This document shows positions 1 through 64,000 of a DNA stretch of 64,000 bases, one piece after another. The notes below the pieces were generated by a model that was not told where the DNA came from, ran no database searches, and was given only the letters and a program-made list of their open reading frames with translations. The position numbers and the translations under genes were made by a program. Within the stretch, counting starts at the first letter, position 1; every line of letters begins with the position of its first letter. Origin of the DNA: Gammaproteobacteria bacterium (GTDB lineage: Bacteria > Pseudomonadota > Gammaproteobacteria > Steroidobacterales > Steroidobacteraceae); NCBI GenBank assembly GCA_020029535.1, contig JAIBJM010000003.1:1-64000 (forward strand), written 5' to 3'.

Positions 1-38
1 CACATCCTTGACAGCACCACTCCGGACAGTCCCTGATC

Positions 39-107
39 GAGCAGCTGTGACTCCGCATCGATACGGGACTTCCCGGCGACGTGATTGACGCGTTTATCCC
101 GCGCGTG
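39..107. repeat. dispersed repeat copy 1 (partner near 5358-5428)
   Basis: gagcagctgtgactccgcatcgatacgggacttcccggcgacgtgATTGACGCGTTTATCCcgCGCGTGGT. Confidence 0.7.
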
Positions 108-193
108 GTCTAGTCTAGTCAACGCGAGGACAAGTGCTCGGGCAGGCGGGGTTCATGATGGAAGCGGATATAAATTGCGCTAATAAACTGCGG

Positions 194-240
194 CATAACG
201 CCGCCATGGCCGCATTTCGGCGGCCTAAATGTGGTTATGT
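194..240. other. candidate attC recombination site (upstream of cassette A)
   Basis: Imperfect inverted repeat CATAAC-GCCGCC ... GGCGGC-ctaaatgtg-GTTATG with unpaired bases on one arm, directly before a small orphan ORF; core motifs do not fully match RYYYAAC/GTTRRRY. Confidence 0.45.
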
Positions 241-255
241 GTCACTGAAGGATGT

Positions 256-672
256 ATGAAATACGATGACGCGAGTTGGCACTCAGGCGGCAATTTTCCA
301 GCCGGTTCGCCTCCGGAGTACGGCGGTACACACATTGCATTATTCCTGCGTTGGTGCTTCTCCAAAGGCTGGGTGGGAGAGCTTCATCGCTCCGAGGAGC
401 CCCACGATACACAGCGACTAGTCGAGGGAAAGATGTCGGCCGTCGAGTACTTCTTCATGTACTGCGACGGTAAGCTGACCAGCGAAGACTTTGACGAAAC
501 TGGAAAAGATTTCGCCGAGAAATACTATGGCGACGACGGTCTCTATTTGGACGACTATGCTGAACATTTCGGAGATCTAATGTACGTTGCGCCGGAGAGC
601 GCACACGACTTCTCCAAGTTCTCTTCAATGCTTGAGGGTCGGTTAGAGAGTGGAATTCTCACCAAGAAGTGA
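256..672 (+). CDS. hypothetical cassette-borne protein (DUF7832-like, begins MKYDDASWHSGG)
   Basis: ORF track 229..672; internal ATG at 256 gives the family-like N-terminus MKYDDASW; family name from memory. Confidence 0.55.
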   Translation: MKYDDASWHSGGNFPAGSPPEYGGTHIALFLRWCFSKGWVGELHRSEEPHDTQRLVEGKMSAVEYFFMYCDGKLTSEDFDETGKDFAEKYYGDDGLYLDDYAEHFGDLMYVAPESAHDFSKFSSMLEGRLESGILTKK

Positions 673-700
673 CCCAGTGCCCACGTCAAACACGCTGACA

Positions 701-758
701 CATAACAAGCCCATGCACGCGACGTGCGAAACGCACGCGCGTGATGGGCGGCGTTGAG
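701..758. other. attC-like site, interrupted at its core by the IS element
   Basis: cataac-aagcccatGcacgcg-acgtgcgaaacgcacg-cgcgtgatgggc-ggcgttg: arms GCCCAT(G)CACGCG / CGCGTGATGGGC pair with one extrahelical G, inner CGTGC/GCACG hairpin. Confidence 0.6.
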
Positions 759-2532
759 CCTGTAGAAAAACCCTTGATTGCGGCCACGGGATGAGATGTG
801 ATCGCTGGGAATGAGCTGCGGAGCGGCTTAAGCGGGGAGAGGCGATGGCGAAGTACAAACACTACGACTACCGCCAGACAAAGCTGCTGCCGATCCGGTT
901 TGATCGACAGATTCTTGCCGGGACGTTCGAGTACACGCTCAACGAGCTGATCGATGATCACGTCGATCTGTCGGTGTTCGAGGATCGGTACCGGAACGAT
1001 GACGGGGGCGCACCGGCCTACGATCCGGCGATTCTGCTGAAGATCATCCTGTTCGCCTATTCCAAGGGGATCACCTCCAGCCGCCAGATCGAGCAGCTGT
1101 GTCGGGAGAACGTCATCTGCATGGCGCTATCGGCCGATACGGCGCCGCACTTCACGACGATCGCGCACTTTGTTTCGACCTTGTCGGCCGAGATCACCGC
1201 GATCTTCCGCAACGTGCTGCTGGTGTGTGAGGAAGCGGGCCTGATCGGCAAGGAGATGTTTGCGGTGGATGGGGTCAAGCTGCCCTCCAACGCCGCGCGC
1301 GAGTGGAGCGGCACGCAGGCGGAGTATTCGAAGAAGATCGAGAAGATGGAGCGGGCGGTCAGCCGGCTTTTGGCCACCCACCGTCAGCACGATGCCGCCC
1401 CCGAAGATCCGAAGATCAGCCAAGCGCGCGCGCAACAGATCCAGACGCTGAATGCCGCCATCGACAAAGTCCGGGGGTTCCTTCAAGGGCACGGCGACAA
1501 AGTCGGGCCTTCAGGGCGGGTGAGAAAGAGCAACATCACCGATAACGAGTCGGCCAAGATGCCCAGCAGTAAAGGCGTGATTCAGGGCTACGACGGACTG
1601 GCCATGGTGGATGGCCAGCACCAGATCGTTGTGCACGCGGAAGCGTTCGGCGAGGGCCAGGAACATGGGTTGTTCATCCCGATGATCGAAGGCACGCGAG
1701 CGCATCTGGAAGCGATTGACTCAAAGAGCAATGCCCTCGCCCACAGCACCATCCTCGCTGATGCCGGTTTCTGCAGCGAAGCCAATGTCAGATATCTGGC
1801 TGAACAGCGGATCGAGGGCTACATCGCCGATGGCCTGTTCAGGAAGCGCGATCCCAGATTCAAAGACGCCGCTCGATACAGGCCCACCAGCGAGTGGGCC
1901 CCGCATGCCAAGCCGAAGCGGGACCTCTTGTTCCAGCCCAAGGACTTCCAGCTGGCGAAAGACCGCTCGCACTGCATTTGTCCGGCAGGTACCCGACTGT
2001 ACAAGAGCGGACGCGCATTGAACCTGCGCGGTTTTGAGGCGATCAAGTTCAAAGGCACAAAGGGTGGCTGTGCTCCTTGCGTGCTACGCGCTCAGTGTTT
2101 GCGCCATCCTGACCGCACACCGATCCGTCAGGTCGCGTTCTTCGTGGGCCGTGCCCAAGGCAAGCCTGAAACCGACTGCGCGAGGATGAAACGGAAGATC
2201 GATTCCGAAGCAGGCCGGTACGCGTATAGCCGAAGACTCGGAATCGTCGAGCCGGTGTTTGCGAACATCCGGCACACGCATCGTCTCAATCGATTCACCC
2301 TCAGAGGCCGAACGAAGGTGAACGCGCAGTGGATGCTGTACTGCCTGGTGCACAACATTGGGAAGATTCAGCGGTATGGGCGCAGCGAGCACGGCGATTT
2401 GAAGAGCAGGCGGAGCGCGGCATGAGACCACAACGACCATCGGGTACATCGGACCGATTTTCCATGACCTTCACCGAAAACCTCTGGAAAGCCTGCACCG
2501 CTCGGCCGCAAAACCGGGTTTTTCTACAGGCT
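757..2532 (+). mobile_element. IS1182-family-like insertion sequence
   Basis: Terminal inverted repeats AGCCTGTAGAAAAACCCttgattGCGGCC (757-) and CGGCCGCaaaaccGGGTTTTTCTACAGGCT (-2532) flank the transposase; 5-bp direct repeat CGTTG at 752-756 and 2533-2537. Confidence 0.85.
845..2425 (+). CDS. IS1182-family transposase
   Basis: 526 aa ORF, MAKYKHYDYRQTKLLPIRFDRQILAGTFEYTLNELID...; DDE-type IS5-superfamily/IS1182-like architecture. Confidence 0.88.
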   Translation: MAKYKHYDYRQTKLLPIRFDRQILAGTFEYTLNELIDDHVDLSVFEDRYRNDDGGAPAYDPAILLKIILFAYSKGITSSRQIEQLCRENVICMALSADTAPHFTTIAHFVSTLSAEITAIFRNVLLVCEEAGLIGKEMFAVDGVKLPSNAAREWSGTQAEYSKKIEKMERAVSRLLATHRQHDAAPEDPKISQARAQQIQTLNAAIDKVRGFLQGHGDKVGPSGRVRKSNITDNESAKMPSSKGVIQGYDGLAMVDGQHQIVVHAEAFGEGQEHGLFIPMIEGTRAHLEAIDSKSNALAHSTILADAGFCSEANVRYLAEQRIEGYIADGLFRKRDPRFKDAARYRPTSEWAPHAKPKRDLLFQPKDFQLAKDRSHCICPAGTRLYKSGRALNLRGFEAIKFKGTKGGCAPCVLRAQCLRHPDRTPIRQVAFFVGRAQGKPETDCARMKRKIDSEAGRYAYSRRLGIVEPVFANIRHTHRLNRFTLRGRTKVNAQWMLYCLVHNIGKIQRYGRSEHGDLKSRRSAA

Positions 2533-2564
2533 CGTTGGGCGACATTGCCAAACAAGGAGAGCGC

Positions 2565-3191
2565 ATGTCTGAACCATTGAGACTAGTCCAGAGGTCCATT
2601 TTCCTGCCGACACTCTCAGTAGAGGCTACGGCAGACGGTAGACTTGTGCTTAGTTCCTCTGGGCTGTTTCGCAGCTGGAGCCAAACCTACTCACTCGACG
2701 AGATCGATCCGACGCCTATCCATGAACGGGCGTTCGCGGCTGGATGGGCGGTTGGCGCGGCAGCCGCAGTTTTGGTATGGGTATTTGCGATCTGGGCAGC
2801 CATGAAGGAAGGTGGAACGCCTGCCGGGCTATGGTTCACTTTCGGGTTTCTTAGCCTTATTGCGTTCGCACTGACGCTAAATGCGGTTCGGCTGTCTCCA
2901 AATATCTATGCTTATCGCTCGTCGCGTGCACATGCAGTTCTATTTGCTCTCCGTCGCAACAGTCCATCCGGTGCCGCTGTAGATTCTTTTGTCTCGTCAT
3001 TGGCAAAGCTCATAGGAACCTACAGGAACCCGCCGGGACTCACCACCGCGCAGCTCGCCGAACACCATCGTAAGGCACTCCAATACCTGTTGGAGAATCA
3101 GGTGTTGAGCCAGTCTGAGGTGGATACTGCTCTGAAGCGCCTGGAAGAAAAGCACAAGAGCGGCGTGGTTCTCGAGCTGATCAAGAAATGA
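2565..3191 (+). CDS. hypothetical membrane protein (cassette B)
   Basis: ORF track 2535..3191; ATG at 2565 (MSEPLRLVQRSIFLPTLSVEA); hydrophobic segments AAGWAVGAAAAVLVWVFAIWAAM and LWFTFGFLSLIAFALTL. Confidence 0.6.
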   Translation: MSEPLRLVQRSIFLPTLSVEATADGRLVLSSSGLFRSWSQTYSLDEIDPTPIHERAFAAGWAVGAAAAVLVWVFAIWAAMKEGGTPAGLWFTFGFLSLIAFALTLNAVRLSPNIYAYRSSRAHAVLFALRRNSPSGAAVDSFVSSLAKLIGTYRNPPGLTTAQLAEHHRKALQYLLENQVLSQSEVDTALKRLEEKHKSGVVLELIKK

Positions 3192-3245
3192 CACCCCACA
3201 ATCTCATGCAGCGAGCCGAGACACATAAAGTGCATGGCCGCGGGC

Positions 3246-3315
3246 GCTCAATCTCTCTGCAGTTAGCCTTGCTGGTCGCGATGGGCTTCGCCGCTTATCG
3301 CCAGTGGCGTTAGAG
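3246..3315. other. possible attC site (weak)
   Basis: GCTCAAT (6/7 to RYYYAAC) ... gccgcttatcgccagtggcGTTAGAG; right half resembles attC 3' halves, left arm weak. Confidence 0.35.
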
Positions 3316-3448
3316 CGCAAGGGAGTATCCGGCGTACACCGAGCCACTTCACCTGGCCTTCAAGGCAATCGGTATAGAAGTCATTGGCGTTGACGGAAAA
3401 GACATCGCGCGTCCAGGCCAAGTCAAGGTTCACGTTGGCGCAAAGTGA
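3314..3448 (+). pseudogene. start-less coding remnant SAREYPAYTEPLHLAFKAIGIEVIGVDGKDIARPGQVKVHVGAK*
   Basis: Open frame beginning just after the attC-like core with no ATG and a protein-like composition. Confidence 0.35.
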
Positions 3449-3461
3449 GTGGAGCGGTGAA

Positions 3462-3563
3462 ACCCAACCAGTCAAGCAATCGGACAAACAACGGCGGTCA
3501 ACGGTTGCGTGTTTTTTCCTACGCCGTGCCGCCGTTGTTTGCCGCTTATCTCCAACGTTTTGA
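3462..3563. other. attC-like site
   Basis: ACCCAAC (exact RYYYAAC) at 3462-3468; 13-bp perfect inverted repeat CAAACAACGGCGG (3485-3497)/CCGCCGTTGTTTG (3529-3541); 3' half gccgcttatctccaacGTT as in classical 59-be sites. Confidence 0.65.
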
Positions 3564-3566
3564 ATC

Positions 3567-4103
3567 ATGAAAAGATATCTCCTGCTCGTTGTCGCTTGGT
3601 TCACTGTGGGAAGCGCGGTTGCTCAGAATTCGGACGCGCAGCGGCGCACTTCCTATCGGGCCAAAATGGAAAGGCTCTGGGCAATCGAAAAGCGGATCAA
3701 CGAAACACGCCCTCAACGCCGGGATGCTCCTTTACGTCAAGAGAACATCAGGGATGAAGAGGTGCGAGAGATCCTAGGAGCAGCACGGGGTATCGTTCCA
3801 GAAGCTATCGTGAACATCTCTGGAGTTGTGACTGGATGCCCTTGCGAAGAGGGGCCGACCTGCTCAGATCAGGTCTGGATCTTGGCTTCCACTGCAGAGA
3901 AAACGCTCGGACTGCAACTTTCCAAGATCGGGAATGCGTGGACAATCGGGCTCATTCAGCGTTGGTGGTTCGAGTATGAGGCGCTGCAGACACGCCGCAC
4001 CACCTTCCGCTCGTATTCAGAGTACCGCGATGCTGAGAATACATTGACGGAGAAATTTCCGATGTGCGCCGCGGCCTCGGAGAAGGCAAAGGGCTCGCGA
4101 TGA
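3567..4103 (+). CDS. hypothetical secreted protein (cassette C)
   Basis: 178 aa ORF with signal-peptide-like N-terminus MKRYLLLVVAWFTVGSAVAQ, starting directly after an attC-like site. Confidence 0.65.
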   Translation: MKRYLLLVVAWFTVGSAVAQNSDAQRRTSYRAKMERLWAIEKRINETRPQRRDAPLRQENIRDEEVREILGAARGIVPEAIVNISGVVTGCPCEEGPTCSDQVWILASTAEKTLGLQLSKIGNAWTIGLIQRWWFEYEALQTRRTTFRSYSEYRDAENTLTEKFPMCAAASEKAKGSR

Positions 4104-4114
4104 CGGCAGAGTCA

Positions 4115-4179
4115 GTTCAACAATGCGTTGCAGCGGATCGCCACGAAGACGCGGCGCCCTCTCAATGCTGGTGTTGGAC
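4115..4179. other. attC site candidate (best core match)
   Basis: GTTCAAC (exact RYYYAAC, 4115-4121) and GTTGGAC (exact GTTRRRY, 4173-4179), 65 bp, between a stop codon (4103) and the next gene start. Confidence 0.65.
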
Positions 4180-4188
4180 GTCAAAGCC

Positions 4189-4818
4189 GTGACAGGAATC
4201 CATGACTTCGGCCTGTTCGTTATGACCGGTATTCTGCTGAACATCACACCGGGTCAGGACACTGTCTACATCATCGGTCGCACTGCTGCTCATGGGCGAA
4301 CGATTGGCATTGCCTCGGCTCTTGGCATTAGCACCGGCGGCTTGATCCACACTGCGGCTGCAGCACTCGGCTTGTCTGTGATCATCAGCGCTTCCGCAAC
4401 AGCATTCGGCGCACTCAAGTTTGTTGGCGCTGCCTATCTCATCTATTTGGGCATCGGCTTGCTTCGTGCCAGGAAGTCTTCATCTGGCCTCCCCGCGCCC
4501 GGGATGGACGTCAGAGCCATGGCGGCTTTCCGGCAAGGCGTACTTACCAATGTCACAAACCCAAAGGTGGCTTTGTTCTTTCTGGCCTTCCTGCCTCAAT
4601 TCATTAGCCCGGAAAGCCCGTCGAAGGTCATCCCCTTCTTGCTTCTTGGCTTGACATTCGTGGCTACCGGCACGGTTTGGTGCGTCATTCTGGCGTTCGC
4701 AGCGGACTACTTTCGCAACGTTTTTGCCAGATCAGCGTGGTCCACCTCTGTGCTCTCACGTGCGTGCGGCGCACTGTTCATTGCGCTTGGCCTGCGTCTG
4801 GCGATGACCAAACCATAA
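4189..4818 (+). CDS. LysE/RhtB family amino-acid exporter (cassette D)
   Basis: GIHDFGLFVMTGILLNITPGQDTVYIIGRTAAHGRTIGIASALGISTGGLIHTAAAALGLS; start assigned to GTG 4189 because upstream ATGs lie inside the attC candidate. Confidence 0.85.
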   Translation: MTGIHDFGLFVMTGILLNITPGQDTVYIIGRTAAHGRTIGIASALGISTGGLIHTAAAALGLSVIISASATAFGALKFVGAAYLIYLGIGLLRARKSSSGLPAPGMDVRAMAAFRQGVLTNVTNPKVALFFLAFLPQFISPESPSKVIPFLLLGLTFVATGTVWCVILAFAADYFRNVFARSAWSTSVLSRACGALFIALGLRLAMTKP

Positions 4819-5019
4819 CGTAAGATTGCACTGAACACCGCGTCCATCGCCATTGCTGGGGGGCGGTGGCGATGCGGTATGAGCCGGGACGGTAGCTGAT
4901 AGTCCCTTACACTTCGGCATTGCCAGCCACTGCTTCCGAAAGCATTGGGCCGCCTCGGCTCAAACGTTCGCTGAAGGGCTGACTTGAACCGGCTCGACGG
5001 TTGGGCGCAAGTAACGCGC

Positions 5020-5238
5020 ATGACTCAAAACGTCGTCACTACCTCGCCAGACGTAATGAGCGGAACGCCCGTCTTTCCGGGTACTCGCGTGCCCGTGCAA
5101 ACGTTGCTGGATTACCTTGAGGTTGGCGACACAATCGACGACTTTCTGGTCGGATTTCCCAGCGTCTCTCGCGAAAAGGTTGTGGCATTCCTGGTCACGC
5201 AGTCTCGACCGTCGCAGCCAAAGGCTGGACCGGCATGA
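5020..5238 (+). CDS. DUF433 domain-containing protein (antitoxin-type)
   Basis: MTQNVVTTSPDVMSGTPVFPGTRVPVQTLLDYLEVGDTIDDFLVGFPSVSREKVVAFL, canonical DUF433. Confidence 0.85.
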   Translation: MTQNVVTTSPDVMSGTPVFPGTRVPVQTLLDYLEVGDTIDDFLVGFPSVSREKVVAFLVTQSRPSQPKAGPA

Positions 5239-5369
5239 CGGTCGACCGCAAGCTGTCATTCCAGCAGCACCTGCCGAAATACGACATCGCAGTGATACTG
5301 GTCATCTCAAGGTGGAACCGCATCGAAGACCTGATTGGCCTGATTCCAGAATTGCTTGAGAAGCTGTGA
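5235..5369 (+). pseudogene. N-terminally truncated DUF5615/PIN-like toxin remnant
   Basis: Overlaps the antitoxin stop (ATGA); 44 aa MTVDRKLSFQQHLPKYDIAVILVISRWNRIEDLIGLIPELLEKL resembles only the C-terminal half of DUF5615 proteins. Confidence 0.55.
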
Positions 5370-5428
5370 CTGCGCGTTCACACGGTACTTCCTGGTGCCG
5401 CAATTGACGCGTTTATCCACGCGTGGTT
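5358..5428. repeat. dispersed repeat copy 2 (partner near 39-107)
   Basis: gagaagctgtgactgcgcgttcacacggtacttcctggtgccgcaATTGACGCGTTTATCCaCGCGTGGT. Confidence 0.7.
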
Positions 5429-5593
5429 TCCGGTTTGCGATCGGCTCGAGGGCTCACCCAGCGCACTCGGCCAAGCCCTGTGCCTGTTACATCCCGGCCG
5501 TGTCGATGCAAGCGAACTTATTGGTCAGATGGGTGTTATTCGACGAAAAGACCGGATTTGAGTCGCGGCGTATACTCGGCTGCGAGGTGATCT

Positions 5594-5794
5594 ATGCGCA
5601 AAATCGAGGAAATTGAGGAGCAGATCAAGAAGCTGTCCAGCAAGGAGTTTGCAGAACTCCGCGATTGGCTTCTTGAACACGACTGGAAGGCGTGGGATGC
5701 TCAAATCGAGGTCGATGCAAAATCCGGAAAACTGGATCGACTCGTTTCCGAAGCAAAGACCGAATATGAGTCCGGTGGAACCCGGAAACTTTGA
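5594..5794 (+). CDS. small antitoxin-like protein
   Basis: 66 aa MRKIEEIEEQIKKLSSKEFAELRDWLLEHDWKAWDAQIEVDAKSGKLDRLV..., overlaps the toxin-like ORF start. Confidence 0.65.
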   Translation: MRKIEEIEEQIKKLSSKEFAELRDWLLEHDWKAWDAQIEVDAKSGKLDRLVSEAKTEYESGGTRKL

Positions 5795-6045
5795 AGCACT
5801 ACGCGTCAAGCAGGTTTTGGGCTTTGCACGACGCGCTGCCTCCGGAGGTACGAGCGGTGGCAGACAAGAACTATGCGCTGCTTCGCACGAACCCGCACCA
5901 CCCATCCCTGCATTTCAAGCGCATCGGCAATCTCTGGTCAGTTCGCGCGGGCATTCATCATCGTGCGCTCGGCACAGAAGTGCCCGACGGCATCATGTGG
6001 GTATGGATAGGCACACACGGTGAGTACGACAAAATCATCAAATAG
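5791..6045 (+). CDS. RelE/ParE-superfamily-like toxin
   Basis: 84 aa, FWALHDALPPEVRAVADKNYALLRTNPHHPSLHFKRIGNLWSVRAGIHHRALG...WVWIGTHGEYDKII; TTG start overlapping the antitoxin stop. Confidence 0.7.
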   Translation: MKHYASSRFWALHDALPPEVRAVADKNYALLRTNPHHPSLHFKRIGNLWSVRAGIHHRALGTEVPDGIMWVWIGTHGEYDKIIK

Positions 6046-6099
6046 CACATTTTTCAGCCGTTGATACATGGCCACTCACGGCGATGGAGAAGAGCACAC

Positions 6100-6172
6100 A
6101 TGAACTACAAAGGCAGCTGCCATTGCGGCAGAGTCGCATTTTAGGTCGAAGGCGAAATCAAGGGAGCGATGG
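6100..6172 (+). pseudogene. fragment of a GFA (glutathione-dependent formaldehyde-activating)/Mss4-like gene
   Basis: MNYKGSCHCGRVAF*VEGEIKGAMAR: CHCGxVxF(E)VEG signature with in-frame TAG at 6142-6144 and loss of similarity by ~6172. Confidence 0.55.
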
Positions 6173-6177
6173 CCCGG

Positions 6178-7533
6178 TTACTGTTCGAGCCTGCGACGGT
6201 GCATCATGCTGATGCGTGCAGCAGTGATCTCGCGCGCCACGCGCTCCCCCGACCGTAGCGCACCGGTCACCGTCGCGGCTTCTTCCTCATCGGTGGCCTC
6301 ACCGGCAAAGAACAGCGTGTCCTGCAGAGACTCCGCCAATTGACGGCGCGCATCGGCGCCACCGGCCACGATATAGCTGTAGGCACCACGCGCGAATGCA
6401 TCGCGCTGCCAGTCGTGCACCAGCGCCAGATCCAGTTCGGCCGCCACATCGACGCGGCCGCTGAACACGGCGCTCAAGTCCTGCAGCGCCTGACCAACCA
6501 TGCCGGCCTGATCGAACTCGGCCGACAGCCGCGCTGCGCGCGGGCCACCGGCCCAGGCGCACAGCAGCGGCACCCGCACCGGCGCCTGGGTCCAGAAGGT
6601 GGGAAACAGATGTTCGTGACCGAGATGGAAGAAGGTGGCATCGCGATAACGGCCATCGTCCAATTCTTCCCAGAAGGCGCGGCGGAACTTCAGCAGCAGT
6701 TTGATTACCGGGCCTGAGGCCAGGCCTCGCAGCGCCGATTGTTTGCTGTCCAGCGGCGGATCGAAGCGCAGCGCATCTGCACCGCCCTCCCTTGAAGCCT
6801 GGAGCACGCCCAGCGGCAGTGCGACTACCGCCTGAGGCGCCTGCACGATCACTTCTCGGCCCTGCGACTCGGCGCGCACCTGTACCGAGCCGTGCGACCA
6901 GCGGACCTCGCGCACCACAGTCTGCAATTGCAGCCGCACGCGATCGACCGGCAACGCGCCGCTCAGCGCGCGCAACAAACTGGCGTAGCCGCCATCCGGC
7001 CGGCCTTGCGGCGCGTCGGTCATCATCTCACCGGTCCATTCCTCGACGATGGCGCGCGCCGAGATGCGTGACGGCTCCGCCGCATCGAAGCCCTCGGCCA
7101 TCAGGCAGATGTAGTCGCGCTGCACTGACGTCAGCTTGTCGCGCAGCGGCCCCTGCAGGAACTGGCTCAGCGGCATGTCATGCGTGGCCAGCGCCGCGTT
7201 CTGCTGCATCACCTGCTGGATCTGCGGGAACAGGCTGTCGCGCTGCTGCAGACTGCCGTTCTCCAACCGCCAGTGCGAATCCGGCGCATCGATGCGCGCA
7301 CTGCCCGCACGCGCCAGCCATTCCACATTGGCCGGCGCATGACCATGAATGAACTCTGCACCCAGCTCCAGCGGCGCATCGATGCCGGCGTCCTGCCGCG
7401 TGAAGATGCGCCCGCCGATGCGATCCCGCGCCTCCAGCAGCAGCACCGAGCGACCGGCCTGCGCCAGATGCGCCGCGGCGGAGAGGCCCGCGGCACCGGC
7501 GCCGAGGATGATGACGTCAGGATTGGAAGGCAT
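6178..7533 (-). CDS. FAD-dependent amine oxidase (flavin monoamine oxidase family)
   Basis: MPSNPDVIILGAGAAGLSAAAHLAQAGRSVLLLEARDRIGGRIFT; C-terminal LFFAGEATDEEEAATVTGALRSGERVARE. Confidence 0.88.
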   Translation of the reverse strand: MPSNPDVIILGAGAAGLSAAAHLAQAGRSVLLLEARDRIGGRIFTRQDAGIDAPLELGAEFIHGHAPANVEWLARAGSARIDAPDSHWRLENGSLQQRDSLFPQIQQVMQQNAALATHDMPLSQFLQGPLRDKLTSVQRDYICLMAEGFDAAEPSRISARAIVEEWTGEMMTDAPQGRPDGGYASLLRALSGALPVDRVRLQLQTVVREVRWSHGSVQVRAESQGREVIVQAPQAVVALPLGVLQASREGGADALRFDPPLDSKQSALRGLASGPVIKLLLKFRRAFWEELDDGRYRDATFFHLGHEHLFPTFWTQAPVRVPLLCAWAGGPRAARLSAEFDQAGMVGQALQDLSAVFSGRVDVAAELDLALVHDWQRDAFARGAYSYIVAGGADARRQLAESLQDTLFFAGEATDEEEAATVTGALRSGERVAREITAARISMMHRRRLEQ

Positions 7534-9166
7534 GCGGCGATATTGCCACATGCAGGAATTGCGTCGGTCCCCGTCGGCAACCGCGCAGCATGTCGAGCTG
7601 CGGCCTGTAGGCGGATGCCAGCACGTCGTTAAGCCCCAGCAGCGTGTGCGACAGGTTGTCGTGCGAGTACGGCCGGTCCAGTTCGTAACGGATGCAATTG
7701 GCGTCGACATGCAGCCGTGCCGGCGCCCCCGACGAGAACCACATCAGCATCGGCACCTGCTTCTGCACATCCGGGGCGATGGCATAGGGCTGGCCGTGCA
7801 GGTACAGGCCGCGCTCGCCCAGCGATTCGCCGTGATCGGAGACATAGATCAGCACCGAGTCGAACTGCTGCTGGTGCTGCTGCAGCCGATCGATCAGCGC
7901 GGCCAGTACATGATCGGTGTAGGCGATGGTGTTGTCGTAGGCATTGACGATCTGTACGTCGCTGCAGTTCTCGATGCGTTCGGTGGCACAGGTGGGCGTG
8001 AAGCGCACGAAGTCCGGCGGCACGCGCTGATGGTAGCTGGGACCGTGGCTGCCCATCTGGTGCATCACCAGCACGCTGTCACGGGTCACGCGGGTCAGCC
8101 TGGCGTCCAACGCGTACAGCAGCGCTTCGTCCAGGCATTCGCTGACGCACGACGAAGGATGGTAATGGCGTGCCTCTTCAGTGGGCACGCGGCCGCAAAC
8201 CCCCTTGCAGCCGCTCTGGTTGTCCAGCCAGCTCACGGCAAGGCCCGCCCGCTGCAGCATGTCGAGCACGCTGTCGCGACGATCCGCCATGTCGATATCG
8301 AACTCGGCGCGCGGCAGATCAGAGAACATGCAGGGCACCGACATGGCGGTGGCCGTTCCGCAGCTGCGCACATTGCTGAAATACAGCACGCCACGTTGCG
8401 CCAGCTCCGGATTGGTGGGGCGCGCGTAGCCACCCAGCGAAAAGTTCGCGGCACGCGCGGTCTCACCAACCACCAGCAACGTCAGCATGGGCTTTCCCGC
8501 AGCCCCCACAACCTTCACTGCCCGGTGCGCGTCAGCGCCGACAATGACGTACGGCGTACGGGCGTGCATGGCATCACGCACCAGCTTGCCCGCCGAGACG
8601 ATGACATTGCCCGGCACCAACAGGTGCTGCGCCACATTCTGGTTGCGGAAGAACGAGGCAAAGGACGCATACATCGGCAATGCGGCGCCAACCAGCAACA
8701 GCAGACCCAGCGCGGCGCCACGCAGGTACTGTCCCGCCGACTGCAGCCATCCCGCCGGCTTCAGTGGCACACGCCAGATCAGCAGCCAGGCGGGCAACGC
8801 CTGCCACAGCAACCGCCACAACAACGACCAGCCGATGAAGTCGCTGGCCTCGGCCGCATCGGTCTGCACGACATTGCGCAGCATCTCGCGGTCGATGCTG
8901 ACGCCGTAGGTGTCCATGAACCAGCTGCTGACAGAGGCGACCAGCACCAGCAGGGTGAGCATGACACGCACGCTGCGTCCCGGAGACAGCAGCCGCAGAA
9001 GCAGCAGGTTCAGGCCGCTGAGTGCCAGCAAAAGCGAGACCGCGAACAGCAGCGCATGAGGGCTGGCACCATTGACCCGAAACAGCAGCGACCAGAAGGC
9101 ATGGTGGGCCGTAAGCACCAGCCACATGGCCACCAGCAGACACAGACGGTTCGTATTCATCGTCAT
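7517..9166 (-). CDS. eptA: phosphoethanolamine--lipid A transferase (EptA-like)
   Basis: 549 aa; N-terminal TM region, TLLVVGETARAANFSLGGYARPTNPEL, SDHGESLGERGLYLHG sulfatase/alkaline phosphatase motifs. Confidence 0.88.
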   Translation of the reverse strand: MTMNTNRLCLLVAMWLVLTAHHAFWSLLFRVNGASPHALLFAVSLLLALSGLNLLLLRLLSPGRSVRVMLTLLVLVASVSSWFMDTYGVSIDREMLRNVVQTDAAEASDFIGWSLLWRLLWQALPAWLLIWRVPLKPAGWLQSAGQYLRGAALGLLLLVGAALPMYASFASFFRNQNVAQHLLVPGNVIVSAGKLVRDAMHARTPYVIVGADAHRAVKVVGAAGKPMLTLLVVGETARAANFSLGGYARPTNPELAQRGVLYFSNVRSCGTATAMSVPCMFSDLPRAEFDIDMADRRDSVLDMLQRAGLAVSWLDNQSGCKGVCGRVPTEEARHYHPSSCVSECLDEALLYALDARLTRVTRDSVLVMHQMGSHGPSYHQRVPPDFVRFTPTCATERIENCSDVQIVNAYDNTIAYTDHVLAALIDRLQQHQQQFDSVLIYVSDHGESLGERGLYLHGQPYAIAPDVQKQVPMLMWFSSGAPARLHVDANCIRYELDRPYSHDNLSHTLLGLNDVLASAYRPQLDMLRGCRRGPTQFLHVAISPHAFQS

Positions 9167-9259
9167 GCGCTGCGCAGCATAGTTACCCGCTCCTTAGCGC
9201 AGCCTTAGCGGCGCCAAAGTCGCTGCACAGCCATTTCATCGAGGCGCTATGCTGTATTC

Positions 9260-9940
9260 ATGCGCATGCTGCTGGTGGAAGATGACCACATGATTGGCCT
9301 GGCGCTGCAGCGCGCGTTGCAGGATGACGGCTACTCGGTGGACTGGGTACTGGACGGGGCAGCAGCACGCCTCGCGCTGGAAAGCACCGATGCCGGTTAT
9401 GCGCTGGTGCTGCTGGACTGGGCGTTGCCGAAATTGTCCGGTATCGATCTGCTGGGCCTGATCCGCCAGCGTCAGCTGGGCGTACCGGTGCTGATGCTGA
9501 CCGCTCGCGATGCCATCGAAGACCGGGTGCGCGGACTGGACAGCGGCGCCGACGACTATCTGGTCAAGCCCTTCAGTCTTGAAGAACTGCGCGCACGCAT
9601 CCGCACGCTGCTGCGGCGCGGTGCCGCGCGACCGGAAGCCTGCATCGGCTTTGACTGGCTGCAACTGGACCTGTTGACACGTCGGGTGCGCTTTCACGGC
9701 AGCGACGTGGAGCTGACGGCGCGTGAGTTCGCGCTGCTGCGCGCGCTGCTGCAGTCACCGGGCGTGGTGCTGACACGCGCGCAACTGGAATCGGGCATCT
9801 ATGGCTGGGGCGAGGAAGTCAGCAGCAATGCGGTGGAGTTCCTGATTCACGGTCTGCGGCGCAAGCTGGCGCCGGAGGTGATCGAGAATGTGCGGGGCGC
9901 CGGCTGGCGCATCGTGCCGCTGCCGGGTGCCGAACAATGA
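9260..9940 (+). CDS. OmpR-family response regulator (PmrA/BasR-like)
   Basis: MRMLLVEDDHMIGLALQRALQDDGYSVDWVLDG...LVLLDWALPKLSGIDLL, wHTH C-terminus; divergent from eptA. Confidence 0.9.
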   Translation: MRMLLVEDDHMIGLALQRALQDDGYSVDWVLDGAAARLALESTDAGYALVLLDWALPKLSGIDLLGLIRQRQLGVPVLMLTARDAIEDRVRGLDSGADDYLVKPFSLEELRARIRTLLRRGAARPEACIGFDWLQLDLLTRRVRFHGSDVELTAREFALLRALLQSPGVVLTRAQLESGIYGWGEEVSSNAVEFLIHGLRRKLAPEVIENVRGAGWRIVPLPGAEQ

Positions 9941-11214
9941 GCCTGCACCGGAAACTGTTGGTGGGCATTGCATTGGTGCTGTTGCTGATGGGCGGCATCG
10001 CAACGCTGATCGGCGGCTACAACGTGCGGCATGAAGCCGGAGAGATGCTGGACCAGAACCTGATCCAGGTTGCACAACTGGCGCTGAACGCTCCTGCAGG
10101 TGCATTGGAGCCGCCGCCCCTGTCCGGTCGGGCCCGACATGAACGGCGTGAATCCGAACTGGTTGCGACGCGCTGGAGTGGCAACGCCGTCACGAACCTG
10201 GCATCGCGCACAGTGCAGCTGCCACGCCCGATGCAATCCGGATTCGGCGATGCCAGCGCCGATGGCCGCGCCTGGAGAACCTATGCAGTGCAAACCGGCG
10301 ATGGCTGGATGCTGGTGGCAGAGGCCGTCAAGGAACGCGACGACGTGGTGCGCGGTGCCATGCTGAGTGCAGTGCTGCCCATGTTGCTGGCATTGCCACT
10401 GATTGGCCTGATGATCGCACTGCTGATCCGCCATACGCTGGCGCCGGTGCACAGACTGGCGCAATCCATGGAACAGCGGCCACCACTCAGTACTGCGCCG
10501 CTGGCCGAGACCGGCCTGCCCCGTGAAATGCTGCCGGTGGTGGGCTCATTCAACCAGCTGCTGGCGCGGGTCAACACGGCCGTGGAACGCGAACGCGGTT
10601 TCATTACCGACGCCGCGCATGCGTTACGCACACCCATCACCGCAGTTCAGCTGCAGGCCGAGTCGCTGCGCGAGGCCCGCTCGCGCAGTGATTTCAGTCA
10701 ACGCCTCGATGAGCTGATCGCCGGCATTGCTCGAGGTCATCATACGGTGGAACAGCTGCTGACGCTGGCGCGAGCCGAGCATGCCGGCAGCGGATCGACG
10801 CTGCTGCCGAGCCTGCTGCGTCTGCTGCCGGAACGCTGTGCGGCAGCGCTGGCTGCCCGGGCAATCACCCTGCAACTGGCGGTCACGGTTCCCGACCAGA
10901 CCCACGTGGCACTGCACCCGCACGCACTGAACATCGTGCTCGACAACCTGCTCGACAATGCCATCCGCTACAGCCCGGCCGGAGGCGTGATAAGAGTCGT
11001 CGCTGGACTGAATGATTCGACGGTGCGGATCTCGGTACGCGACCAGGGGCCCGGCCTGCCGCAACAGGAACTGGAACGGGTGTTCGACCGCTTCTACCGC
11101 CCTGCCAACGACACCACCCACGGCACCGGACCATGCCCGAAGGGCACGCGCCGCCCTGAGCGAGCGAACCGCGACCGAGGCCGCGAACGGGCGCGCAGCG
11201 TCAACGGATCCTGA
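9937..11214 (+). CDS. sensor histidine kinase (PmrB/BasS-like), C-terminally truncated in the ATPase domain
   Basis: H-box FITDAAHALRTPITAVQLQAESL, N-box LDNLLDNAIRYSP, G1 DQGPGLP, F-box FDRFYRP, then HGTG followed by PCPKGTRRPERANRDRG... instead of a GLGLxIV G2 box. Confidence 0.88.
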   Translation: MSLHRKLLVGIALVLLLMGGIATLIGGYNVRHEAGEMLDQNLIQVAQLALNAPAGALEPPPLSGRARHERRESELVATRWSGNAVTNLASRTVQLPRPMQSGFGDASADGRAWRTYAVQTGDGWMLVAEAVKERDDVVRGAMLSAVLPMLLALPLIGLMIALLIRHTLAPVHRLAQSMEQRPPLSTAPLAETGLPREMLPVVGSFNQLLARVNTAVERERGFITDAAHALRTPITAVQLQAESLREARSRSDFSQRLDELIAGIARGHHTVEQLLTLARAEHAGSGSTLLPSLLRLLPERCAAALAARAITLQLAVTVPDQTHVALHPHALNIVLDNLLDNAIRYSPAGGVIRVVAGLNDSTVRISVRDQGPGLPQQELERVFDRFYRPANDTTHGTGPCPKGTRRPERANRDRGRERARSVNGS

Positions 11215-12019
11215 TCTTCTTCGGATCGTACTTCGGCGCCGGAAATTTCAGCGGCAGGGATTCCAGCGTCTCCAGCAGGATCTGCGACACCGCCAGGTCG
11301 CGCAGCCACTTGTGGTCGGCCGGCACCACATACCACGGCGCCTGCCTGGTGCTGCACTTGCTCAGCATGTCTTCATAGGCGCGCTGGTACTGCTGCCACT
11401 GCGCGCGCTTGCGCAGGTCATCAGGGTCGAATTTCCACTGCTTGCGGGGTTCGTCGATGCGCTCCTGGAAGCGCCGCTTCTGTTCGTCGCGGCTGATCTG
11501 CAGGAAGATCTTGACGATGCGCGTGTTGCAGCCGGTCAGCAGCGCTTCAAACTGGTTGATCTGCTGATAACGCGCCTGCCAGACATTGCGCGGCGCCAGT
11601 TTGTCGACGCGCACCACCAGCACATCCTCGTAATGCGAGCGATTGAACACCGCTACCTCGCCATGCGCTGGCGCATGACGATGGATGCGCCACAGGTAGT
11701 CGTGCCGCAGCTCTTCCGGCGACGGCGCCTTGAAGGCCGTGACCGTGCAACCCTGCGGATTGAAGGCCGAAAATACATGACGGATGGTGCTGTCCTTGCC
11801 ACCGCCGTCGATGGCCTGCAGCACCACCAGCAGCGCATACCGGCCATCGGCGTACATCCTGTACTGCAGCTCTTCCAGTCGTATCGCCAGCTGTGCGGTG
11901 ATCATGCGCGCATCGGCCTCGTCCCAGCCGAAGGCGCGGTCGGCATCGCCATCGTGCAGCCGATAGCGGCGATTCGGCTTCACGCGCAGACGATCGGGCA
12001 GTCGTGTCAGTCCGGGCAT
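11201..12019 (-). CDS. ppk2: polyphosphate kinase 2 family protein
   Basis: LVVLQAIDGGGKDSTIRHVFSAFNPQGCTVTAFKAPS...LWRIHRHAPAHGEVAVFNRSHYEDVLVVRV. Confidence 0.92.
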   Translation of the reverse strand: MPGLTRLPDRLRVKPNRRYRLHDGDADRAFGWDEADARMITAQLAIRLEELQYRMYADGRYALLVVLQAIDGGGKDSTIRHVFSAFNPQGCTVTAFKAPSPEELRHDYLWRIHRHAPAHGEVAVFNRSHYEDVLVVRVDKLAPRNVWQARYQQINQFEALLTGCNTRIVKIFLQISRDEQKRRFQERIDEPRKQWKFDPDDLRKRAQWQQYQRAYEDMLSKCSTRQAPWYVVPADHKWLRDLAVSQILLETLESLPLKFPAPKYDPKKIRIR

Positions 12020-12020
12020 G

Positions 12021-13121
12021 TCAGGCTCCCGGCACCTTGCGCGCGCGGCGCGCCGGCACCTGTTGCGTAAAGCAATGAATGTTGCCGCCGCCGAGCAGGA
12101 TTTCACGCGCCGGCACGCCCACCACCTTGCGGCGCGGGTAGATGCGTTTCAAAGCCCGCAGCGCTTCGGCATCGGTGGCCTCATCCAGCAGCGGCATGAT
12201 CACGGCGCCATTGGCCAGGTAGAAGTTCACATAGCTGCCGGCCAGCCGCTGGCCGGCGCGCAGTGTGCGGATGCCGGGGCGACGGGCAACACCGGCGGCT
12301 TCACGTCTGGTCATGTACAGCGGGCCGGGCGCAGGGAGCTTGTGCACCTTGAGGCGACGTCCCTGCGCATCGCGTGCATCCATCAATCGTTCATAGGCAG
12401 CGCGCGACACGCGATATTGCGCATCGCGCGGCTTGTCGCTCCAGGTCAGGCACACCTCGCCCGGCTTCACGAAGCAGGCCAGGTTGTCGATGTGACCCGA
12501 GGTCTCATCGGCCACCACACCTTCGCCCAGCCAGATGATGCAGCGAACGCCCAGATGACTCTTCAGCAGCGACTCGATGCGCGCACGCGTCAGTGACGGA
12601 TTGCGGTTCGGATTCAGCAGGCATTGCTCGGTGACCAGCAGCGTGCCCTGCCCGTCCACATGAATGGCGCCACCTTCATTGACCATGGGCGCGCGGTAGC
12701 GCGGAGCCTTCTCCTGCTGCAGCACCTGCGCAGCGACGGCATCGTCCAGCCGGTGCGGCGTGTACAGCCCGCCCCAGGCGTTGAAGCGCCAGTCGATGCC
12801 GCGCAGCGCGCCGCGCCGGTTGACCACGAAGGTGGGGCCCACGTCGCGCATCCAGGCATCGTCGCTGGCCATGGGGACCAGCTGCACGCGCGGCAGCAGC
12901 GCCTCGCGCGCGAAGGCCAGCTGATGGCGCGATACGCCCACCGTCAAGGGCTCAAAGTTGGAGATCGCCGCAGCGAGCAACGCAAAGGCCTGCTGCACCG
13001 GACGCGCGCCATCGCGCCAGTTGTCGACGCGCTCCGGCCACAGCATCCAGCAGCCATCGTGCCGCTCGAACTCGGCCGGCATCCAGAAGCCATCCGCAGC
13101 GGGGGTGGCGGGCGCGCTCAT
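12021..13121 (-). CDS. aguA: agmatine deiminase family protein
   Basis: WMPAEFERHDGCWMLWPERVDNW, DDAWMRDVGPTFVVN, GHIDNLACF, GGGNIHCFTQQ. Confidence 0.9.
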   Translation of the reverse strand: MSAPATPAADGFWMPAEFERHDGCWMLWPERVDNWRDGARPVQQAFALLAAAISNFEPLTVGVSRHQLAFAREALLPRVQLVPMASDDAWMRDVGPTFVVNRRGALRGIDWRFNAWGGLYTPHRLDDAVAAQVLQQEKAPRYRAPMVNEGGAIHVDGQGTLLVTEQCLLNPNRNPSLTRARIESLLKSHLGVRCIIWLGEGVVADETSGHIDNLACFVKPGEVCLTWSDKPRDAQYRVSRAAYERLMDARDAQGRRLKVHKLPAPGPLYMTRREAAGVARRPGIRTLRAGQRLAGSYVNFYLANGAVIMPLLDEATDAEALRALKRIYPRRKVVGVPAREILLGGGNIHCFTQQVPARRARKVPGA

Positions 13122-14287
13122 CCGATTGTGGCCAGTGCCTGCTGCAGATCGGCCAGCAGGTCGTCCGGGTCTTCCAGCCCGATCGACAACCGCACCGTGC
13201 CCGGTCCCAGGCCCGCGATGCGCACCTGCTCCGGCGTCAGATCGCGGGTGCCCATCATCTGGGGCGGGATGATCAGCGACTCGGTGGACCCGACGCTGGC
13301 CGTAATGGCAAACAGCTGCAGTGCCTCGGTGAAACGCCGCGCCGCCTCCGCGCCACCGCGCAGATCGAAACTGACCACGCCACCGAACTGGCTCATCTGC
13401 GTACGCGCCAGCGCCGCGCGCGGCGCAGCGCCCAATCCCGGATAGTGCACGTCCTCCACCGCCGGTTGCGCGACGAGGAACTCGGCCACACGCTGTGCGC
13501 TGGCGCATTGCTCGCGATAACGCACGAAGTAGGTCTTGAGACCGCGCTGGATCAGGAAGGCCGCGTGCGGATCCAGCACGCCACCCAGCAGCGTGAAATC
13601 CGGCCGCAGTCGGGTAATCAGCTCCGCGCTGCCGATGGCCGCACCGCCCATAACGTCGCCGTGGCCAGCCGCGAATTTGGTCAGGCTGTGCAGGTACAGA
13701 TCGACCTCGAACTGCCCATGCTGATGAAGCCCGGCGAAGGTGTTGTCCAGCAGCGTCAGCGTGCCATGCTCGCGCGCCAGCCGTGTCAGCGCCGCAATGT
13801 CGGCAATGCGGTTCAGCGGATTGGTGGGGCTCTCGAAAATCATCAGCCGCGTCGGTGTGTGCGCCAGCACCCCCTCCACGCCCGCCAGATCCTCGATGGA
13901 CAGCAGCGTGTGCGTCACGCCGAACTTGGCCAGCAGCCGACGGATCAGCTGCCGCGTCGGACCATAGGTCTCGATGAAGCACAACACATGATCGCCCTGC
14001 TTGGTCAGCGACAGCAGCGCATTGGCAATGGCGCCCACGCCCGAAGCACAGACCACGCAGTCTTCGCGACCCTGCAGCTGCGCCAGCGTCAGCTCCAGTT
14101 GCCGCAGCGTGGGATTGGAGTTGCGCTGGTAGAAGAACCCCGGCCGCTCGCCACGCAGCATGCGCAGCGTCTCGTCGATGTTCTCGAACTCGAACTTGAC
14201 GGTCTGGTGGATGGGCGCCACGACCGGCCGGTTGTCGGCCGGCACGGTTACTTCGGGCGGATGGTTGACCTGGGTGGGTGGTTTCAC
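13118..14287 (-). CDS. PLP-dependent Cys/Met metabolism lyase (cystathionine gamma-synthase/lyase family)
   Basis: FFYQRNSNPTLRQLELTLAQLQGREDCVVCASGVGAIANALL; LHSLTKFAAGHGDVMGGAAIG (PLP lysine). Confidence 0.88.
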   Translation of the reverse strand: MKPPTQVNHPPEVTVPADNRPVVAPIHQTVKFEFENIDETLRMLRGERPGFFYQRNSNPTLRQLELTLAQLQGREDCVVCASGVGAIANALLSLTKQGDHVLCFIETYGPTRQLIRRLLAKFGVTHTLLSIEDLAGVEGVLAHTPTRLMIFESPTNPLNRIADIAALTRLAREHGTLTLLDNTFAGLHQHGQFEVDLYLHSLTKFAAGHGDVMGGAAIGSAELITRLRPDFTLLGGVLDPHAAFLIQRGLKTYFVRYREQCASAQRVAEFLVAQPAVEDVHYPGLGAAPRAALARTQMSQFGGVVSFDLRGGAEAARRFTEALQLFAITASVGSTESLIIPPQMMGTRDLTPEQVRIAGLGPGTVRLSIGLEDPDDLLADLQQALATIG

Positions 14288-14392
14288 GTCGCCATTCTAA
14301 CGGCGACGGCCCAAGGGCAGGCAAAATTGCCTGTGCAGACAAGATATTCCGGGTTGAGAGCGCGACGCTGTGGGAGCTACGCTGAGCCCCGC

Positions 14393-14839
14393 ATGAACGC
14401 CCTGTATTCGTTGTACGATGCGCTCCTGAGCATTGACGTCCCCGCCGACAAGGCCAAGGCTGTCGTCAGCGCCATGGAGCAGGAAATGAGCAGCGTTCTG
14501 GCGACCAAGTCCGATCTGCAGAACACCCAGCTTCTGTTGCGGCAGGAACTGACGGTGGTACGTGATTCACTGAAGCAGGAGATCGCCACTGTGCGCGACT
14601 CCCTGAAGCAGGAAATTGCCGCCGTGCGCGACTCGCTGAAGCAGGAGATCGCCGCCGTACGTGATTCACTGAAACAGGAAATTACCGCAGTACGCGACTT
14701 GCTGAAGCAGGAAATTGACGGCAACCGCGTTCATCTGGAACAGAAGCTCGACTTGCTGCGCTCCTCCATGACCATCCGGCTCGGCTCGATGCTGTTTGTC
14801 GGCATGGGCATGCTGTTTGCCGCGTTGAAGCTGACCTGA
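14393..14839 (+). CDS. coiled-coil protein with C-terminal TM segment (CCDC90/DUF1640-like)
   Basis: MNALYSLYDALLSIDVPADKAKAVVSAMEQEM..., 11-aa repeats (VRDSLKQEI), C-terminal SMLFVGMGMLFAALKL. Confidence 0.75.
   Translation: MNALYSLYDALLSIDVPADKAKAVVSAMEQEMSSVLATKSDLQNTQLLLRQELTVVRDSLKQEIATVRDSLKQEIAAVRDSLKQEIAAVRDSLKQEITAVRDLLKQEIDGNRVHLEQKLDLLRSSMTIRLGSMLFVGMGMLFAALKLT
14552..14716 (+). repeat. 5 x 33-bp in-frame tandem repeat (xxVRDSLKQEI)
   Basis: Five consecutive 33-nt units encoding TVVRDSLKQEI/ATVRDSLKQEI/AAVRDSLKQEI/AAVRDSLKQEI/TAVRDLLKQEI. Confidence 0.9.
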
Positions 14840-14855
14840 ATCGTCCCGGCGGCCC

Positions 14856-15722
14856 TCACTGCCGCAGCCGATAAGCCCGCGGCGACTTCCCGGTATTGCG
14901 TGCGAAGAACCGTGAAAAGTAAGCGGGATCCTCGAACCCGCAGCTCTCCGCGATCAGTGCGATATTCATGCTGGTATAGAGAAGGCTGCGTTTGGCCTCG
15001 AGCAGGCGGCGCGCATTCAACAGCGCGAGCGGCGAACTCCCCGTGGTCCGCACACAACCGAGCCGCAGCCTTTCCTGGCTGACACAGAGCCGTGAGGCGT
15101 ATTCGGCGATGCTTACCGGCTTGCGATAGTTGTTCTCCACCAGCGCGCGGTAGCGCGCGACCAGGCTGGCATCGGAGCCACGTGCGGCGGCGAGGTCGGT
15201 TTCAACCTCCAGCTTCAATCGCAGCACGTTGACCAGAATGCCGACCAGCAAGGATTCGGCAGCCGGGCGCCGTGCGATGCGGCTGCCGCGGAATTCGGCG
15301 ACCAGCGCCTCGAACTGCGGACTCACCGCGCCAGCGGCGGACAGCTGCAACGGCAGCACGGCGGCTTCGGCGAACACCGGTGCGAGCTCAGGGTGATCGC
15401 GCCCGAGCCGCCCGAGCAGCGCGCCGCTGGCCGTCACCACCCAGCCGTCGGTCCCCGGTCTGAAGTCGAAGCCATGCACACTGGCCAGCGGGACGGTAAT
15501 CAGCGCGGGCGCGGCAAAATCACGCGTACTGCCCTCGACCTGAAACACACCGCCACCGCGCGCCACCATCAACAGATGAGCGAGGTCGCGGTGCGCGTGA
15601 GGACGGATGACCCAGTCGTGCAGCCGGCTGCGTTCCGCGATCGATTCGACGTGCAGGAAGCGCTCGTCGACGTCCTGGCTCGCTTCGCCGTACAGGAAAT
15701 ACTGGGGGATGCCGCGCGGCAT
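14856..15722 (-). CDS. AraC-family transcriptional regulator (putative pobA regulator)
   Basis: C-terminal LLYTSMNIALIAESCGFEDPAYFSRFFARNTGKSPRAYR HTH; divergent from pobA. Confidence 0.87.
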   Translation of the reverse strand: MPRGIPQYFLYGEASQDVDERFLHVESIAERSRLHDWVIRPHAHRDLAHLLMVARGGGVFQVEGSTRDFAAPALITVPLASVHGFDFRPGTDGWVVTASGALLGRLGRDHPELAPVFAEAAVLPLQLSAAGAVSPQFEALVAEFRGSRIARRPAAESLLVGILVNVLRLKLEVETDLAAARGSDASLVARYRALVENNYRKPVSIAEYASRLCVSQERLRLGCVRTTGSSPLALLNARRLLEAKRSLLYTSMNIALIAESCGFEDPAYFSRFFARNTGKSPRAYRLRQ

Positions 15723-15864
15723 CACGCTGCGTTTGGCTCGGATCACGCCTCTATCGTACCGCCAGCCGTCCCGGGTCGCTTGGGAAAAGTCCAAGAATTT
15801 CTGGCTTTTCTCCATCGTCCCGGCCTGCGCCGCAACGCATCCTGCTCCCGGCAACATGGGGTGA

Positions 15865-17774
<1,910 letters not shown>

Positions 17775-17857
17775 CCGGGTACTCCCTCGCGTCACGCCGC
17801 TGGCGCGACGATATCACATGGCGCCTCCGGATTGACGGACACAGGCGAGCCGCTACA

Positions 17858-19174
17858 GTGGTCTCTTCAACAGGCGGAGTAGACGGTCATGACAGGAATC
17901 GCGCGGCGCGTCACGGTGGGCTATTGACTACCGCCCAAGGCGGCTGGTCGCTGCTGCGCCAGCATGATTTCCGGTCTTTTCTTCTGGCGCGCCTGTGCAG
18001 CAATGTCGGGGCGCAGATGCAGACCGTCGCGGTTGGCTGGCAAGTTTACAGCGTCACCCGCGATCCGCTCGACCTGGGACTGATCGGGCTGTCGCAATTC
18101 CTGCCGTTCGTGGTGCTGATCCTGCCCGCGGGCCACATTGCGGACACGCGTGACCGGCGCCGGATCCTGATGGCCTGCCATGCCGCGCATACGCTGTGCG
18201 CACTGGTTTTTCTTGTGCTGGCGCTGCGCGGCCTGGCCTCACCATGGCCGGTGTTCATCACGATGTCGGTGCTGGGAATCGCGCGCGCGTTTGCGATGCC
18301 GGCCGGCCAGGCCTTGTTGCCGAATCTGGTGACGCGCGAGCAATTCAGGGGCGCGGTCGCGGTGAACAGCTCGGTATTCCAGGCCTCGACCATCGCCGGC
18401 CCCACACTGGGCGGCCTGCTGTTTCTGGCGGGCGCGCCGCTGACTTATGCCGTGGTCGCCGTGCTCGCGCTGGCGTCGCTGCTGTTCGTGTCGCGCATCC
18501 GTGGCGGGGGCCGGGTATCGGCGGTGAGCGATCCCACTACGCTCAGAGAGTTGCTGTCCGGACTGCGGTTCGTCTGGCACAAACACACGGTGCTGGGCGC
18601 CATATCGCTCGACCTGTTTGCCGTGCTGTTCGGCGGCGCAACGGCGTTGTTGCCGGTGTATGCCAGGGATTTTCTGCACGTAGGGCCTACCGGACTCGGC
18701 TTGTTGCGCACCGCGCCGGGTGTGGGCGCCGTGCTGTGCGCGCTTGCACTCGGCGTAAAACCGATCAGCCGGTATTTCGGGCGCTGGATGTTCGGCGGCG
18801 TGGCCATGTTCGGCGTTGCCATCATCGTGTTCGGATTGTCCCGCAGCATGCTGCTGAGCCTGACGGCGCTGGTCCTGCTGGGCGCCGGCGACATGGTGAG
18901 CGTCTACATCCGTCACCTGCTGGTGCAACTGGAAACGCCGGACAGCATTCGCGGACGCGTCAGCGCCGTAAGCGCCGTGTTCATCGGCGCCTCCAACGAG
19001 CTGGGCGAATTCGAATCGGGTGTCGCCGCGAGCTGGCTCGGCACCGTGCGCGCGGTGGTGTTCGGCGGCGTCGCCACCCTCGCGGTCACCGCGATATGGG
19101 CGAAATGCTTTCCTGCGCTGTGGTCCATGGACCGTTTGCCGGCATCCGCACACGAAGATCGCAAGCCGGCATAG
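17858..19174 (+). CDS. MFS transporter
   Basis: FRSFLLARLCSNVGAQMQTVAVGWQVYSVTRDPLDLGLIGLSQFLPFVVLILPAGHIADTRDRR, multiple TMs; exact start uncertain. Confidence 0.85.
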   Translation: MVSSTGGVDGHDRNRAARHGGLLTTAQGGWSLLRQHDFRSFLLARLCSNVGAQMQTVAVGWQVYSVTRDPLDLGLIGLSQFLPFVVLILPAGHIADTRDRRRILMACHAAHTLCALVFLVLALRGLASPWPVFITMSVLGIARAFAMPAGQALLPNLVTREQFRGAVAVNSSVFQASTIAGPTLGGLLFLAGAPLTYAVVAVLALASLLFVSRIRGGGRVSAVSDPTTLRELLSGLRFVWHKHTVLGAISLDLFAVLFGGATALLPVYARDFLHVGPTGLGLLRTAPGVGAVLCALALGVKPISRYFGRWMFGGVAMFGVAIIVFGLSRSMLLSLTALVLLGAGDMVSVYIRHLLVQLETPDSIRGRVSAVSAVFIGASNELGEFESGVAASWLGTVRAVVFGGVATLAVTAIWAKCFPALWSMDRLPASAHEDRKPA

Positions 19175-19176
19175 CC

Positions 19177-19688
19177 TCAGGAACTGCCGGCGCCATTGCG
19201 ATGCAGGGACCTTTCAATTCTACGGTCAGGCACCAGCCACAGCAGGGCCACCGCCACATACAGCGCCTGCCCCACCCATGTCCAAAGGAAAGTGGAGATG
19301 ATGCCCAGCACGTACACAAACGGCGAAAGCTTGCCCTTCCAGTCGCCGCCAGCAGCACACCGCCATAGAGCGCGGAAGGGATAGCGGCGAAGTGATTCTC
19401 GCCCATCCAGCCGGTGACGAACGGAAACAGCGACAGCCAGAACAGCAGATGCAGGTTGGCCCACAGAACGCCTCCCGTTACACGTGTGACGGTGTGCAGC
19501 ATGTGGTGATGATTGTTCCAGTAGATCCCGAGGTAAACGAAGCTGAGCACGTAGCTCATGAACACTGGAACCAGCGGCGCCAGCGTTTCCAGGCTGTCGC
19601 CGTGCGGAACCTTCATCTCCAGCACCATGATGGTGATGATGATCGCGAGGACGCCGTCACTGAATGCTTCAAGCCTGCTCTTGCCCAT
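19177..19688 (-). pseudogene. TMEM175/DUF1211 family channel-like gene, internally deleted and frameshifted
   Basis: MGKSRLEAFSDGVLAIIITIMVLEMKVP... to SALYGGVLLAA in one frame, then DWKGKLSPFVYVLGIISTFLWTWVGQALYVAVALLWLVPDRRIERSL in another. Confidence 0.75.
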
Positions 19689-19866
19689 TTCGCCCTCGAT
19701 CAGCGCAGATGTGAGGGGCCTCAACCGCCGAAGTATCTTGACCAAGCGCCGCGGATTTCATCGGCGCCGCCCTGAATCAGGGGCTGTGCGGTTCGAAATT
19801 CTGCGCCAATACCACCTGCGGCTCAAGCCGGAACCTGATCTCAAACTGAACCGACTGCTCCACTGA

Positions 19867-20568
19867 CTATAGAAGCGCAGATTCCAATCGAATCTTCCTT
19901 GCCGCCCAATCCGGGAGCACCTGGCTGAGCGCCGCAAAGAACCTCGCATCATGATTCCTGAACTTGAAATGACAGAGCTCGTGAGTCACGACATATTCAA
20001 TGCAGGATCGAGGCGCCTTGATCAACTTCACGTTCAAGGTCATTGCGCCGGAACGCGATAAACTGCCCCAGCGAGAACTCATTCTGCGAACGATGAGTCG
20101 CGGACACGGCAGATCATCAAACCTGGCGAGGCAGGATTCCACGACCTCCGCGAACACCATCTGGGCGCGGGCACGATACCAGCGCTCCAGCAACACGCGC
20201 GCACGCTCACGATCCGCAAGGTTGGGCAGGCTGACAAAAAGCTGGCCTCGCGCAAGCCTGATCATCGGATTGCCCCCCGGTACAAGCTTCAGCCTGTACC
20301 GCCGGCCGAGGTAGAGATGCGATTCACCGTTCACGTATTGCCGTTCCGGAGTACGGGGCCGATAGCCTTCAAACTCAGCCAACTGACGGCTGATCCAGCC
20401 GGCGCGCTTCTGCACCCTCTCGGCGACCAGGTGTTCGGGGCAACCCTTCGGTGCCCTTATCACCACACGATTGTCGGGATGCACCTCTATCGCCAACGTC
20501 CTGCGGGAGGCGAGGAAGAGCACCTCGTAGCGGATCGTCTCACTCCCCCAGTTCAGGATGCCGACCAC
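19867..20568 (-). CDS. YgjP/SprT-like (M48-type) metal-dependent hydrolase
   Basis: SSRWGSLSRSGAMTLNVKLIKAPRSCIEYVVTHELCHFKFRNHDARFFAAL, HExxH motif. Confidence 0.88.
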   Translation of the reverse strand: MVGILNWGSETIRYEVLFLASRRTLAIEVHPDNRVVIRAPKGCPEHLVAERVQKRAGWISRQLAEFEGYRPRTPERQYVNGESHLYLGRRYRLKLVPGGNPMIRLARGQLFVSLPNLADRERARVLLERWYRARAQMVFAEVVESCLARFDDLPCPRLIVRRMSSRWGSLSRSGAMTLNVKLIKAPRSCIEYVVTHELCHFKFRNHDARFFAALSQVLPDWAARKIRLESALL

Positions 20569-20571
20569 GAC

Positions 20572-23500
20572 CTACTCCGTCATCCGGTGGCGGGCCAGCT
20601 GCATCGTTCGGGCGATGATGTCGTCCATTTCGTCGGTGGTCAGCGCAATGCCACGCGCACCCTTCACCTGGTCATAGAGATAGTCATCGATGTCATTCAT
20701 CGTGCGGCGCTGCGCGTCGAGATCGTCCCAATAGCCCACCTTGCGGTTACGCCGGAAGATGCTCCACACGGCACTGGCGGCTTCGGCGGAAGCTTGCCTC
20801 GCCTGCGCAGGGTCGAATAAATGCGTTGCAATGAAAGGACTCAACAGGCCATACACTGCGGCTGCATCGGCGTCTCCGGCCAGCGAGGGCGGCAGATCGT
20901 CACCCCTGCGCGAGACCACCGCATCGCGGATCTCGGTCACGCGCCGCAGATACTCCAGATCGGAGATCCGGTTCGCGCGGTAGTCATCGATCGCCTGCTG
21001 GATGAGCTTTGAGAACTTCTCGTAGAACGCCGGATCCTTTTCCATCCGCTCGCTGATCGCCCGCTTGGTGGCATGGGCAATCATGTCGGCCTTGGCGCCC
21101 AGATTCCTGTCACTTCCAGCGCCCTGCTCTTCCACTACTTTCTGGAAGGCAGCGTCATCAAAAATGTTCACCGGCGTGTTGAGTTGCACCACCTCGGAGG
21201 CCGAGATATGCGTATCGAGCAACTTCTGGATACGGGGCTCGAAGTCGCGGTAGTCCACGGCTTCGGCGTAGCGCCGCTTCACGGCGGCCTTCAGATTGAC
21301 GAAGCGCTTCAGATCGTTGCGGTAGGTGCGCTGCTTCGGTTCCGGTGTCTCGGTGATGAAGCGCTCGCTGGACAGTGCAATCGCCAGCGTCTTCGCATAA
21401 GTCGTCAGTCGCTCGTAGAAGCCGGCCCGAATCTTTTCGTCGGCCAACAGCAGTTCAAAGGCTTCTTCATCCTGCCGGTTCTTCACGGCCTTGAAGAGAT
21501 CCCAGAGATCGGCATGGCGCTGGGGAAGGGCCCTGATCTCTTCGTTGATCGAGGTCAGCGCGCCCTTGAGGTCGGCCACATCGAAGCCGTCAAGGGCGCT
21601 GTAAGTGGTCAGCGCCTGATCCAGCTCGCCGAGCACACCCACGTAGTCGATGATGTAGCCGAATTCCTTGATCCTGCTGCCGGATTCGTCCTCGTAGAGG
21701 CGATTGACTCGCGCGATGGCCTGCAGCAGGGAGTGGTCCTTCAGCCGGCGGGCGAGATACAGCACCGTGTTGCGTGGCGCATCGAAGCCGGTCAGCAGCT
21801 TGTCGACGACGATCAGGATCTCCGGTTCGTCGCCGTTTTTGAAGGCATTGACGATGTTCTTGTTGTAGTCGTCCTCGGACCCATACCGCTTCATCATGCG
21901 CTGCCAGAAGGCCACCACCGCATCGGAAGATTCCTCTGCATCGACCTCATCGAAACCCTCGCGCTCGTCGGGCGGCGAGATGATCACCTCGCTGCTGACC
22001 GCGCCAAGTTCGTCCAGAAATGCCTTGTAGCGCAGCGCCGCCGCCTTGTTGGGTGCCACCAGCTGCGCCTTGAAGCCGGTGCCCTGCCAGTTCTGTCGGT
22101 AATGCTCGCTGATGTCGAAAGCGCGCATGTAGATCACCTGCTCGGCCTTGTTCAGCATCTCGGCGCGGGCATACTTCCTTTTCAGGTCGGCCTTCTGCTC
22201 GAGGGTCAGGCCCTGGGTGTGGCGCTCGAACCAGGTGTCAATGGCAGTCTGGTTCTGCTCCAGCTCCACCATGCGTCCCTCGTAGAGCAGCGGCACGATG
22301 GCACCATCGGCCACGGCCTGATCGATGGCATAGGTGTGGATCACGCCACCGAACCTGGCAACGTCGCTCTTCTCGCGCGTCAGCAGCGGCGTGCCCGTGA
22401 AACCGATGTAGCAGGCATTGGGAAACATCTGGCGCATCCGGGCCGAATAGCTGCCCAGCTGGGTGCGCTGGGTCTCATCCACCAGCACGAAGATGTCGGA
22501 AGAATCGTCGCTGTACTTCCTGTGGGCCAGTGCCTTGTCGAACTTGTGCACCAGCGTGGTGACGATGTGCGCCTTGCCGTCGGACATCAGCTCCAGCAGA
22601 TGGCGTCCGCTTTCGGCCCGGTCGGGCGACAGGCCGCAGGCAGCAAAGGTGTTGCCGAGCTGCTTGTCCAGGTCCACCCGATCGGTGACCAGCACGATGC
22701 GCGGGTTGCGGATCGAGGGCTCCAACGCCAGGGCCCTGGCCAGCATCACCATGGTCAGCGACTTGCCGGACCCCTGCGTGTGCCAGATGATGCCGCCGCG
22801 ACGTCGGCCGCTGCCGTCCTTCTGCCGGACCCGCGCCAGCACCTCGCGGATGGCGAACACCTGTTGATAGCGCGCGATCTTGCGCAGGCCGCCGTCGAAC
22901 ACGGTGAACGCCCAGGCCATCTCCAGCAGACGTTCCGGCCGGCACAGCGCATAAAGCGCCCGGTCCTGTTCCGTCACCTGCCGGTCCACCAGATAGGGCG
23001 CCGGGTCTTCGCGCACGCCCAGCTCGGCGAATGCCAGATCAAACAGCGAAGCCTTCACCGATTCCGGCAGCGGACGCTGCAGCAACGGGATCAGTTCGGC
23101 ATCGGCGATCTCCTCCTTCCACTTCGACCAGAACTTGGCCGGCGTGCCGGTGGTGGCGTAGCGCGCCTCATTCTTGTTCAGCGCCAACATCATCTGCGCG
23201 TAGGTGAACAGGCGCGGGATGTACTCGTCGCGCTGGTTGCGGATGGTCTGCGAGATGGCCTGGCCCACGTCGAGTTTCGGCGATTTGCATTCGATCACGA
23301 CAAAGGGAATGCCGTTGACGAACAGCACGATGTCCGGTCGGCAGGTGTCCGCACTGCGCGTGCGCTCGACCGGGAACTCCGCGGACACGTGATAGAGGTT
23401 GTTGGCCGGGTTGCGCCAGTCCACATAGTTTAGGGTGAAGCTCTTGAGATCACTTTCAACGGATTGCTCCAGCGCCACACCCAGCGTCAGCAGGTCGTAC

Positions 23501-23787
23501 ACGGCTTCATTGGTCTTCAGCAAGCCATCGTACTTGACGTTCTTCAGCCGCTGGATGGCGCTCTGGATGTTCTCCTCGCTAAAGAGGTAGCTGCCGCCCT
23601 TGTGCTGGATGCGATTCAGCTTCTTCAATTGCTCGCGAAGGATTTCTTCGAGCAACACATTACCGGTCCTGCCGCCACGGGCTGCCTGCGCTTCGGCTGG
23701 CGTCAGGTACCGGTAGCCCAGATTGATCAGCACCTGCAGGGCCGGGAGATGGGAGAGGTATTTTTCGTCGAAGCGGAAGCTGTCCAT
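20572..23787 (-). CDS. hsdR: type I restriction endonuclease subunit R
   Basis: GIIWHTQGSGKSLTMVMLARAL (Walker A), LVDETQRTQ, TGFDAPRNTVLYLARRLKDHSLLQAIARVNR; N-terminal VIECKSPK nuclease motif. Confidence 0.95.
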   Translation of the reverse strand: MDSFRFDEKYLSHLPALQVLINLGYRYLTPAEAQAARGGRTGNVLLEEILREQLKKLNRIQHKGGSYLFSEENIQSAIQRLKNVKYDGLLKTNEAVYDLLTLGVALEQSVESDLKSFTLNYVDWRNPANNLYHVSAEFPVERTRSADTCRPDIVLFVNGIPFVVIECKSPKLDVGQAISQTIRNQRDEYIPRLFTYAQMMLALNKNEARYATTGTPAKFWSKWKEEIADAELIPLLQRPLPESVKASLFDLAFAELGVREDPAPYLVDRQVTEQDRALYALCRPERLLEMAWAFTVFDGGLRKIARYQQVFAIREVLARVRQKDGSGRRRGGIIWHTQGSGKSLTMVMLARALALEPSIRNPRIVLVTDRVDLDKQLGNTFAACGLSPDRAESGRHLLELMSDGKAHIVTTLVHKFDKALAHRKYSDDSSDIFVLVDETQRTQLGSYSARMRQMFPNACYIGFTGTPLLTREKSDVARFGGVIHTYAIDQAVADGAIVPLLYEGRMVELEQNQTAIDTWFERHTQGLTLEQKADLKRKYARAEMLNKAEQVIYMRAFDISEHYRQNWQGTGFKAQLVAPNKAAALRYKAFLDELGAVSSEVIISPPDEREGFDEVDAEESSDAVVAFWQRMMKRYGSEDDYNKNIVNAFKNGDEPEILIVVDKLLTGFDAPRNTVLYLARRLKDHSLLQAIARVNRLYEDESGSRIKEFGYIIDYVGVLGELDQALTTYSALDGFDVADLKGALTSINEEIRALPQRHADLWDLFKAVKNRQDEEAFELLLADEKIRAGFYERLTTYAKTLAIALSSERFITETPEPKQRTYRNDLKRFVNLKAAVKRRYAEAVDYRDFEPRIQKLLDTHISASEVVQLNTPVNIFDDAAFQKVVEEQGAGSDRNLGAKADMIAHATKRAISERMEKDPAFYEKFSKLIQQAIDDYRANRISDLEYLRRVTEIRDAVVSRRGDDLPPSLAGDADAAAVYGLLSPFIATHLFDPAQARQASAEAASAVWSIFRRNRKVGYWDDLDAQRRTMNDIDDYLYDQVKGARGIALTTDEMDDIIARTMQLARHRMTE

Positions 23788-24971
23788 CACACGCTCTCCT
23801 GTTCCGGCAGCGGCAGCCGCCACTGGCCAGTCAGCAGCTTCTGCATCAGGCCGCGTTTCTGGGTCTTGAGCCCATCTGTGAATTTTCGAAGCAGACCGAT
23901 TTCACCCTCAGCCTCATCGAGCACAGCAGCGATAGCCTTCTGCTCGTCGACCGTCGGAAACGGCAGCTTGATCGAGCAAAAGTCCTGAAAGCTGATTTGC
24001 TTGCCGTCGCGGATGCCGATGACAGCAACTGAAAGGCGCTTGATGAAGTCGGCCGATTTGAAGTAGTGACGGAAAAACCGGCCATCGATCTCGATCACCT
24101 CTCTCAATACCGTGTAGGCAGGGCTGACTAGACCACGATAGTTCGAGTGCTCCAATCCACCCTGAAACGAACGCAAGCTAATCACGAAACTTCCCGGCTC
24201 GACGAGCTTGAAGGATCCCGTTTCACCCGACGGCATGGTGACCCGGCCTTCCAGCATGTCTCTGGGGATGACCCCTCGCTCTTGTGTTACCGAGAGCAGC
24301 GGCTCGTTTAGGTGACCCTTACGAGACGTGTTCTCGAAAACTTCGTCCGCGCGCCGTAGTCCCCACCGTGTCGAGAAGCCATTCAGTCGTTTACGTGAGG
24401 TGAGTAGGAGGTGCGAGGTGGCCGCGAAGTGCCGCTCCTTCGCCGCGATCAGTTGCTCGGCTTTCTGGATGGCGGTGTCCCATCCAACTAGGATTTCAGC
24501 GATCCTCTCTTGCTCTGGAAGCGACGGGAGGAGCATGCGCAGTTCGCGAATCAATCCAGCATTCAGGTTCTGCTGCCCACTGCTGTTGCTCGCGTTGCGA
24601 ATCTCTTCGTAGCGAAACAAAAGCTGTTGATAGACGTATCTGCTATTGGCCTCATCGCTCAAGATGATCGCCGCACAGTTCTGGTTGATTGCGGCAGCAG
24701 TGGCGAGGACTGCAACCTGCCCCCGAGTCTTCCCTTGACCAACCATGGCCATCAGGATTGACCCAGCCGGGATCAGTTTCGCGGACGAGCTCTTGAGGCC
24801 GGCTTCTGTGATCTTTTCGTCGATGTCCTCTGGGCCAATCTCGCAGTTCTGAACGAGAGTCGTCTTGACCCAAGGGACTGTGCCTCCCCAGTAGGCGGGG
24901 TTCTCGCGATCCGGCGTACCGCCCGATGTGATCTTGGCGATGCTTCCCAAGGTAACGGTGCGGGTAGTCAC
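23787..24971 (-). CDS. hsdS: type I restriction-modification specificity subunit
   Basis: GSIAKITSGGTPDRENPAYWGGTVPWVKTTLV...LPSLPEQERIAEIL...LPFPTVDEQKAIAAVLDEAEGEI; two target-recognition halves; GTG start. Confidence 0.92.
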   Translation of the reverse strand: MTTRTVTLGSIAKITSGGTPDRENPAYWGGTVPWVKTTLVQNCEIGPEDIDEKITEAGLKSSSAKLIPAGSILMAMVGQGKTRGQVAVLATAAAINQNCAAIILSDEANSRYVYQQLLFRYEEIRNASNSSGQQNLNAGLIRELRMLLPSLPEQERIAEILVGWDTAIQKAEQLIAAKERHFAATSHLLLTSRKRLNGFSTRWGLRRADEVFENTSRKGHLNEPLLSVTQERGVIPRDMLEGRVTMPSGETGSFKLVEPGSFVISLRSFQGGLEHSNYRGLVSPAYTVLREVIEIDGRFFRHYFKSADFIKRLSVAVIGIRDGKQISFQDFCSIKLPFPTVDEQKAIAAVLDEAEGEIGLLRKFTDGLKTQKRGLMQKLLTGQWRLPLPEQESV

Positions 24972-25978
24972 TTCTTCTTCCCCTGTCCCTTGCCTTCCAG
25001 TTGCCGTTCGGCGTTCTCCAGCGCCTCCATATCCTCGGCATCCGCCGCCAACCGCGTTACATCGCGCCTCGCGGTGTCGAAGCTCTCGTAACGCTCCAGC
25101 ACCAGCTTCTCCGCCACGTCGGCGCGCAACTTGCCGGCGTGGGTCAGCACCTCGCGTTCATTGAACTGCAGGAAGGCATCGAGCTTGTCTTCCCAGTCGC
25201 GCATGGTCAGGGTGCGGCGGCGTTGGGCCTGGTCCTCGGCATAGTCGAGGTACATGACGACGATGCGATCGAGGGACTCAATCTCATCCTTGCTCAGATA
25301 ATTCTTGGCGATAGTGACGTCCTGCTTGCGCACCCGGCCGCCCTGCCAGGTGGTCAGGCCCATGTTAGGCAATGCGGGGTCGGCGCGACCGGCGATGAGT
25401 TCAGGCGCGGTGTGACCAGTGACGGCCCACAACATCTTGTTCTGCACTTTCTTGAAGAACAGCTGCGCCGCCTCGGACTTGCCGTCGTAGTCCACGGCCG
25501 TGGCGTAGATGTCGCGGATCTTCTGGTAGAAGCGCTTCTCCGAGGCACGGATGTCGCGGATGCGCGCCAGCAGCTCGTCGAAGTAGTCCCAGCCGCCGGG
25601 CTCCTTGAGCCGGGCGTCGTCGAGCACGAAGCCCTTCACCAGGTATTCGCGCAGGTGGGTGGTGGCCCACCGCCGGAACTGGGTGCCGCGCGGAGAGCGT
25701 ACCCGGTAGCCCACCGCCAGAATCATCTCCAGGCTGTAAGCCTTTGTTTTGTAGTTCTTTCCGTCGGCGGCAGTTGTCAAGTATTCCTTGACAACTGCCG
25801 GCGTCAGCTCGTCTTCAGCCAGGACATTCCTGATGTGCAGGCTGACGTTCTGCTTGGACGTGCCAAAGAGCGTGGCCATCTCGAGCTGGGTGAGCCACAC
25901 GGTGCCTTCCTCAGCACGGAGCTGGACGGCGGCGTGACCGTCGTCCGTGGTGTAGAGGATCAGCTCGCCGCTGGTCAC
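24968..25978 (-). CDS. RhuM-family protein
   Basis: LILYTTDDGHAAVQLRAEEGTVWLTQLEMATLFGTSKQNVSLHIRNVLAEDEL...YSLEMILAVGYRVRSPRGTQFRRWATTHLREYLVKGF; GTG start overlapping the hsdM stop by 4 nt. Confidence 0.9.
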   Translation of the reverse strand: MTSGELILYTTDDGHAAVQLRAEEGTVWLTQLEMATLFGTSKQNVSLHIRNVLAEDELTPAVVKEYLTTAADGKNYKTKAYSLEMILAVGYRVRSPRGTQFRRWATTHLREYLVKGFVLDDARLKEPGGWDYFDELLARIRDIRASEKRFYQKIRDIYATAVDYDGKSEAAQLFFKKVQNKMLWAVTGHTAPELIAGRADPALPNMGLTTWQGGRVRKQDVTIAKNYLSKDEIESLDRIVVMYLDYAEDQAQRRRTLTMRDWEDKLDAFLQFNEREVLTHAGKLRADVAEKLVLERYESFDTARRDVTRLAADAEDMEALENAERQLEGKGQGKKK

Positions 25979-27534
25979 AGGCCCAGCTCCTTCAGGTATT
26001 GCTTCATCTTCGCGCGCACCTCGACCAACTCGGCCTCGAGCCGCTCGATCTCCTGCTCCACCGCGGCGACGTCGATCTCCTGCTCTTCCTCGAAGGTGTC
26101 GACGTAGCGCGGGATGTTGAGGTTGAAGTCGTTGTCGGCGACCTCCTGGAGGCTGGCGACGTGGGCGTACTTGTCCACCGGCTGCCGGGCGCGGAAGGTG
26201 GCGAGCACCTTGGCCATGTGCGTATCGAGCAGGGCGTTCTGGTTCTTGCCGGACTGGTAGTCGCGGCTGGCGTCGATGAACAGCACGTCGCGGCAATCCT
26301 CGCGCGTACCGCTCTTCTCGCGCGCGCGGTCGAACACCAGGATGGCCACCGGAATGGACGTGGTGGGAAACAGGTTGCCCGGCAGACCGATCACGGCATC
26401 GAGCAGGTTCTCCTCGATCAGCGCGCGACGGATGCGGCCTTCGGCGCCACCGCGGAACAGCACGCCATGGGGCACCACCACGGCTACGCGGCCTTCCTGC
26501 GGCAGCGCGGTCTCAATCATGTGGGTGATGAAGGCGTAGTCACCCTTGGACTTCGGCGGCAGACCGCGCCAGAAGCGGTTGTAGCGATCGGCCTCGAGCT
26601 CCTTGCCGCCCCACTTGTCGAGGCTGAACGGCGGATTGGCCACCACCACGTTGAAACGCATCAGGCGGTCGGCCTCCACCAGCGCCGGACTGTTGAGCGT
26701 GTCGCCCCACTCGATGCGGGCGGCGTCCTTGCCATGCAGGAACATGTTCATGCGCGCCAGCGCCCAGGTGCTGCCGTTGACCTCCTGTCCGAACAGCGCG
26801 AAGTTGCAGCTGCCCTGCTGCACCACCAACTGCGCGGCTTCGATCAGCAGGCCGCCGGCACCGCAAGTGGGATCGCAGATGCGGTCGCCGGGCATGGGCG
26901 CGGCCAGTTGCGCGAGCAACTTGGAGACCTGCTTGGGCGTATAGAACTCGCCCGCCTTCTTGCCGGCGTCAGAGGCAAAGCGTTCGATTAAATAGATGTA
27001 GGTGTCACCGATCACATCCTCGGAGACGCGCGAAGGCCGCAGATCCAGCTTGGCGAAATCGCCCAGCAGCGTTTCCAGCCGCCGATTGCGGTCCTTGGTC
27101 TTGCCGAGATTGGCCTCTGAGTTGAAGTCGATGTTGCGGAACACGCCTTCGAGCTTGGCCTTGTTGGCCTCCTCGATGTGATCGAGCACGATGTTGATCA
27201 GCTCGCCGAGATTGGCCGCCTTGCGCCGCTCGTACAGCGAATGGAAATCCGCGAGAAAACGCTCGGTGACCTTGCCGGTCTTCTCGTCCTTGAACTCGAC
27301 ATAGGGCAGTAGAAAGCGCTCGCGTTCCAGCTTGCGGCGGATGCGCTCTTCGTTGTCGCCGTACTCCTTGCGGTATTCGGCGTAGTGGTCGGCCCACAGG
27401 TCGCTGATGTACTTCAGGAACAGCATCACCAGGATGTAGTCCTTGTACTGCGCCGGATCGACGACGCCACGAAAGGTATCGCAGGCGGCCCACGCGGTGT
27501 TGTTGACGTCCTGTTGAGAGAGCTGATCGGTCAT
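25975..27534 (-). CDS. hsdM: type I restriction-modification N-6 DNA methyltransferase
   Basis: GEFYTPKQVSKLLAQLAAPMPGDRICDPTCGAGGLLIEAA; VVVANPPFSLDKW (NPPF). Confidence 0.95.
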   Translation of the reverse strand: MTDQLSQQDVNNTAWAACDTFRGVVDPAQYKDYILVMLFLKYISDLWADHYAEYRKEYGDNEERIRRKLERERFLLPYVEFKDEKTGKVTERFLADFHSLYERRKAANLGELINIVLDHIEEANKAKLEGVFRNIDFNSEANLGKTKDRNRRLETLLGDFAKLDLRPSRVSEDVIGDTYIYLIERFASDAGKKAGEFYTPKQVSKLLAQLAAPMPGDRICDPTCGAGGLLIEAAQLVVQQGSCNFALFGQEVNGSTWALARMNMFLHGKDAARIEWGDTLNSPALVEADRLMRFNVVVANPPFSLDKWGGKELEADRYNRFWRGLPPKSKGDYAFITHMIETALPQEGRVAVVVPHGVLFRGGAEGRIRRALIEENLLDAVIGLPGNLFPTTSIPVAILVFDRAREKSGTREDCRDVLFIDASRDYQSGKNQNALLDTHMAKVLATFRARQPVDKYAHVASLQEVADNDFNLNIPRYVDTFEEEQEIDVAAVEQEIERLEAELVEVRAKMKQYLKELGL

Positions 27535-28100
27535 GGTGTGTTCTCGCGGGCAGTTTTCATCAGTAGGTCGTATGTCAGGCGATGACGCAGCGTGGCGATG
27601 CGCGTCTGGAGGAATTGCTCTTTTCCGGCAAGAGCTGCGGCCTGGACAATGCGTTGCTGAACGGCCAGTGCGGGCAAGGGAACATCCAGCGATCGCAGCG
27701 CTTCTGCACTGATCATCCGCACCGAAGTGCCTTCCGACAGCGCGGCAAACTGGGCCTGCACGGCCGGTGAGTTGATGTACCAGCATAGATATTCGGGAAG
27801 CGCGCCGTGCGGCCGGATCAGCAGCATCGGCGCCGCCAGCACGGCAGCACCGATGTCGACCTGCACCTGCGCGGCGCCGTTACTGCGGCCGCGCGAACGG
27901 AACAACACATCGCCCACGCGCAGCAGGTGGCGTGGCTGGGCCCTCGGCAACACCACACGAACGGCATTGTCGGCATGCAGCAGATTGGCATCGTCGATGT
28001 CCTTCATCTGGATCACCGCGATATCGCCCATCGGATCTGGCTCCAGGCGGGAGCGGAAGGGGTAGCCCATCCTTATTTCTGCTAGCTCGCCCAAGATCAT
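27531..28100 (-). CDS. half-size HsdS-like specificity protein (single TRD)
   Basis: 189 aa LGELAEIRMGYPFRSRLEPDPMGDIAVIQMKDID...ISAEALRSLDVPLPALAVQQRIVQAAALAGKEQ; overlaps hsdM by 4 nt. Confidence 0.78.
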   Translation of the reverse strand: MILGELAEIRMGYPFRSRLEPDPMGDIAVIQMKDIDDANLLHADNAVRVVLPRAQPRHLLRVGDVLFRSRGRSNGAAQVQVDIGAAVLAAPMLLIRPHGALPEYLCWYINSPAVQAQFAALSEGTSVRMISAEALRSLDVPLPALAVQQRIVQAAALAGKEQFLQTRIATLRHRLTYDLLMKTARENTP

Positions 28101-28112
28101 GCGCAGGAACGC

Positions 28113-28178
28113 CGTTACGACATTTGTCGATTGTAGGCAGAATATCCGGCACGCGGATGCGTGTCAATTGTCGTAACG
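28113..28178. promoter_or_regulatory. inverted repeat upstream of the type I RM operon
   Basis: CGTTACGACATTTG (28113-28126) / CAATTGTCGTAACG (28165-28178): 13 of 14 positions match as an inverted repeat. Confidence 0.5.
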
Positions 28179-28191
28179 AGATTTCTACAAC

Positions 28192-29340
28192 TTATTTTGC
28201 GTTTGCCCAGCGCATGACCCTCCCCGCCGCCTCCCGCAACGTCTCATCCCGCTTGGCAAAGCAGAATCTCAGCAACCGCATCGAGGGCGGCTCGCGATAG
28301 AACGGCGACAGTGGAATGCCCGCCACGCCCGCCTCGTTCAGCAAACGCTCTGCAAACGCCACATCCGCCTCATCGCTGAAGGATGAATAGTCGGCCAGCA
28401 GGAAGTACGAACCCGCCGCCGGCAGCACCCTGAACCCCACTTCGCCCAGCAACGAGCCCAATAGATCGCGCTTGCGCTGGAAGAAGGCAGCCAGATCAGC
28501 GCCGCAATCCGGCCTCTCCGCCAGATAGCCGGCGATGGCATGCTGGAACGGCGTGGCGATGGTGAAGGTGTTGAACTGATGCACCTTGCGCAGCTCGGTG
28601 GTCAGAGCCGGCGGCGCCACCGCATAACCCACGCGCAGGCCGGTGGCATGCAGCGTCTTGCCGAACGAAAACACCGCCACCGAGCGCGCGCGCAGTTCGG
28701 CGTGGGCCAGCGCGCTGGCATGCGCACGGCCATACACCATGTGCTCATACACCTCATCCGACAGCACACGGCAATCTCGATCGCGCAGCAATCCCGCCAA
28801 AGCATCGAGATCACCCGTCGACAGGCAGCTGCAGGCCGGATTCTGCGGCGAGTTGATGATGACCAGCCGCGTGGCCGGCGTCAGCGCGGCGCGCACGCGA
28901 TCCCAGTCAGGCAGGAAGGTCGGCGGTTGCAACGGAATGCGGATGCAGCGAGCGCCGGCCAACCGCACCGCCGGTTCATAGCTGTCGTAGGCCGGGTCGA
29001 AGATGATGACCTCATCACCCGCACCCACCAGCGCCTGCACCGCAGAGAAGATGGCCTCAGTGGCACCCAGCGTCACCGTGATCTCGGACTCCACATCCAC
29101 CGCGATGCCGTAACTGCGCGCCAATTTGGCGGCGATACGCTCACGCAGCGCCGGCAGACCCGGCATCGGTGCGTACTGGTTGTGTCCGGCCAGCATGGCC
29201 TCGTGCACCAGCGCCGCAAGACGCGGATCGATGTCGTAGTCAGGGAAACCCTGGCCGAGATTGACCGCGCCCAGCTCTGCCGCACGCCGCGAAATCACCG
29301 TGAAAATCGTCGTACCGACGTCAGGTAACTTGCTGCGCAT
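28192..29340 (-). CDS. methionine aminotransferase-like PLP aminotransferase
   Basis: AVNLGQGFPDYDIDPRLAALVHEAML...NQYAPMPGLPALRERIA...VFSFGKTLHATGLRVGY. Confidence 0.9.
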   Translation of the reverse strand: MRSKLPDVGTTIFTVISRRAAELGAVNLGQGFPDYDIDPRLAALVHEAMLAGHNQYAPMPGLPALRERIAAKLARSYGIAVDVESEITVTLGATEAIFSAVQALVGAGDEVIIFDPAYDSYEPAVRLAGARCIRIPLQPPTFLPDWDRVRAALTPATRLVIINSPQNPACSCLSTGDLDALAGLLRDRDCRVLSDEVYEHMVYGRAHASALAHAELRARSVAVFSFGKTLHATGLRVGYAVAPPALTTELRKVHQFNTFTIATPFQHAIAGYLAERPDCGADLAAFFQRKRDLLGSLLGEVGFRVLPAAGSYFLLADYSSFSDEADVAFAERLLNEAGVAGIPLSPFYREPPSMRLLRFCFAKRDETLREAAGRVMRWANAK

Positions 29341-30151
29341 CGCGCTGCCTCGCCTTCTCCTGTCGCGACATCATCACGCCGGCGGCAATCACGAAGACGG
29401 TTACCGCCAGCACCATCAGCGTGGCCAGCGCATTGATCTCGGGCGTCACGCCCAACCGCACCTTGGAGAAAATCATCATCGGCAGCGTGTTGGTGGACGG
29501 GCCGGCGGTGAAGCTGGCGATGACCAGATCATCCAGCGACAGCGTGAAGGCCAGCAGCCAGCCCGAAGCCAGCGCCGGTGCGATGATGGGCAGCGTGATG
29601 ACGAAAAACACCTTGGCCGGGCGCGCGCCCAGATCCATGGCCGCCTCTTCCAGCGACTCATCCATCGTTGACAGCCGCGACTGCACCACCACCGCCACGT
29701 AGGAAAGCGTCAGCGTGATGTGCGCAATGACAATGGTGCTGAAGCCGCGCTGATCCGGCACGAAGGGCAATGGCGCGAAGGCCACGAACAGCAGCAGCAA
29801 CGACAGCCCGGTGATGACTTCAGGCATCACCAGCGGCGCGGTGACCATGCCCGACAGCAGCGTGCGGCCGCGGAAGCGGCCGAAGCGCGCCAGCGCCAGG
29901 CCGGCCAGCGTGCCCACCACCACGGCGCCGCAGGCGGTGACGAAGGCAATGCGCAGGCTCAGCCACAGACCCGACAGCAATTGCCGGTCATTGAACAACA
30001 CGCCATACCACTTCATCGAAAAACCACCCCACACCGTCACCAACCGCGACTCGTTGAACGAGAACAGCACCATCGACAGGATGGGGATGTAGAGGAAGGC
30101 AAAGCCCAGCACCAGCGCCGTCAGCAGGAAAAAGGAGCGGTTCTGCTTCAT
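29321..30151 (-). CDS. potI: putrescine/spermidine ABC transporter permease
   Basis: PotI/PotC-type permease, ...LEEAAMDLGARPAKVFFVITLPIIAPALASGWLLAFTLSLDDLVIASF. Confidence 0.9.
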   Translation of the reverse strand: MKQNRSFFLLTALVLGFAFLYIPILSMVLFSFNESRLVTVWGGFSMKWYGVLFNDRQLLSGLWLSLRIAFVTACGAVVVGTLAGLALARFGRFRGRTLLSGMVTAPLVMPEVITGLSLLLLFVAFAPLPFVPDQRGFSTIVIAHITLTLSYVAVVVQSRLSTMDESLEEAAMDLGARPAKVFFVITLPIIAPALASGWLLAFTLSLDDLVIASFTAGPSTNTLPMMIFSKVRLGVTPEINALATLMVLAVTVFVIAAGVMMSRQEKARQRDAQQVT

Positions 30152-31089
30152 CGCCGCTCTCCGCCCGACATTTCCTGCACCTGGTAGCGCTGGAACACGA
30201 TGATGGGAATCACCAGCAGCAACAGCAGCGCGACGGCCACGGCGCTGGCCACCGGCCAGTCGCGGTTGCTGAAGAACTCATCCCACAGCACGCGGCCAAT
30301 CATCAGCGAATTGCTGCCGCCCAGCAGCCGCGGAATCACGAACTCGCCGATGGCCGGAATGAACACCAGCATGGAGCCGGCAATGACGCCGGGCTTCGAC
30401 AAGGGCAGTGTGATCTGCAGAAAGGCCTTGAACGGCCTGCTGCCCAGATCGGCCGCGGCCTCCAGCAGCGTGTGATCGTGCTTCTCGAGATTGGAATACA
30501 GCGGCAGGATCATGAACGGCAGATAGGAATAGACGATGCCCACGTACATGGCGAAATCGGTCTGCAGCATGACGATGGGCTCATCGATGATGCCAAGGGC
30601 CATCAGCGCATTGTTGATGACGCCGTTGTTGCGCAGCAGGCCGATCCAGGCATAGACGCGCAGCAGGAACGAGGTCCAGAACGGCAGGATCACCAGCAGC
30701 AGCAGGATGTTGCGCCAGTTCGGCGCTGCGCGCGCAATGCCGTAGGCCATCGGATAGCCGATCAACAGGCACAACACGGTGGACACCGCCGCCACCTTCA
30801 ACGAACTGAGGAAGGCCTGCAGATACAACGAGTCCTGGAAAAGGTAGGCGTAGTTGCTGGCGTGGAGCCGCAGCTGCAGGTACTGCCCTTCCACCCACTC
30901 GAACATCGGCGTATACGGCGGCACCGCCAGCTGCGTGTCGGCAAAGCTGATCTTCAGCACGATCAGGAAGGGCACCAGGAAGAACAGCAGCAGCCACAGC
31001 CCGGGCACCGCCACCACCACGCTGCGGCCGCTGAAGCCGGCGCGCCGCAGCAGGCCGCTGGACCAGCGATACGGCGACAGCTGCGTCAT
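30148..31089 (-). CDS. potH: putrescine/spermidine ABC transporter permease
   Basis: PotH/PotB-type permease, LLEAAADLGSRPFKAFLQITLPLSKPGVIAGSMLVFIPAIGEFVIPRLLGG. Confidence 0.9.
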   Translation of the reverse strand: MTQLSPYRWSSGLLRRAGFSGRSVVVAVPGLWLLLFFLVPFLIVLKISFADTQLAVPPYTPMFEWVEGQYLQLRLHASNYAYLFQDSLYLQAFLSSLKVAAVSTVLCLLIGYPMAYGIARAAPNWRNILLLLVILPFWTSFLLRVYAWIGLLRNNGVINNALMALGIIDEPIVMLQTDFAMYVGIVYSYLPFMILPLYSNLEKHDHTLLEAAADLGSRPFKAFLQITLPLSKPGVIAGSMLVFIPAIGEFVIPRLLGGSNSLMIGRVLWDEFFSNRDWPVASAVAVALLLLLVIPIIVFQRYQVQEMSGGERR

Positions 31090-32180
31090 TGCGTGACCAC
31101 CACGCAGCTGGACTCATGCCAGCTGACGAACACGCGCTCCTCCCAGGTAAGCCGGTCATCGGCATGGCGATAGGTGTTGGGCTGCGTGATGCGCACGGTC
31201 TTGCCCGAATCGAGCTTGACCAGGAACACCGACATGTCGCCCATGTAGGCAATTTCCTTGATGGCGCCCGGCGCCAGATTGTGCCGGGAAGCGGGCTTCT
31301 CGCGCGTGATCTGCAGCTTCTCGGGCCGCACCGCGGCCCACACCTGCGCACCGGGTGCGGCGCTGATGCCATGGCCCACGTAGATGGTGCCGCCCAGCTC
31401 CGGCGATTCGATCAGCACATGATCGGGCTCGTCCTCGAGCAACCGCCCCTCGAACAGATTGACGTTGCCGATGAAATCGGCGACGAAGCGCGTACCCGGA
31501 AATTCGTAGATCTCGTGCGGCGTGCCCACCTGCGCAATGCGGCCGTGATTCATCACACCGATGCGCGTGGCCAGCGTCATGGCCTCTTCCTGGTCGTGCG
31601 TGACGATCACGAAGGTGACACCCAGCTGCTCCTGAATGCTGACCAGCTCGAACTGCGTCTGCTCGCGCAGCTTCTTGTCCAGCGCGCCCAGCGGCTCGTC
31701 CAGCAGCAGGAGCTTCGGCTTCTTGATCAGCGCGCGCGCCAGCGCCACGCGCTGCCGCTGGCCGCCGGACAGCTGGTGCGGTTTGCGGTGCGCGAAGTCC
31801 GCAAGCTTGACGATGCCCAGCATCTCGGCCACGCGCGTGGTGATCTCGGGCCTGGCCACGCCCTCCTGCTTCAAACCGAAAGCCACGTTCTGCTCCACCG
31901 TCATGTGCGGGAACAGCGCGTAGGACTGGAACATCATGTTCACCGGCCGCTCGTAGGGCGGCACGCCGGCCATGTCCGCGCCGTCGATGAAGATGCGGCC
32001 GGAGGTGGGCGGCTCGAAGCCGGCCAGCATGCGCAGCAACGTGGTCTTGCCGCAGCCGGAACCGCCCAGCAGACAGAAGATCTCGCCGCGGAAAATATCC
32101 AGCGAGACATTATCGACGGCTACGAAGTCACCGAATTTCCTGGTGACCTGCTCGATGCGTACGTAGGGCGGGCCCGCCAC
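31086..32180 (-). CDS. potG: putrescine/spermidine ABC transporter ATP-binding protein
   Basis: LLGGSGCGKTTLLRMLAGFE; LSGGQRQRVALARALIKKPKLLLLDEPLGALDKKLR. Confidence 0.93.
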   Translation of the reverse strand: MAGPPYVRIEQVTRKFGDFVAVDNVSLDIFRGEIFCLLGGSGCGKTTLLRMLAGFEPPTSGRIFIDGADMAGVPPYERPVNMMFQSYALFPHMTVEQNVAFGLKQEGVARPEITTRVAEMLGIVKLADFAHRKPHQLSGGQRQRVALARALIKKPKLLLLDEPLGALDKKLREQTQFELVSIQEQLGVTFVIVTHDQEEAMTLATRIGVMNHGRIAQVGTPHEIYEFPGTRFVADFIGNVNLFEGRLLEDEPDHVLIESPELGGTIYVGHGISAAPGAQVWAAVRPEKLQITREKPASRHNLAPGAIKEIAYMGDMSVFLVKLDSGKTVRITQPNTYRHADDRLTWEERVFVSWHESSCVVVTQ

Positions 32181-32190
32181 GGCCAGCCGC

Positions 32191-33318
32191 TCAGCGGCCG
32201 GTGGTGAAGCGGGTCCAGAGCCGCGTCATCGTGCGTGTGGTTTCCTCGGTGTCGGCCAGATCCGGCGTCAGCTTGGCCTTCACTTCGGCCGGTGGGTACA
32301 CACCCGGATCTTCCAGCACATCCTTGTTGACCAGCTGGGAGGCCGCGGCATTGCCGTTGGCATAGTTGACGGTGTTGGTCACCGCGGCAATCACCTCGGG
32401 CTTGAGCATGTAGTTGATGAAGGCATGCGCATTCTTCGGATGCGGCGCGTCCTTCGGAATCAGATAGCTGTCGAACCAGATGATGCTGCCTTCCTTCGGA
32501 ATGGCGTAGACGATCTCCTGGCCGGTCTTGTTCTCGTCCGCGCGGTCGCGGGCCTGCAGCATGTCGCCGCTGTAACCCACCGCCAGGCAGATCTCGCCAT
32601 TGGCCAGGTCGCCGATCATGCGCTGCGTGTCGATATAGCGGAGGTAGGGCCGGAACTTCTGCATGGCCTCGCCGGCGGCGGCCAGATCGGCCGGATCCTG
32701 GCTGTTCGGATTCTTGCCGAGGTAGGCCAGCACCATCGAGAACATCTCGGTGGCCGAGTCCAGCACGGCGATGCCGCACTTCTGGAAGCGGCGCGCCACG
32801 GCCGGATCGAACACCAGCTTCCAGCTGTCCAGCGGCGCATTGGCCATGGCCGCCTTGATCTTCTTCGCGTTGTAGCCAATACCGGTGGTGCCCCACATGT
32901 GCAGCACGGCGTAGTCGTTGCCCGGATCGTGCTGGGCCAGCCGCGACTGGATGTCGGGATCCGCATTCGACAGGTTGGGCAGCAGCGCCTTGTCCAGCTT
33001 CTGGTAGTAGCCTGACTTGATCTGCCGCTCATAGGACGAGGCCGACGGCACCACGATGTCGTAACCCGAGTTGCCCGGTGCCAGCTTGCCGTCCAGCTCT
33101 TCGTTGCTGCCGTAGTTGCTGACCGTCACCTTGATGCCGGTTTCCTGCTCGAAATTGGCAATGGTGTCTTCGGCGAGGTAGTCGTTCCAGATGTAAAGGT
33201 TCAGCGCCTTCTCTTCGGCCGGCGGAGCGGCCGCAGTCTGCGGCTGACCACCGCCACAGGCGGCGAGCGCGGCCAGAGTCAGCAAGGCAAGCGGAGCGAT
33301 GCGGGCGGCGGATTTCAT
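32191..33318 (-). CDS. potF: polyamine ABC transporter substrate-binding lipoprotein
   Basis: Lipobox LAACGGG; LNLYIWNDYLAEDTIANFEQETGIKVTVSNYGSNEELDGKL. Confidence 0.92.
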   Translation of the reverse strand: MKSAARIAPLALLTLAALAACGGGQPQTAAAPPAEEKALNLYIWNDYLAEDTIANFEQETGIKVTVSNYGSNEELDGKLAPGNSGYDIVVPSASSYERQIKSGYYQKLDKALLPNLSNADPDIQSRLAQHDPGNDYAVLHMWGTTGIGYNAKKIKAAMANAPLDSWKLVFDPAVARRFQKCGIAVLDSATEMFSMVLAYLGKNPNSQDPADLAAAGEAMQKFRPYLRYIDTQRMIGDLANGEICLAVGYSGDMLQARDRADENKTGQEIVYAIPKEGSIIWFDSYLIPKDAPHPKNAHAFINYMLKPEVIAAVTNTVNYANGNAAASQLVNKDVLEDPGVYPPAEVKAKLTPDLADTEETTRTMTRLWTRFTTGR

Positions 33319-33374
33319 GGCAGACCTCGGCTGGTAACCGCTGATGCGGCAGCGCCGTTATATACCGCCGGCTT

Positions 33375-34715
33375 CTAAACGTTCAACAGCAGATGCTCGC
33401 GCTCCCAGGAGGAAATCACCTGCAGGAATACTTCGTACTCGGCCTGCTTGACGATGGTGTATGCATGGACGAAAGGTTCGCCCAGCAATTGCACCAGCGG
33501 CTGGCAGTCGCGCAGCCGGGCCAGCGCCTCGTCCAGCGAACGCGGCAGTCCGAACGGCATGTCGTGGGCGCTGCCGGTGACCGGGTCGGTGGGCTTCAGT
33601 CCTTCCACCATGCCCAGATAGCCGCAGGCCAGCGACACGGCGATGGCAATGTAGGGGTTGGCATCGGCTCCGCTGAGCCGGTTCTCGACGCGGCGCGCTT
33701 CGGGACTGGACATGGGCACGCGCAGGCCCGCGGTGCGGTTGTCGTAACCCCATTGCACATTGATCGGTGCCAGCTGATAGCGCGTGATGCGCCGATACGA
33801 GTTCACATTCGGTGCAAACAGGCTCATGGCGTCGGGCAGATAACGCTGCAGGCCGGCGATGTGCGAATAGAACAGCGTCGACGGCGAACCGTCGGCATTG
33901 CTGAAAATGTTGGCGCGGGTGGCGCGATCCACCACGCTCTGGTGGATGTGCATGGCGCTGCCGGGCTCCTTGGCGTGGGGCTTGGCCATGAAGGTGGCGT
34001 ACATCTTGTGGCGCAGCGCAGCCTCGCGCGCCGTGCGCTTGAACAGGAAGGCCTGGTCGGCCAGGTCCAGCGCATTGCCGTGGATCAGGTTGATCTCCAT
34101 CTGCGCCGGCCCGTCTTCGTGGATCAGCGTGTCGATCTCGATGTCCTGCGCTTCGCAGAAGGCATACACATCGTCGAACAGCGGATCGAACTCGTTGACA
34201 GCAGCAATGCTGTATGACTGCCGGCCCGGCTCGGCGCGGCCCGAGCGTCCTATCGGGGGTTTGAGCTGGTAGTCGGCATCGATGTTGGGTTCGACCAGGT
34301 AGAACTCCAGCTCGGGCGCGATCACCGGATCCCAGCCGCGCTGCGCATACAGCTCCAGCACATGCTGCAGCAGCTGGCGCGGCGCCATCGAAACGCGGCG
34401 GCCATCGGAGTAATAGCAGTCATGGATCACCTGCGCGGTGGGCTCGGCGGCCCATGGCACCACGCGCACGGTCTTGGGATCGGCCTTCAGCACGATGTCA
34501 ATCTCGGCCGGGCTCATCGCCGTGCCGGTATCCGGCGGGTAATCGCCGGTCACCGTCTGCAGGAAGATGCTCTCGGGCAGCCGCATGCCCTCATCCTCGG
34601 CGAACTTCTCGGCCGGCATCACCTTGCCGCGCGCAATGCCCGCCATGTCCGGAATGATGGCCTCGACCTCGGAGATGCCGTGATCGCGGAAGAACTGCTG
34701 GATTTCACTGGCCAT
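33375..34715 (-). CDS. puuA: glutamine synthetase family protein (gamma-glutamylputrescine synthetase-like)
   Basis: GS catalytic region AKPHAKEPGSAMHIHQS; polyamine gene context. Confidence 0.85.
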   Translation of the reverse strand: MASEIQQFFRDHGISEVEAIIPDMAGIARGKVMPAEKFAEDEGMRLPESIFLQTVTGDYPPDTGTAMSPAEIDIVLKADPKTVRVVPWAAEPTAQVIHDCYYSDGRRVSMAPRQLLQHVLELYAQRGWDPVIAPELEFYLVEPNIDADYQLKPPIGRSGRAEPGRQSYSIAAVNEFDPLFDDVYAFCEAQDIEIDTLIHEDGPAQMEINLIHGNALDLADQAFLFKRTAREAALRHKMYATFMAKPHAKEPGSAMHIHQSVVDRATRANIFSNADGSPSTLFYSHIAGLQRYLPDAMSLFAPNVNSYRRITRYQLAPINVQWGYDNRTAGLRVPMSSPEARRVENRLSGADANPYIAIAVSLACGYLGMVEGLKPTDPVTGSAHDMPFGLPRSLDEALARLRDCQPLVQLLGEPFVHAYTIVKQAEYEVFLQVISSWEREHLLLNV

Positions 34716-34718
34716 AAA

Positions 34719-35480
34719 TCACCTTGAATGCTTGCGCCGCTGGCGACAGGCGGCGCCGAACTCGGCGAACAGCGCGCGCGAAAAATCGTTGTCCATGACC
34801 TTCCATTCCGGATGCCATTGCACGGCCACCGCAAAGCTCTGCGCGTCGGCCACGCGGAAGGCCTCCACCACGCCATCGTCGGCGCGCGCCTCGACCACCA
34901 GGCCCGGGCCCAGCTCGCGCACGCCCTGTCCGTGCAGGGAATTGACGCGCAGGCGCTGCGCGCCGCCGGCCAGCTTCTGCAACAGCCCGCCATCGGTGAG
35001 CGTCACTTCATGCGCCAGGTCGTACTGCTGCTCCAGCGGCTGATCCAGATTTTCGCGATGGTCCATGTGACCCGGCACTTCCCACAGCCGCTGCCACAGC
35101 GTGCCGCCGAAGGCCACGTTCATTTCCTGGAAGCCGCGGCACACACCCAGCACCGGCACACCAGCTGCCACCGCCTTGGGAATCAGCGGCAGCGTGGTCT
35201 CGTCGCGATGCGGATCGTGCAGCGTGCCCGCAGGGCTCGGCTCGCCCCGATAACGATGCGGCTCCACATTGGAGGGACTGCCCATGAACAGCAGCCCGTC
35301 CAGCGAATCCAGCAGCTCATCCAGCGCCAGCTCGCGGCCGATGGCCGGCACGATCACCGGTATGCCGCCGGCGGCATCCAGCACTGCGGTCAGGTACTTC
35401 TCGCCGGCCAGATGGTAATGCTGGGGACCCAGCAGACGACGGTCTGCCGGGATGCCGATTAATGGACGTTGCGCGGACAT
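34719..35480 (-). CDS. puuD: gamma-glutamyl-gamma-aminobutyrate hydrolase family protein
   Basis: VPVLGVCRGFQEMNVAFGGTLWQ (class I GATase Cys); AVQWHPEW. Confidence 0.9.
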   Translation of the reverse strand: MSAQRPLIGIPADRRLLGPQHYHLAGEKYLTAVLDAAGGIPVIVPAIGRELALDELLDSLDGLLFMGSPSNVEPHRYRGEPSPAGTLHDPHRDETTLPLIPKAVAAGVPVLGVCRGFQEMNVAFGGTLWQRLWEVPGHMDHRENLDQPLEQQYDLAHEVTLTDGGLLQKLAGGAQRLRVNSLHGQGVRELGPGLVVEARADDGVVEAFRVADAQSFAVAVQWHPEWKVMDNDFSRALFAEFGAACRQRRKHSR

Positions 35481-35647
35481 TGGGGGCACTGAACAGGCGG
35501 TCTGGTGGCAGCCATTAGACCACGGGCCCCGGGGCCCGGTCGCCGGCCAATTTGGCATTTCGGCCCGGCCGGCCGCCACACACCGCTCGCAAGCATTTGT
35601 TTTTTAAGGCTGTTTATCGGCCGATCGGCCGGGTATGCTGCCAGGGC

Positions 35648-36931
35648 ATGCCCGCCACACCCCCTTCGCTGTTGACATATTACGAGGCTTCGGCGCAGTA
35701 CCCGCCGGAACAGCCGGCCCTGCATGGCCAGGTCCGCGCCGACGTCTGCGTGATCGGCGCCGGTCTGGCCGGCCTGTCTGCGGCACTGCAGCTGGCCGAG
35801 CGCGGCTACCGCGTGGCGGTGCTGGAAGGCGGCCGCATTGCCTCAGGCGCCTCGGGCCGCAATGGCGGACAAGCCCTGCCCGGCGTTGCCGCCTCACAGC
35901 ACAAGCTCGCGCAACTGGTGGGGGCCGCTAATGCCCGCGCCATCTGGGACATCTCGGTGGCGGGACTGGATCTGATGCGCAGGCGCGTCGCCAAGCATCA
36001 GATCGACTGTCACTGGGTCAGCGGTCACCTGCTGGCGGCGACCCGGCCGCGGCATCTGTCCGAACTCGACCAGCTGCAGGATGAATTGCAGGGCTATGGC
36101 TACCGGCAGCTGCAGCGGCTGGACCGCGCCGGCATCTCGCAGCTGGTGGCTTCACGCCGTTACCTGGGCGCGCTGTACGACGGACAGGCCTTCCATCTGC
36201 ATCCGCTGCGCTATGCGCTGGGACTGGCGCGCGCCTGCCTGCAGGCCGGCGTGGTGATATACGAGGGCACGCGTGCGCTGGACTGGCACAACACTAACGA
36301 CGGACCATTGGTGCGCACCCGCGAGGGCAAGCTGCAATGCCGGCAGCTGCTGCTGGCCGGCAATGCGCTGCTGGGCCACACCGCGCCGCCGCTGGCACGC
36401 AAGCTGATGTCTGTCGGTACTTACATGATTGCCACCGAGCCGCTGGGCGAGGCCCGCGCGCGCGCACTGATCACCAACAACGCCGCGGTGGCCGACCAGA
36501 ACTGGATCATCGATTACTTCCGCCGCTCGGCCGACCACCGGCTGCTGTTCGGCGGTCGCGTCAGCTACGGCGGTCTCGACCCGCAGGCCGGCAGCACCGC
36601 CACGCGCCGGCGCATGCTGCGCGTATTTCCGCAGCTCGCCGAGGTGCGCATCGACTACAGCTGGGGCGGTTACCTGGACATCACGCGGAACCGCGCCCCG
36701 CACTTCGGCCGGCTGGCACCCGATGTGTGGTTCCTGCAGGGTTTCTCCGGTCATGGCCTAGCGCTGACCGGCATCGCCGGACAGATCGTGGCCGAAGCCA
36801 TCGCCGGCAGTACCGAGCGTTTCGATGTGTTCGCGCGCATCCCGCATCGTGATTTCCCGGGCGGTCGCCTGCTGCGGCGGCCGGCGCTGATGCTCGCCAT
36901 GCTGTGGTACCGGCTGCGCGATCTGCTATAG
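35648..36931 (+). CDS. puuB: gamma-glutamylputrescine oxidoreductase-like FAD protein
   Basis: [46 protein letters not shown]...[11 protein letters not shown]; polyamine context. Confidence 0.87.
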
Positions 36932-36938
36932 ATACGGC

Positions 36939-38210
36939 ATGCACAAGAACCTGTACGCACAGGTCCTGATCGGGATACTGCTGGGCATACTGATCGGCGC
37001 GCTGTGGCCTGAGACCGGCGCGGCGATGAAGCCGCTGGCCGATGGCTTCATCAAGCTGGTGAAGATGATCATCGCACCGGTGATCTTCCTGAGCATCGTC
37101 ACCGGCATCAGCCATCTGCAGGCGCTGGGTCCGCTGGGGCGGCTGGCCTGGAAGTCGCTGGCCTACTTCATCGCCGTGTCGACGCTGGCGCTGGTCATCG
37201 GCCTCATCGTCGCCAATGTGGTAAAGCCCGGCGCGGGCATGAACATCGACCCGGCCACGCTGAACGCCGGCCTGATCAGCGGCTACGTCAACCAGGCGCA
37301 TGAGCAGAGCATCACCGGCTTCCTGCTCAACATCATCCCGGGCAGTTTCCTCGGCGGCCTGGTCAACGGCGAAATACTGCAGGTGCTGCTGGTGGCGGTG
37401 CTCACTGCGGTGGCCATGGTGCTGGTGGGAGAACCTGCCGCGCCGCTGCTGAAATTCTTCAATGCGGCGCTGGCGGTGGTGTTCAAGGTGGTGGGGCTGC
37501 TGATGCGGCTGGCGCCGCTCGGCGCCTTCGGCGGCATGGCCTTTGCCATCGGTCGCTATGGCGTGGCTTCGCTGATGCAGCTGGGAGTGCTGATCGCCAC
37601 CTTCTACCTGACTTCGCTGCTGTTCATTGTCGTGGTGCTGGGTGTTATCGCGCGGCTGAACGGCTTCTCGGTGCTGCGGCTGCTGGGCTACCTGAAGAGC
37701 GAACTGCTGCTGATATTGGGCACCTCATCGTCCGAGCCCGCCCTGCCCGGTCTGCTGGAAAAGCTGGAACGCGCCGGCTGCCAGCGTGCCGTGGTCGGCG
37801 TGGTGGTACCCACCGGCTATTCATTCAACCCGGACGGCACCAACATCTACATGACGCTGGCGGCGCTGTTCATCGCGCAAGCCACCAACACGCCGGTATC
37901 GCTGGGCGATCAGCTGACGCTGCTGCTGGTGGCCATGCTGTCTTCGAAGGGCGCAGCCGGCGTCACCGGCGCGGGCTTCATCTCGTTGGCGGCCACGCTG
38001 TCGATACTGCCCACGGTGCCGGTGGCCGGCATGACGCTGCTGCTGGGGGTGGACCGCTTCATGAGCGAGTGCCGCGCACTGACCAATTTCTGCGGCAACG
38101 CCGTCGCCGCCGTGGTGATCTCGGGCTGGGAAGGCGCGCTGGATCGGCGGCAGTTGCAACGCACGCTTCATCCAGGCGCTGAATCCACCCTCGAAAAGGA
38201 GTTGCGATGA
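36939..38210 (+). CDS. dicarboxylate/amino acid:cation symporter
   Basis: [73 protein letters not shown]. Confidence 0.92.
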
Positions 38211-38416
38211 AAACGACGTTATTGATCGTGACCGCATTGCTGCTGAGTTCATGCGGACTGGTGGAAACCAGCGCCACCGGTGCTGCCGCAGGCGCGGCCT
38301 CCGCGGAGGCCGCTCGCGAAGCGCAGCAGACCACTGAACGCGTGCAGCAACAGCTCGATGCCGCGCAGCAGGCCGCGGCCGAGCAGCGCGCTGCCGCCGA
38401 GGCCGCCAGTCAGTAA
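38207..38416 (+). CDS. small Ala/Gln-rich lipoprotein
   Basis: [29 protein letters not shown]..., lipobox LSSC; overlaps the upstream symporter stop by 4 nt. Confidence 0.7.
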
Positions 38417-38418
38417 GC

Positions 38419-40611
38419 TCAGCGGCGCAGCTCGAAGCAGCGATGGATGCGCGGATTGCGTGCGAAGTCGAACGGGATGGTCGCGGCTGAAATATCCAGC
38501 ACCTGGTAGCGCTCAGCCAGCGCTGCATCCAGTTTGAACTTCTGCGCATTGGTGGAGAACACCAGCAGACCGCCGGGGGCCAGCAGCCGCATGCAAGCGT
38601 CGATCAGCGCCGCATGATCGCGCTGGGTGTCGAGCACGCCTTCCATGCGGCGTGAGTTCGAGAAGGTCGGCGGATCGAGAAAGATCAGCTCGAAGCGCTG
38701 GCTGCGCTGCGCCGCCTCTTCCAGCCACTGGCGGCAGTCGGCGCGCACCAGCTCATGATGCATCGCTGAAATGCCGTTGAGCCGCAGATTCTCCGCGGCC
38801 CATTCCAGATAGGTGTTGGACATGTCCACACTGATGCTGCGCGTGGCGCCGCCGGCCGCGGCATGCACGGTGGCGCTGGCCGTGTAGCAGAACAGGTTGA
38901 GGAAACGCCCACCCTCGACCGCGCTGCGCAGGCGCTGACGGGTCAGGCGATGATCGAGGAACAATCCGGTGTCGAGGTAATCGCTGAAGTTCACCAGAAA
39001 CTTCAGGCCATGCTCCTCGATCACGGTGAACTGTTCGCGCGTGGCCAGCCGCTCGTACTGCGCCGACCCGCTCTGCTTCTTGCGGGTGCGCAGATGGATG
39101 CGCTCGCCCGCCACGCCGGTGGCTGCCGGCAGCACTGAAAAAGCTTCGCCGCGCCGGCGCGCCACCGCCGCGGCTTCGATGGTGGCCGGGGCCGCATATT
39201 CCTGCACATACAGATGCTGCAGGTCATTGCCGGCTTCCGCATACAGATCGATGGCGAAGGAATACTCGGGCATGTCGGCGTCGTACAGCCGGTAGCAGCT
39301 GACGCCCGAGCGCTGCGCCTGCTTCCTGAGCCGCTGCAGGTTCTTGCCGAGGCGATTGGCGAACATCTTCGCGCCGGGACTGTCGGCCAGCGTGGGATCC
39401 ACGCGCAGCACACCCGCCGGACGCTCGCGCACGCCAGCATGGGCCAGATCGATGCGCAGCAAGCGCACAGCGATGGCGCCATTCCACAGCTCATGGGTGC
39501 GATAGGTACGCAGGCCGAGTTCACGCGCACCGTCGGGCGCGGCGGTCAACACCGCCGCTTCCCAGCCGGAGAAATGTTCGCGCAGCGCGTTGCCCAGTTC
39601 ACGATGCACCTCGCGCGCGGCCTGCTCATCGCCCAGTCGCGCACCATAGGGCGGATTGGTGCACACCAGTCCGGACGGTGCCGCGGGCCGCGCATCGGCC
39701 ACCGCAGCGGGCACGAATTCGACCAGATCGGCAACGCCCGCCCGCTGGGCGTTGGCCGCGGCAACGCGCAGCGCAGCCGCATCGCGATCGCTGCCGCGCA
39801 GCGGATTGGCAATGCTGGTATTGATCCGCGCCGAGGCCTCATCGCACAGCGACTGCCACAGCACCGCATCGTGCCCGCACCAGCCGGCAAAACCCCAGTA
39901 GTCGCGCAACAGGCCCGGCGCGTGGCCAATGGCCATCCATGCCGCTTCGATGACCAGCGTGCCGGACCCGCACAGCGGATCGAGAAAGGCCTGGCCCTGG
40001 GCCGCCATCGCTGGCCAGCCAGCCCGCAGCAGCACGCCGGCCGCAACGTTCTCGCGCAGCGGCGCCTCACCGGCCTGTGTGCGATAGCCACGGCGATGCA
40101 GTCCTTCGCCGGCCATGTCGAGATAAAGACTGACGGTGGTGCCGGCCGCATGCGCATGAATACGCACCGACGGGCGCTGCGGATCGACATCGGGCCGCAC
40201 GCCGGTGGCGGCGCGCAGCTGATCGCAGATGCCATCCTTCAGCTTCAACGCACCGAAGTGCGTATTGATGAGGGTCGGATGCTTGCCGGCGAATTCGCAG
40301 GCAATGGTGCCGGTAGAGCTGATATGCGGCCGCCAGTCGATGCCCTGCACGGCCTGTTCGAAGGCTTCGGTGGTGGGCGCCTCGAAGCGCGCCAGCTGCA
40401 GCAGCACGCGGCTGGCCGTGCGCGACCACAGGCAGGCCAGATAACCCTGTCGCAACGTGCCGCGGAACTGCACACCAGTGTCGCGCTCGCGCAGTTCGCC
40501 AATGCCCAGCGCGCGCAATTCCTGCGCCACCAGGTCCGCCAGTCCACGCGGCGTCGGCGCGAAGAACAGCTGCGTGGCGGGCTCTGCCGCGCTCAGCTCA
40601 GGTCGATCCAC
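38419..40611 (-). CDS. rlmL: bifunctional 23S rRNA methyltransferase RlmKL
   Basis: 730 aa; THUMP/RlmL N-terminal half (CTNPPYGARLG) plus RlmK C-terminal half (FLNLFCYTASATVHAAAGGA; LIFLDPPTFSNSRRMEG). Confidence 0.93.
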   Translation of the reverse strand: MDRPELSAAEPATQLFFAPTPRGLADLVAQELRALGIGELRERDTGVQFRGTLRQGYLACLWSRTASRVLLQLARFEAPTTEAFEQAVQGIDWRPHISSTGTIACEFAGKHPTLINTHFGALKLKDGICDQLRAATGVRPDVDPQRPSVRIHAHAAGTTVSLYLDMAGEGLHRRGYRTQAGEAPLRENVAAGVLLRAGWPAMAAQGQAFLDPLCGSGTLVIEAAWMAIGHAPGLLRDYWGFAGWCGHDAVLWQSLCDEASARINTSIANPLRGSDRDAAALRVAAANAQRAGVADLVEFVPAAVADARPAAPSGLVCTNPPYGARLGDEQAAREVHRELGNALREHFSGWEAAVLTAAPDGARELGLRTYRTHELWNGAIAVRLLRIDLAHAGVRERPAGVLRVDPTLADSPGAKMFANRLGKNLQRLRKQAQRSGVSCYRLYDADMPEYSFAIDLYAEAGNDLQHLYVQEYAAPATIEAAAVARRRGEAFSVLPAATGVAGERIHLRTRKKQSGSAQYERLATREQFTVIEEHGLKFLVNFSDYLDTGLFLDHRLTRQRLRSAVEGGRFLNLFCYTASATVHAAAGGATRSISVDMSNTYLEWAAENLRLNGISAMHHELVRADCRQWLEEAAQRSQRFELIFLDPPTFSNSRRMEGVLDTQRDHAALIDACMRLLAPGGLLVFSTNAQKFKLDAALAERYQVLDISAATIPFDFARNPRIHRCFELRR

Positions 40612-42089
40612 GTGGTTTTCAGTTCGGTGTATTTGTCAAAGGCGTGCAGCGACTTGTCGCGACCGATACCCGATTGCTTGTAGCCGCCGAAGGGCACGGT
40701 GATGTCGTCGGCGTCGTAGCAGTTCACGTACACCACACCAGCGCGCAGCGCGCGCGCGGTGCGGTGTGCGACGGTGATGTCGCGGGTCCAGATGGCCGCG
40801 GCCAGCCCGTAGCTGCTGTCATTGCCGATGCCCACCGCGTCCTCAAGTCGATCGAAACTGATGGCCGACAGCACCGGCCCGAAAATCTCCTCGCGCGCGA
40901 TCCGCATGTCAGGCTGCACTGCGTCGAATATGGTGGGTTCGACAAAAAATCCTTGCGTGTCCTCGCGCACACGCTGGCCACCCAGCGCCAGCCTGGCACC
41001 CTGCTCGCGGCCGGAATCGATATAGCCCAGCACGCGCTGCAGCTGCGCTTCATCGACGATGGCGCCCACTCGCGTGGCCGGATCCAGCGGATCGCCGGGC
41101 ACCAGACTGCGCGCATGACGCGCGATCTCGGCCAGCAGATCGGCACGGATCGGTTCCTGCACCAGCAACCGCGAACCGGCCGAGCACATCTCGCCCTGGT
41201 TGAAGAAGATGGCATCCGCCGCGGCACGCGCGGCACGCGGCAGATCCGGATAGTCGGCCATCACGATGTTGGGCGATTTGCCACCGCATTCCAGCCAGCA
41301 GCGTTTCAGGTTGGACTGTCCGGCGTACTGCATGATGGCCTTGCCGGTGGCGGTGGAACCGGTGAAGGCGATGCAGTCCACATCCATGTGCAGCGCCAGT
41401 GCCTTGCCGGCGGTGTTGCCGAAACCGGGCAGCACATTGAACACGCCGGGCGGCAGACCCGCCTCCAGCGCCAGTTCGGCCAGGCGGATGGCCGTCAGCG
41501 GCGATTTCTCGGACGGCTTCAGCAGCAGCGAATTGCCGGCCGCCAGCACCGGCGCAATCTTCCACGCCGCCATGATCATCGGGAAATTCCACGGCACGAT
41601 GGCGGCCACCACACCCACCGGCTCGCGGGTGATCAGCGCCAACGCATCCTGCGAGGTAGGCGCCACCTGGTCGTAGAGCTTGTCGATGGCTTCGGCATAC
41701 CAGCGCAGGCAGCGCACGGTAGCCGGCACATCCACGGCCAGGCTGTCGCGGATGGGCTTGCCCATATCCAGCGTTTCCAGCAGCGCCAGCTCCTCGCCAT
41801 GCGCAGAGATCAGGTCGGCGAAGCGCAGCAGCACCCGCTTGCGTTCGGCCGGTGCCCGCGCCGACCAGTCGCCGCGCTCGAACACTCGGCGTGCCGCCAT
41901 CACGGCACGGTCCACATCGGCGGTGTCGGTGGCAGCCACTGCAGCCAGCCGCCGGCCATCGATGGGGCTGATGCAATCGAAGCGCTGACCCGAGGCCGCG
42001 GCCACCGCCTGGCCATCGATGATGGCATCGGCCGCCGGTCGCAATTGCGCGGCGCGCGCATGCCAGTCGATATTCAGCGTCCTGCTCAT
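40593..42089 (-). CDS. puuC: aldehyde dehydrogenase (PuuC-like)
   Basis: EPVGVVAAIVPWNFPMIMAAWKIAPVLAAGNSLLLKPSEKSPLTAIRLAELA; LECGGKSPNIVMAD; FFNQGEMCSAGSRLLV. Confidence 0.9.
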   Translation of the reverse strand: MSRTLNIDWHARAAQLRPAADAIIDGQAVAAASGQRFDCISPIDGRRLAAVAATDTADVDRAVMAARRVFERGDWSARAPAERKRVLLRFADLISAHGEELALLETLDMGKPIRDSLAVDVPATVRCLRWYAEAIDKLYDQVAPTSQDALALITREPVGVVAAIVPWNFPMIMAAWKIAPVLAAGNSLLLKPSEKSPLTAIRLAELALEAGLPPGVFNVLPGFGNTAGKALALHMDVDCIAFTGSTATGKAIMQYAGQSNLKRCWLECGGKSPNIVMADYPDLPRAARAAADAIFFNQGEMCSAGSRLLVQEPIRADLLAEIARHARSLVPGDPLDPATRVGAIVDEAQLQRVLGYIDSGREQGARLALGGQRVREDTQGFFVEPTIFDAVQPDMRIAREEIFGPVLSAISFDRLEDAVGIGNDSSYGLAAAIWTRDITVAHRTARALRAGVVYVNCYDADDITVPFGGYKQSGIGRDKSLHAFDKYTELKTTWIDLS

Positions 42090-42113
42090 CAGGTCATTGT
42101 TGCCCGAACACGG

Positions 42114-42149
42114 CCACAAAAACAAAGAGCCCGGCACGAGGCCGGGCTC
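42114..42149 (-). terminator. intrinsic terminator downstream of the TorF-like porin gene
   Basis: GAGCCCGGC ... GCCGGGCTC hairpin (42127-42149), T-rich tract on the minus strand (TTTGTTTTT). Confidence 0.8.
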
Positions 42150-42174
42150 CTTGATCAGACCCGAGGGTCCGTAC

Positions 42175-42855
42175 TTACCAGGGCAGAGTCGTGGAAACCG
42201 ACAGGATCACGCGATCTTCGGTGTTCAACACATCACCCTCGGTGTACAGCGGGCTGTCTTCATCGATGTCGTTGTCGACATACTTCAGCGCAAGATTGAA
42301 CTTGCCGAGGCTCTTGGTCACGCCGATCGAATAATCGGAGTAGTTGTAGTCGCCCCAGTACTGGCCGTCGCTCAGACCATAGTGGCCGGTGATCGAGAAA
42401 CCCGTCTCGCCCAGCGGAATCGCAACGTTGGCTTCAAAGTAACCGGCATCAGCCGAGGTGTTGCCATAGTCGTTCGAATAGCGCGCCGCGGCCGAGAACC
42501 AGCCCTTGGTGCCCTGCAACCAGATTTCCGGATAGCTGAAGCCGCCCGGGTAGGTGTAGTAGACGATACCGCTGTTCCACTTGACGGTTTCTTCGCTGCC
42601 GAAGCTGTAGTCCGCCAGCCAGTCGATCTCGGTCGAGGATGAACCGAAGTTCACCGTGCTGGTCCAGGCGCCCACATGAATCGGGCCACTGGTCACGTCC
42701 ACGCCGAGCTGGAAGGCCGGATCCTTGGCGCTCTGTGAAATGCCGCGGAAGTCGTAGTCGCTGACTACTGCCGGGGTGAAGGTGATGTCGGCTTGAGCGG
42801 CCGTGGCAGTAACAGCCAGCGCCAAACCAGCCAGATATACGCGTCCCTTGGTCAT
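42175..42855 (-). CDS. TorF family putative porin
   Basis: Signal peptide, ADITFTPAVVSDYDFRGISQSAKDPAFQLGVDVTSGP...VGAWTSTVNFG. Confidence 0.9.
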   Translation of the reverse strand: MTKGRVYLAGLALAVTATAAQADITFTPAVVSDYDFRGISQSAKDPAFQLGVDVTSGPIHVGAWTSTVNFGSSSTEIDWLADYSFGSEETVKWNSGIVYYTYPGGFSYPEIWLQGTKGWFSAAARYSNDYGNTSADAGYFEANVAIPLGETGFSITGHYGLSDGQYWGDYNYSDYSIGVTKSLGKFNLALKYVDNDIDEDSPLYTEGDVLNTEDRVILSVSTTLPW

Positions 42856-42949
42856 GGAAGCTCCTATAGAGACAGGGGATTTTTAGTTAAGAACACCGGG
42901 CCTGCCGTAGCAAGCCATATACCAACACTGAAGTGCTGGAATGAGACAA

Positions 42950-43309
42950 CTAGTTTCCAGCTGCTTGATACACGGCATAGAGTTTAACGCAATGTTGCAG
43001 CGTTTCCCAAGTCCCAACAAAATCTTTGTTTATCAGGAAGCTGTCGCCAGCACGAAATACCCATGTGCCGCCCTCATCGGTGGTCAGCCGGACCGCGCCA
43101 GAGAGCAGATGGCATAACTCATACTCGTTGTAGCGCACACGCCACAGACCTGGAGTGGAGCTCCAGCGCCCCGTATGAAAGCAGCCGTCGGGGCTTGAGA
43201 ACGCATTCCAGACCTGTTGTGAGGGATTTCCAGCCAGTACACGCTCCGGATCGGGCGCCGAGGACTCCCCTTCGCCCACTAGGGCAAAGCTAATTACTTG
43301 ATCTGACAA
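42950..43309 (-). CDS. cupin domain-containing protein
   Basis: WRVRYNEYELCHLLSGAVRLTTDEGGTWVFRAGDSFLINKDFVGTWET; likely TTG start at 43309 preceded by AGGAG. Confidence 0.75.
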   Translation of the reverse strand: MSDQVISFALVGEGESSAPDPERVLAGNPSQQVWNAFSSPDGCFHTGRWSSTPGLWRVRYNEYELCHLLSGAVRLTTDEGGTWVFRAGDSFLINKDFVGTWETLQHCVKLYAVYQAAGN

Positions 43310-43506
43310 GTCTTTTCTCCTGTATTGCCGCCGCAACAGCAGCTTGCCTCGAATCGGGGCAACCCATCGCATCGATGCACTCAAACCGGCCAGCCCCGTG
43401 CATGTATCACATCCATAAGGGATTTCATCTGCCAGACACGGTAATGCAATTGCCGCGTCACGCCGCCGGCCGATGCTTGCACGCCATCGAAGCCAAGGGA
43501 GCGACG

Positions 43507-44304
43507 ATGCGCAATTTCCAGCGACGCCATCAGGTACGAACGGTCTTCATCTCGGATCTGCATCTGGGCACCCGCGACTGCCGCGCCGACCTGCTGCTCG
43601 ACTTCCTGCACTCGGTGCAAATGGAAACACTGGTGCTGGTGGGCGATATCGTCGACATGTGGAGCCTGCGCCGCCAGCTGCACTGGCCGCAGACACACAA
43701 CGATGTACTGCGCAGCATCCTGGCGCGGGCCCATGCCGGCACCCGCGTGATCTATGTGCCGGGCAACCACGACCAGAAGATGCGCGATTTCCATGGCCAC
43801 CGCTTTGGCCAGCTGGAACTGCACCGCGAATATGTGCACGAGACCGCGCGCGGCTTGCGCCTGCTGGTGACGCACGGCGATGGCTTCGACGGCGCGGTGA
43901 AATACCCGGGCTGGCTGACGGCGCTCGGCTCGGGCATGTACGACGTCATGCTGGCAACGAACCGCCACTTCAATTCCGTGCGCCGGTTGTTCGGCTATCC
44001 GTACTGGTCACTGGCGGCGCATCTGAAGCAGCGGGTCGGCAATGCGCTCGAGTACGTGCAGCGTTTCGAATCCGCCGCGGCGCATGCCGCCCAGCGGCGC
44101 GGCTTTGATGGCATCGTCTGCGGGCACATCCATCGCCCCGACATGCGTTCGCTGCACGGCGTGCTCTACTGCAATGACGGCGACTGGGTGGAGAACTGCA
44201 CCGCGCTGGTCGAAGACCGCCATGGCGAGCTGGAACTGTGGGACTGGGCGGCACTCAGCGCCGAGAAATCCACCGCTCCGCGCAAACTGCCGCAGGCCGC
44301 CTGA
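43507..44304 (+). CDS. UDP-2,3-diacylglucosamine diphosphatase-like calcineurin phosphoesterase
   Basis: VRTVFISDLHLGTRDCRADLLLDFLHS...VLVGDIVDMWSLRR...YVPGNHDQKMRDF...CGHIHRP. Confidence 0.88.
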   Translation: MRNFQRRHQVRTVFISDLHLGTRDCRADLLLDFLHSVQMETLVLVGDIVDMWSLRRQLHWPQTHNDVLRSILARAHAGTRVIYVPGNHDQKMRDFHGHRFGQLELHREYVHETARGLRLLVTHGDGFDGAVKYPGWLTALGSGMYDVMLATNRHFNSVRRLFGYPYWSLAAHLKQRVGNALEYVQRFESAAAHAAQRRGFDGIVCGHIHRPDMRSLHGVLYCNDGDWVENCTALVEDRHGELELWDWAALSAEKSTAPRKLPQAA

Positions 44305-44328
44305 TGCGGACGCGCCGTAATGGATTGA

Positions 44329-46044
44329 TCAATGCCGTGCTGCGCCGCTGGCGACAGCGCGAGCGTCTGTACCCGCAGTACGGCCTGTGCTGGCAACAAC
44401 ACGCCGCCAGCCTTGCAGCACCACCAACAGCAGCAGCATGGCTGAAGTCAGCAGATCGAGTGATCCGCCTCCTCCCCCACCCCCCGTTGACGCCGACGAC
44501 GACGCTGGCCCAGTGACGCTGATGCTGAAAGTGGCGGCGTTGGAATCCGTCGTTCCGTCGCTGGCCTTGAAGGTGAAACTGTCGCTGCCGGTGAAGCCAG
44601 CATTCGGCGTATAGGTCAGCGCCGGCGCTGTGCCGGTCAACGCGCCGTGGGCAGGACCGGCTGTCACTGCGTAGGTCAGTACACTGCTTTCGATATCGTT
44701 GGCAGACAGAGTTACTGCCACTGCAGCACCGACCGTGGTCGAAACAGACCCCGCCGTGGCCACCGGCGCGTCGTTGACCGCAGCGATGTTGATGGTCACG
44801 GTGGCGGGTGACGATGTGTCGCTGCTGTTGGTGACCTGGAAGGTGAAACTGTCCGTTCCGCTGACGTTGGCAGTAGGCGTATAGGTAAAGACCACGCCAT
44901 TGTTGCTGGTCAACGCACCGCCAGCCGTCAGAACGCCGTTGGCCGGCGAGCCAATCACCATGTAGGTCAGGGCACCGCCGGTGGGGTTGTAACCCATCAG
45001 CGTCAATTGCTTCGTCACGTCTTCGTTGGCGCTTACCGACTGGGCGTAGGCCGTGGGCAGCACGGTGCTGGAACCGATATCCGGGCAACGCGTGCCGGGC
45101 CAGCCCATGTCGCGCAACGCACAGCCGGTCAGATCGGTCAGCCCGTTGGGGTTCGCCGTAAGGAACGGTTCCATCAGCAGATTGGGTGAAGCTGAAGTAT
45201 CCCAGTGCGACACCGACGATCCTTCATCCCAGGTAGTCGGCGCATACAGCTTCAGATGACCGCCCGGCACACTCAAGCCGGCAGACATCGTCGGCACTTG
45301 ACTGTTGACCGCAACGCCATTCCAGACCAGTGCATTGCCACTGATCGACGATGCTGCGCGTTCCCCCGGCGTCATCTGCGGCCAGAATTCCCCGTACGCT
45401 TCCGAGTAAACAAACTGGTCGTAAATGCTGAGACGCGAGTTGGCATCATAACTGGCGCCGTTTTCGTCGACATAAGAGAAGACGCCCAATCCATGCGCAA
45501 ACTCGTGCAACACCACGTTCAACAGATCGAAATACTGATTGCTGGCAAACTGGTGATCGAAGCCCAGATAGAAGCTGAGACCTCCGAGGCACGACGGACT
45601 GCCGGCAATCCGACTGTTGAACTGCGCACCGATGTCGTTGCGGCCTCCTCCGGAACCAAGGTTCTGGCCGGTGATGGCGTCTGCCAACGCCGCCGGATAC
45701 AGCACACCCGACAGGCTGCCGCTGAATCCCGCAAACGCATACATCGGACCCGCACTGCCTAGCACGCCCGAATTGGTGCTGCACTCCAGATCGTCAAAGC
45801 GCGCCTCAACAACAATAGTGACCGGGCTGCCCAGCTGCAGGCCCCAGATGCGCGCCGCTTCATTCAGCACATTCAGTCGTGCCGCGCCCAACGTGTTGGC
45901 GTTGTTGCCGCCGGTCGGTGCAAAGGACGCTGGATCATTCAGACCTTCACCGGCACCATCCATGTTGACGATGGTGATGGTGGCTGCCTGCGCGGCCGCC
46001 AGACCGAGCATCCACATCAATACGGCACGGAGCGCCCCCTTCAT
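44329..46044 (-). CDS. secreted zincin-like metalloprotease with cadherin/Ig-like repeats and GlyGly-CTERM-like tail
   Basis: Signal peptide; LNVVLHEFAHGLGV (HExxH); two VTFTYTP...GTDSFTFQV-type repeats; C-terminal GGGGGGGSLDLLTSAMLLLLVVLQGWRR. Confidence 0.82.
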   Translation of the reverse strand: MKGALRAVLMWMLGLAAAQAATITIVNMDGAGEGLNDPASFAPTGGNNANTLGAARLNVLNEAARIWGLQLGSPVTIVVEARFDDLECSTNSGVLGSAGPMYAFAGFSGSLSGVLYPAALADAITGQNLGSGGGRNDIGAQFNSRIAGSPSCLGGLSFYLGFDHQFASNQYFDLLNVVLHEFAHGLGVFSYVDENGASYDANSRLSIYDQFVYSEAYGEFWPQMTPGERAASSISGNALVWNGVAVNSQVPTMSAGLSVPGGHLKLYAPTTWDEGSSVSHWDTSASPNLLMEPFLTANPNGLTDLTGCALRDMGWPGTRCPDIGSSTVLPTAYAQSVSANEDVTKQLTLMGYNPTGGALTYMVIGSPANGVLTAGGALTSNNGVVFTYTPTANVSGTDSFTFQVTNSSDTSSPATVTINIAAVNDAPVATAGSVSTTVGAAVAVTLSANDIESSVLTYAVTAGPAHGALTGTAPALTYTPNAGFTGSDSFTFKASDGTTDSNAATFSISVTGPASSSASTGGGGGGGSLDLLTSAMLLLLVVLQGWRRVVASTGRTAGTDARAVASGAARH

Positions 46045-46487
46045 GGCTTGGGCGCAGGACAATCCGCGGTGACCTTGCCGTCAGGCTGTATGCAGACGCG
46101 CTCCTGATGCATGGCGCGTTCACCCAGGCGGATTTCGGTCACGCCATTGGGCAGCTGTACTTCCTCGGCCGGCAGCCGCTGTTTCGACGCAGCTTCCGGC
46201 AACGTTGCAGCACGCTGCGCAGCCAGCGCCGCGCGCTCCTGTGCGGTGGGTGCGCGCAGTTCGCCGGTCACCGGATCGATGAAGGCGCGCACTGCGGGCG
46301 CTGAGGAAGACGCGGTGGATTCATTGGCCGCAGCGGCGGGTGAAGCGGCGCCAGCATCCGTAGCAGGCGATGCTGCCGTGGCCGCAGAGGGAGCCGCGGT
46401 GGATTGATTCGAAGCGGAGGGGCGCTCGGCGCAGGCCGTCATTACAAGCGCCGACACTATCCAGACCGACATCAGCTTTGCGCGCAT
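46041..46487 (-). CDS. hypothetical lipoprotein
   Basis: MRAKLMSVWIVSALVMTACAERPSAS (lipobox MTAC), overlaps the next gene start. Confidence 0.65.
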   Translation of the reverse strand: MRAKLMSVWIVSALVMTACAERPSASNQSTAAPSAATAASPATDAGAASPAAAANESTASSSAPAVRAFIDPVTGELRAPTAQERAALAAQRAATLPEAASKQRLPAEEVQLPNGVTEIRLGERAMHQERVCIQPDGKVTADCPAPKP

Positions 46488-46579
46488 GCCGGAATCGTAG
46501 CCACCACCCCGGCCGCCCGCCATCGGGAACTGCCAGACTGAGGCCTGTGCCCACAAATTGTGGGCAATGGGCGGTCGCC

Positions 46580-46861
46580 CTATTGCGACTGCTTGTTGCC
46601 GCGGTTCACGCCCAGCCAGCCGCTGAACTGCTGCAACGCTGCATGACATTCCCGCGCGCTCTGCCGCAGCTCACGCGTCAATACACGACGATGCAGCGGG
46701 GTCAGGCGCCGCTCGTCCAGCTCCATGCGCTCGAGCATGGCGGTGACATGGTCGAGACGTGCCACAAACCGCTGCGTCAATTCCTCCAGTTGCTTGGCAA
46801 CAGCCGAGTCGTCGTAGGAATCGAGACCGGAATCGGTATCTGCCAATACTGTGTCCGTCAT
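46580..46861 (-). CDS. hypothetical protein
   Basis: 93 aa MTDTVLADTDSGLDSYDDSAVAKQLEELTQRFVARLDHVTAMLERMEL. Confidence 0.5.
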   Translation of the reverse strand: MTDTVLADTDSGLDSYDDSAVAKQLEELTQRFVARLDHVTAMLERMELDERRLTPLHRRVLTRELRQSARECHAALQQFSGWLGVNRGNKQSQ

Positions 46862-47047
46862 GAATCTCTCCGCAAACAGCGCGATTACGCGCCCTGTTAT
46901 GTGGAAGAGCAATCGTCATGCCAGCAGCAGCCGTGGCATCGGGCAATGGAAAATCGCGGAAGAAGTCACAGTTTGCGGCTCGTTGCACCATGGACTGGCG
47001 CACCTCGCACAGTGAACGTTCAGGTCACCGCGCCAACATGAGACGTG

Positions 47048-47953
47048 TCAGCCCGCGGAACGCTTCGCCAGCAGTGCGCGGCCTGCTTGCGAGCCATTGG
47101 TGCGATTCAACTGGGCCGAAATCCATGCGCCACAATCCACCAGGGCGTCCAGATCAACACCTGTTTCCGCTCCCAAACCATGCAACAGGTAGACAATGTC
47201 TTCGGTCGCGACATTGCCGGTCGCACCCTTTGCATAGGGGCAACCGCCGAGTCCTGCGATCGAACTATCGAAGACCCGCAGCCCGAATTGATACGAAGCG
47301 TAAACATTGGCAACCGCCATACCGTAGGTCTGGTGGTAATGGCCGGCCAGTTGCCCGACGGGCACTCTGGTTGCTGTCGCTTCGAGCATGCGCAGCACCG
47401 ATTCCGGCGTACCGACACCAATGGTGTCGCCGAGCGACACCTCGTAACAGCCCATCTCGTGCAGACGCCCAGCCACATGCAGCACCTTCTGTGGGGCAGT
47501 CGGGCCATCGTAGGGACAGGCGATTACACACGAAACGTATCCCCGGACTTTGACGCCAAGGCGCTTTGCGGCCTCGAGCACCGGGACGAAGCGATTAATC
47601 GATTCGTCGACCGAGCAGTTGATGTTCTTCTGCGAGAACCCTTCCGACGCCGCGGCGAATACCGCCACTTCGGTTGCGCCCGCCGCCATCGCCGCCTCGA
47701 AGCCTTGCAGGTTCGGTGTCAGCACCGGGTAACTCACCCCCGGTCGGCGCTGCAGACCGCGCATGACCTCGGCGTGATCGGCCATCTGCGGCACCCACTT
47801 GGGCGACACGAACGATGTCGCCTCGATGTTGCGCAGGCCGGCCGCGGCCAGGCGGTCGATCAATTCCAGCTTGATCGCGGTGGCGATACTCTGCTTTTCG
47901 TTCTGCAGACCGTCGCGTGGGCCGACTTCGACGATGCGAACCCGTTCCGTCAT
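47048..47953 (-). CDS. mvaB: hydroxymethylglutaryl-CoA lyase
   Basis: VRIVEVGPRDGLQNEKQSIATAIKLELIDRLAAAGLRNIEATSFVSPKWVPQMAD; GLGGCPYAKGATGNVATED. Confidence 0.95.
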   Translation of the reverse strand: MTERVRIVEVGPRDGLQNEKQSIATAIKLELIDRLAAAGLRNIEATSFVSPKWVPQMADHAEVMRGLQRRPGVSYPVLTPNLQGFEAAMAAGATEVAVFAAASEGFSQKNINCSVDESINRFVPVLEAAKRLGVKVRGYVSCVIACPYDGPTAPQKVLHVAGRLHEMGCYEVSLGDTIGVGTPESVLRMLEATATRVPVGQLAGHYHQTYGMAVANVYASYQFGLRVFDSSIAGLGGCPYAKGATGNVATEDIVYLLHGLGAETGVDLDALVDCGAWISAQLNRTNGSQAGRALLAKRSAG

Positions 47954-49950
47954 GGGACCTCGTCCAGATCCAGCAACTCGGTGCCGTCTGAAACCAGATC
48001 GCCCAGCGCGAACCGGAACGCCTTGACGACCCCCTTGCGTGGTGCGCAGATCGTATGTTCCATCTTCATCGCCTCAAGCACGAGCAGCGGCGTTCCCTTC
48101 TCGACCACAGCGCCGGGCTTCACCAGCAACGCCAGTACCTTGCCCGGCATCGGCGCACGCAGGCCGCCCGTTTCTTCCTCTCCGGCGCCGCCGACGTGCA
48201 AGGTGTCTACCAGCGCCAAAGGCCATGAGCGGCCCTCCAGGAACAGATGCCGCCGTTCGCCGCTGGCGACCACCGCGGCCTGGAACCGGCGTTCGCCGAG
48301 CTGGGCCTGCAATTCGCTGTCGGTGCCGAGCTTGCCGCGCGCCAGAAGTCGTTGCGACCCCACACGCAACCAGTAGCCACCCGGAACAACCTCAACGCCG
48401 ACTTCCTGCGACGCCTCGCCGAAGCGGAACACCAGCCGGCGCTCGGCACGACCGTTGAGGCGCCAACCGTCGAGCGCATACCACGGCGAATCCGGGGCAA
48501 CCGACCCGGCCCTCTTCTTTCCCGCCATGCGCTGCTCGAGCAGCAGCTCGGCCAGCGCCGCGAGCATCCAGACGTCTGCCGACACGTCGCTGTCAGTCGG
48601 AAACAGCAACGCTTGTTCGCGTTCAATCAAGCCGGTATCCAGCTGGCCGCTGGCAAAGGAAGGCACAGCGACGAGCCGCGTAAGGAAGTCGATATTGTTC
48701 GAGACTCCGACAACGCGGTACTGCGCCAGCGCCTGCCGCATACGCGCCAGCGCCTGCCGACGATCCGCACCCCACACGATCAGCTTGGCGATCATCGGGT
48801 CGTAGTGCGGCGTGATCTCATCGCCCTGTTCGACGCCGGTGTCCACCCGCACGTCGTTGCTCTCGCGCGGAGGCGACAGGTGCACCAGACGGCCCGTGGA
48901 CGGCAGGAACCCGCGTGCCGGATCCTCTGCGTAAATGCGCGCTTCCATGGCGTGACCGTTGAGTTCCAGCTGCTGCTGCTTGAGCGGCAGAGGCTCACCG
49001 CTGGCCACGCGCAGTTGCCACTCGACCAGATCGAGTCCGGTAACCATCTCCGTCACTGGATGCTCGACCTGGAGACGCGTGTTCATCTCCATGAAGAAGA
49101 AGTTGCCATCCTGCGTGGCGATGAATTCGACCGTCCCGGCGCCGACATAACCGACCGCCTTGGCCGCATCCACCGCCGCCTGACCCATGGCGGCGCGGCG
49201 CTCAGGCGTCATACCCGGCGCCGGCGCTTCTTCCAACACTTTCTGGTAGCGCCGCTGCACCGAGCAATCGCGCTCGAACAGATAAACGCAGTTGCCGTGT
49301 CGATCGCCGAAGACCTGGATCTCGATGTGCCTCGGCTTCACGATGTACTTTTCAACCAGCACACGATCATCGCCAAAGGCGTTGCTGGCTTCACGCTTGC
49401 AGGAAGCGAGCGCTGCTTCGAACTCACTGCCTTGATCGACGCGCCGCATGCCCTTGCCGCCGCCACCGGCAGTCGCCTTGATCAGCACCGGGTAGCCGAT
49501 GCGTTCGGCCTGCGTGGCCAGGAAAGCCGGATCCTGATTGTCGCCGTGATAGCCCGGCGTCAGCGGAACCCTGGCTTTCTCCATCAGAGCCTTGGCTGCC
49601 GATTTCGATCCCATGGCACGGATTGCCGAGGCCGGCGGGCCGATGAAGACAATGCCCGCCTTTTCACAGGCCTCGGCAAAGTCCGCGTTCTCCGACAGGA
49701 AGCCGTAGCCCGGATGTATGGCCTCGGCCCCGGTCCGCTTGGCGACCTCCAGAATCCGCTCGGCAACAAGATAAGACTCGCGGGCAGCCGGCGGTCCGAT
49801 CAGCACGGCTTCATCCGCCAGTCGCACATGCCGCGCGTTGGCGTCCGCTTCCGAATACACCGCAACCGTCGCGATGCCCATGCAGCGCGCTGTCTTGATC
49901 ACGCGGCAGGCAATCTCGCCGCGGTTGGCAATCAGGATCTTCTTGAACAC
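47950..49950 (-). CDS. liuD: methylcrotonoyl-CoA carboxylase biotin-containing subunit
   Basis: MFKKILIANRGEIACRVIKTARCMGIATVAVYSEAD...; LEAMKMEHT biotinylation site. Confidence 0.93.
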   Translation of the reverse strand: MFKKILIANRGEIACRVIKTARCMGIATVAVYSEADANARHVRLADEAVLIGPPAARESYLVAERILEVAKRTGAEAIHPGYGFLSENADFAEACEKAGIVFIGPPASAIRAMGSKSAAKALMEKARVPLTPGYHGDNQDPAFLATQAERIGYPVLIKATAGGGGKGMRRVDQGSEFEAALASCKREASNAFGDDRVLVEKYIVKPRHIEIQVFGDRHGNCVYLFERDCSVQRRYQKVLEEAPAPGMTPERRAAMGQAAVDAAKAVGYVGAGTVEFIATQDGNFFFMEMNTRLQVEHPVTEMVTGLDLVEWQLRVASGEPLPLKQQQLELNGHAMEARIYAEDPARGFLPSTGRLVHLSPPRESNDVRVDTGVEQGDEITPHYDPMIAKLIVWGADRRQALARMRQALAQYRVVGVSNNIDFLTRLVAVPSFASGQLDTGLIEREQALLFPTDSDVSADVWMLAALAELLLEQRMAGKKRAGSVAPDSPWYALDGWRLNGRAERRLVFRFGEASQEVGVEVVPGGYWLRVGSQRLLARGKLGTDSELQAQLGERRFQAAVVASGERRHLFLEGRSWPLALVDTLHVGGAGEEETGGLRAPMPGKVLALLVKPGAVVEKGTPLLVLEAMKMEHTICAPRKGVVKAFRFALGDLVSDGTELLDLDEVP

Positions 49951-49974
49951 GATAACTACCTTATCCCTTTGGCC

Positions 49975-50769
49975 TCATCCCTTGGTCGGCGCCCATGCGG
50001 CGGGGCGCTTCTCCAGGAATGCACTCAGACCCTCCCGAGCCTCGGGGCCGGCACGCAGCGTGGCGATGCGTCGCGCTGTATCTTCGACAACCTCATCATC
50101 GACCCGCCGATGGGCAACCCCGCGAATCAGATCCGTAGCAGCTGCCTGGGCAAGCGGTCCGCCAGCCAGGATCGCGTCGACGAGTTCCTGCACCTTCGCA
50201 TCCAGTGCCGCGGACTCAACAACTTCATGTGCCAGTCCGATCTCCCGGGCCCGTTCGGCGCTGATGCGTTCGGCGGTCTGAAAGTAGCGATAGGCCTGGC
50301 GTTCGCCGATGGCACGCACCACATAAGGACCGATCGCCGCCGGGATGAGGCCGAGGCGCACTTCGGAGGTCGCAAATTGGGCATTCGTCGAAGCGACGCA
50401 GATGTCGCATGCAGTGACCAGCCCCATTCCGCCGCCGATCGCGGCACCGTGCACGCGTGCCAGCGTGGGCTTGGCGCACGTCGATATCACATGGAACATC
50501 GTGGCGAGCTTGCGCGCGTCGGCAAGATTCGCTTCCTGCGAAGCCATGCCCTGGCGCTTCATCCAGTTCAGATCCGCGCCGGCGGAGAAGCTCTTGCCGG
50601 CGCCGGCCAGAACAATGGCACGCAACGCCGGATCGCTGCCCAGCTCGGTGAAAGCCCCGGTCAGCTCCGCGATCAATGTCTCGTCGAAGACATTGTGCAG
50701 CTCCGGGCGATTCATCCATATCCATGCCGCGGCGCCGCGGTATTCGATTCGTAAAGCGGTGTAATTCAT
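49975..50769 (-). CDS. liuC: enoyl-CoA hydratase/isomerase (methylglutaconyl-CoA hydratase-like)
   Basis: LRAIVLAGAGKSFSAGADLNWMKR; liu operon context. Confidence 0.9.
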   Translation of the reverse strand: MNYTALRIEYRGAAAWIWMNRPELHNVFDETLIAELTGAFTELGSDPALRAIVLAGAGKSFSAGADLNWMKRQGMASQEANLADARKLATMFHVISTCAKPTLARVHGAAIGGGMGLVTACDICVASTNAQFATSEVRLGLIPAAIGPYVVRAIGERQAYRYFQTAERISAERAREIGLAHEVVESAALDAKVQELVDAILAGGPLAQAAATDLIRGVAHRRVDDEVVEDTARRIATLRAGPEAREGLSAFLEKRPAAWAPTKG

Positions 50770-50776
50770 GGCGATC

Positions 50777-52411
50777 TCACATCCGGAAGACCCCGAACTG
50801 CGTCGGCTGGATCGGCGCGTTCAGCGCTGCCGCCAACGAAAGGCCGAGGACCTGCCGTGCCTGCGCCGGATCGGTTACGCCATCGTCCCAGAGCCGCGCC
50901 GTCGCGTAATAAGGATTGCCTTGCGTCTCGTACTGGTCACGAATCGGCGACTTGAAAGCTTCTTCCTCTTCCTTGCTCCACTTCCCGCCTTTGGCTTCGA
51001 TGCCTTCGCGGCGGACAGTCGCGAGCACGCTGGCAGCCTGTTCGCCGCCCATGACGCTGATGCGTGCATTCGGCCACATCCAGAGGAAGCGCGGTGAATA
51101 GGCCCGGCCGCACATGCCGTAATTGCCGGCACCGAAGCTGCCGCCGATGAGCATTGAAATCTTGGGTACCTGCGTGGTGGCAACGGCTGTCACCATCTTG
51201 GCGCCATGCTTGGCGATGCCCTCGCTTTCGTACTTCCGCCCCACCATGAAGCCGGTGATGTTCTGCAGGAAGATCAGCGGTATCGAGCGTTGCGAGCAGA
51301 GTTCAATGAAGTGCGCGCCCTTCATGGCGGATTCGCCGAACAGGATGCCGTTGTTGGCGACAATGCCCACCGGCATGCCGTACAGCCGTGCGAATCCGGT
51401 AACCAGTGTGGTGCCGTAGCGGGCCTTGAACTCATCGAAACGCGAACCGTCGACGATACGCGCGATGATTTCGCGCACATCGTAGGGTTTGCGGGTGTCC
51501 TGCGGGATGATGCCGTAGATTTCCCCGGGGTCGTACAGCGGTTCTTCGCTGGCCTCGAGCGTGACAGTGGCCGGTTTGCGATGGTTCAGATTGGCAACAA
51601 TGCGGCGCGTGATGAAAAGCGCATGGGCGTCGTTCTCGGCCAGGTGATCCGCCACGCCGGAGATGCGCGTATGCACATCGCCGCCACCGAGGTCCTCTGC
51701 GCCGACCACTTCGCCGGTTGCTGCCTTCACCAATGGTGGACCACCGAGGAATATCGTGCCCTGATTGCGCACGATCACGGTCTCATCGCTCATTGCCGGG
51801 ACATAGGCGCCGCCTGCAGTGCAGGAACCCATCACGACCGCGATCTGCGGAATGCCGAGTGCGCTGAGATTGGCCTGGTTGTAGAAAATGCGGCCGAAGT
51901 GATCGCGATCCGGGAATACCTCATCCTGTTTGGGCAGGAAAGCGCCACCCGAATCCACCAGGTAAATGCACGGCAGGTGGTTCTGCTGCGCAATCTCCTG
52001 CGCGCGCAAATGCTTCTTGACCGTCAACGGGTAGTAGGTGCCGCCCTTCACGGTGGCGTCGTTCGCGACGATCACGCACTCGACACCCTGGACCCGGCCA
52101 ATGCCGGCAACCACGCCTGCGCTCGGCGCATCGCCGTCATACATGCCGTGTGCAGCGAGCTGACCGATTTCCAGGAAGGGCGTGCCCGGATCCAGCAACT
52201 GCGCGACCCGGTCGCGCGGTAGCAACTTGCCGCGGGCGGTATGCTTGTTGCGTGCAGCCAGACCACCACCCTGTTCTGCCGCCGCGACCTTCGTGCGCAA
52301 GTCCTGGACCAGTGCGCGCATCGCATCGGCGTTGGTGCGGAACTCCGCTGAGCGCACGTTGGCTTGGGTCTTCAAGACCTGCATGCCTTGCTCCGTGGTA
52401 TCGTTATTCAA
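50777..52411 (-). CDS. liuB: methylcrotonoyl-CoA carboxylase carboxyltransferase subunit
   Basis: ACC carboxyltransferase signature [64 protein letters not shown]. Confidence 0.94.
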
Positions 52412-52465
52412 TATTGCAGTTTACAGCAACATCCGGCCGCGGCGCTCATCCGGCTGACCGGGCTC

Positions 52466-53641
52466 TTACTCAGTCTCTGAGTACAGCTCGCGTCCGATCA
52501 GCATGCGCCGGATGTCGCTGGTGCCGGCGCCGATCTCGTACAGTTTGGCGTCACGCCACAATCGAGGCGTCGGGTATTCATTGATGTACCCGTTGCCTCC
52601 CAGCACCTGGATTGCCTCGCCTGCCATCCAGGTCGCCTTCTCCGCAACGTAGAGAATCGCCGCCGCGGCGTCCTTGCGCAGTATCCGCGCGTGATCCACC
52701 CGGTCGCACTCCTGCGCGACGGCGTAGACGTAAGCCCGGCCTGTCTGCCAGACAGTGTACATATCCGCCAGCTTGCCTTGCATGAGCTGGAACTCGCCAA
52801 TGGACTGACCAAACTGCTTGCGGCTGTGCACATAAGGCAGTACGACATCCATGCATGCGGCCATGATGCCCAGTGGTCCGCCGGACAGAACCAGGCGTTC
52901 ATAGTCGAGGCCGCTCATCAGCACCTTGACGCCACTGCCAACGCCACCCAGTACGTTCTCCGCGGGCACCTCGCAGTTGTCGAGAAATACCGGGTATGTG
53001 TTGGACCCGCGCATGCCAAGCTTGTCCAGCTTTGCGCCAAATGACAGACCTTTGAACTCCTTCTCCACGATGAAGGCGGTGATGCCCTTGCTACCGGCAT
53101 CGGGCTCGGTCTTTGCGTAAACGATCAATGTATCGGCATCGCCGCCATTGGTGATCCACATCTTTGAGCCGTTCAGCACGTAATGATCGCCCTGCTTCCG
53201 GGCGCGCAGCTTCATGCTTACGACATCGGAGCCCGAATTGGGCTCACTCATCGCGAGGGCGCCCACATGCTCGCCAGCCACCAGCTTCGGCAGGTACCGC
53301 TGCTTCTGCGACGGGGTGCCGTTGCGATGCAGCTGGTTGATGCACAAATTCGAGTGCGCTCCATACGACAGGGCTACGGCTGCAGAGGCGCGCGACACCT
53401 CCTCCATGGCAATGACATGAGCCAGGTAACCCAGCTGGGTGCCGCCGTACTCCTCGCTCACCGTCAGGCCGTGCAGGCCGAGATCTCCCAGCTTCTTCCA
53501 GAGGTCGGCCGGGAACAGATTGTCATGGTCGATCTGGGCTGCCCGCGGAGCGATTTCCTGAGCCGCGAAACTGCGCACCGTGTCGCGCAGCATTTCTATG
53601 GTCTCACCGAGATTAAAGCTGAGGCCGGGTAGCTGCATCAT
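52466..53641 (-). CDS. liuA: isovaleryl-CoA dehydrogenase
   Basis: 391 aa acyl-CoA dehydrogenase; [84 protein letters not shown]. Confidence 0.94.
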
Positions 53642-54099
53642 GAGTCTCTCCTTGGAATTGCCGGCGCCTCAGGCAAGCGCTCTCGTTAATTGCGTGAAGA
53701 CGCCCTGACAATTCCCGGGCGAGGCTGGGGCGTGCCATCACACCGCAACCGAGGACGGTCCGCAGCGTACAAAAATGTACTTATTTCGTCAATATGACTT
53801 CAAGTGTTTAGTGTCAGAAAACGCCGCACCAGCGATGTGCCAGGTCCGCGGCAGCGTACCCGATCCACGTCAACACGGCTTTGCTCACGCGAATATCCGC
53901 ACACAGGCCGCGATTGGGCGGTCCGGAACAACAGCGACACGTCGACGCATCAAGTCGCTCGTACACGGCGACGAATGCGCGACCTGTGCACGACATTGCG
54001 GCAGAACGTTTCCTGTAGAATCCGCCGCGTTTTTGCGCCATTGATGCTTCGCATCTGTTTTCATTTATTACAGCCGTCGCGCGCCAAAGGATCCTCGCA

Positions 54100-55659
54100 G
54101 TGAACGCAGTGAAAGAATTAGCGGGTATAGATCTCGACGGCATACAGCCGCACATTTACAGGCGCCGCTGGGTCGTCCTGGTAGCGATGTGCATATCGCT
54201 GCTCGGGGTAATGCTTGCAAACAGCAGCATCAACATAGCTCTGCCACAGATGTCGGTTGATCTGGGCATCAGCCAGCTGGTCCTCACCTGGGTAGTCAAT
54301 ATCTATGTGTTGTTGTTTGCCAGCCTGTTGTTCATCGCCGGCGCATTTGGCGACAGGTACGGCAGGAAACTCGCCTTGCAGGTCGGCTCAATCATCTTTG
54401 CGGCGAGCGCGCTGTACGCCGGGATCGTTGCCAAGTCCGGCGCTGAGCTCATTGCCGCCCGCGCGATCATGGGTGTCGGCGGCGCGCTGGTCATGCCCAC
54501 GACGCTGTCAATCATCAACAACGTCTTCCCCAGGCATGAGCGCGCGCGGGCCATCGCGATATGGACCGGCATCTCCGGCGCCGGCATGATGTTCGGCAAT
54601 ATCGTGACCGGTTTGCTGCTCGAGCATTATTCGTGGCGCTCGGTGTTCTACCTGAGCGTCGTCGTAGCCGGCATTGCCCTGATCATCAATCAGTTTGCGG
54701 TCGACGAGTCGCGCGACGACCAAGGCCATCCGGTCGATTGGCTTGGCGGCGTCCTGAGCACCGCTGGCATCTTCGGGTTCGTCTATGGCCTCACCGAGGC
54801 GCCTACCAAGGGCATTACCGACGGGTACGTTTTGACCGGCCTGCTCGGCGGTATTGCCTGCCTGTTCGCATTCGTCTGGTGGGAGCGGAAAGCCAGATCG
54901 CCGCTCCTTGACATGGAGCTGTTCAAGAACCGGGCCTTCTCCATATCCAGCCTTACGATCACGCTGGCCTTCCTCGCGATGATCGGCGTCTTCTTCTCGA
55001 TGAGCCAGCTTCAGCAGCTCATTCTCGGCATGTCGCCGCTCACGGCTTCGCTGTCGATGATTCCGATGATGATTCCGATGGTGATACTGGCACCGATGAT
55101 GCCAAACATCGTGAAGAAGGTCGGAGCCCGCATCACGATGTCCGGCGGGCTGCTCGTCATAACCATCGCGTTCGTGATCATGTCGACGTGGACAGCAAGC
55201 ATGACCTTTTTGCAATTCATCACGGTCATGATGCTGCTGATGGCCGGCATCTGCGCCGCCATGACCCCGGGCACCAACATTCTGATGGCATCTGTTCCTC
55301 GCAATCGCTCTGGAATGGGCTCGGCGATGAACGACACGACGCGCGAACTCGGAGGAGCTTTGGGCATCGCGGTACTTGGGGCGATCCTGAGCTCGGTCTA
55401 CACGGACAAGGTCGCCGACGTGGCGAGCACGCTGCCCGGACCGCTCAAGACGGCGCTGGAAGGCTCGCTGGCTACCGCGTTGCACGTGTCCAAGCTCCTG
55501 GGCCCGAGAGCCACCGAATTCGCAGACTACGCAAAGGCCGCGTGGATGGACGCGCTGTCAACCGCAGCGCTTGTGTCGGCAGGCATCATGTTTGTTGCGA
55601 CGATCATCGCCTTCGTGGCGCTGCCCAGACATACCGAGCGCCAAAGCGATACGATCTAA
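54100..55659 (+). CDS. DHA2-type MFS transporter
   Basis: 519 aa, 14-TM-like; LPQMSVDLGISQLVLTWVVNIYVLLFASLLFIAGAFGDRYGRK; GTG start. Confidence 0.88.
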   Translation: MNAVKELAGIDLDGIQPHIYRRRWVVLVAMCISLLGVMLANSSINIALPQMSVDLGISQLVLTWVVNIYVLLFASLLFIAGAFGDRYGRKLALQVGSIIFAASALYAGIVAKSGAELIAARAIMGVGGALVMPTTLSIINNVFPRHERARAIAIWTGISGAGMMFGNIVTGLLLEHYSWRSVFYLSVVVAGIALIINQFAVDESRDDQGHPVDWLGGVLSTAGIFGFVYGLTEAPTKGITDGYVLTGLLGGIACLFAFVWWERKARSPLLDMELFKNRAFSISSLTITLAFLAMIGVFFSMSQLQQLILGMSPLTASLSMIPMMIPMVILAPMMPNIVKKVGARITMSGGLLVITIAFVIMSTWTASMTFLQFITVMMLLMAGICAAMTPGTNILMASVPRNRSGMGSAMNDTTRELGGALGIAVLGAILSSVYTDKVADVASTLPGPLKTALEGSLATALHVSKLLGPRATEFADYAKAAWMDALSTAALVSAGIMFVATIIAFVALPRHTERQSDTI

Positions 55660-55693
55660 GACCAGTTCGCGAGTACGGGATCCCCAAAAAGCG

Positions 55694-55729
55694 AAACCCC
55701 CGACCGGAAAACCGGGCGGGGGTTATTTG
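55694..55729. terminator. bidirectional intrinsic terminator between convergent genes
   Basis: aaaCCCCCGaCCGGaaaaCCGGgCGGGGGttatttg. Confidence 0.8.
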
Positions 55730-55751
55730 TCGCGTCAGCGACAGACCGCTG

Positions 55752-56564
55752 TCACATCTTGACGCAGGCGTGCGGCGACCACTTCGAGCCGTCCGGCTCC
55801 TTGCGGAAATCGGTGCTCGTAACATACGGGGAAGACAGGTGCTGCGGATCTTCCACCTTGGTGGTGACATCGAACCACACTTTACCCGTGGAGTCCTCGA
55901 AGAGCTGGAACCATTCGGTTACCTGCGCCTTCTCGCCGTACGGCACGCCATTGCGCTGCAGCCAGCCCGGAGACAGCTTGGTGGTAACCACCTGCAGCCT
56001 GCCGCCCGTCACAGGACCGCCACCCCGCGCAAAGCCGCCGCGCGGACCCTGGACCGGGAGCTGCCAGGTCGCCAATGAACTTCCCTGCGGGGTCGGCCCG
56101 GCGTTCGGCACATCCGACTGCTTGAAGTACAACAGGCGGGTTTGCTGGCCCCAGTCGCTCTCGATCTTGAGCGTATCCGGACCAGCCCAGGTAATGTGCA
56201 GACGCGTCGGCATGCGCATCAATCCGCCGGCGTAATAGGCGCGGCAATCGATCTTGTTGGTCCAGGCCGGACCATACTTGCTGCCATCGAACTTCAGGGC
56301 TTCCTTCCTGGAGGCCGCATTGGCCGGGATACTTCCAACATCGCCGGTCGGCGCAGTCAACATGCGCCAGCGCCAATCCTCGGTGACGACCGAGACCCAG
56401 TAGCCCGTCAGATCAAACCGCGCGGCTTGCTGCGCCGCCGGCGGCGGCCCACCCCTGCGCGCGGCTGGCGGCGGACCAGGAGGCCCAGGCTGCGCCAGTA
56501 TCGCCGGGCTGACCGCGAGCAGTGCCGTCAGCAGGGCGCTGCCCTTGAGTACTGTGCTCTTCAT
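55752..56564 (-). CDS. secreted hypothetical protein (paralog of 57874-58800)
   Basis: Signal peptide MKSTVLKGSALLTALLAVSPAILAQ; WVSVVTEDWRWRMLTAPTGDVGSIPANAASRKEA; GWLQRNGVPYGEKAQVTEWFQLFED. Confidence 0.75.
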   Translation of the reverse strand: MKSTVLKGSALLTALLAVSPAILAQPGPPGPPPAARRGGPPPAAQQAARFDLTGYWVSVVTEDWRWRMLTAPTGDVGSIPANAASRKEALKFDGSKYGPAWTNKIDCRAYYAGGLMRMPTRLHITWAGPDTLKIESDWGQQTRLLYFKQSDVPNAGPTPQGSSLATWQLPVQGPRGGFARGGGPVTGGRLQVVTTKLSPGWLQRNGVPYGEKAQVTEWFQLFEDSTGKVWFDVTTKVEDPQHLSSPYVTSTDFRKEPDGSKWSPHACVKM

Positions 56565-56620
56565 CGCGCGTGATCTCCAAGTCATTATTGTCATGCAAGT
56601 CTGCGATCCGGTGACCGGGC

Positions 56621-57877
56621 TCACTCGCCGCTCGGAATAAAGAAGCGATCCGGTCCCTTGCTCGACCCAGCCGGCAATGTCTCGTAGACCACCTTGACGA
56701 AGTCCTTGGGGGTCCAGCCGCCGGTGCTCTTGCCCCAGCGTCCGTCGAAATCCCCCGTGACATTCATGGCCATGACTTGCTGCAACGACTTGCCCCTGTT
56801 CTTGTAATACATGATGCGGTTGCGCAGGATCTGAACCATGTAGGTGTAGTGGAGCAGCTCGGCACGGTCCATCAGTCGGCCATGGCCCGGAACGATGATG
56901 GTGCCGCCTTCTATCGGGCCATTGTGATATCCAGCCGCCATCAAATCCCTGAGATCATGGAGCGCGGTGAGCAACCCGTCGATGGTTCCGCCGTTCTTTA
57001 CATCGATGCGGGGATAGGAGCTGGCATTCACCAGATCGCCGACTGCAATCACATCCGAGCGCCGGAATTGCACCAGCAGGTTGCCATCGCTATTGGCGAT
57101 GCGCGGTTGATGCAGCGTTACCGCCTCGTCGTTGAAGTACCAGGAGTAGACGCTCTCCTCATGTGCTTCCGACGGCAACAAATCGTCCGGGGTGCCTGAA
57201 TCCACCAGATGATTCAGCGTATTCTGGCTGGACATCACCGTGGCGCCAGGCAGGTCGGAAGCGCCCAATGAAATGCCTATGATCTGCTTGCCGCCTTCGC
57301 GGATCACCTTGTTGCCGCCGATATGATCCGGCTCTCCGCTGGTATTGACCACCCAGCGAATGTCATCGTGATCACCCGCGTAGCGGGCGGCGAGCTTCTT
57401 GATGAGCGCGAGCAGTTTCGGCGCCATTTCTGCGGTACCGGTGTCAACCACCAATACCCCGTCGTTGCCGATCTGCACCACAACGTTGGCCCGCTCGGGC
57501 AGACCCACAATCATCCAGACATTGCCCTGCACGTTCCAGGCATGCAGCTCGCCGTCATCGTATTTGCCCTGATCTGCACTGCCGAAATAGAAGTTGTACC
57601 CCCAGGACTGGCGGTAGAAGTCATATTCCCATTGGTTCGAGCGACTGTTCACCGCTCCGTTCGGCAGCACCGATGTAGACGGCGACGTCTGTGCAGCAGC
57701 CGGAAGCGATGCGAGTAACGCACTCGCACCCATCAGCCATCCCACCAGCGTCGATGCCCGCATCGGGCGTCGCACTGACCGACGCACATTGTTCTTTCTG
57801 TTGCCGTCCATTGTCCGCCCCATGCAGGCTGATTGATCGGGTGCCACCTGCGCCAGCGATTTCTGTGTTGCGCTCAT
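56621..57877 (-). CDS. secreted MBL-fold (metallo-beta-lactamase-like) protein with a degenerate HxHxDH motif
   Basis: VVVQIGNDGVLVVDTGTAEMAPKLLALIKKL...WVVNTSGEPDHIGGNKVIREGG...DLVNASSYPRID...GTIIVPGHGRLMDRAEL. Confidence 0.82.
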   Translation of the reverse strand: MSATQKSLAQVAPDQSACMGRTMDGNRKNNVRRSVRRPMRASTLVGWLMGASALLASLPAAAQTSPSTSVLPNGAVNSRSNQWEYDFYRQSWGYNFYFGSADQGKYDDGELHAWNVQGNVWMIVGLPERANVVVQIGNDGVLVVDTGTAEMAPKLLALIKKLAARYAGDHDDIRWVVNTSGEPDHIGGNKVIREGGKQIIGISLGASDLPGATVMSSQNTLNHLVDSGTPDDLLPSEAHEESVYSWYFNDEAVTLHQPRIANSDGNLLVQFRRSDVIAVGDLVNASSYPRIDVKNGGTIDGLLTALHDLRDLMAAGYHNGPIEGGTIIVPGHGRLMDRAELLHYTYMVQILRNRIMYYKNRGKSLQQVMAMNVTGDFDGRWGKSTGGWTPKDFVKVVYETLPAGSSKGPDRFFIPSGE

Positions 57878-58800
57878 CGCGGCCGCCTCGCGTTCTCAGC
57901 GTTCTGCTCCCGCTCAAGTTTCTCGATGGTCGCCACCGGCGGATTGGGCGGCAGCGTCGCCATCTTGTCCTGGTATTCGGGAAGCAACGTCTCCGCGCTG
58001 CCCAAGGCGGCTTCCATCGGTACGTTATTTTTGACCGCGTAACTCTGTATCACCGCCGTCTGATTGGGCAGCAGCATCGGCAAATCGGCCCGGCTACGCG
58101 GAACCTCAATCAGCGGGCGGCAGGCAAATGGCAGATTCCGTGGCCAGTTCGTGACCCACTCGAAGGTGGTGCTTCTGACCAGCGGCTCGCTCAGGTACTC
58201 GGGATCGGTGAGTATCCCGATGTGCGTCATCAGATCGCCGTAGCGCATGAAGTACTCATCGAAGACAGCTTCGTCGCTGGTCGGGAGACCGTTGCGCTTG
58301 ATCCAGCCGCGCTTGTATTTGGTGGTGTGCACGCGCAGCACATCGCCTGCAATCCAGCGGCCCTTGGAGAAACCGGACCAGGTATGCGCCGCCCACTCAG
58401 GCGGTTCCGGGCGGTCGTCCATCCAGATATCCCGCTGCGGAAATATCATGTGAGTGCGGAGCGCAACCTGCGCCAGCGTCTGCGGATCCAGTTCCTCGCG
58501 GATGGCGATTGGCCCGGGACCGCGGATGCCGTAGTGCGACAGATGCGGCCGGCATTGCCACTCGGGGAGGGTCACATCCTGCGCATCTCCAGTCTGGGCG
58601 ACGGAGCGCGATGCCGCTGTGGTCGGAACGCCGGTGTAGTCGCCCGGTTCGGGACCACCACCTCGGTCTCCGATATCTTCGGTGAAGACCGAATTCCAGA
58701 CACCATTCATGATCGATTGCGCGCTGACGGATTGCGAGGCCAAGGCGGTCACCCCGGCGGACAGCAATATCACTAGTGCGCCCGAACAATTCTTAGCCAT
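57874..58800 (-). CDS. secreted hypothetical protein (paralog of 55752-56564)
   Basis: Signal peptide; VWNSVFTEDIGDRGGGPEPGDYTGVPTTAASRSVAQTGD; HTTKYKRGWIKRNGLPTSDEAVFDEYFMRYGD. Confidence 0.75.
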   Translation of the reverse strand: MAKNCSGALVILLSAGVTALASQSVSAQSIMNGVWNSVFTEDIGDRGGGPEPGDYTGVPTTAASRSVAQTGDAQDVTLPEWQCRPHLSHYGIRGPGPIAIREELDPQTLAQVALRTHMIFPQRDIWMDDRPEPPEWAAHTWSGFSKGRWIAGDVLRVHTTKYKRGWIKRNGLPTSDEAVFDEYFMRYGDLMTHIGILTDPEYLSEPLVRSTTFEWVTNWPRNLPFACRPLIEVPRSRADLPMLLPNQTAVIQSYAVKNNVPMEAALGSAETLLPEYQDKMATLPPNPPVATIEKLEREQNAENARRPR

Positions 58801-58951
58801 ATTGATGCGCCTGCCGAAGCCCCCGAAAGAGCCGGGAGCATACACGAGCCTGTACCTTTCATGTCAAGTTGGCCAAGCCGTGCAAATCATAACTTGTGTC
58901 AAGTCGACGCAAGCGAAAGATCATGCAACGCAGAGTGAATCAGTCACTGTC

Positions 58952-59617
58952 TCACGGCCTCAACGCGGGCAAGCTTCGCTGCGACACCTGACGTGCCTGT
59001 TCGCTTTCCATTCCAAGACCGCGCAGAACAAGGAAGGCGCACTGCTCGGCATAGTCCGCGGGTCGTGAATCAACCATGACCGCCTTGATGGCCATGATGG
59101 ACACACCCAGGAAGTAGTCGCATGCAACTTCCGGATCGATTGCCATGAAGCGACCGGACTGTATCCCCGCTTGGATATCAGCCATGGGATAAGCACGCAA
59201 TTCGTCCCTGAACACCAGGTCTCCGAGGCCCATTCGATAGAACAACCAGCCCCAGACATGGTCGGCCGAAGCCTTGAGGATCGTCATCCGCAGGCCGGTG
59301 GTCAGCCTGTATGCGGGATCGCCATCGAAAGCGTGGGCCTTGCGGATCGTGCGCAGCGGAGCATCGCCGATGTGCTGCCAAAGGGCCCCGACGAGTTCAT
59401 CACGGGTCTTGAAATAGTTATAGAAGGTACCGCGGGCCACTCCCGCGCTCTTGATGAAATCATCGATCGTCACCCCCGCCGTTCCACGCTCGGCGACAAC
59501 CCGCGCAGCTGCCGTCAGCAGGCGCTGGCGCGTCATCGCACGCCGCTGGTGACCGATTTCAGCACGACGCGCAGAGGTGCCGCCGGCCAAGAGACGTCCT
59601 CCTGAACCTTTAGACAA
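58952..59617 (-). CDS. TetR/AcrR-family transcriptional regulator
   Basis: MTRQRLLTAAARVVAERGTAGVTIDDFIKSAGVARGTFYNYFKTRDELVGAL. Confidence 0.92.
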   Translation of the reverse strand: MSKGSGGRLLAGGTSARRAEIGHQRRAMTRQRLLTAAARVVAERGTAGVTIDDFIKSAGVARGTFYNYFKTRDELVGALWQHIGDAPLRTIRKAHAFDGDPAYRLTTGLRMTILKASADHVWGWLFYRMGLGDLVFRDELRAYPMADIQAGIQSGRFMAIDPEVACDYFLGVSIMAIKAVMVDSRPADYAEQCAFLVLRGLGMESEQARQVSQRSLPALRP

Positions 59618-59710
59618 ACCACTCGTTCCGTTCGACGTTCAAGAACCGCATTGCGGATCTAGCGTAGCAGACTCCATCTCCGTTCGGGACTGAGGCAGGA
59701 AGCCCCTGCC

Positions 59711-61501
59711 TCAGAACCAGGCTTCCCTCATCTCAAACGTGGCGGTATCCGCAGCGTCAAGACGATCCAGCGGTGCGTCGACGCCGGGCAATTCCCATTT
59801 GAAGAAATAGTCGGCCGCGCGCCGCTTCCCCTCGTAGAAGTCGCCGGCCCGGGAATTCACGACTATCAGCTGATCGAGCCACAACCACGCCACGACGACG
59901 TGCCCAAGAACCTCAAGGTAAACAGAGGCATTCGACAGCGCCCGATCCCGCTCCGGCATCTCGACGAGCATCCTGGTCACCGCTTTGATACGACGAACCC
60001 GCGGTTCGAGTTGCTGCGCGAAGCCGACGAGCGCGGGCAATTGTCCGCAGCGGGCGATAGTCTCGCCGATACGATCCATCAGCAGCTCAAACGCCCGCCC
60101 TCCGGCCATCGCAACCTTGCGGCCAAGCAGATCGAGGCCGTGGATCCCGTGCGTTCCTTCATGAATCTGATTGAGACGGTTGTCGCGGTAGAACTGCTCG
60201 ACGTTGTAATCCCGCGTGTATCCGTATCCGCCATGCACCTGAATCGCGAGATCGCAACCCTTGAGGCACCACTGCGAGGGCCAGCTCTTGGCAATGGGAG
60301 TCAGGATATCGAGCAGCAGCGTGGCGTCACGACAAAGGTCACCCTCCAGCGTGCGCTCATCATCCACAAGGCGGGCGCAGTACAACATCAGCGCAAGAGA
60401 GCCCTCCGCATAACACTTCTGCGCAAGCAGCATCCGGCGAACATCCGGATGCGCGATGATCGGTACCGGCGGGGATGACGGATCCTTGTTCGAAGGCAGC
60501 CGTCCCTGCAGTCGCGTACGCGCATAGTCCAGCGAATGGAGATAGGCCGTGTATCCCAGCGCGGTAGCGGCCAGACCCACGGCGATGCGTGCCTCATTCA
60601 TCATCAGGAACATGCAGGCCAAGCCCTGGTTCACGCCGCCGACCAGCCATCCCTTCGCGCCCGGCTTGCCATCCAACAGAAAGCGACCTTCCCCGAAATT
60701 CAGCAGGCAATTGACGGTGCTGTGTGTGCCCATCTTGTGGTTCAGCCCCGCGAACGCGATGTCGTTGCGCTCTCCCAGGGTGCCATCCGCCGCCAGCAAC
60801 CGCCGCGGAACCAGAAACAGCGACAGTCCCTTCACGCCGGGCGGACTGCCGGGAATGCGAGCGAGCACAAGGTGGATGATGTTTTCGCTGGCCTCGTGCT
60901 CGCCGCCCGAGATCCACATCTTGGCGCCGAACAGCCGGTAGGATCCATCGGACTGGGGCTCGGCACGCGTCCGTACTTCCGACAGCCCGGATCCCGCGCC
61001 TGGTTCCGACAAACACATCGTGCCCGAGAAGCGCCCCGCCAGCATGGGGTGCACATAGGAGTCGATCTGCTCGGCACTACCGTAGTGCATGAGCAGTCCC
61101 GCATTCGCCATCGTCAGCAACGGGTAGCAGGCGAAGCCGTAGTTCGCGCCGAGAAACCAGGTGAGACACGTCCGTTCGACTACGACCGGCAACTGCATGC
61201 CTCCCAGGTCGTAGTCCTTGTCGGCGGCGAGCAACCCCGCGGAGGCGAACTCCCGAAGCGCGACAGTCAATTCTTCCAGTGTCTCGACACGCCCGTTCTG
61301 GTACGTCGGCTCCTGTTGATCGCCCTTCTTGTTGAACGGCGCGAAGTAGGTTGTCGCGATCTGTTCGGCGACATCCAGAGCCGCATCCATCGTGTCCCGG
61401 CTGTGTTCGGCATAACGGGCCCGCTCACAAAGCTCGGTCACCTTGAGCCATTCAAACAACAGGAAGTCGATGTCCCGACGGGACAGCACCAATGAAGACA
61501 T
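59711..61501 (-). CDS. acyl-CoA dehydrogenase
   Basis: 596 aa; GTMCLSEPGAGSGLSEVRTRAEPQSDGSYRLFGAKMWISGGEHEASENIIHLVLAR; VHGGYGYTRDYNVEQFYRDNRLNQIHEGTHGIHGLDLLGRK. Confidence 0.93.
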   Translation of the reverse strand: MSSLVLSRRDIDFLLFEWLKVTELCERARYAEHSRDTMDAALDVAEQIATTYFAPFNKKGDQQEPTYQNGRVETLEELTVALREFASAGLLAADKDYDLGGMQLPVVVERTCLTWFLGANYGFACYPLLTMANAGLLMHYGSAEQIDSYVHPMLAGRFSGTMCLSEPGAGSGLSEVRTRAEPQSDGSYRLFGAKMWISGGEHEASENIIHLVLARIPGSPPGVKGLSLFLVPRRLLAADGTLGERNDIAFAGLNHKMGTHSTVNCLLNFGEGRFLLDGKPGAKGWLVGGVNQGLACMFLMMNEARIAVGLAATALGYTAYLHSLDYARTRLQGRLPSNKDPSSPPVPIIAHPDVRRMLLAQKCYAEGSLALMLYCARLVDDERTLEGDLCRDATLLLDILTPIAKSWPSQWCLKGCDLAIQVHGGYGYTRDYNVEQFYRDNRLNQIHEGTHGIHGLDLLGRKVAMAGGRAFELLMDRIGETIARCGQLPALVGFAQQLEPRVRRIKAVTRMLVEMPERDRALSNASVYLEVLGHVVVAWLWLDQLIVVNSRAGDFYEGKRRAADYFFKWELPGVDAPLDRLDAADTATFEMREAWF

Positions 61502-61542
61502 GCGTAAACCCTAAATCATCAAGTCAGCAATGCAGCGCGCGC

Positions 61543-62811
61543 TCACAGGAGCATCAGTTCGGGGTTGGCAAGCAGGTCCGATATCTTGCGGATGAAGCGT
61601 GCCACCGGTTCCCCGTCCATTGCCCGATGATCGAAAGTGAGTCCGCAGGGCAGCACGGTTCGCACCTCGACCTTGCCGTCGATGACCAGCGGCTTCTGTA
61701 TGGTGGACCCCGGCTGGAAATTCACCACGTTCGGCAAATTGAGCAGCGGCGTGGACACCATCCAGGCACCGGGCAGGAAGCCGGCACTGCTGGAAATGGT
61801 GATGGTTGAATCGGCCATGTCCTGCGGCTTCATGGTCCCGGAACGGGCGCGATCGACCACTTCCCTGATGTCGCGGTCGATTGCCAGCAGTCCCTTGGCC
61901 TGCACATCGCGCACCACTGGCACCACCAGACCCGAGTCGTACTCGCCCTTGCCCGGAAGTGCCACGGCGATGCCGATGTTCACATTCTCCCAAACGATGA
62001 TCTCCCGATCGATCAGGGTCGCGTTGCAGATCGGAACCTCCTGGCAGGCGAGCGCTACCGCACGCGCATAGATGGCGGTGGCGGAAATGCGCGTACCCAG
62101 CTCCTTCTCACGCCCGAGCAATGTCTCGCGCATGGCAACGAGTTTGGTGACGTCGATCTCGAAGAAGGCGTACGTTTGCGCGGCGGTGGTCTTGGCTTTG
62201 ACCATCCGTTCGGCAATGGTGGCGCGCATGCCAGTCAGCGGGATGCGCGCCTTCTCGGCCATATGGCCCGTTGCGATGGTCCGCGCGCCCGCCGGCGCCG
62301 CAGCAGCAGGTTTCGTCTGCAGAGCCTCAAGCACATCGCGACGCACGATTCGCCCCGCCGGACCCGTACCGGTTACCGTCTGCAGCGAGATCCCCTTGTC
62401 TTTGGCAATTTTTTTCGCAAGGCCCGAAACCCGGATTCTTCGACCGCCAGCTTCGTTGCCGCTCGCATCTGCCGCAGCCTGCGGAGCGCTTACGGATACA
62501 GCGGCCTTCACCGGAGCAGCAACGGCCACCGACGGTGCGCCGGCTCCCGCGGCGATCGAACGGTACTCCGCCTCGGTATCAGCGATCTTCGCAATCAACG
62601 ACTCCACCGGAATCTTGTCACCGCCACTGTTGACGATGATGTGCAGAAAGCCGGTGTAAGGTGCCGGCAGGTCCGTCACCGTCTTTTCGTTCTCGATCAT
62701 CGCCAACGGCTGGTCGCGCTCGATTCGCACGCCTTCTTTGGCCAGCCACTCGGAGATGGAGCCCTCCGACATGCCCATCGACAGCTGGGGCAGGATCACT
62801 TCGCGAATCAT
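61543..62811 (-). CDS. dihydrolipoamide acyltransferase (E2) of a 2-oxoacid dehydrogenase complex
   Basis: Biotinyl/lipoyl-type domain with ENEKTVTDLPAPYTG (lipoyl Lys), peripheral subunit-binding domain, catalytic LTFDHRAMDGEPVARF. Confidence 0.92.
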   Translation of the reverse strand: MIREVILPQLSMGMSEGSISEWLAKEGVRIERDQPLAMIENEKTVTDLPAPYTGFLHIIVNSGGDKIPVESLIAKIADTEAEYRSIAAGAGAPSVAVAAPVKAAVSVSAPQAAADASGNEAGGRRIRVSGLAKKIAKDKGISLQTVTGTGPAGRIVRRDVLEALQTKPAAAAPAGARTIATGHMAEKARIPLTGMRATIAERMVKAKTTAAQTYAFFEIDVTKLVAMRETLLGREKELGTRISATAIYARAVALACQEVPICNATLIDREIIVWENVNIGIAVALPGKGEYDSGLVVPVVRDVQAKGLLAIDRDIREVVDRARSGTMKPQDMADSTITISSSAGFLPGAWMVSTPLLNLPNVVNFQPGSTIQKPLVIDGKVEVRTVLPCGLTFDHRAMDGEPVARFIRKISDLLANPELMLL

Positions 62812-62821
62812 GGTTTCATCC

Positions 62822-63793
62822 TCAGCGGCACACGTCCCGAATGGCGGACTCCACCTTTTCGACGGTGGGCATGGTGTAGACGTCCATGTAACCGCCGGGA
62901 ATCGGGAAGTTTGGATGGCAGACACGCTTCACTGGCGCATCGAGCAGGTCGTAGCCATGTTCCATGACCTGCGCTGAAATCTCCGCGGAAAATCCGGCAC
63001 GCTCGAAGTCCTCGTCCACGATGACCAGGCGCGTGGTCTTTTCCAGCGACTTGAACAACGCGTCCCGATCGAAGGGCTCAAAACTGCGTGCGTCGATCAC
63101 CTCGATGCTGATCTCGTCCTTGAGCTTCTCGGCGGTCTTCAGCGCGGTGTGCACCTGCATCCCCGCGGTGAGCACGGTGACGTCGGTCCCTTCGCGCTTC
63201 ACGTCGGCCTTGCCCAGCGGCACCACGTAATCGTCGGTCGGCACATGGCCCTTGAACGACATCATGCTGGTGTGCCACAGAAAGAACACCGGATTGTTCT
63301 CGCGGATGGCCGCCTTCATCAGCCCCTTGGCATCGTAGGGCGTGGATGGCATGCATACCTTGATTCCCGGATGGTGAATCAGCGCACCGTACGGCAAGGT
63401 CGAATGTTCGTTGGCGACGCGCCGGCCAACACCGCAGGTGCCGACGAACACCAGCGGCAGCGGCAACTGGCTGCCGTGCAGGAAGTAGTACTGCGAAGCC
63501 TGCATGAAGACTTCCGAGCCGGCGTAATACGAAAAACCGGCGTACATGAAATCGACGATCGGCCGCAGACCTTCCTGGGCCGCGCCTATGGCCGCACCGG
63601 CGATAGCCGGTTCCGCCAGCGGAGTATCCACCACACGGTGAGTCCCGAATTCGGGGGTCAGATCCTTGGTGTGCGGGAAGCTGCCGGCCTGGATGCTCAC
63701 GCCCATCATGAACACGCGCTCGTCACGGCGCATTTCATCGATGTAGGCCTCGCGGATGGCCTCACACAAAGTCAGTTCTCTGGTATCGGTCAT
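62822..63793 (-). CDS. 2-oxoacid dehydrogenase E1 component, beta subunit
   Basis: LCEAIREAYIDEMRRDERVFMMGVSIQAGSFPHTKDLTPEFGTHRVVDTPLAEPAIAGAAIGAAQEGLRPIVDFMYAGF. Confidence 0.93.
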   Translation of the reverse strand: MTDTRELTLCEAIREAYIDEMRRDERVFMMGVSIQAGSFPHTKDLTPEFGTHRVVDTPLAEPAIAGAAIGAAQEGLRPIVDFMYAGFSYYAGSEVFMQASQYYFLHGSQLPLPLVFVGTCGVGRRVANEHSTLPYGALIHHPGIKVCMPSTPYDAKGLMKAAIRENNPVFFLWHTSMMSFKGHVPTDDYVVPLGKADVKREGTDVTVLTAGMQVHTALKTAEKLKDEISIEVIDARSFEPFDRDALFKSLEKTTRLVIVDEDFERAGFSAEISAQVMEHGYDLLDAPVKRVCHPNFPIPGGYMDVYTMPTVEKVESAIRDVCR

Positions 63794-63796
63794 GGG

Positions 63797-64000
63797 TCAG
63801 TTTCCCTTCCCGGCATATACTTGGGTGTAGAGCTCTTCGACGGAAGGCATCGCCTTCGGACTCGCTTCGGAGAATTCATCCATGGCATCCGCTTGCTTGT
63901 CCGCTTCGGCCTGCCACTCGGTAAACACCGTTTCGGTCAGCAAGCCCTCCTCGATCAGGCGCGCCGCTGCGATCTTCAACGGATCGCGCGTTGCCTTCCA
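63797..64000 (-). CDS. 2-oxoacid dehydrogenase E1 component, alpha subunit (partial, continues beyond the window)
   Basis: ...WKATRDPLKIAAARLIEEGLLTETVFTEWQAEADKQADAMDEFSEASPKAMPSVEELYTQVYAGKGN, C-terminal E1-alpha sequence open to the window edge. Confidence 0.85.
   Translation of the reverse strand, partial: WKATRDPLKIAAARLIEEGLLTETVFTEWQAEADKQADAMDEFSEASPKAMPSVEELYTQVYAGKGN

Follow-up and report, generated by a model that had tools for sequence, protein, structure and literature searches.

What does a half-size specificity subunit do in a type I restriction-modification operon that also encodes a complete one? This question is raised by a six-gene operon on the minus strand (positions 28100-19867) of the window, a 64,000-nucleotide stretch of DNA from a gammaproteobacterial (Steroidobacteraceae) assembly. 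The operon encodes half-hsdS (half-S hereafter), hsdM, rhuM, hsdS, hsdR, and ygjP, in this order (Table 1). All six ORFs are intact, and successive genes overlap by 4, 4, 4, and 1 nt before a 3-nt gap separates hsdR from ygjP. Half-S is the first operon gene and lies 91 nt behind the preceding gene. The presence of hsdM, a two-TRD hsdS, and hsdR in one operon, with their catalytic motifs intact, identifies a type I restriction-modification system, and domain searches concur with all six gene labels. A sequence-only reading of the window had proposed these genes in this order as a single translationally coupled operon, and the intact frames, tight junctions, and family profiles bear it out.

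Table 1. Genes and predicted regulatory sites of the operon, in window coordinates.
Feature	Position	Strand	Description
half-hsdS	27531..28100	-	189 aa; one TRD and one 42-residue C-terminal helix; Methylase_S once (7.7e-5)
hsdM	25975..27534	-	519 aa; N6-adenine methyltransferase; HsdM_N and N6_Mtase; NPPF and DPTCGAGG motifs; TIGR00497 above cut-off
rhuM	24968..25978	-	GTG start, 336 aa; Virulence_RhuM (4.5e-112); slot 1 cargo between M and S
hsdS	23787..24971	-	GTG start, 394 aa; full two-TRD; Methylase_S twice
hsdR	20572..23787	-	1071 aa; restriction/translocase; HSDR_N and SWI2_SNF2; TIGR00348 above cut-off; PD...ECK, Walker A
ygjP-like zinc metalloprotease	19867..20568	-	GTG start, 233 aa; YgjP-like (1.9e-56); HELCH...NHD intact
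candidate operator 1, GTAGAAATCTCGTTACGAC	28170..28188	-	just upstream of -35 box; one of two exact genome-wide matches
predicted sigma-70 promoter TTGACA-N17-TATTCT	28139..28167	-	10/12 consensus; 0.2 expected in shuffles
candidate operator 2, GCAGGAACGCCGTTACGAC	28103..28121	+	between predicted start site and half-S ATG; second exact match

The six-gene operon is a real and widespread form of bacterial restriction defence, of which half-S is a fixed component and not a spare specificity. A conserved chassis with the order half-S, M, slot 1, S, slot 2, R, YgjP occurs across several phyla. One scan of genome contigs with half-S returned 358 relatives, and the 80 that were kept come from records that include Pseudomonadota, Gracilimonas, Planctomycetota, Nitrospirae, Verrucomicrobiia, Acidobacteria, and others. 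A tblastn search with half-S identified further relatives on 58 plasmids, where nine of ten annotated regions contain the full chassis (half-S, M, S, R, SprT/YgjP) and the tenth, on a Bacteroides plasmid, contains only half-S and M. Within 90 loci recruited by half-S, M lies downstream of half-S in 89, hsdS, hsdR, and ygjP come next on contigs of sufficient length, and YgjP lies directly behind R in all 68 scorable loci, a gene order far beyond chance. The R-YgjP junction is a 4-nt overlap in 50 of these 68 loci and the two genes are separated in none, while half-S and hsdM share an ATGA-type 4-nt overlap in 31 loci.

Sampling without selection for half-S, in which HsdR was the query against two genome sets (369 and 399 genomes) and 33 loci were inspected, agrees with this architecture. 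Half-S precedes M in all seven intact loci of the close clade and is present in 12 of 15 loci of a clade of ~40-46% identity (one copy is truncated; L201-L203 lack it). YgjP lies behind R in every HsdR-sampled locus that reaches that far, including L206 and L207, two more distant HsdR-YgjP systems in which HsdM is 818-820 aa with a long C-terminal extension and half-S is absent. Three same-family E. coli systems (L211-L213; HsdR about 39% identical) also lack half-S and keep R and YgjP. These HsdR-based loci and E. coli systems therefore mark YgjP as the more constant partner and half-S as common but not obligatory.

The two slots hold variable genes. The M-S gap exceeds 300 nt in 48 of 78 loci and the S-R gap does so in 49 of 71. 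The most frequent M-S cargo is RhuM (about 23 loci by gene order), alongside Bro-N, Fic, patatin, CD-NTase, and YhcG proteins, and the S-R cargo comprises DUF6119, DUF3800, PD-T4-6 type kinases, Abi_2, AbiH, TIR, SEFIR, KwaB-like, Shedu, and more. The earlier remark that RhuM and HsdR-linked metalloproteases are seen at restriction-modification loci is thus confirmed for relatives of this operon. In a gammaproteobacterial clade (L028-L040, L049), ~660 nt containing two conserved small ORFs (81 and 76 aa) separate half-S from M, a possible third cargo site.

The window RhuM matches the RhuM family profile (PF13310) over the domain and is recognized by PADLOC as candidate PDC-S05; its predicted structure is of low confidence (pLDDT 70.6, pTM 0.45), and a PDB search with it gave no match. 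From its slot and its PADLOC candidate label, we infer that RhuM may serve as an interchangeable second-line defence cargo. YgjP, which is translationally coupled to hsdR, probably restrains restriction by trimming HsdR or other subunits of the complex, a dedicated form of restriction alleviation proposed by analogy with ClpXP, which acts on HsdR (PMC12255303). A literature search for YgjP or COG1451 together with restriction-modification found nothing on function.

The sequence-only reading had further suggested that half-S dimers and full S would provide alternative specificities. We compared the identity of each component with HsdM identity across 68 complete systems. HsdR and YgjP track HsdM (Spearman 0.91 and 0.86), and so does the half-S TRD (Spearman 0.87), though recruitment of the loci by half-S similarity somewhat inflates half-S conservation. 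TRD1 and TRD2 of full HsdS, by contrast, are decoupled from HsdM (Spearman 0.27 and 0.38) and are about 21-24% identical even where HsdM identity exceeds 80%. The recruitment bias would not easily create either the half-S/HsdM correlation or the contrast with TRDs of the same loci. A swappable specificity would show TRDs that vary independently of HsdM phylogeny; half-S does not, and its TRD is inherited with the HsdM/HsdR/YgjP chassis. A search for recombination repeats found none shared by half-S and hsdS, the only pair being an imperfect 20-nt inverted one located in hsdS and hsdM (24833/27198), and the locus contains no recombinase linking half-S and hsdS. Half-S also has no close similarity to hsdS and is tied to a conserved operator pair at its own promoter. 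The co-divergence test and the lack of half-S/hsdS repeats led us to reject alternative or phase-variable specificity.

Half-S itself has the composition of a half subunit, namely one TRD and one dimerization helix. The half-size Specificity_I model of PADLOC (PDLC03199, 208 aa) spans nearly its whole length, and its AlphaFold2 model (pLDDT 91.3) shows one TRD followed by a 42-residue terminal helix (145-186). The nearest solved fold over the entire chain is Streptococcus Esub1 (8vsr/8vsq; TM about 0.74, about 20% identity), followed by the specificity subunits of BsaXI, PacII, and EcoKI. Some half-S residues are invariant across phyla, and a search of phage records for half-S gave no match.

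Two bipartite inverted repeats, GTAGAAATCTCGTTACGAC and GCAGGAACGCCGTTACGAC, flank the predicted half-S promoter. Across the 2.87-Mb genome, the pattern GYAGRANNNNNGTTACGAC is matched perfectly only by these two sites, both at this promoter (0.03 expected in the window), and L175 and L176 (half-S 76% identical) retain the two sites. The operon thus has dedicated operator-type sites at its own promoter, as would a system with a controller. Other half-S promoters contain CTGTA-N7/8-TACAG pairs (in Alphaproteobacteria) or GCATCA-N7-TGATGC (in another clade), and the paired sites frequently lie near -88 and -28 relative to the start codon. Under a class A scoring model (GCWGWA-N6..8-TWCWGC), 57 of 90 half-S promoters have paired sites at p<=0.05 versus 4.5 expected, although the model was read off the same promoters, so that p-values are not independent and are optimistic for the loci used to see it. 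Scores >=20 occur in 52% of half-S promoters and in 1.8% of real control windows. Of the plasmid and HsdR-based loci, which this bias affects less, 6 of 10 and 11 of 19 were typed. Adding a second half-site class (class B) brings the typed half-S loci to 60 of 90, versus 0 of 6 loci without half-S, a small group in which three are closely related E. coli loci. The window is among the 30 untyped half-S loci when scored alone (p 0.129), and the case for its sites rests on position, conservation in L175 and L176, and uniqueness in the genome. A generic search for paired 5-nt inverted repeats reached p<=0.05 in 30 of 90 loci; it is less sensitive because sites of the window type are imperfect palindromes.

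Among loci with two strong sites, 13 of 17 sequence clusters show matching spacers within the locus, against 7.5 expected (permutation p 0.002), a pattern that a single dimer with a fixed geometry should give. A LexA box is CTG-N10-CAG, and we rejected this reading of the sites because their spacers are 1-2 nt longer and are matched within loci.

Which protein might read these sites? Half-site class follows half-S, with identity of 44.5% within class A, 40.4% within class B, and 29.0% between them. Overall, half-S and HsdM vary together, and few discordant loci tell the two apart. L191 combines an HsdM of the class B clade with a non-B half-S and a class A operator, L021 combines a neutral HsdM with a B-like half-S and a B operator, and L178 and L024 have a divergent half-S and neither operator class; L184 and L198 are weaker, less clear discordant cases. 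Host taxonomy fails to explain the classes, because both occur in Gammaproteobacteria, and class A operators are also found in Alphaproteobacteria and in Gracilimonas. The loci have no other regulator gene in common, and the window contains no RptR-like gene before half-S.

Binding of half-S and HsdM to the candidate operators is something we infer from patterns in the sequences, and it would take the following form. Two half-S chains would pair through their C-terminal helices and associate with two HsdM, so that an inverted bipartite site would be read. The resulting M2(half-S)2 would occupy, and perhaps methylate, both operators around the promoter and repress the operon that encodes it, so that production of endonuclease and cargo would be coupled to how much modification enzyme is present, while ordinary restriction would be done by full HsdS with M and R. 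We lean towards the view that this is a distinct type I chassis in which half-S is the controller, binding the paired promoter sites, probably as M2(half-S)2, to autoregulate the operon. More tentatively, and with slightly more doubt than confidence, we propose that half of a type I specificity subunit has turned into a dedicated transcriptional autoregulator, such that M2(half-S)2 reads and perhaps methylates the operators and the methyltransferase senses and sets expression of the endonuclease and its exchangeable cargo. Two points count against a controller role: half-S is sometimes lost from loci that keep R and YgjP (L201-L203, L211-L213), and type I S subunits reportedly need M to bind DNA (PMC3874165).

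Half-S could instead be a second, fixed specificity, with M2(half-S)2 methylating (and with R restricting) a palindromic bipartite motif genome-wide, the promoter sites being two of many targets. This is compatible with a half-S fold in which both the TRD and the helix of a working half subunit are complete, with engineered half-S enzymes derived from EcoDXXI that recognize palindromic sites (PMC3874165), and with an operator geometry (two half-sites 6-8 nt apart) like that of type I sites. We nevertheless consider it unlikely, since domain swapping would be expected under phage pressure and the half-S TRD shows none, and since the full-length site occurs only twice in the genome, both times at the promoter, though a shorter core would be more frequent.

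The operators could also be bound by another regulator (a host factor or unlinked repressor), leaving half-S as an assembly factor, a competitor of full S for HsdM, or an anti-restriction sensor. The sites do look like ordinary repressor operators, the E. coli relatives without half-S have different palindromes at the same place, and Esub1 was crystallized with the phage protein paratox (Prx), as might suit a sensor of phage anti-restriction. Against this, operator class is independent of host taxonomy, neither class appears in the six loci without half-S, and the loci share no other regulator gene; we therefore judge this improbable. That half-S is a decaying, functionless remnant of a duplicated hsdS would fit its loss or truncation in L201-L203 and L205 but is very hard to credit for a gene that is intact, has residues invariant across phyla, overlaps hsdM by the same 4 nt in 31 loci, and is co-inherited with the system.

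A controller at the head of a type I operon has a precedent. The RRDM island of EPEC (PMC12255303) has the order rptR-hsdM-hsdS-darTG2-hsdR-M48, in which RptR, the first gene product, represses its own operon through palindromic sites. The chassis and this island both begin with a small gene, continue with M and S, hold defence genes between S and R, end with a metallopeptidase, and have a multi-palindrome promoter. The position of RptR is thus a precedent for half-S as operon controller. In the window, R is followed by an M48/YgjP-type metallopeptidase and cargo is embedded, but the first gene is not rptR: RptR is a 79 aa helical repressor binding TAGCTA, unlike half-HsdS, and the cargo of the island is DarTG2, with no M-S slot cargo described in the parts consulted (PMC12255303).

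Embedded defence genes are familiar from other type I loci. EcoprrI carries the second-line gene prrC within a type IC hsd operon (PMC3874165, PMC2610378); PrrC, however, is an anticodon nuclease that the enzyme complex keeps silent, whereas here the cargo is RhuM and half-S precedes hsdM. Campylobacter jejuni rlo genes and V. cholerae TgvAB are likewise inserted within type I loci, and the consulted parts of these reports describe no half-S controller (PMC2610378, PMC11411939). Multi-hsdS switching systems (the SpnIV tvr locus, duplicated hsdS in REBASE) also have more than one hsdS gene per locus, but the window locus lacks a recombinase gene and shared repeats, and its half-S is not exchanged. 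Type II C proteins offer an analogy as operon-encoded controllers at their own promoters, though they are small HTH proteins and the controller proposed here would be a specificity-subunit domain. Esub1, compared by structure alone, provides a free-standing half-S-like fold.

The usual explanation for how type I systems spare a new host is that ClpXP acts on HsdR. If our reading is correct, this chassis would bring along a controller and a protease of its own, specificity-subunit domains would gain a regulatory role, and operator sites would be predicted for hundreds of systems (given the 358 half-S relatives in one scan). The chassis would also define two slots as places to look for candidate defence genes such as RhuM.

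Three minor observations accompany these results. Seven alphaproteobacterial loci (L066, L067, L068, L071, L078, L083, L090) have a similar small ORF (about 120-145 aa, RGGRK) just upstream of half-S, which suggests a common integration context. An ARAGORN tRNA-Ser (cga) on the plus strand (26175-26262) falls inside hsdM and is probably spurious. On contig C53 of genome G000 (L208, ~7570-7880, minus strand), an N-terminal HsdM fragment adjoins a C-terminal YgjP fragment, as though a second system of this kind had been deleted from the same genome.
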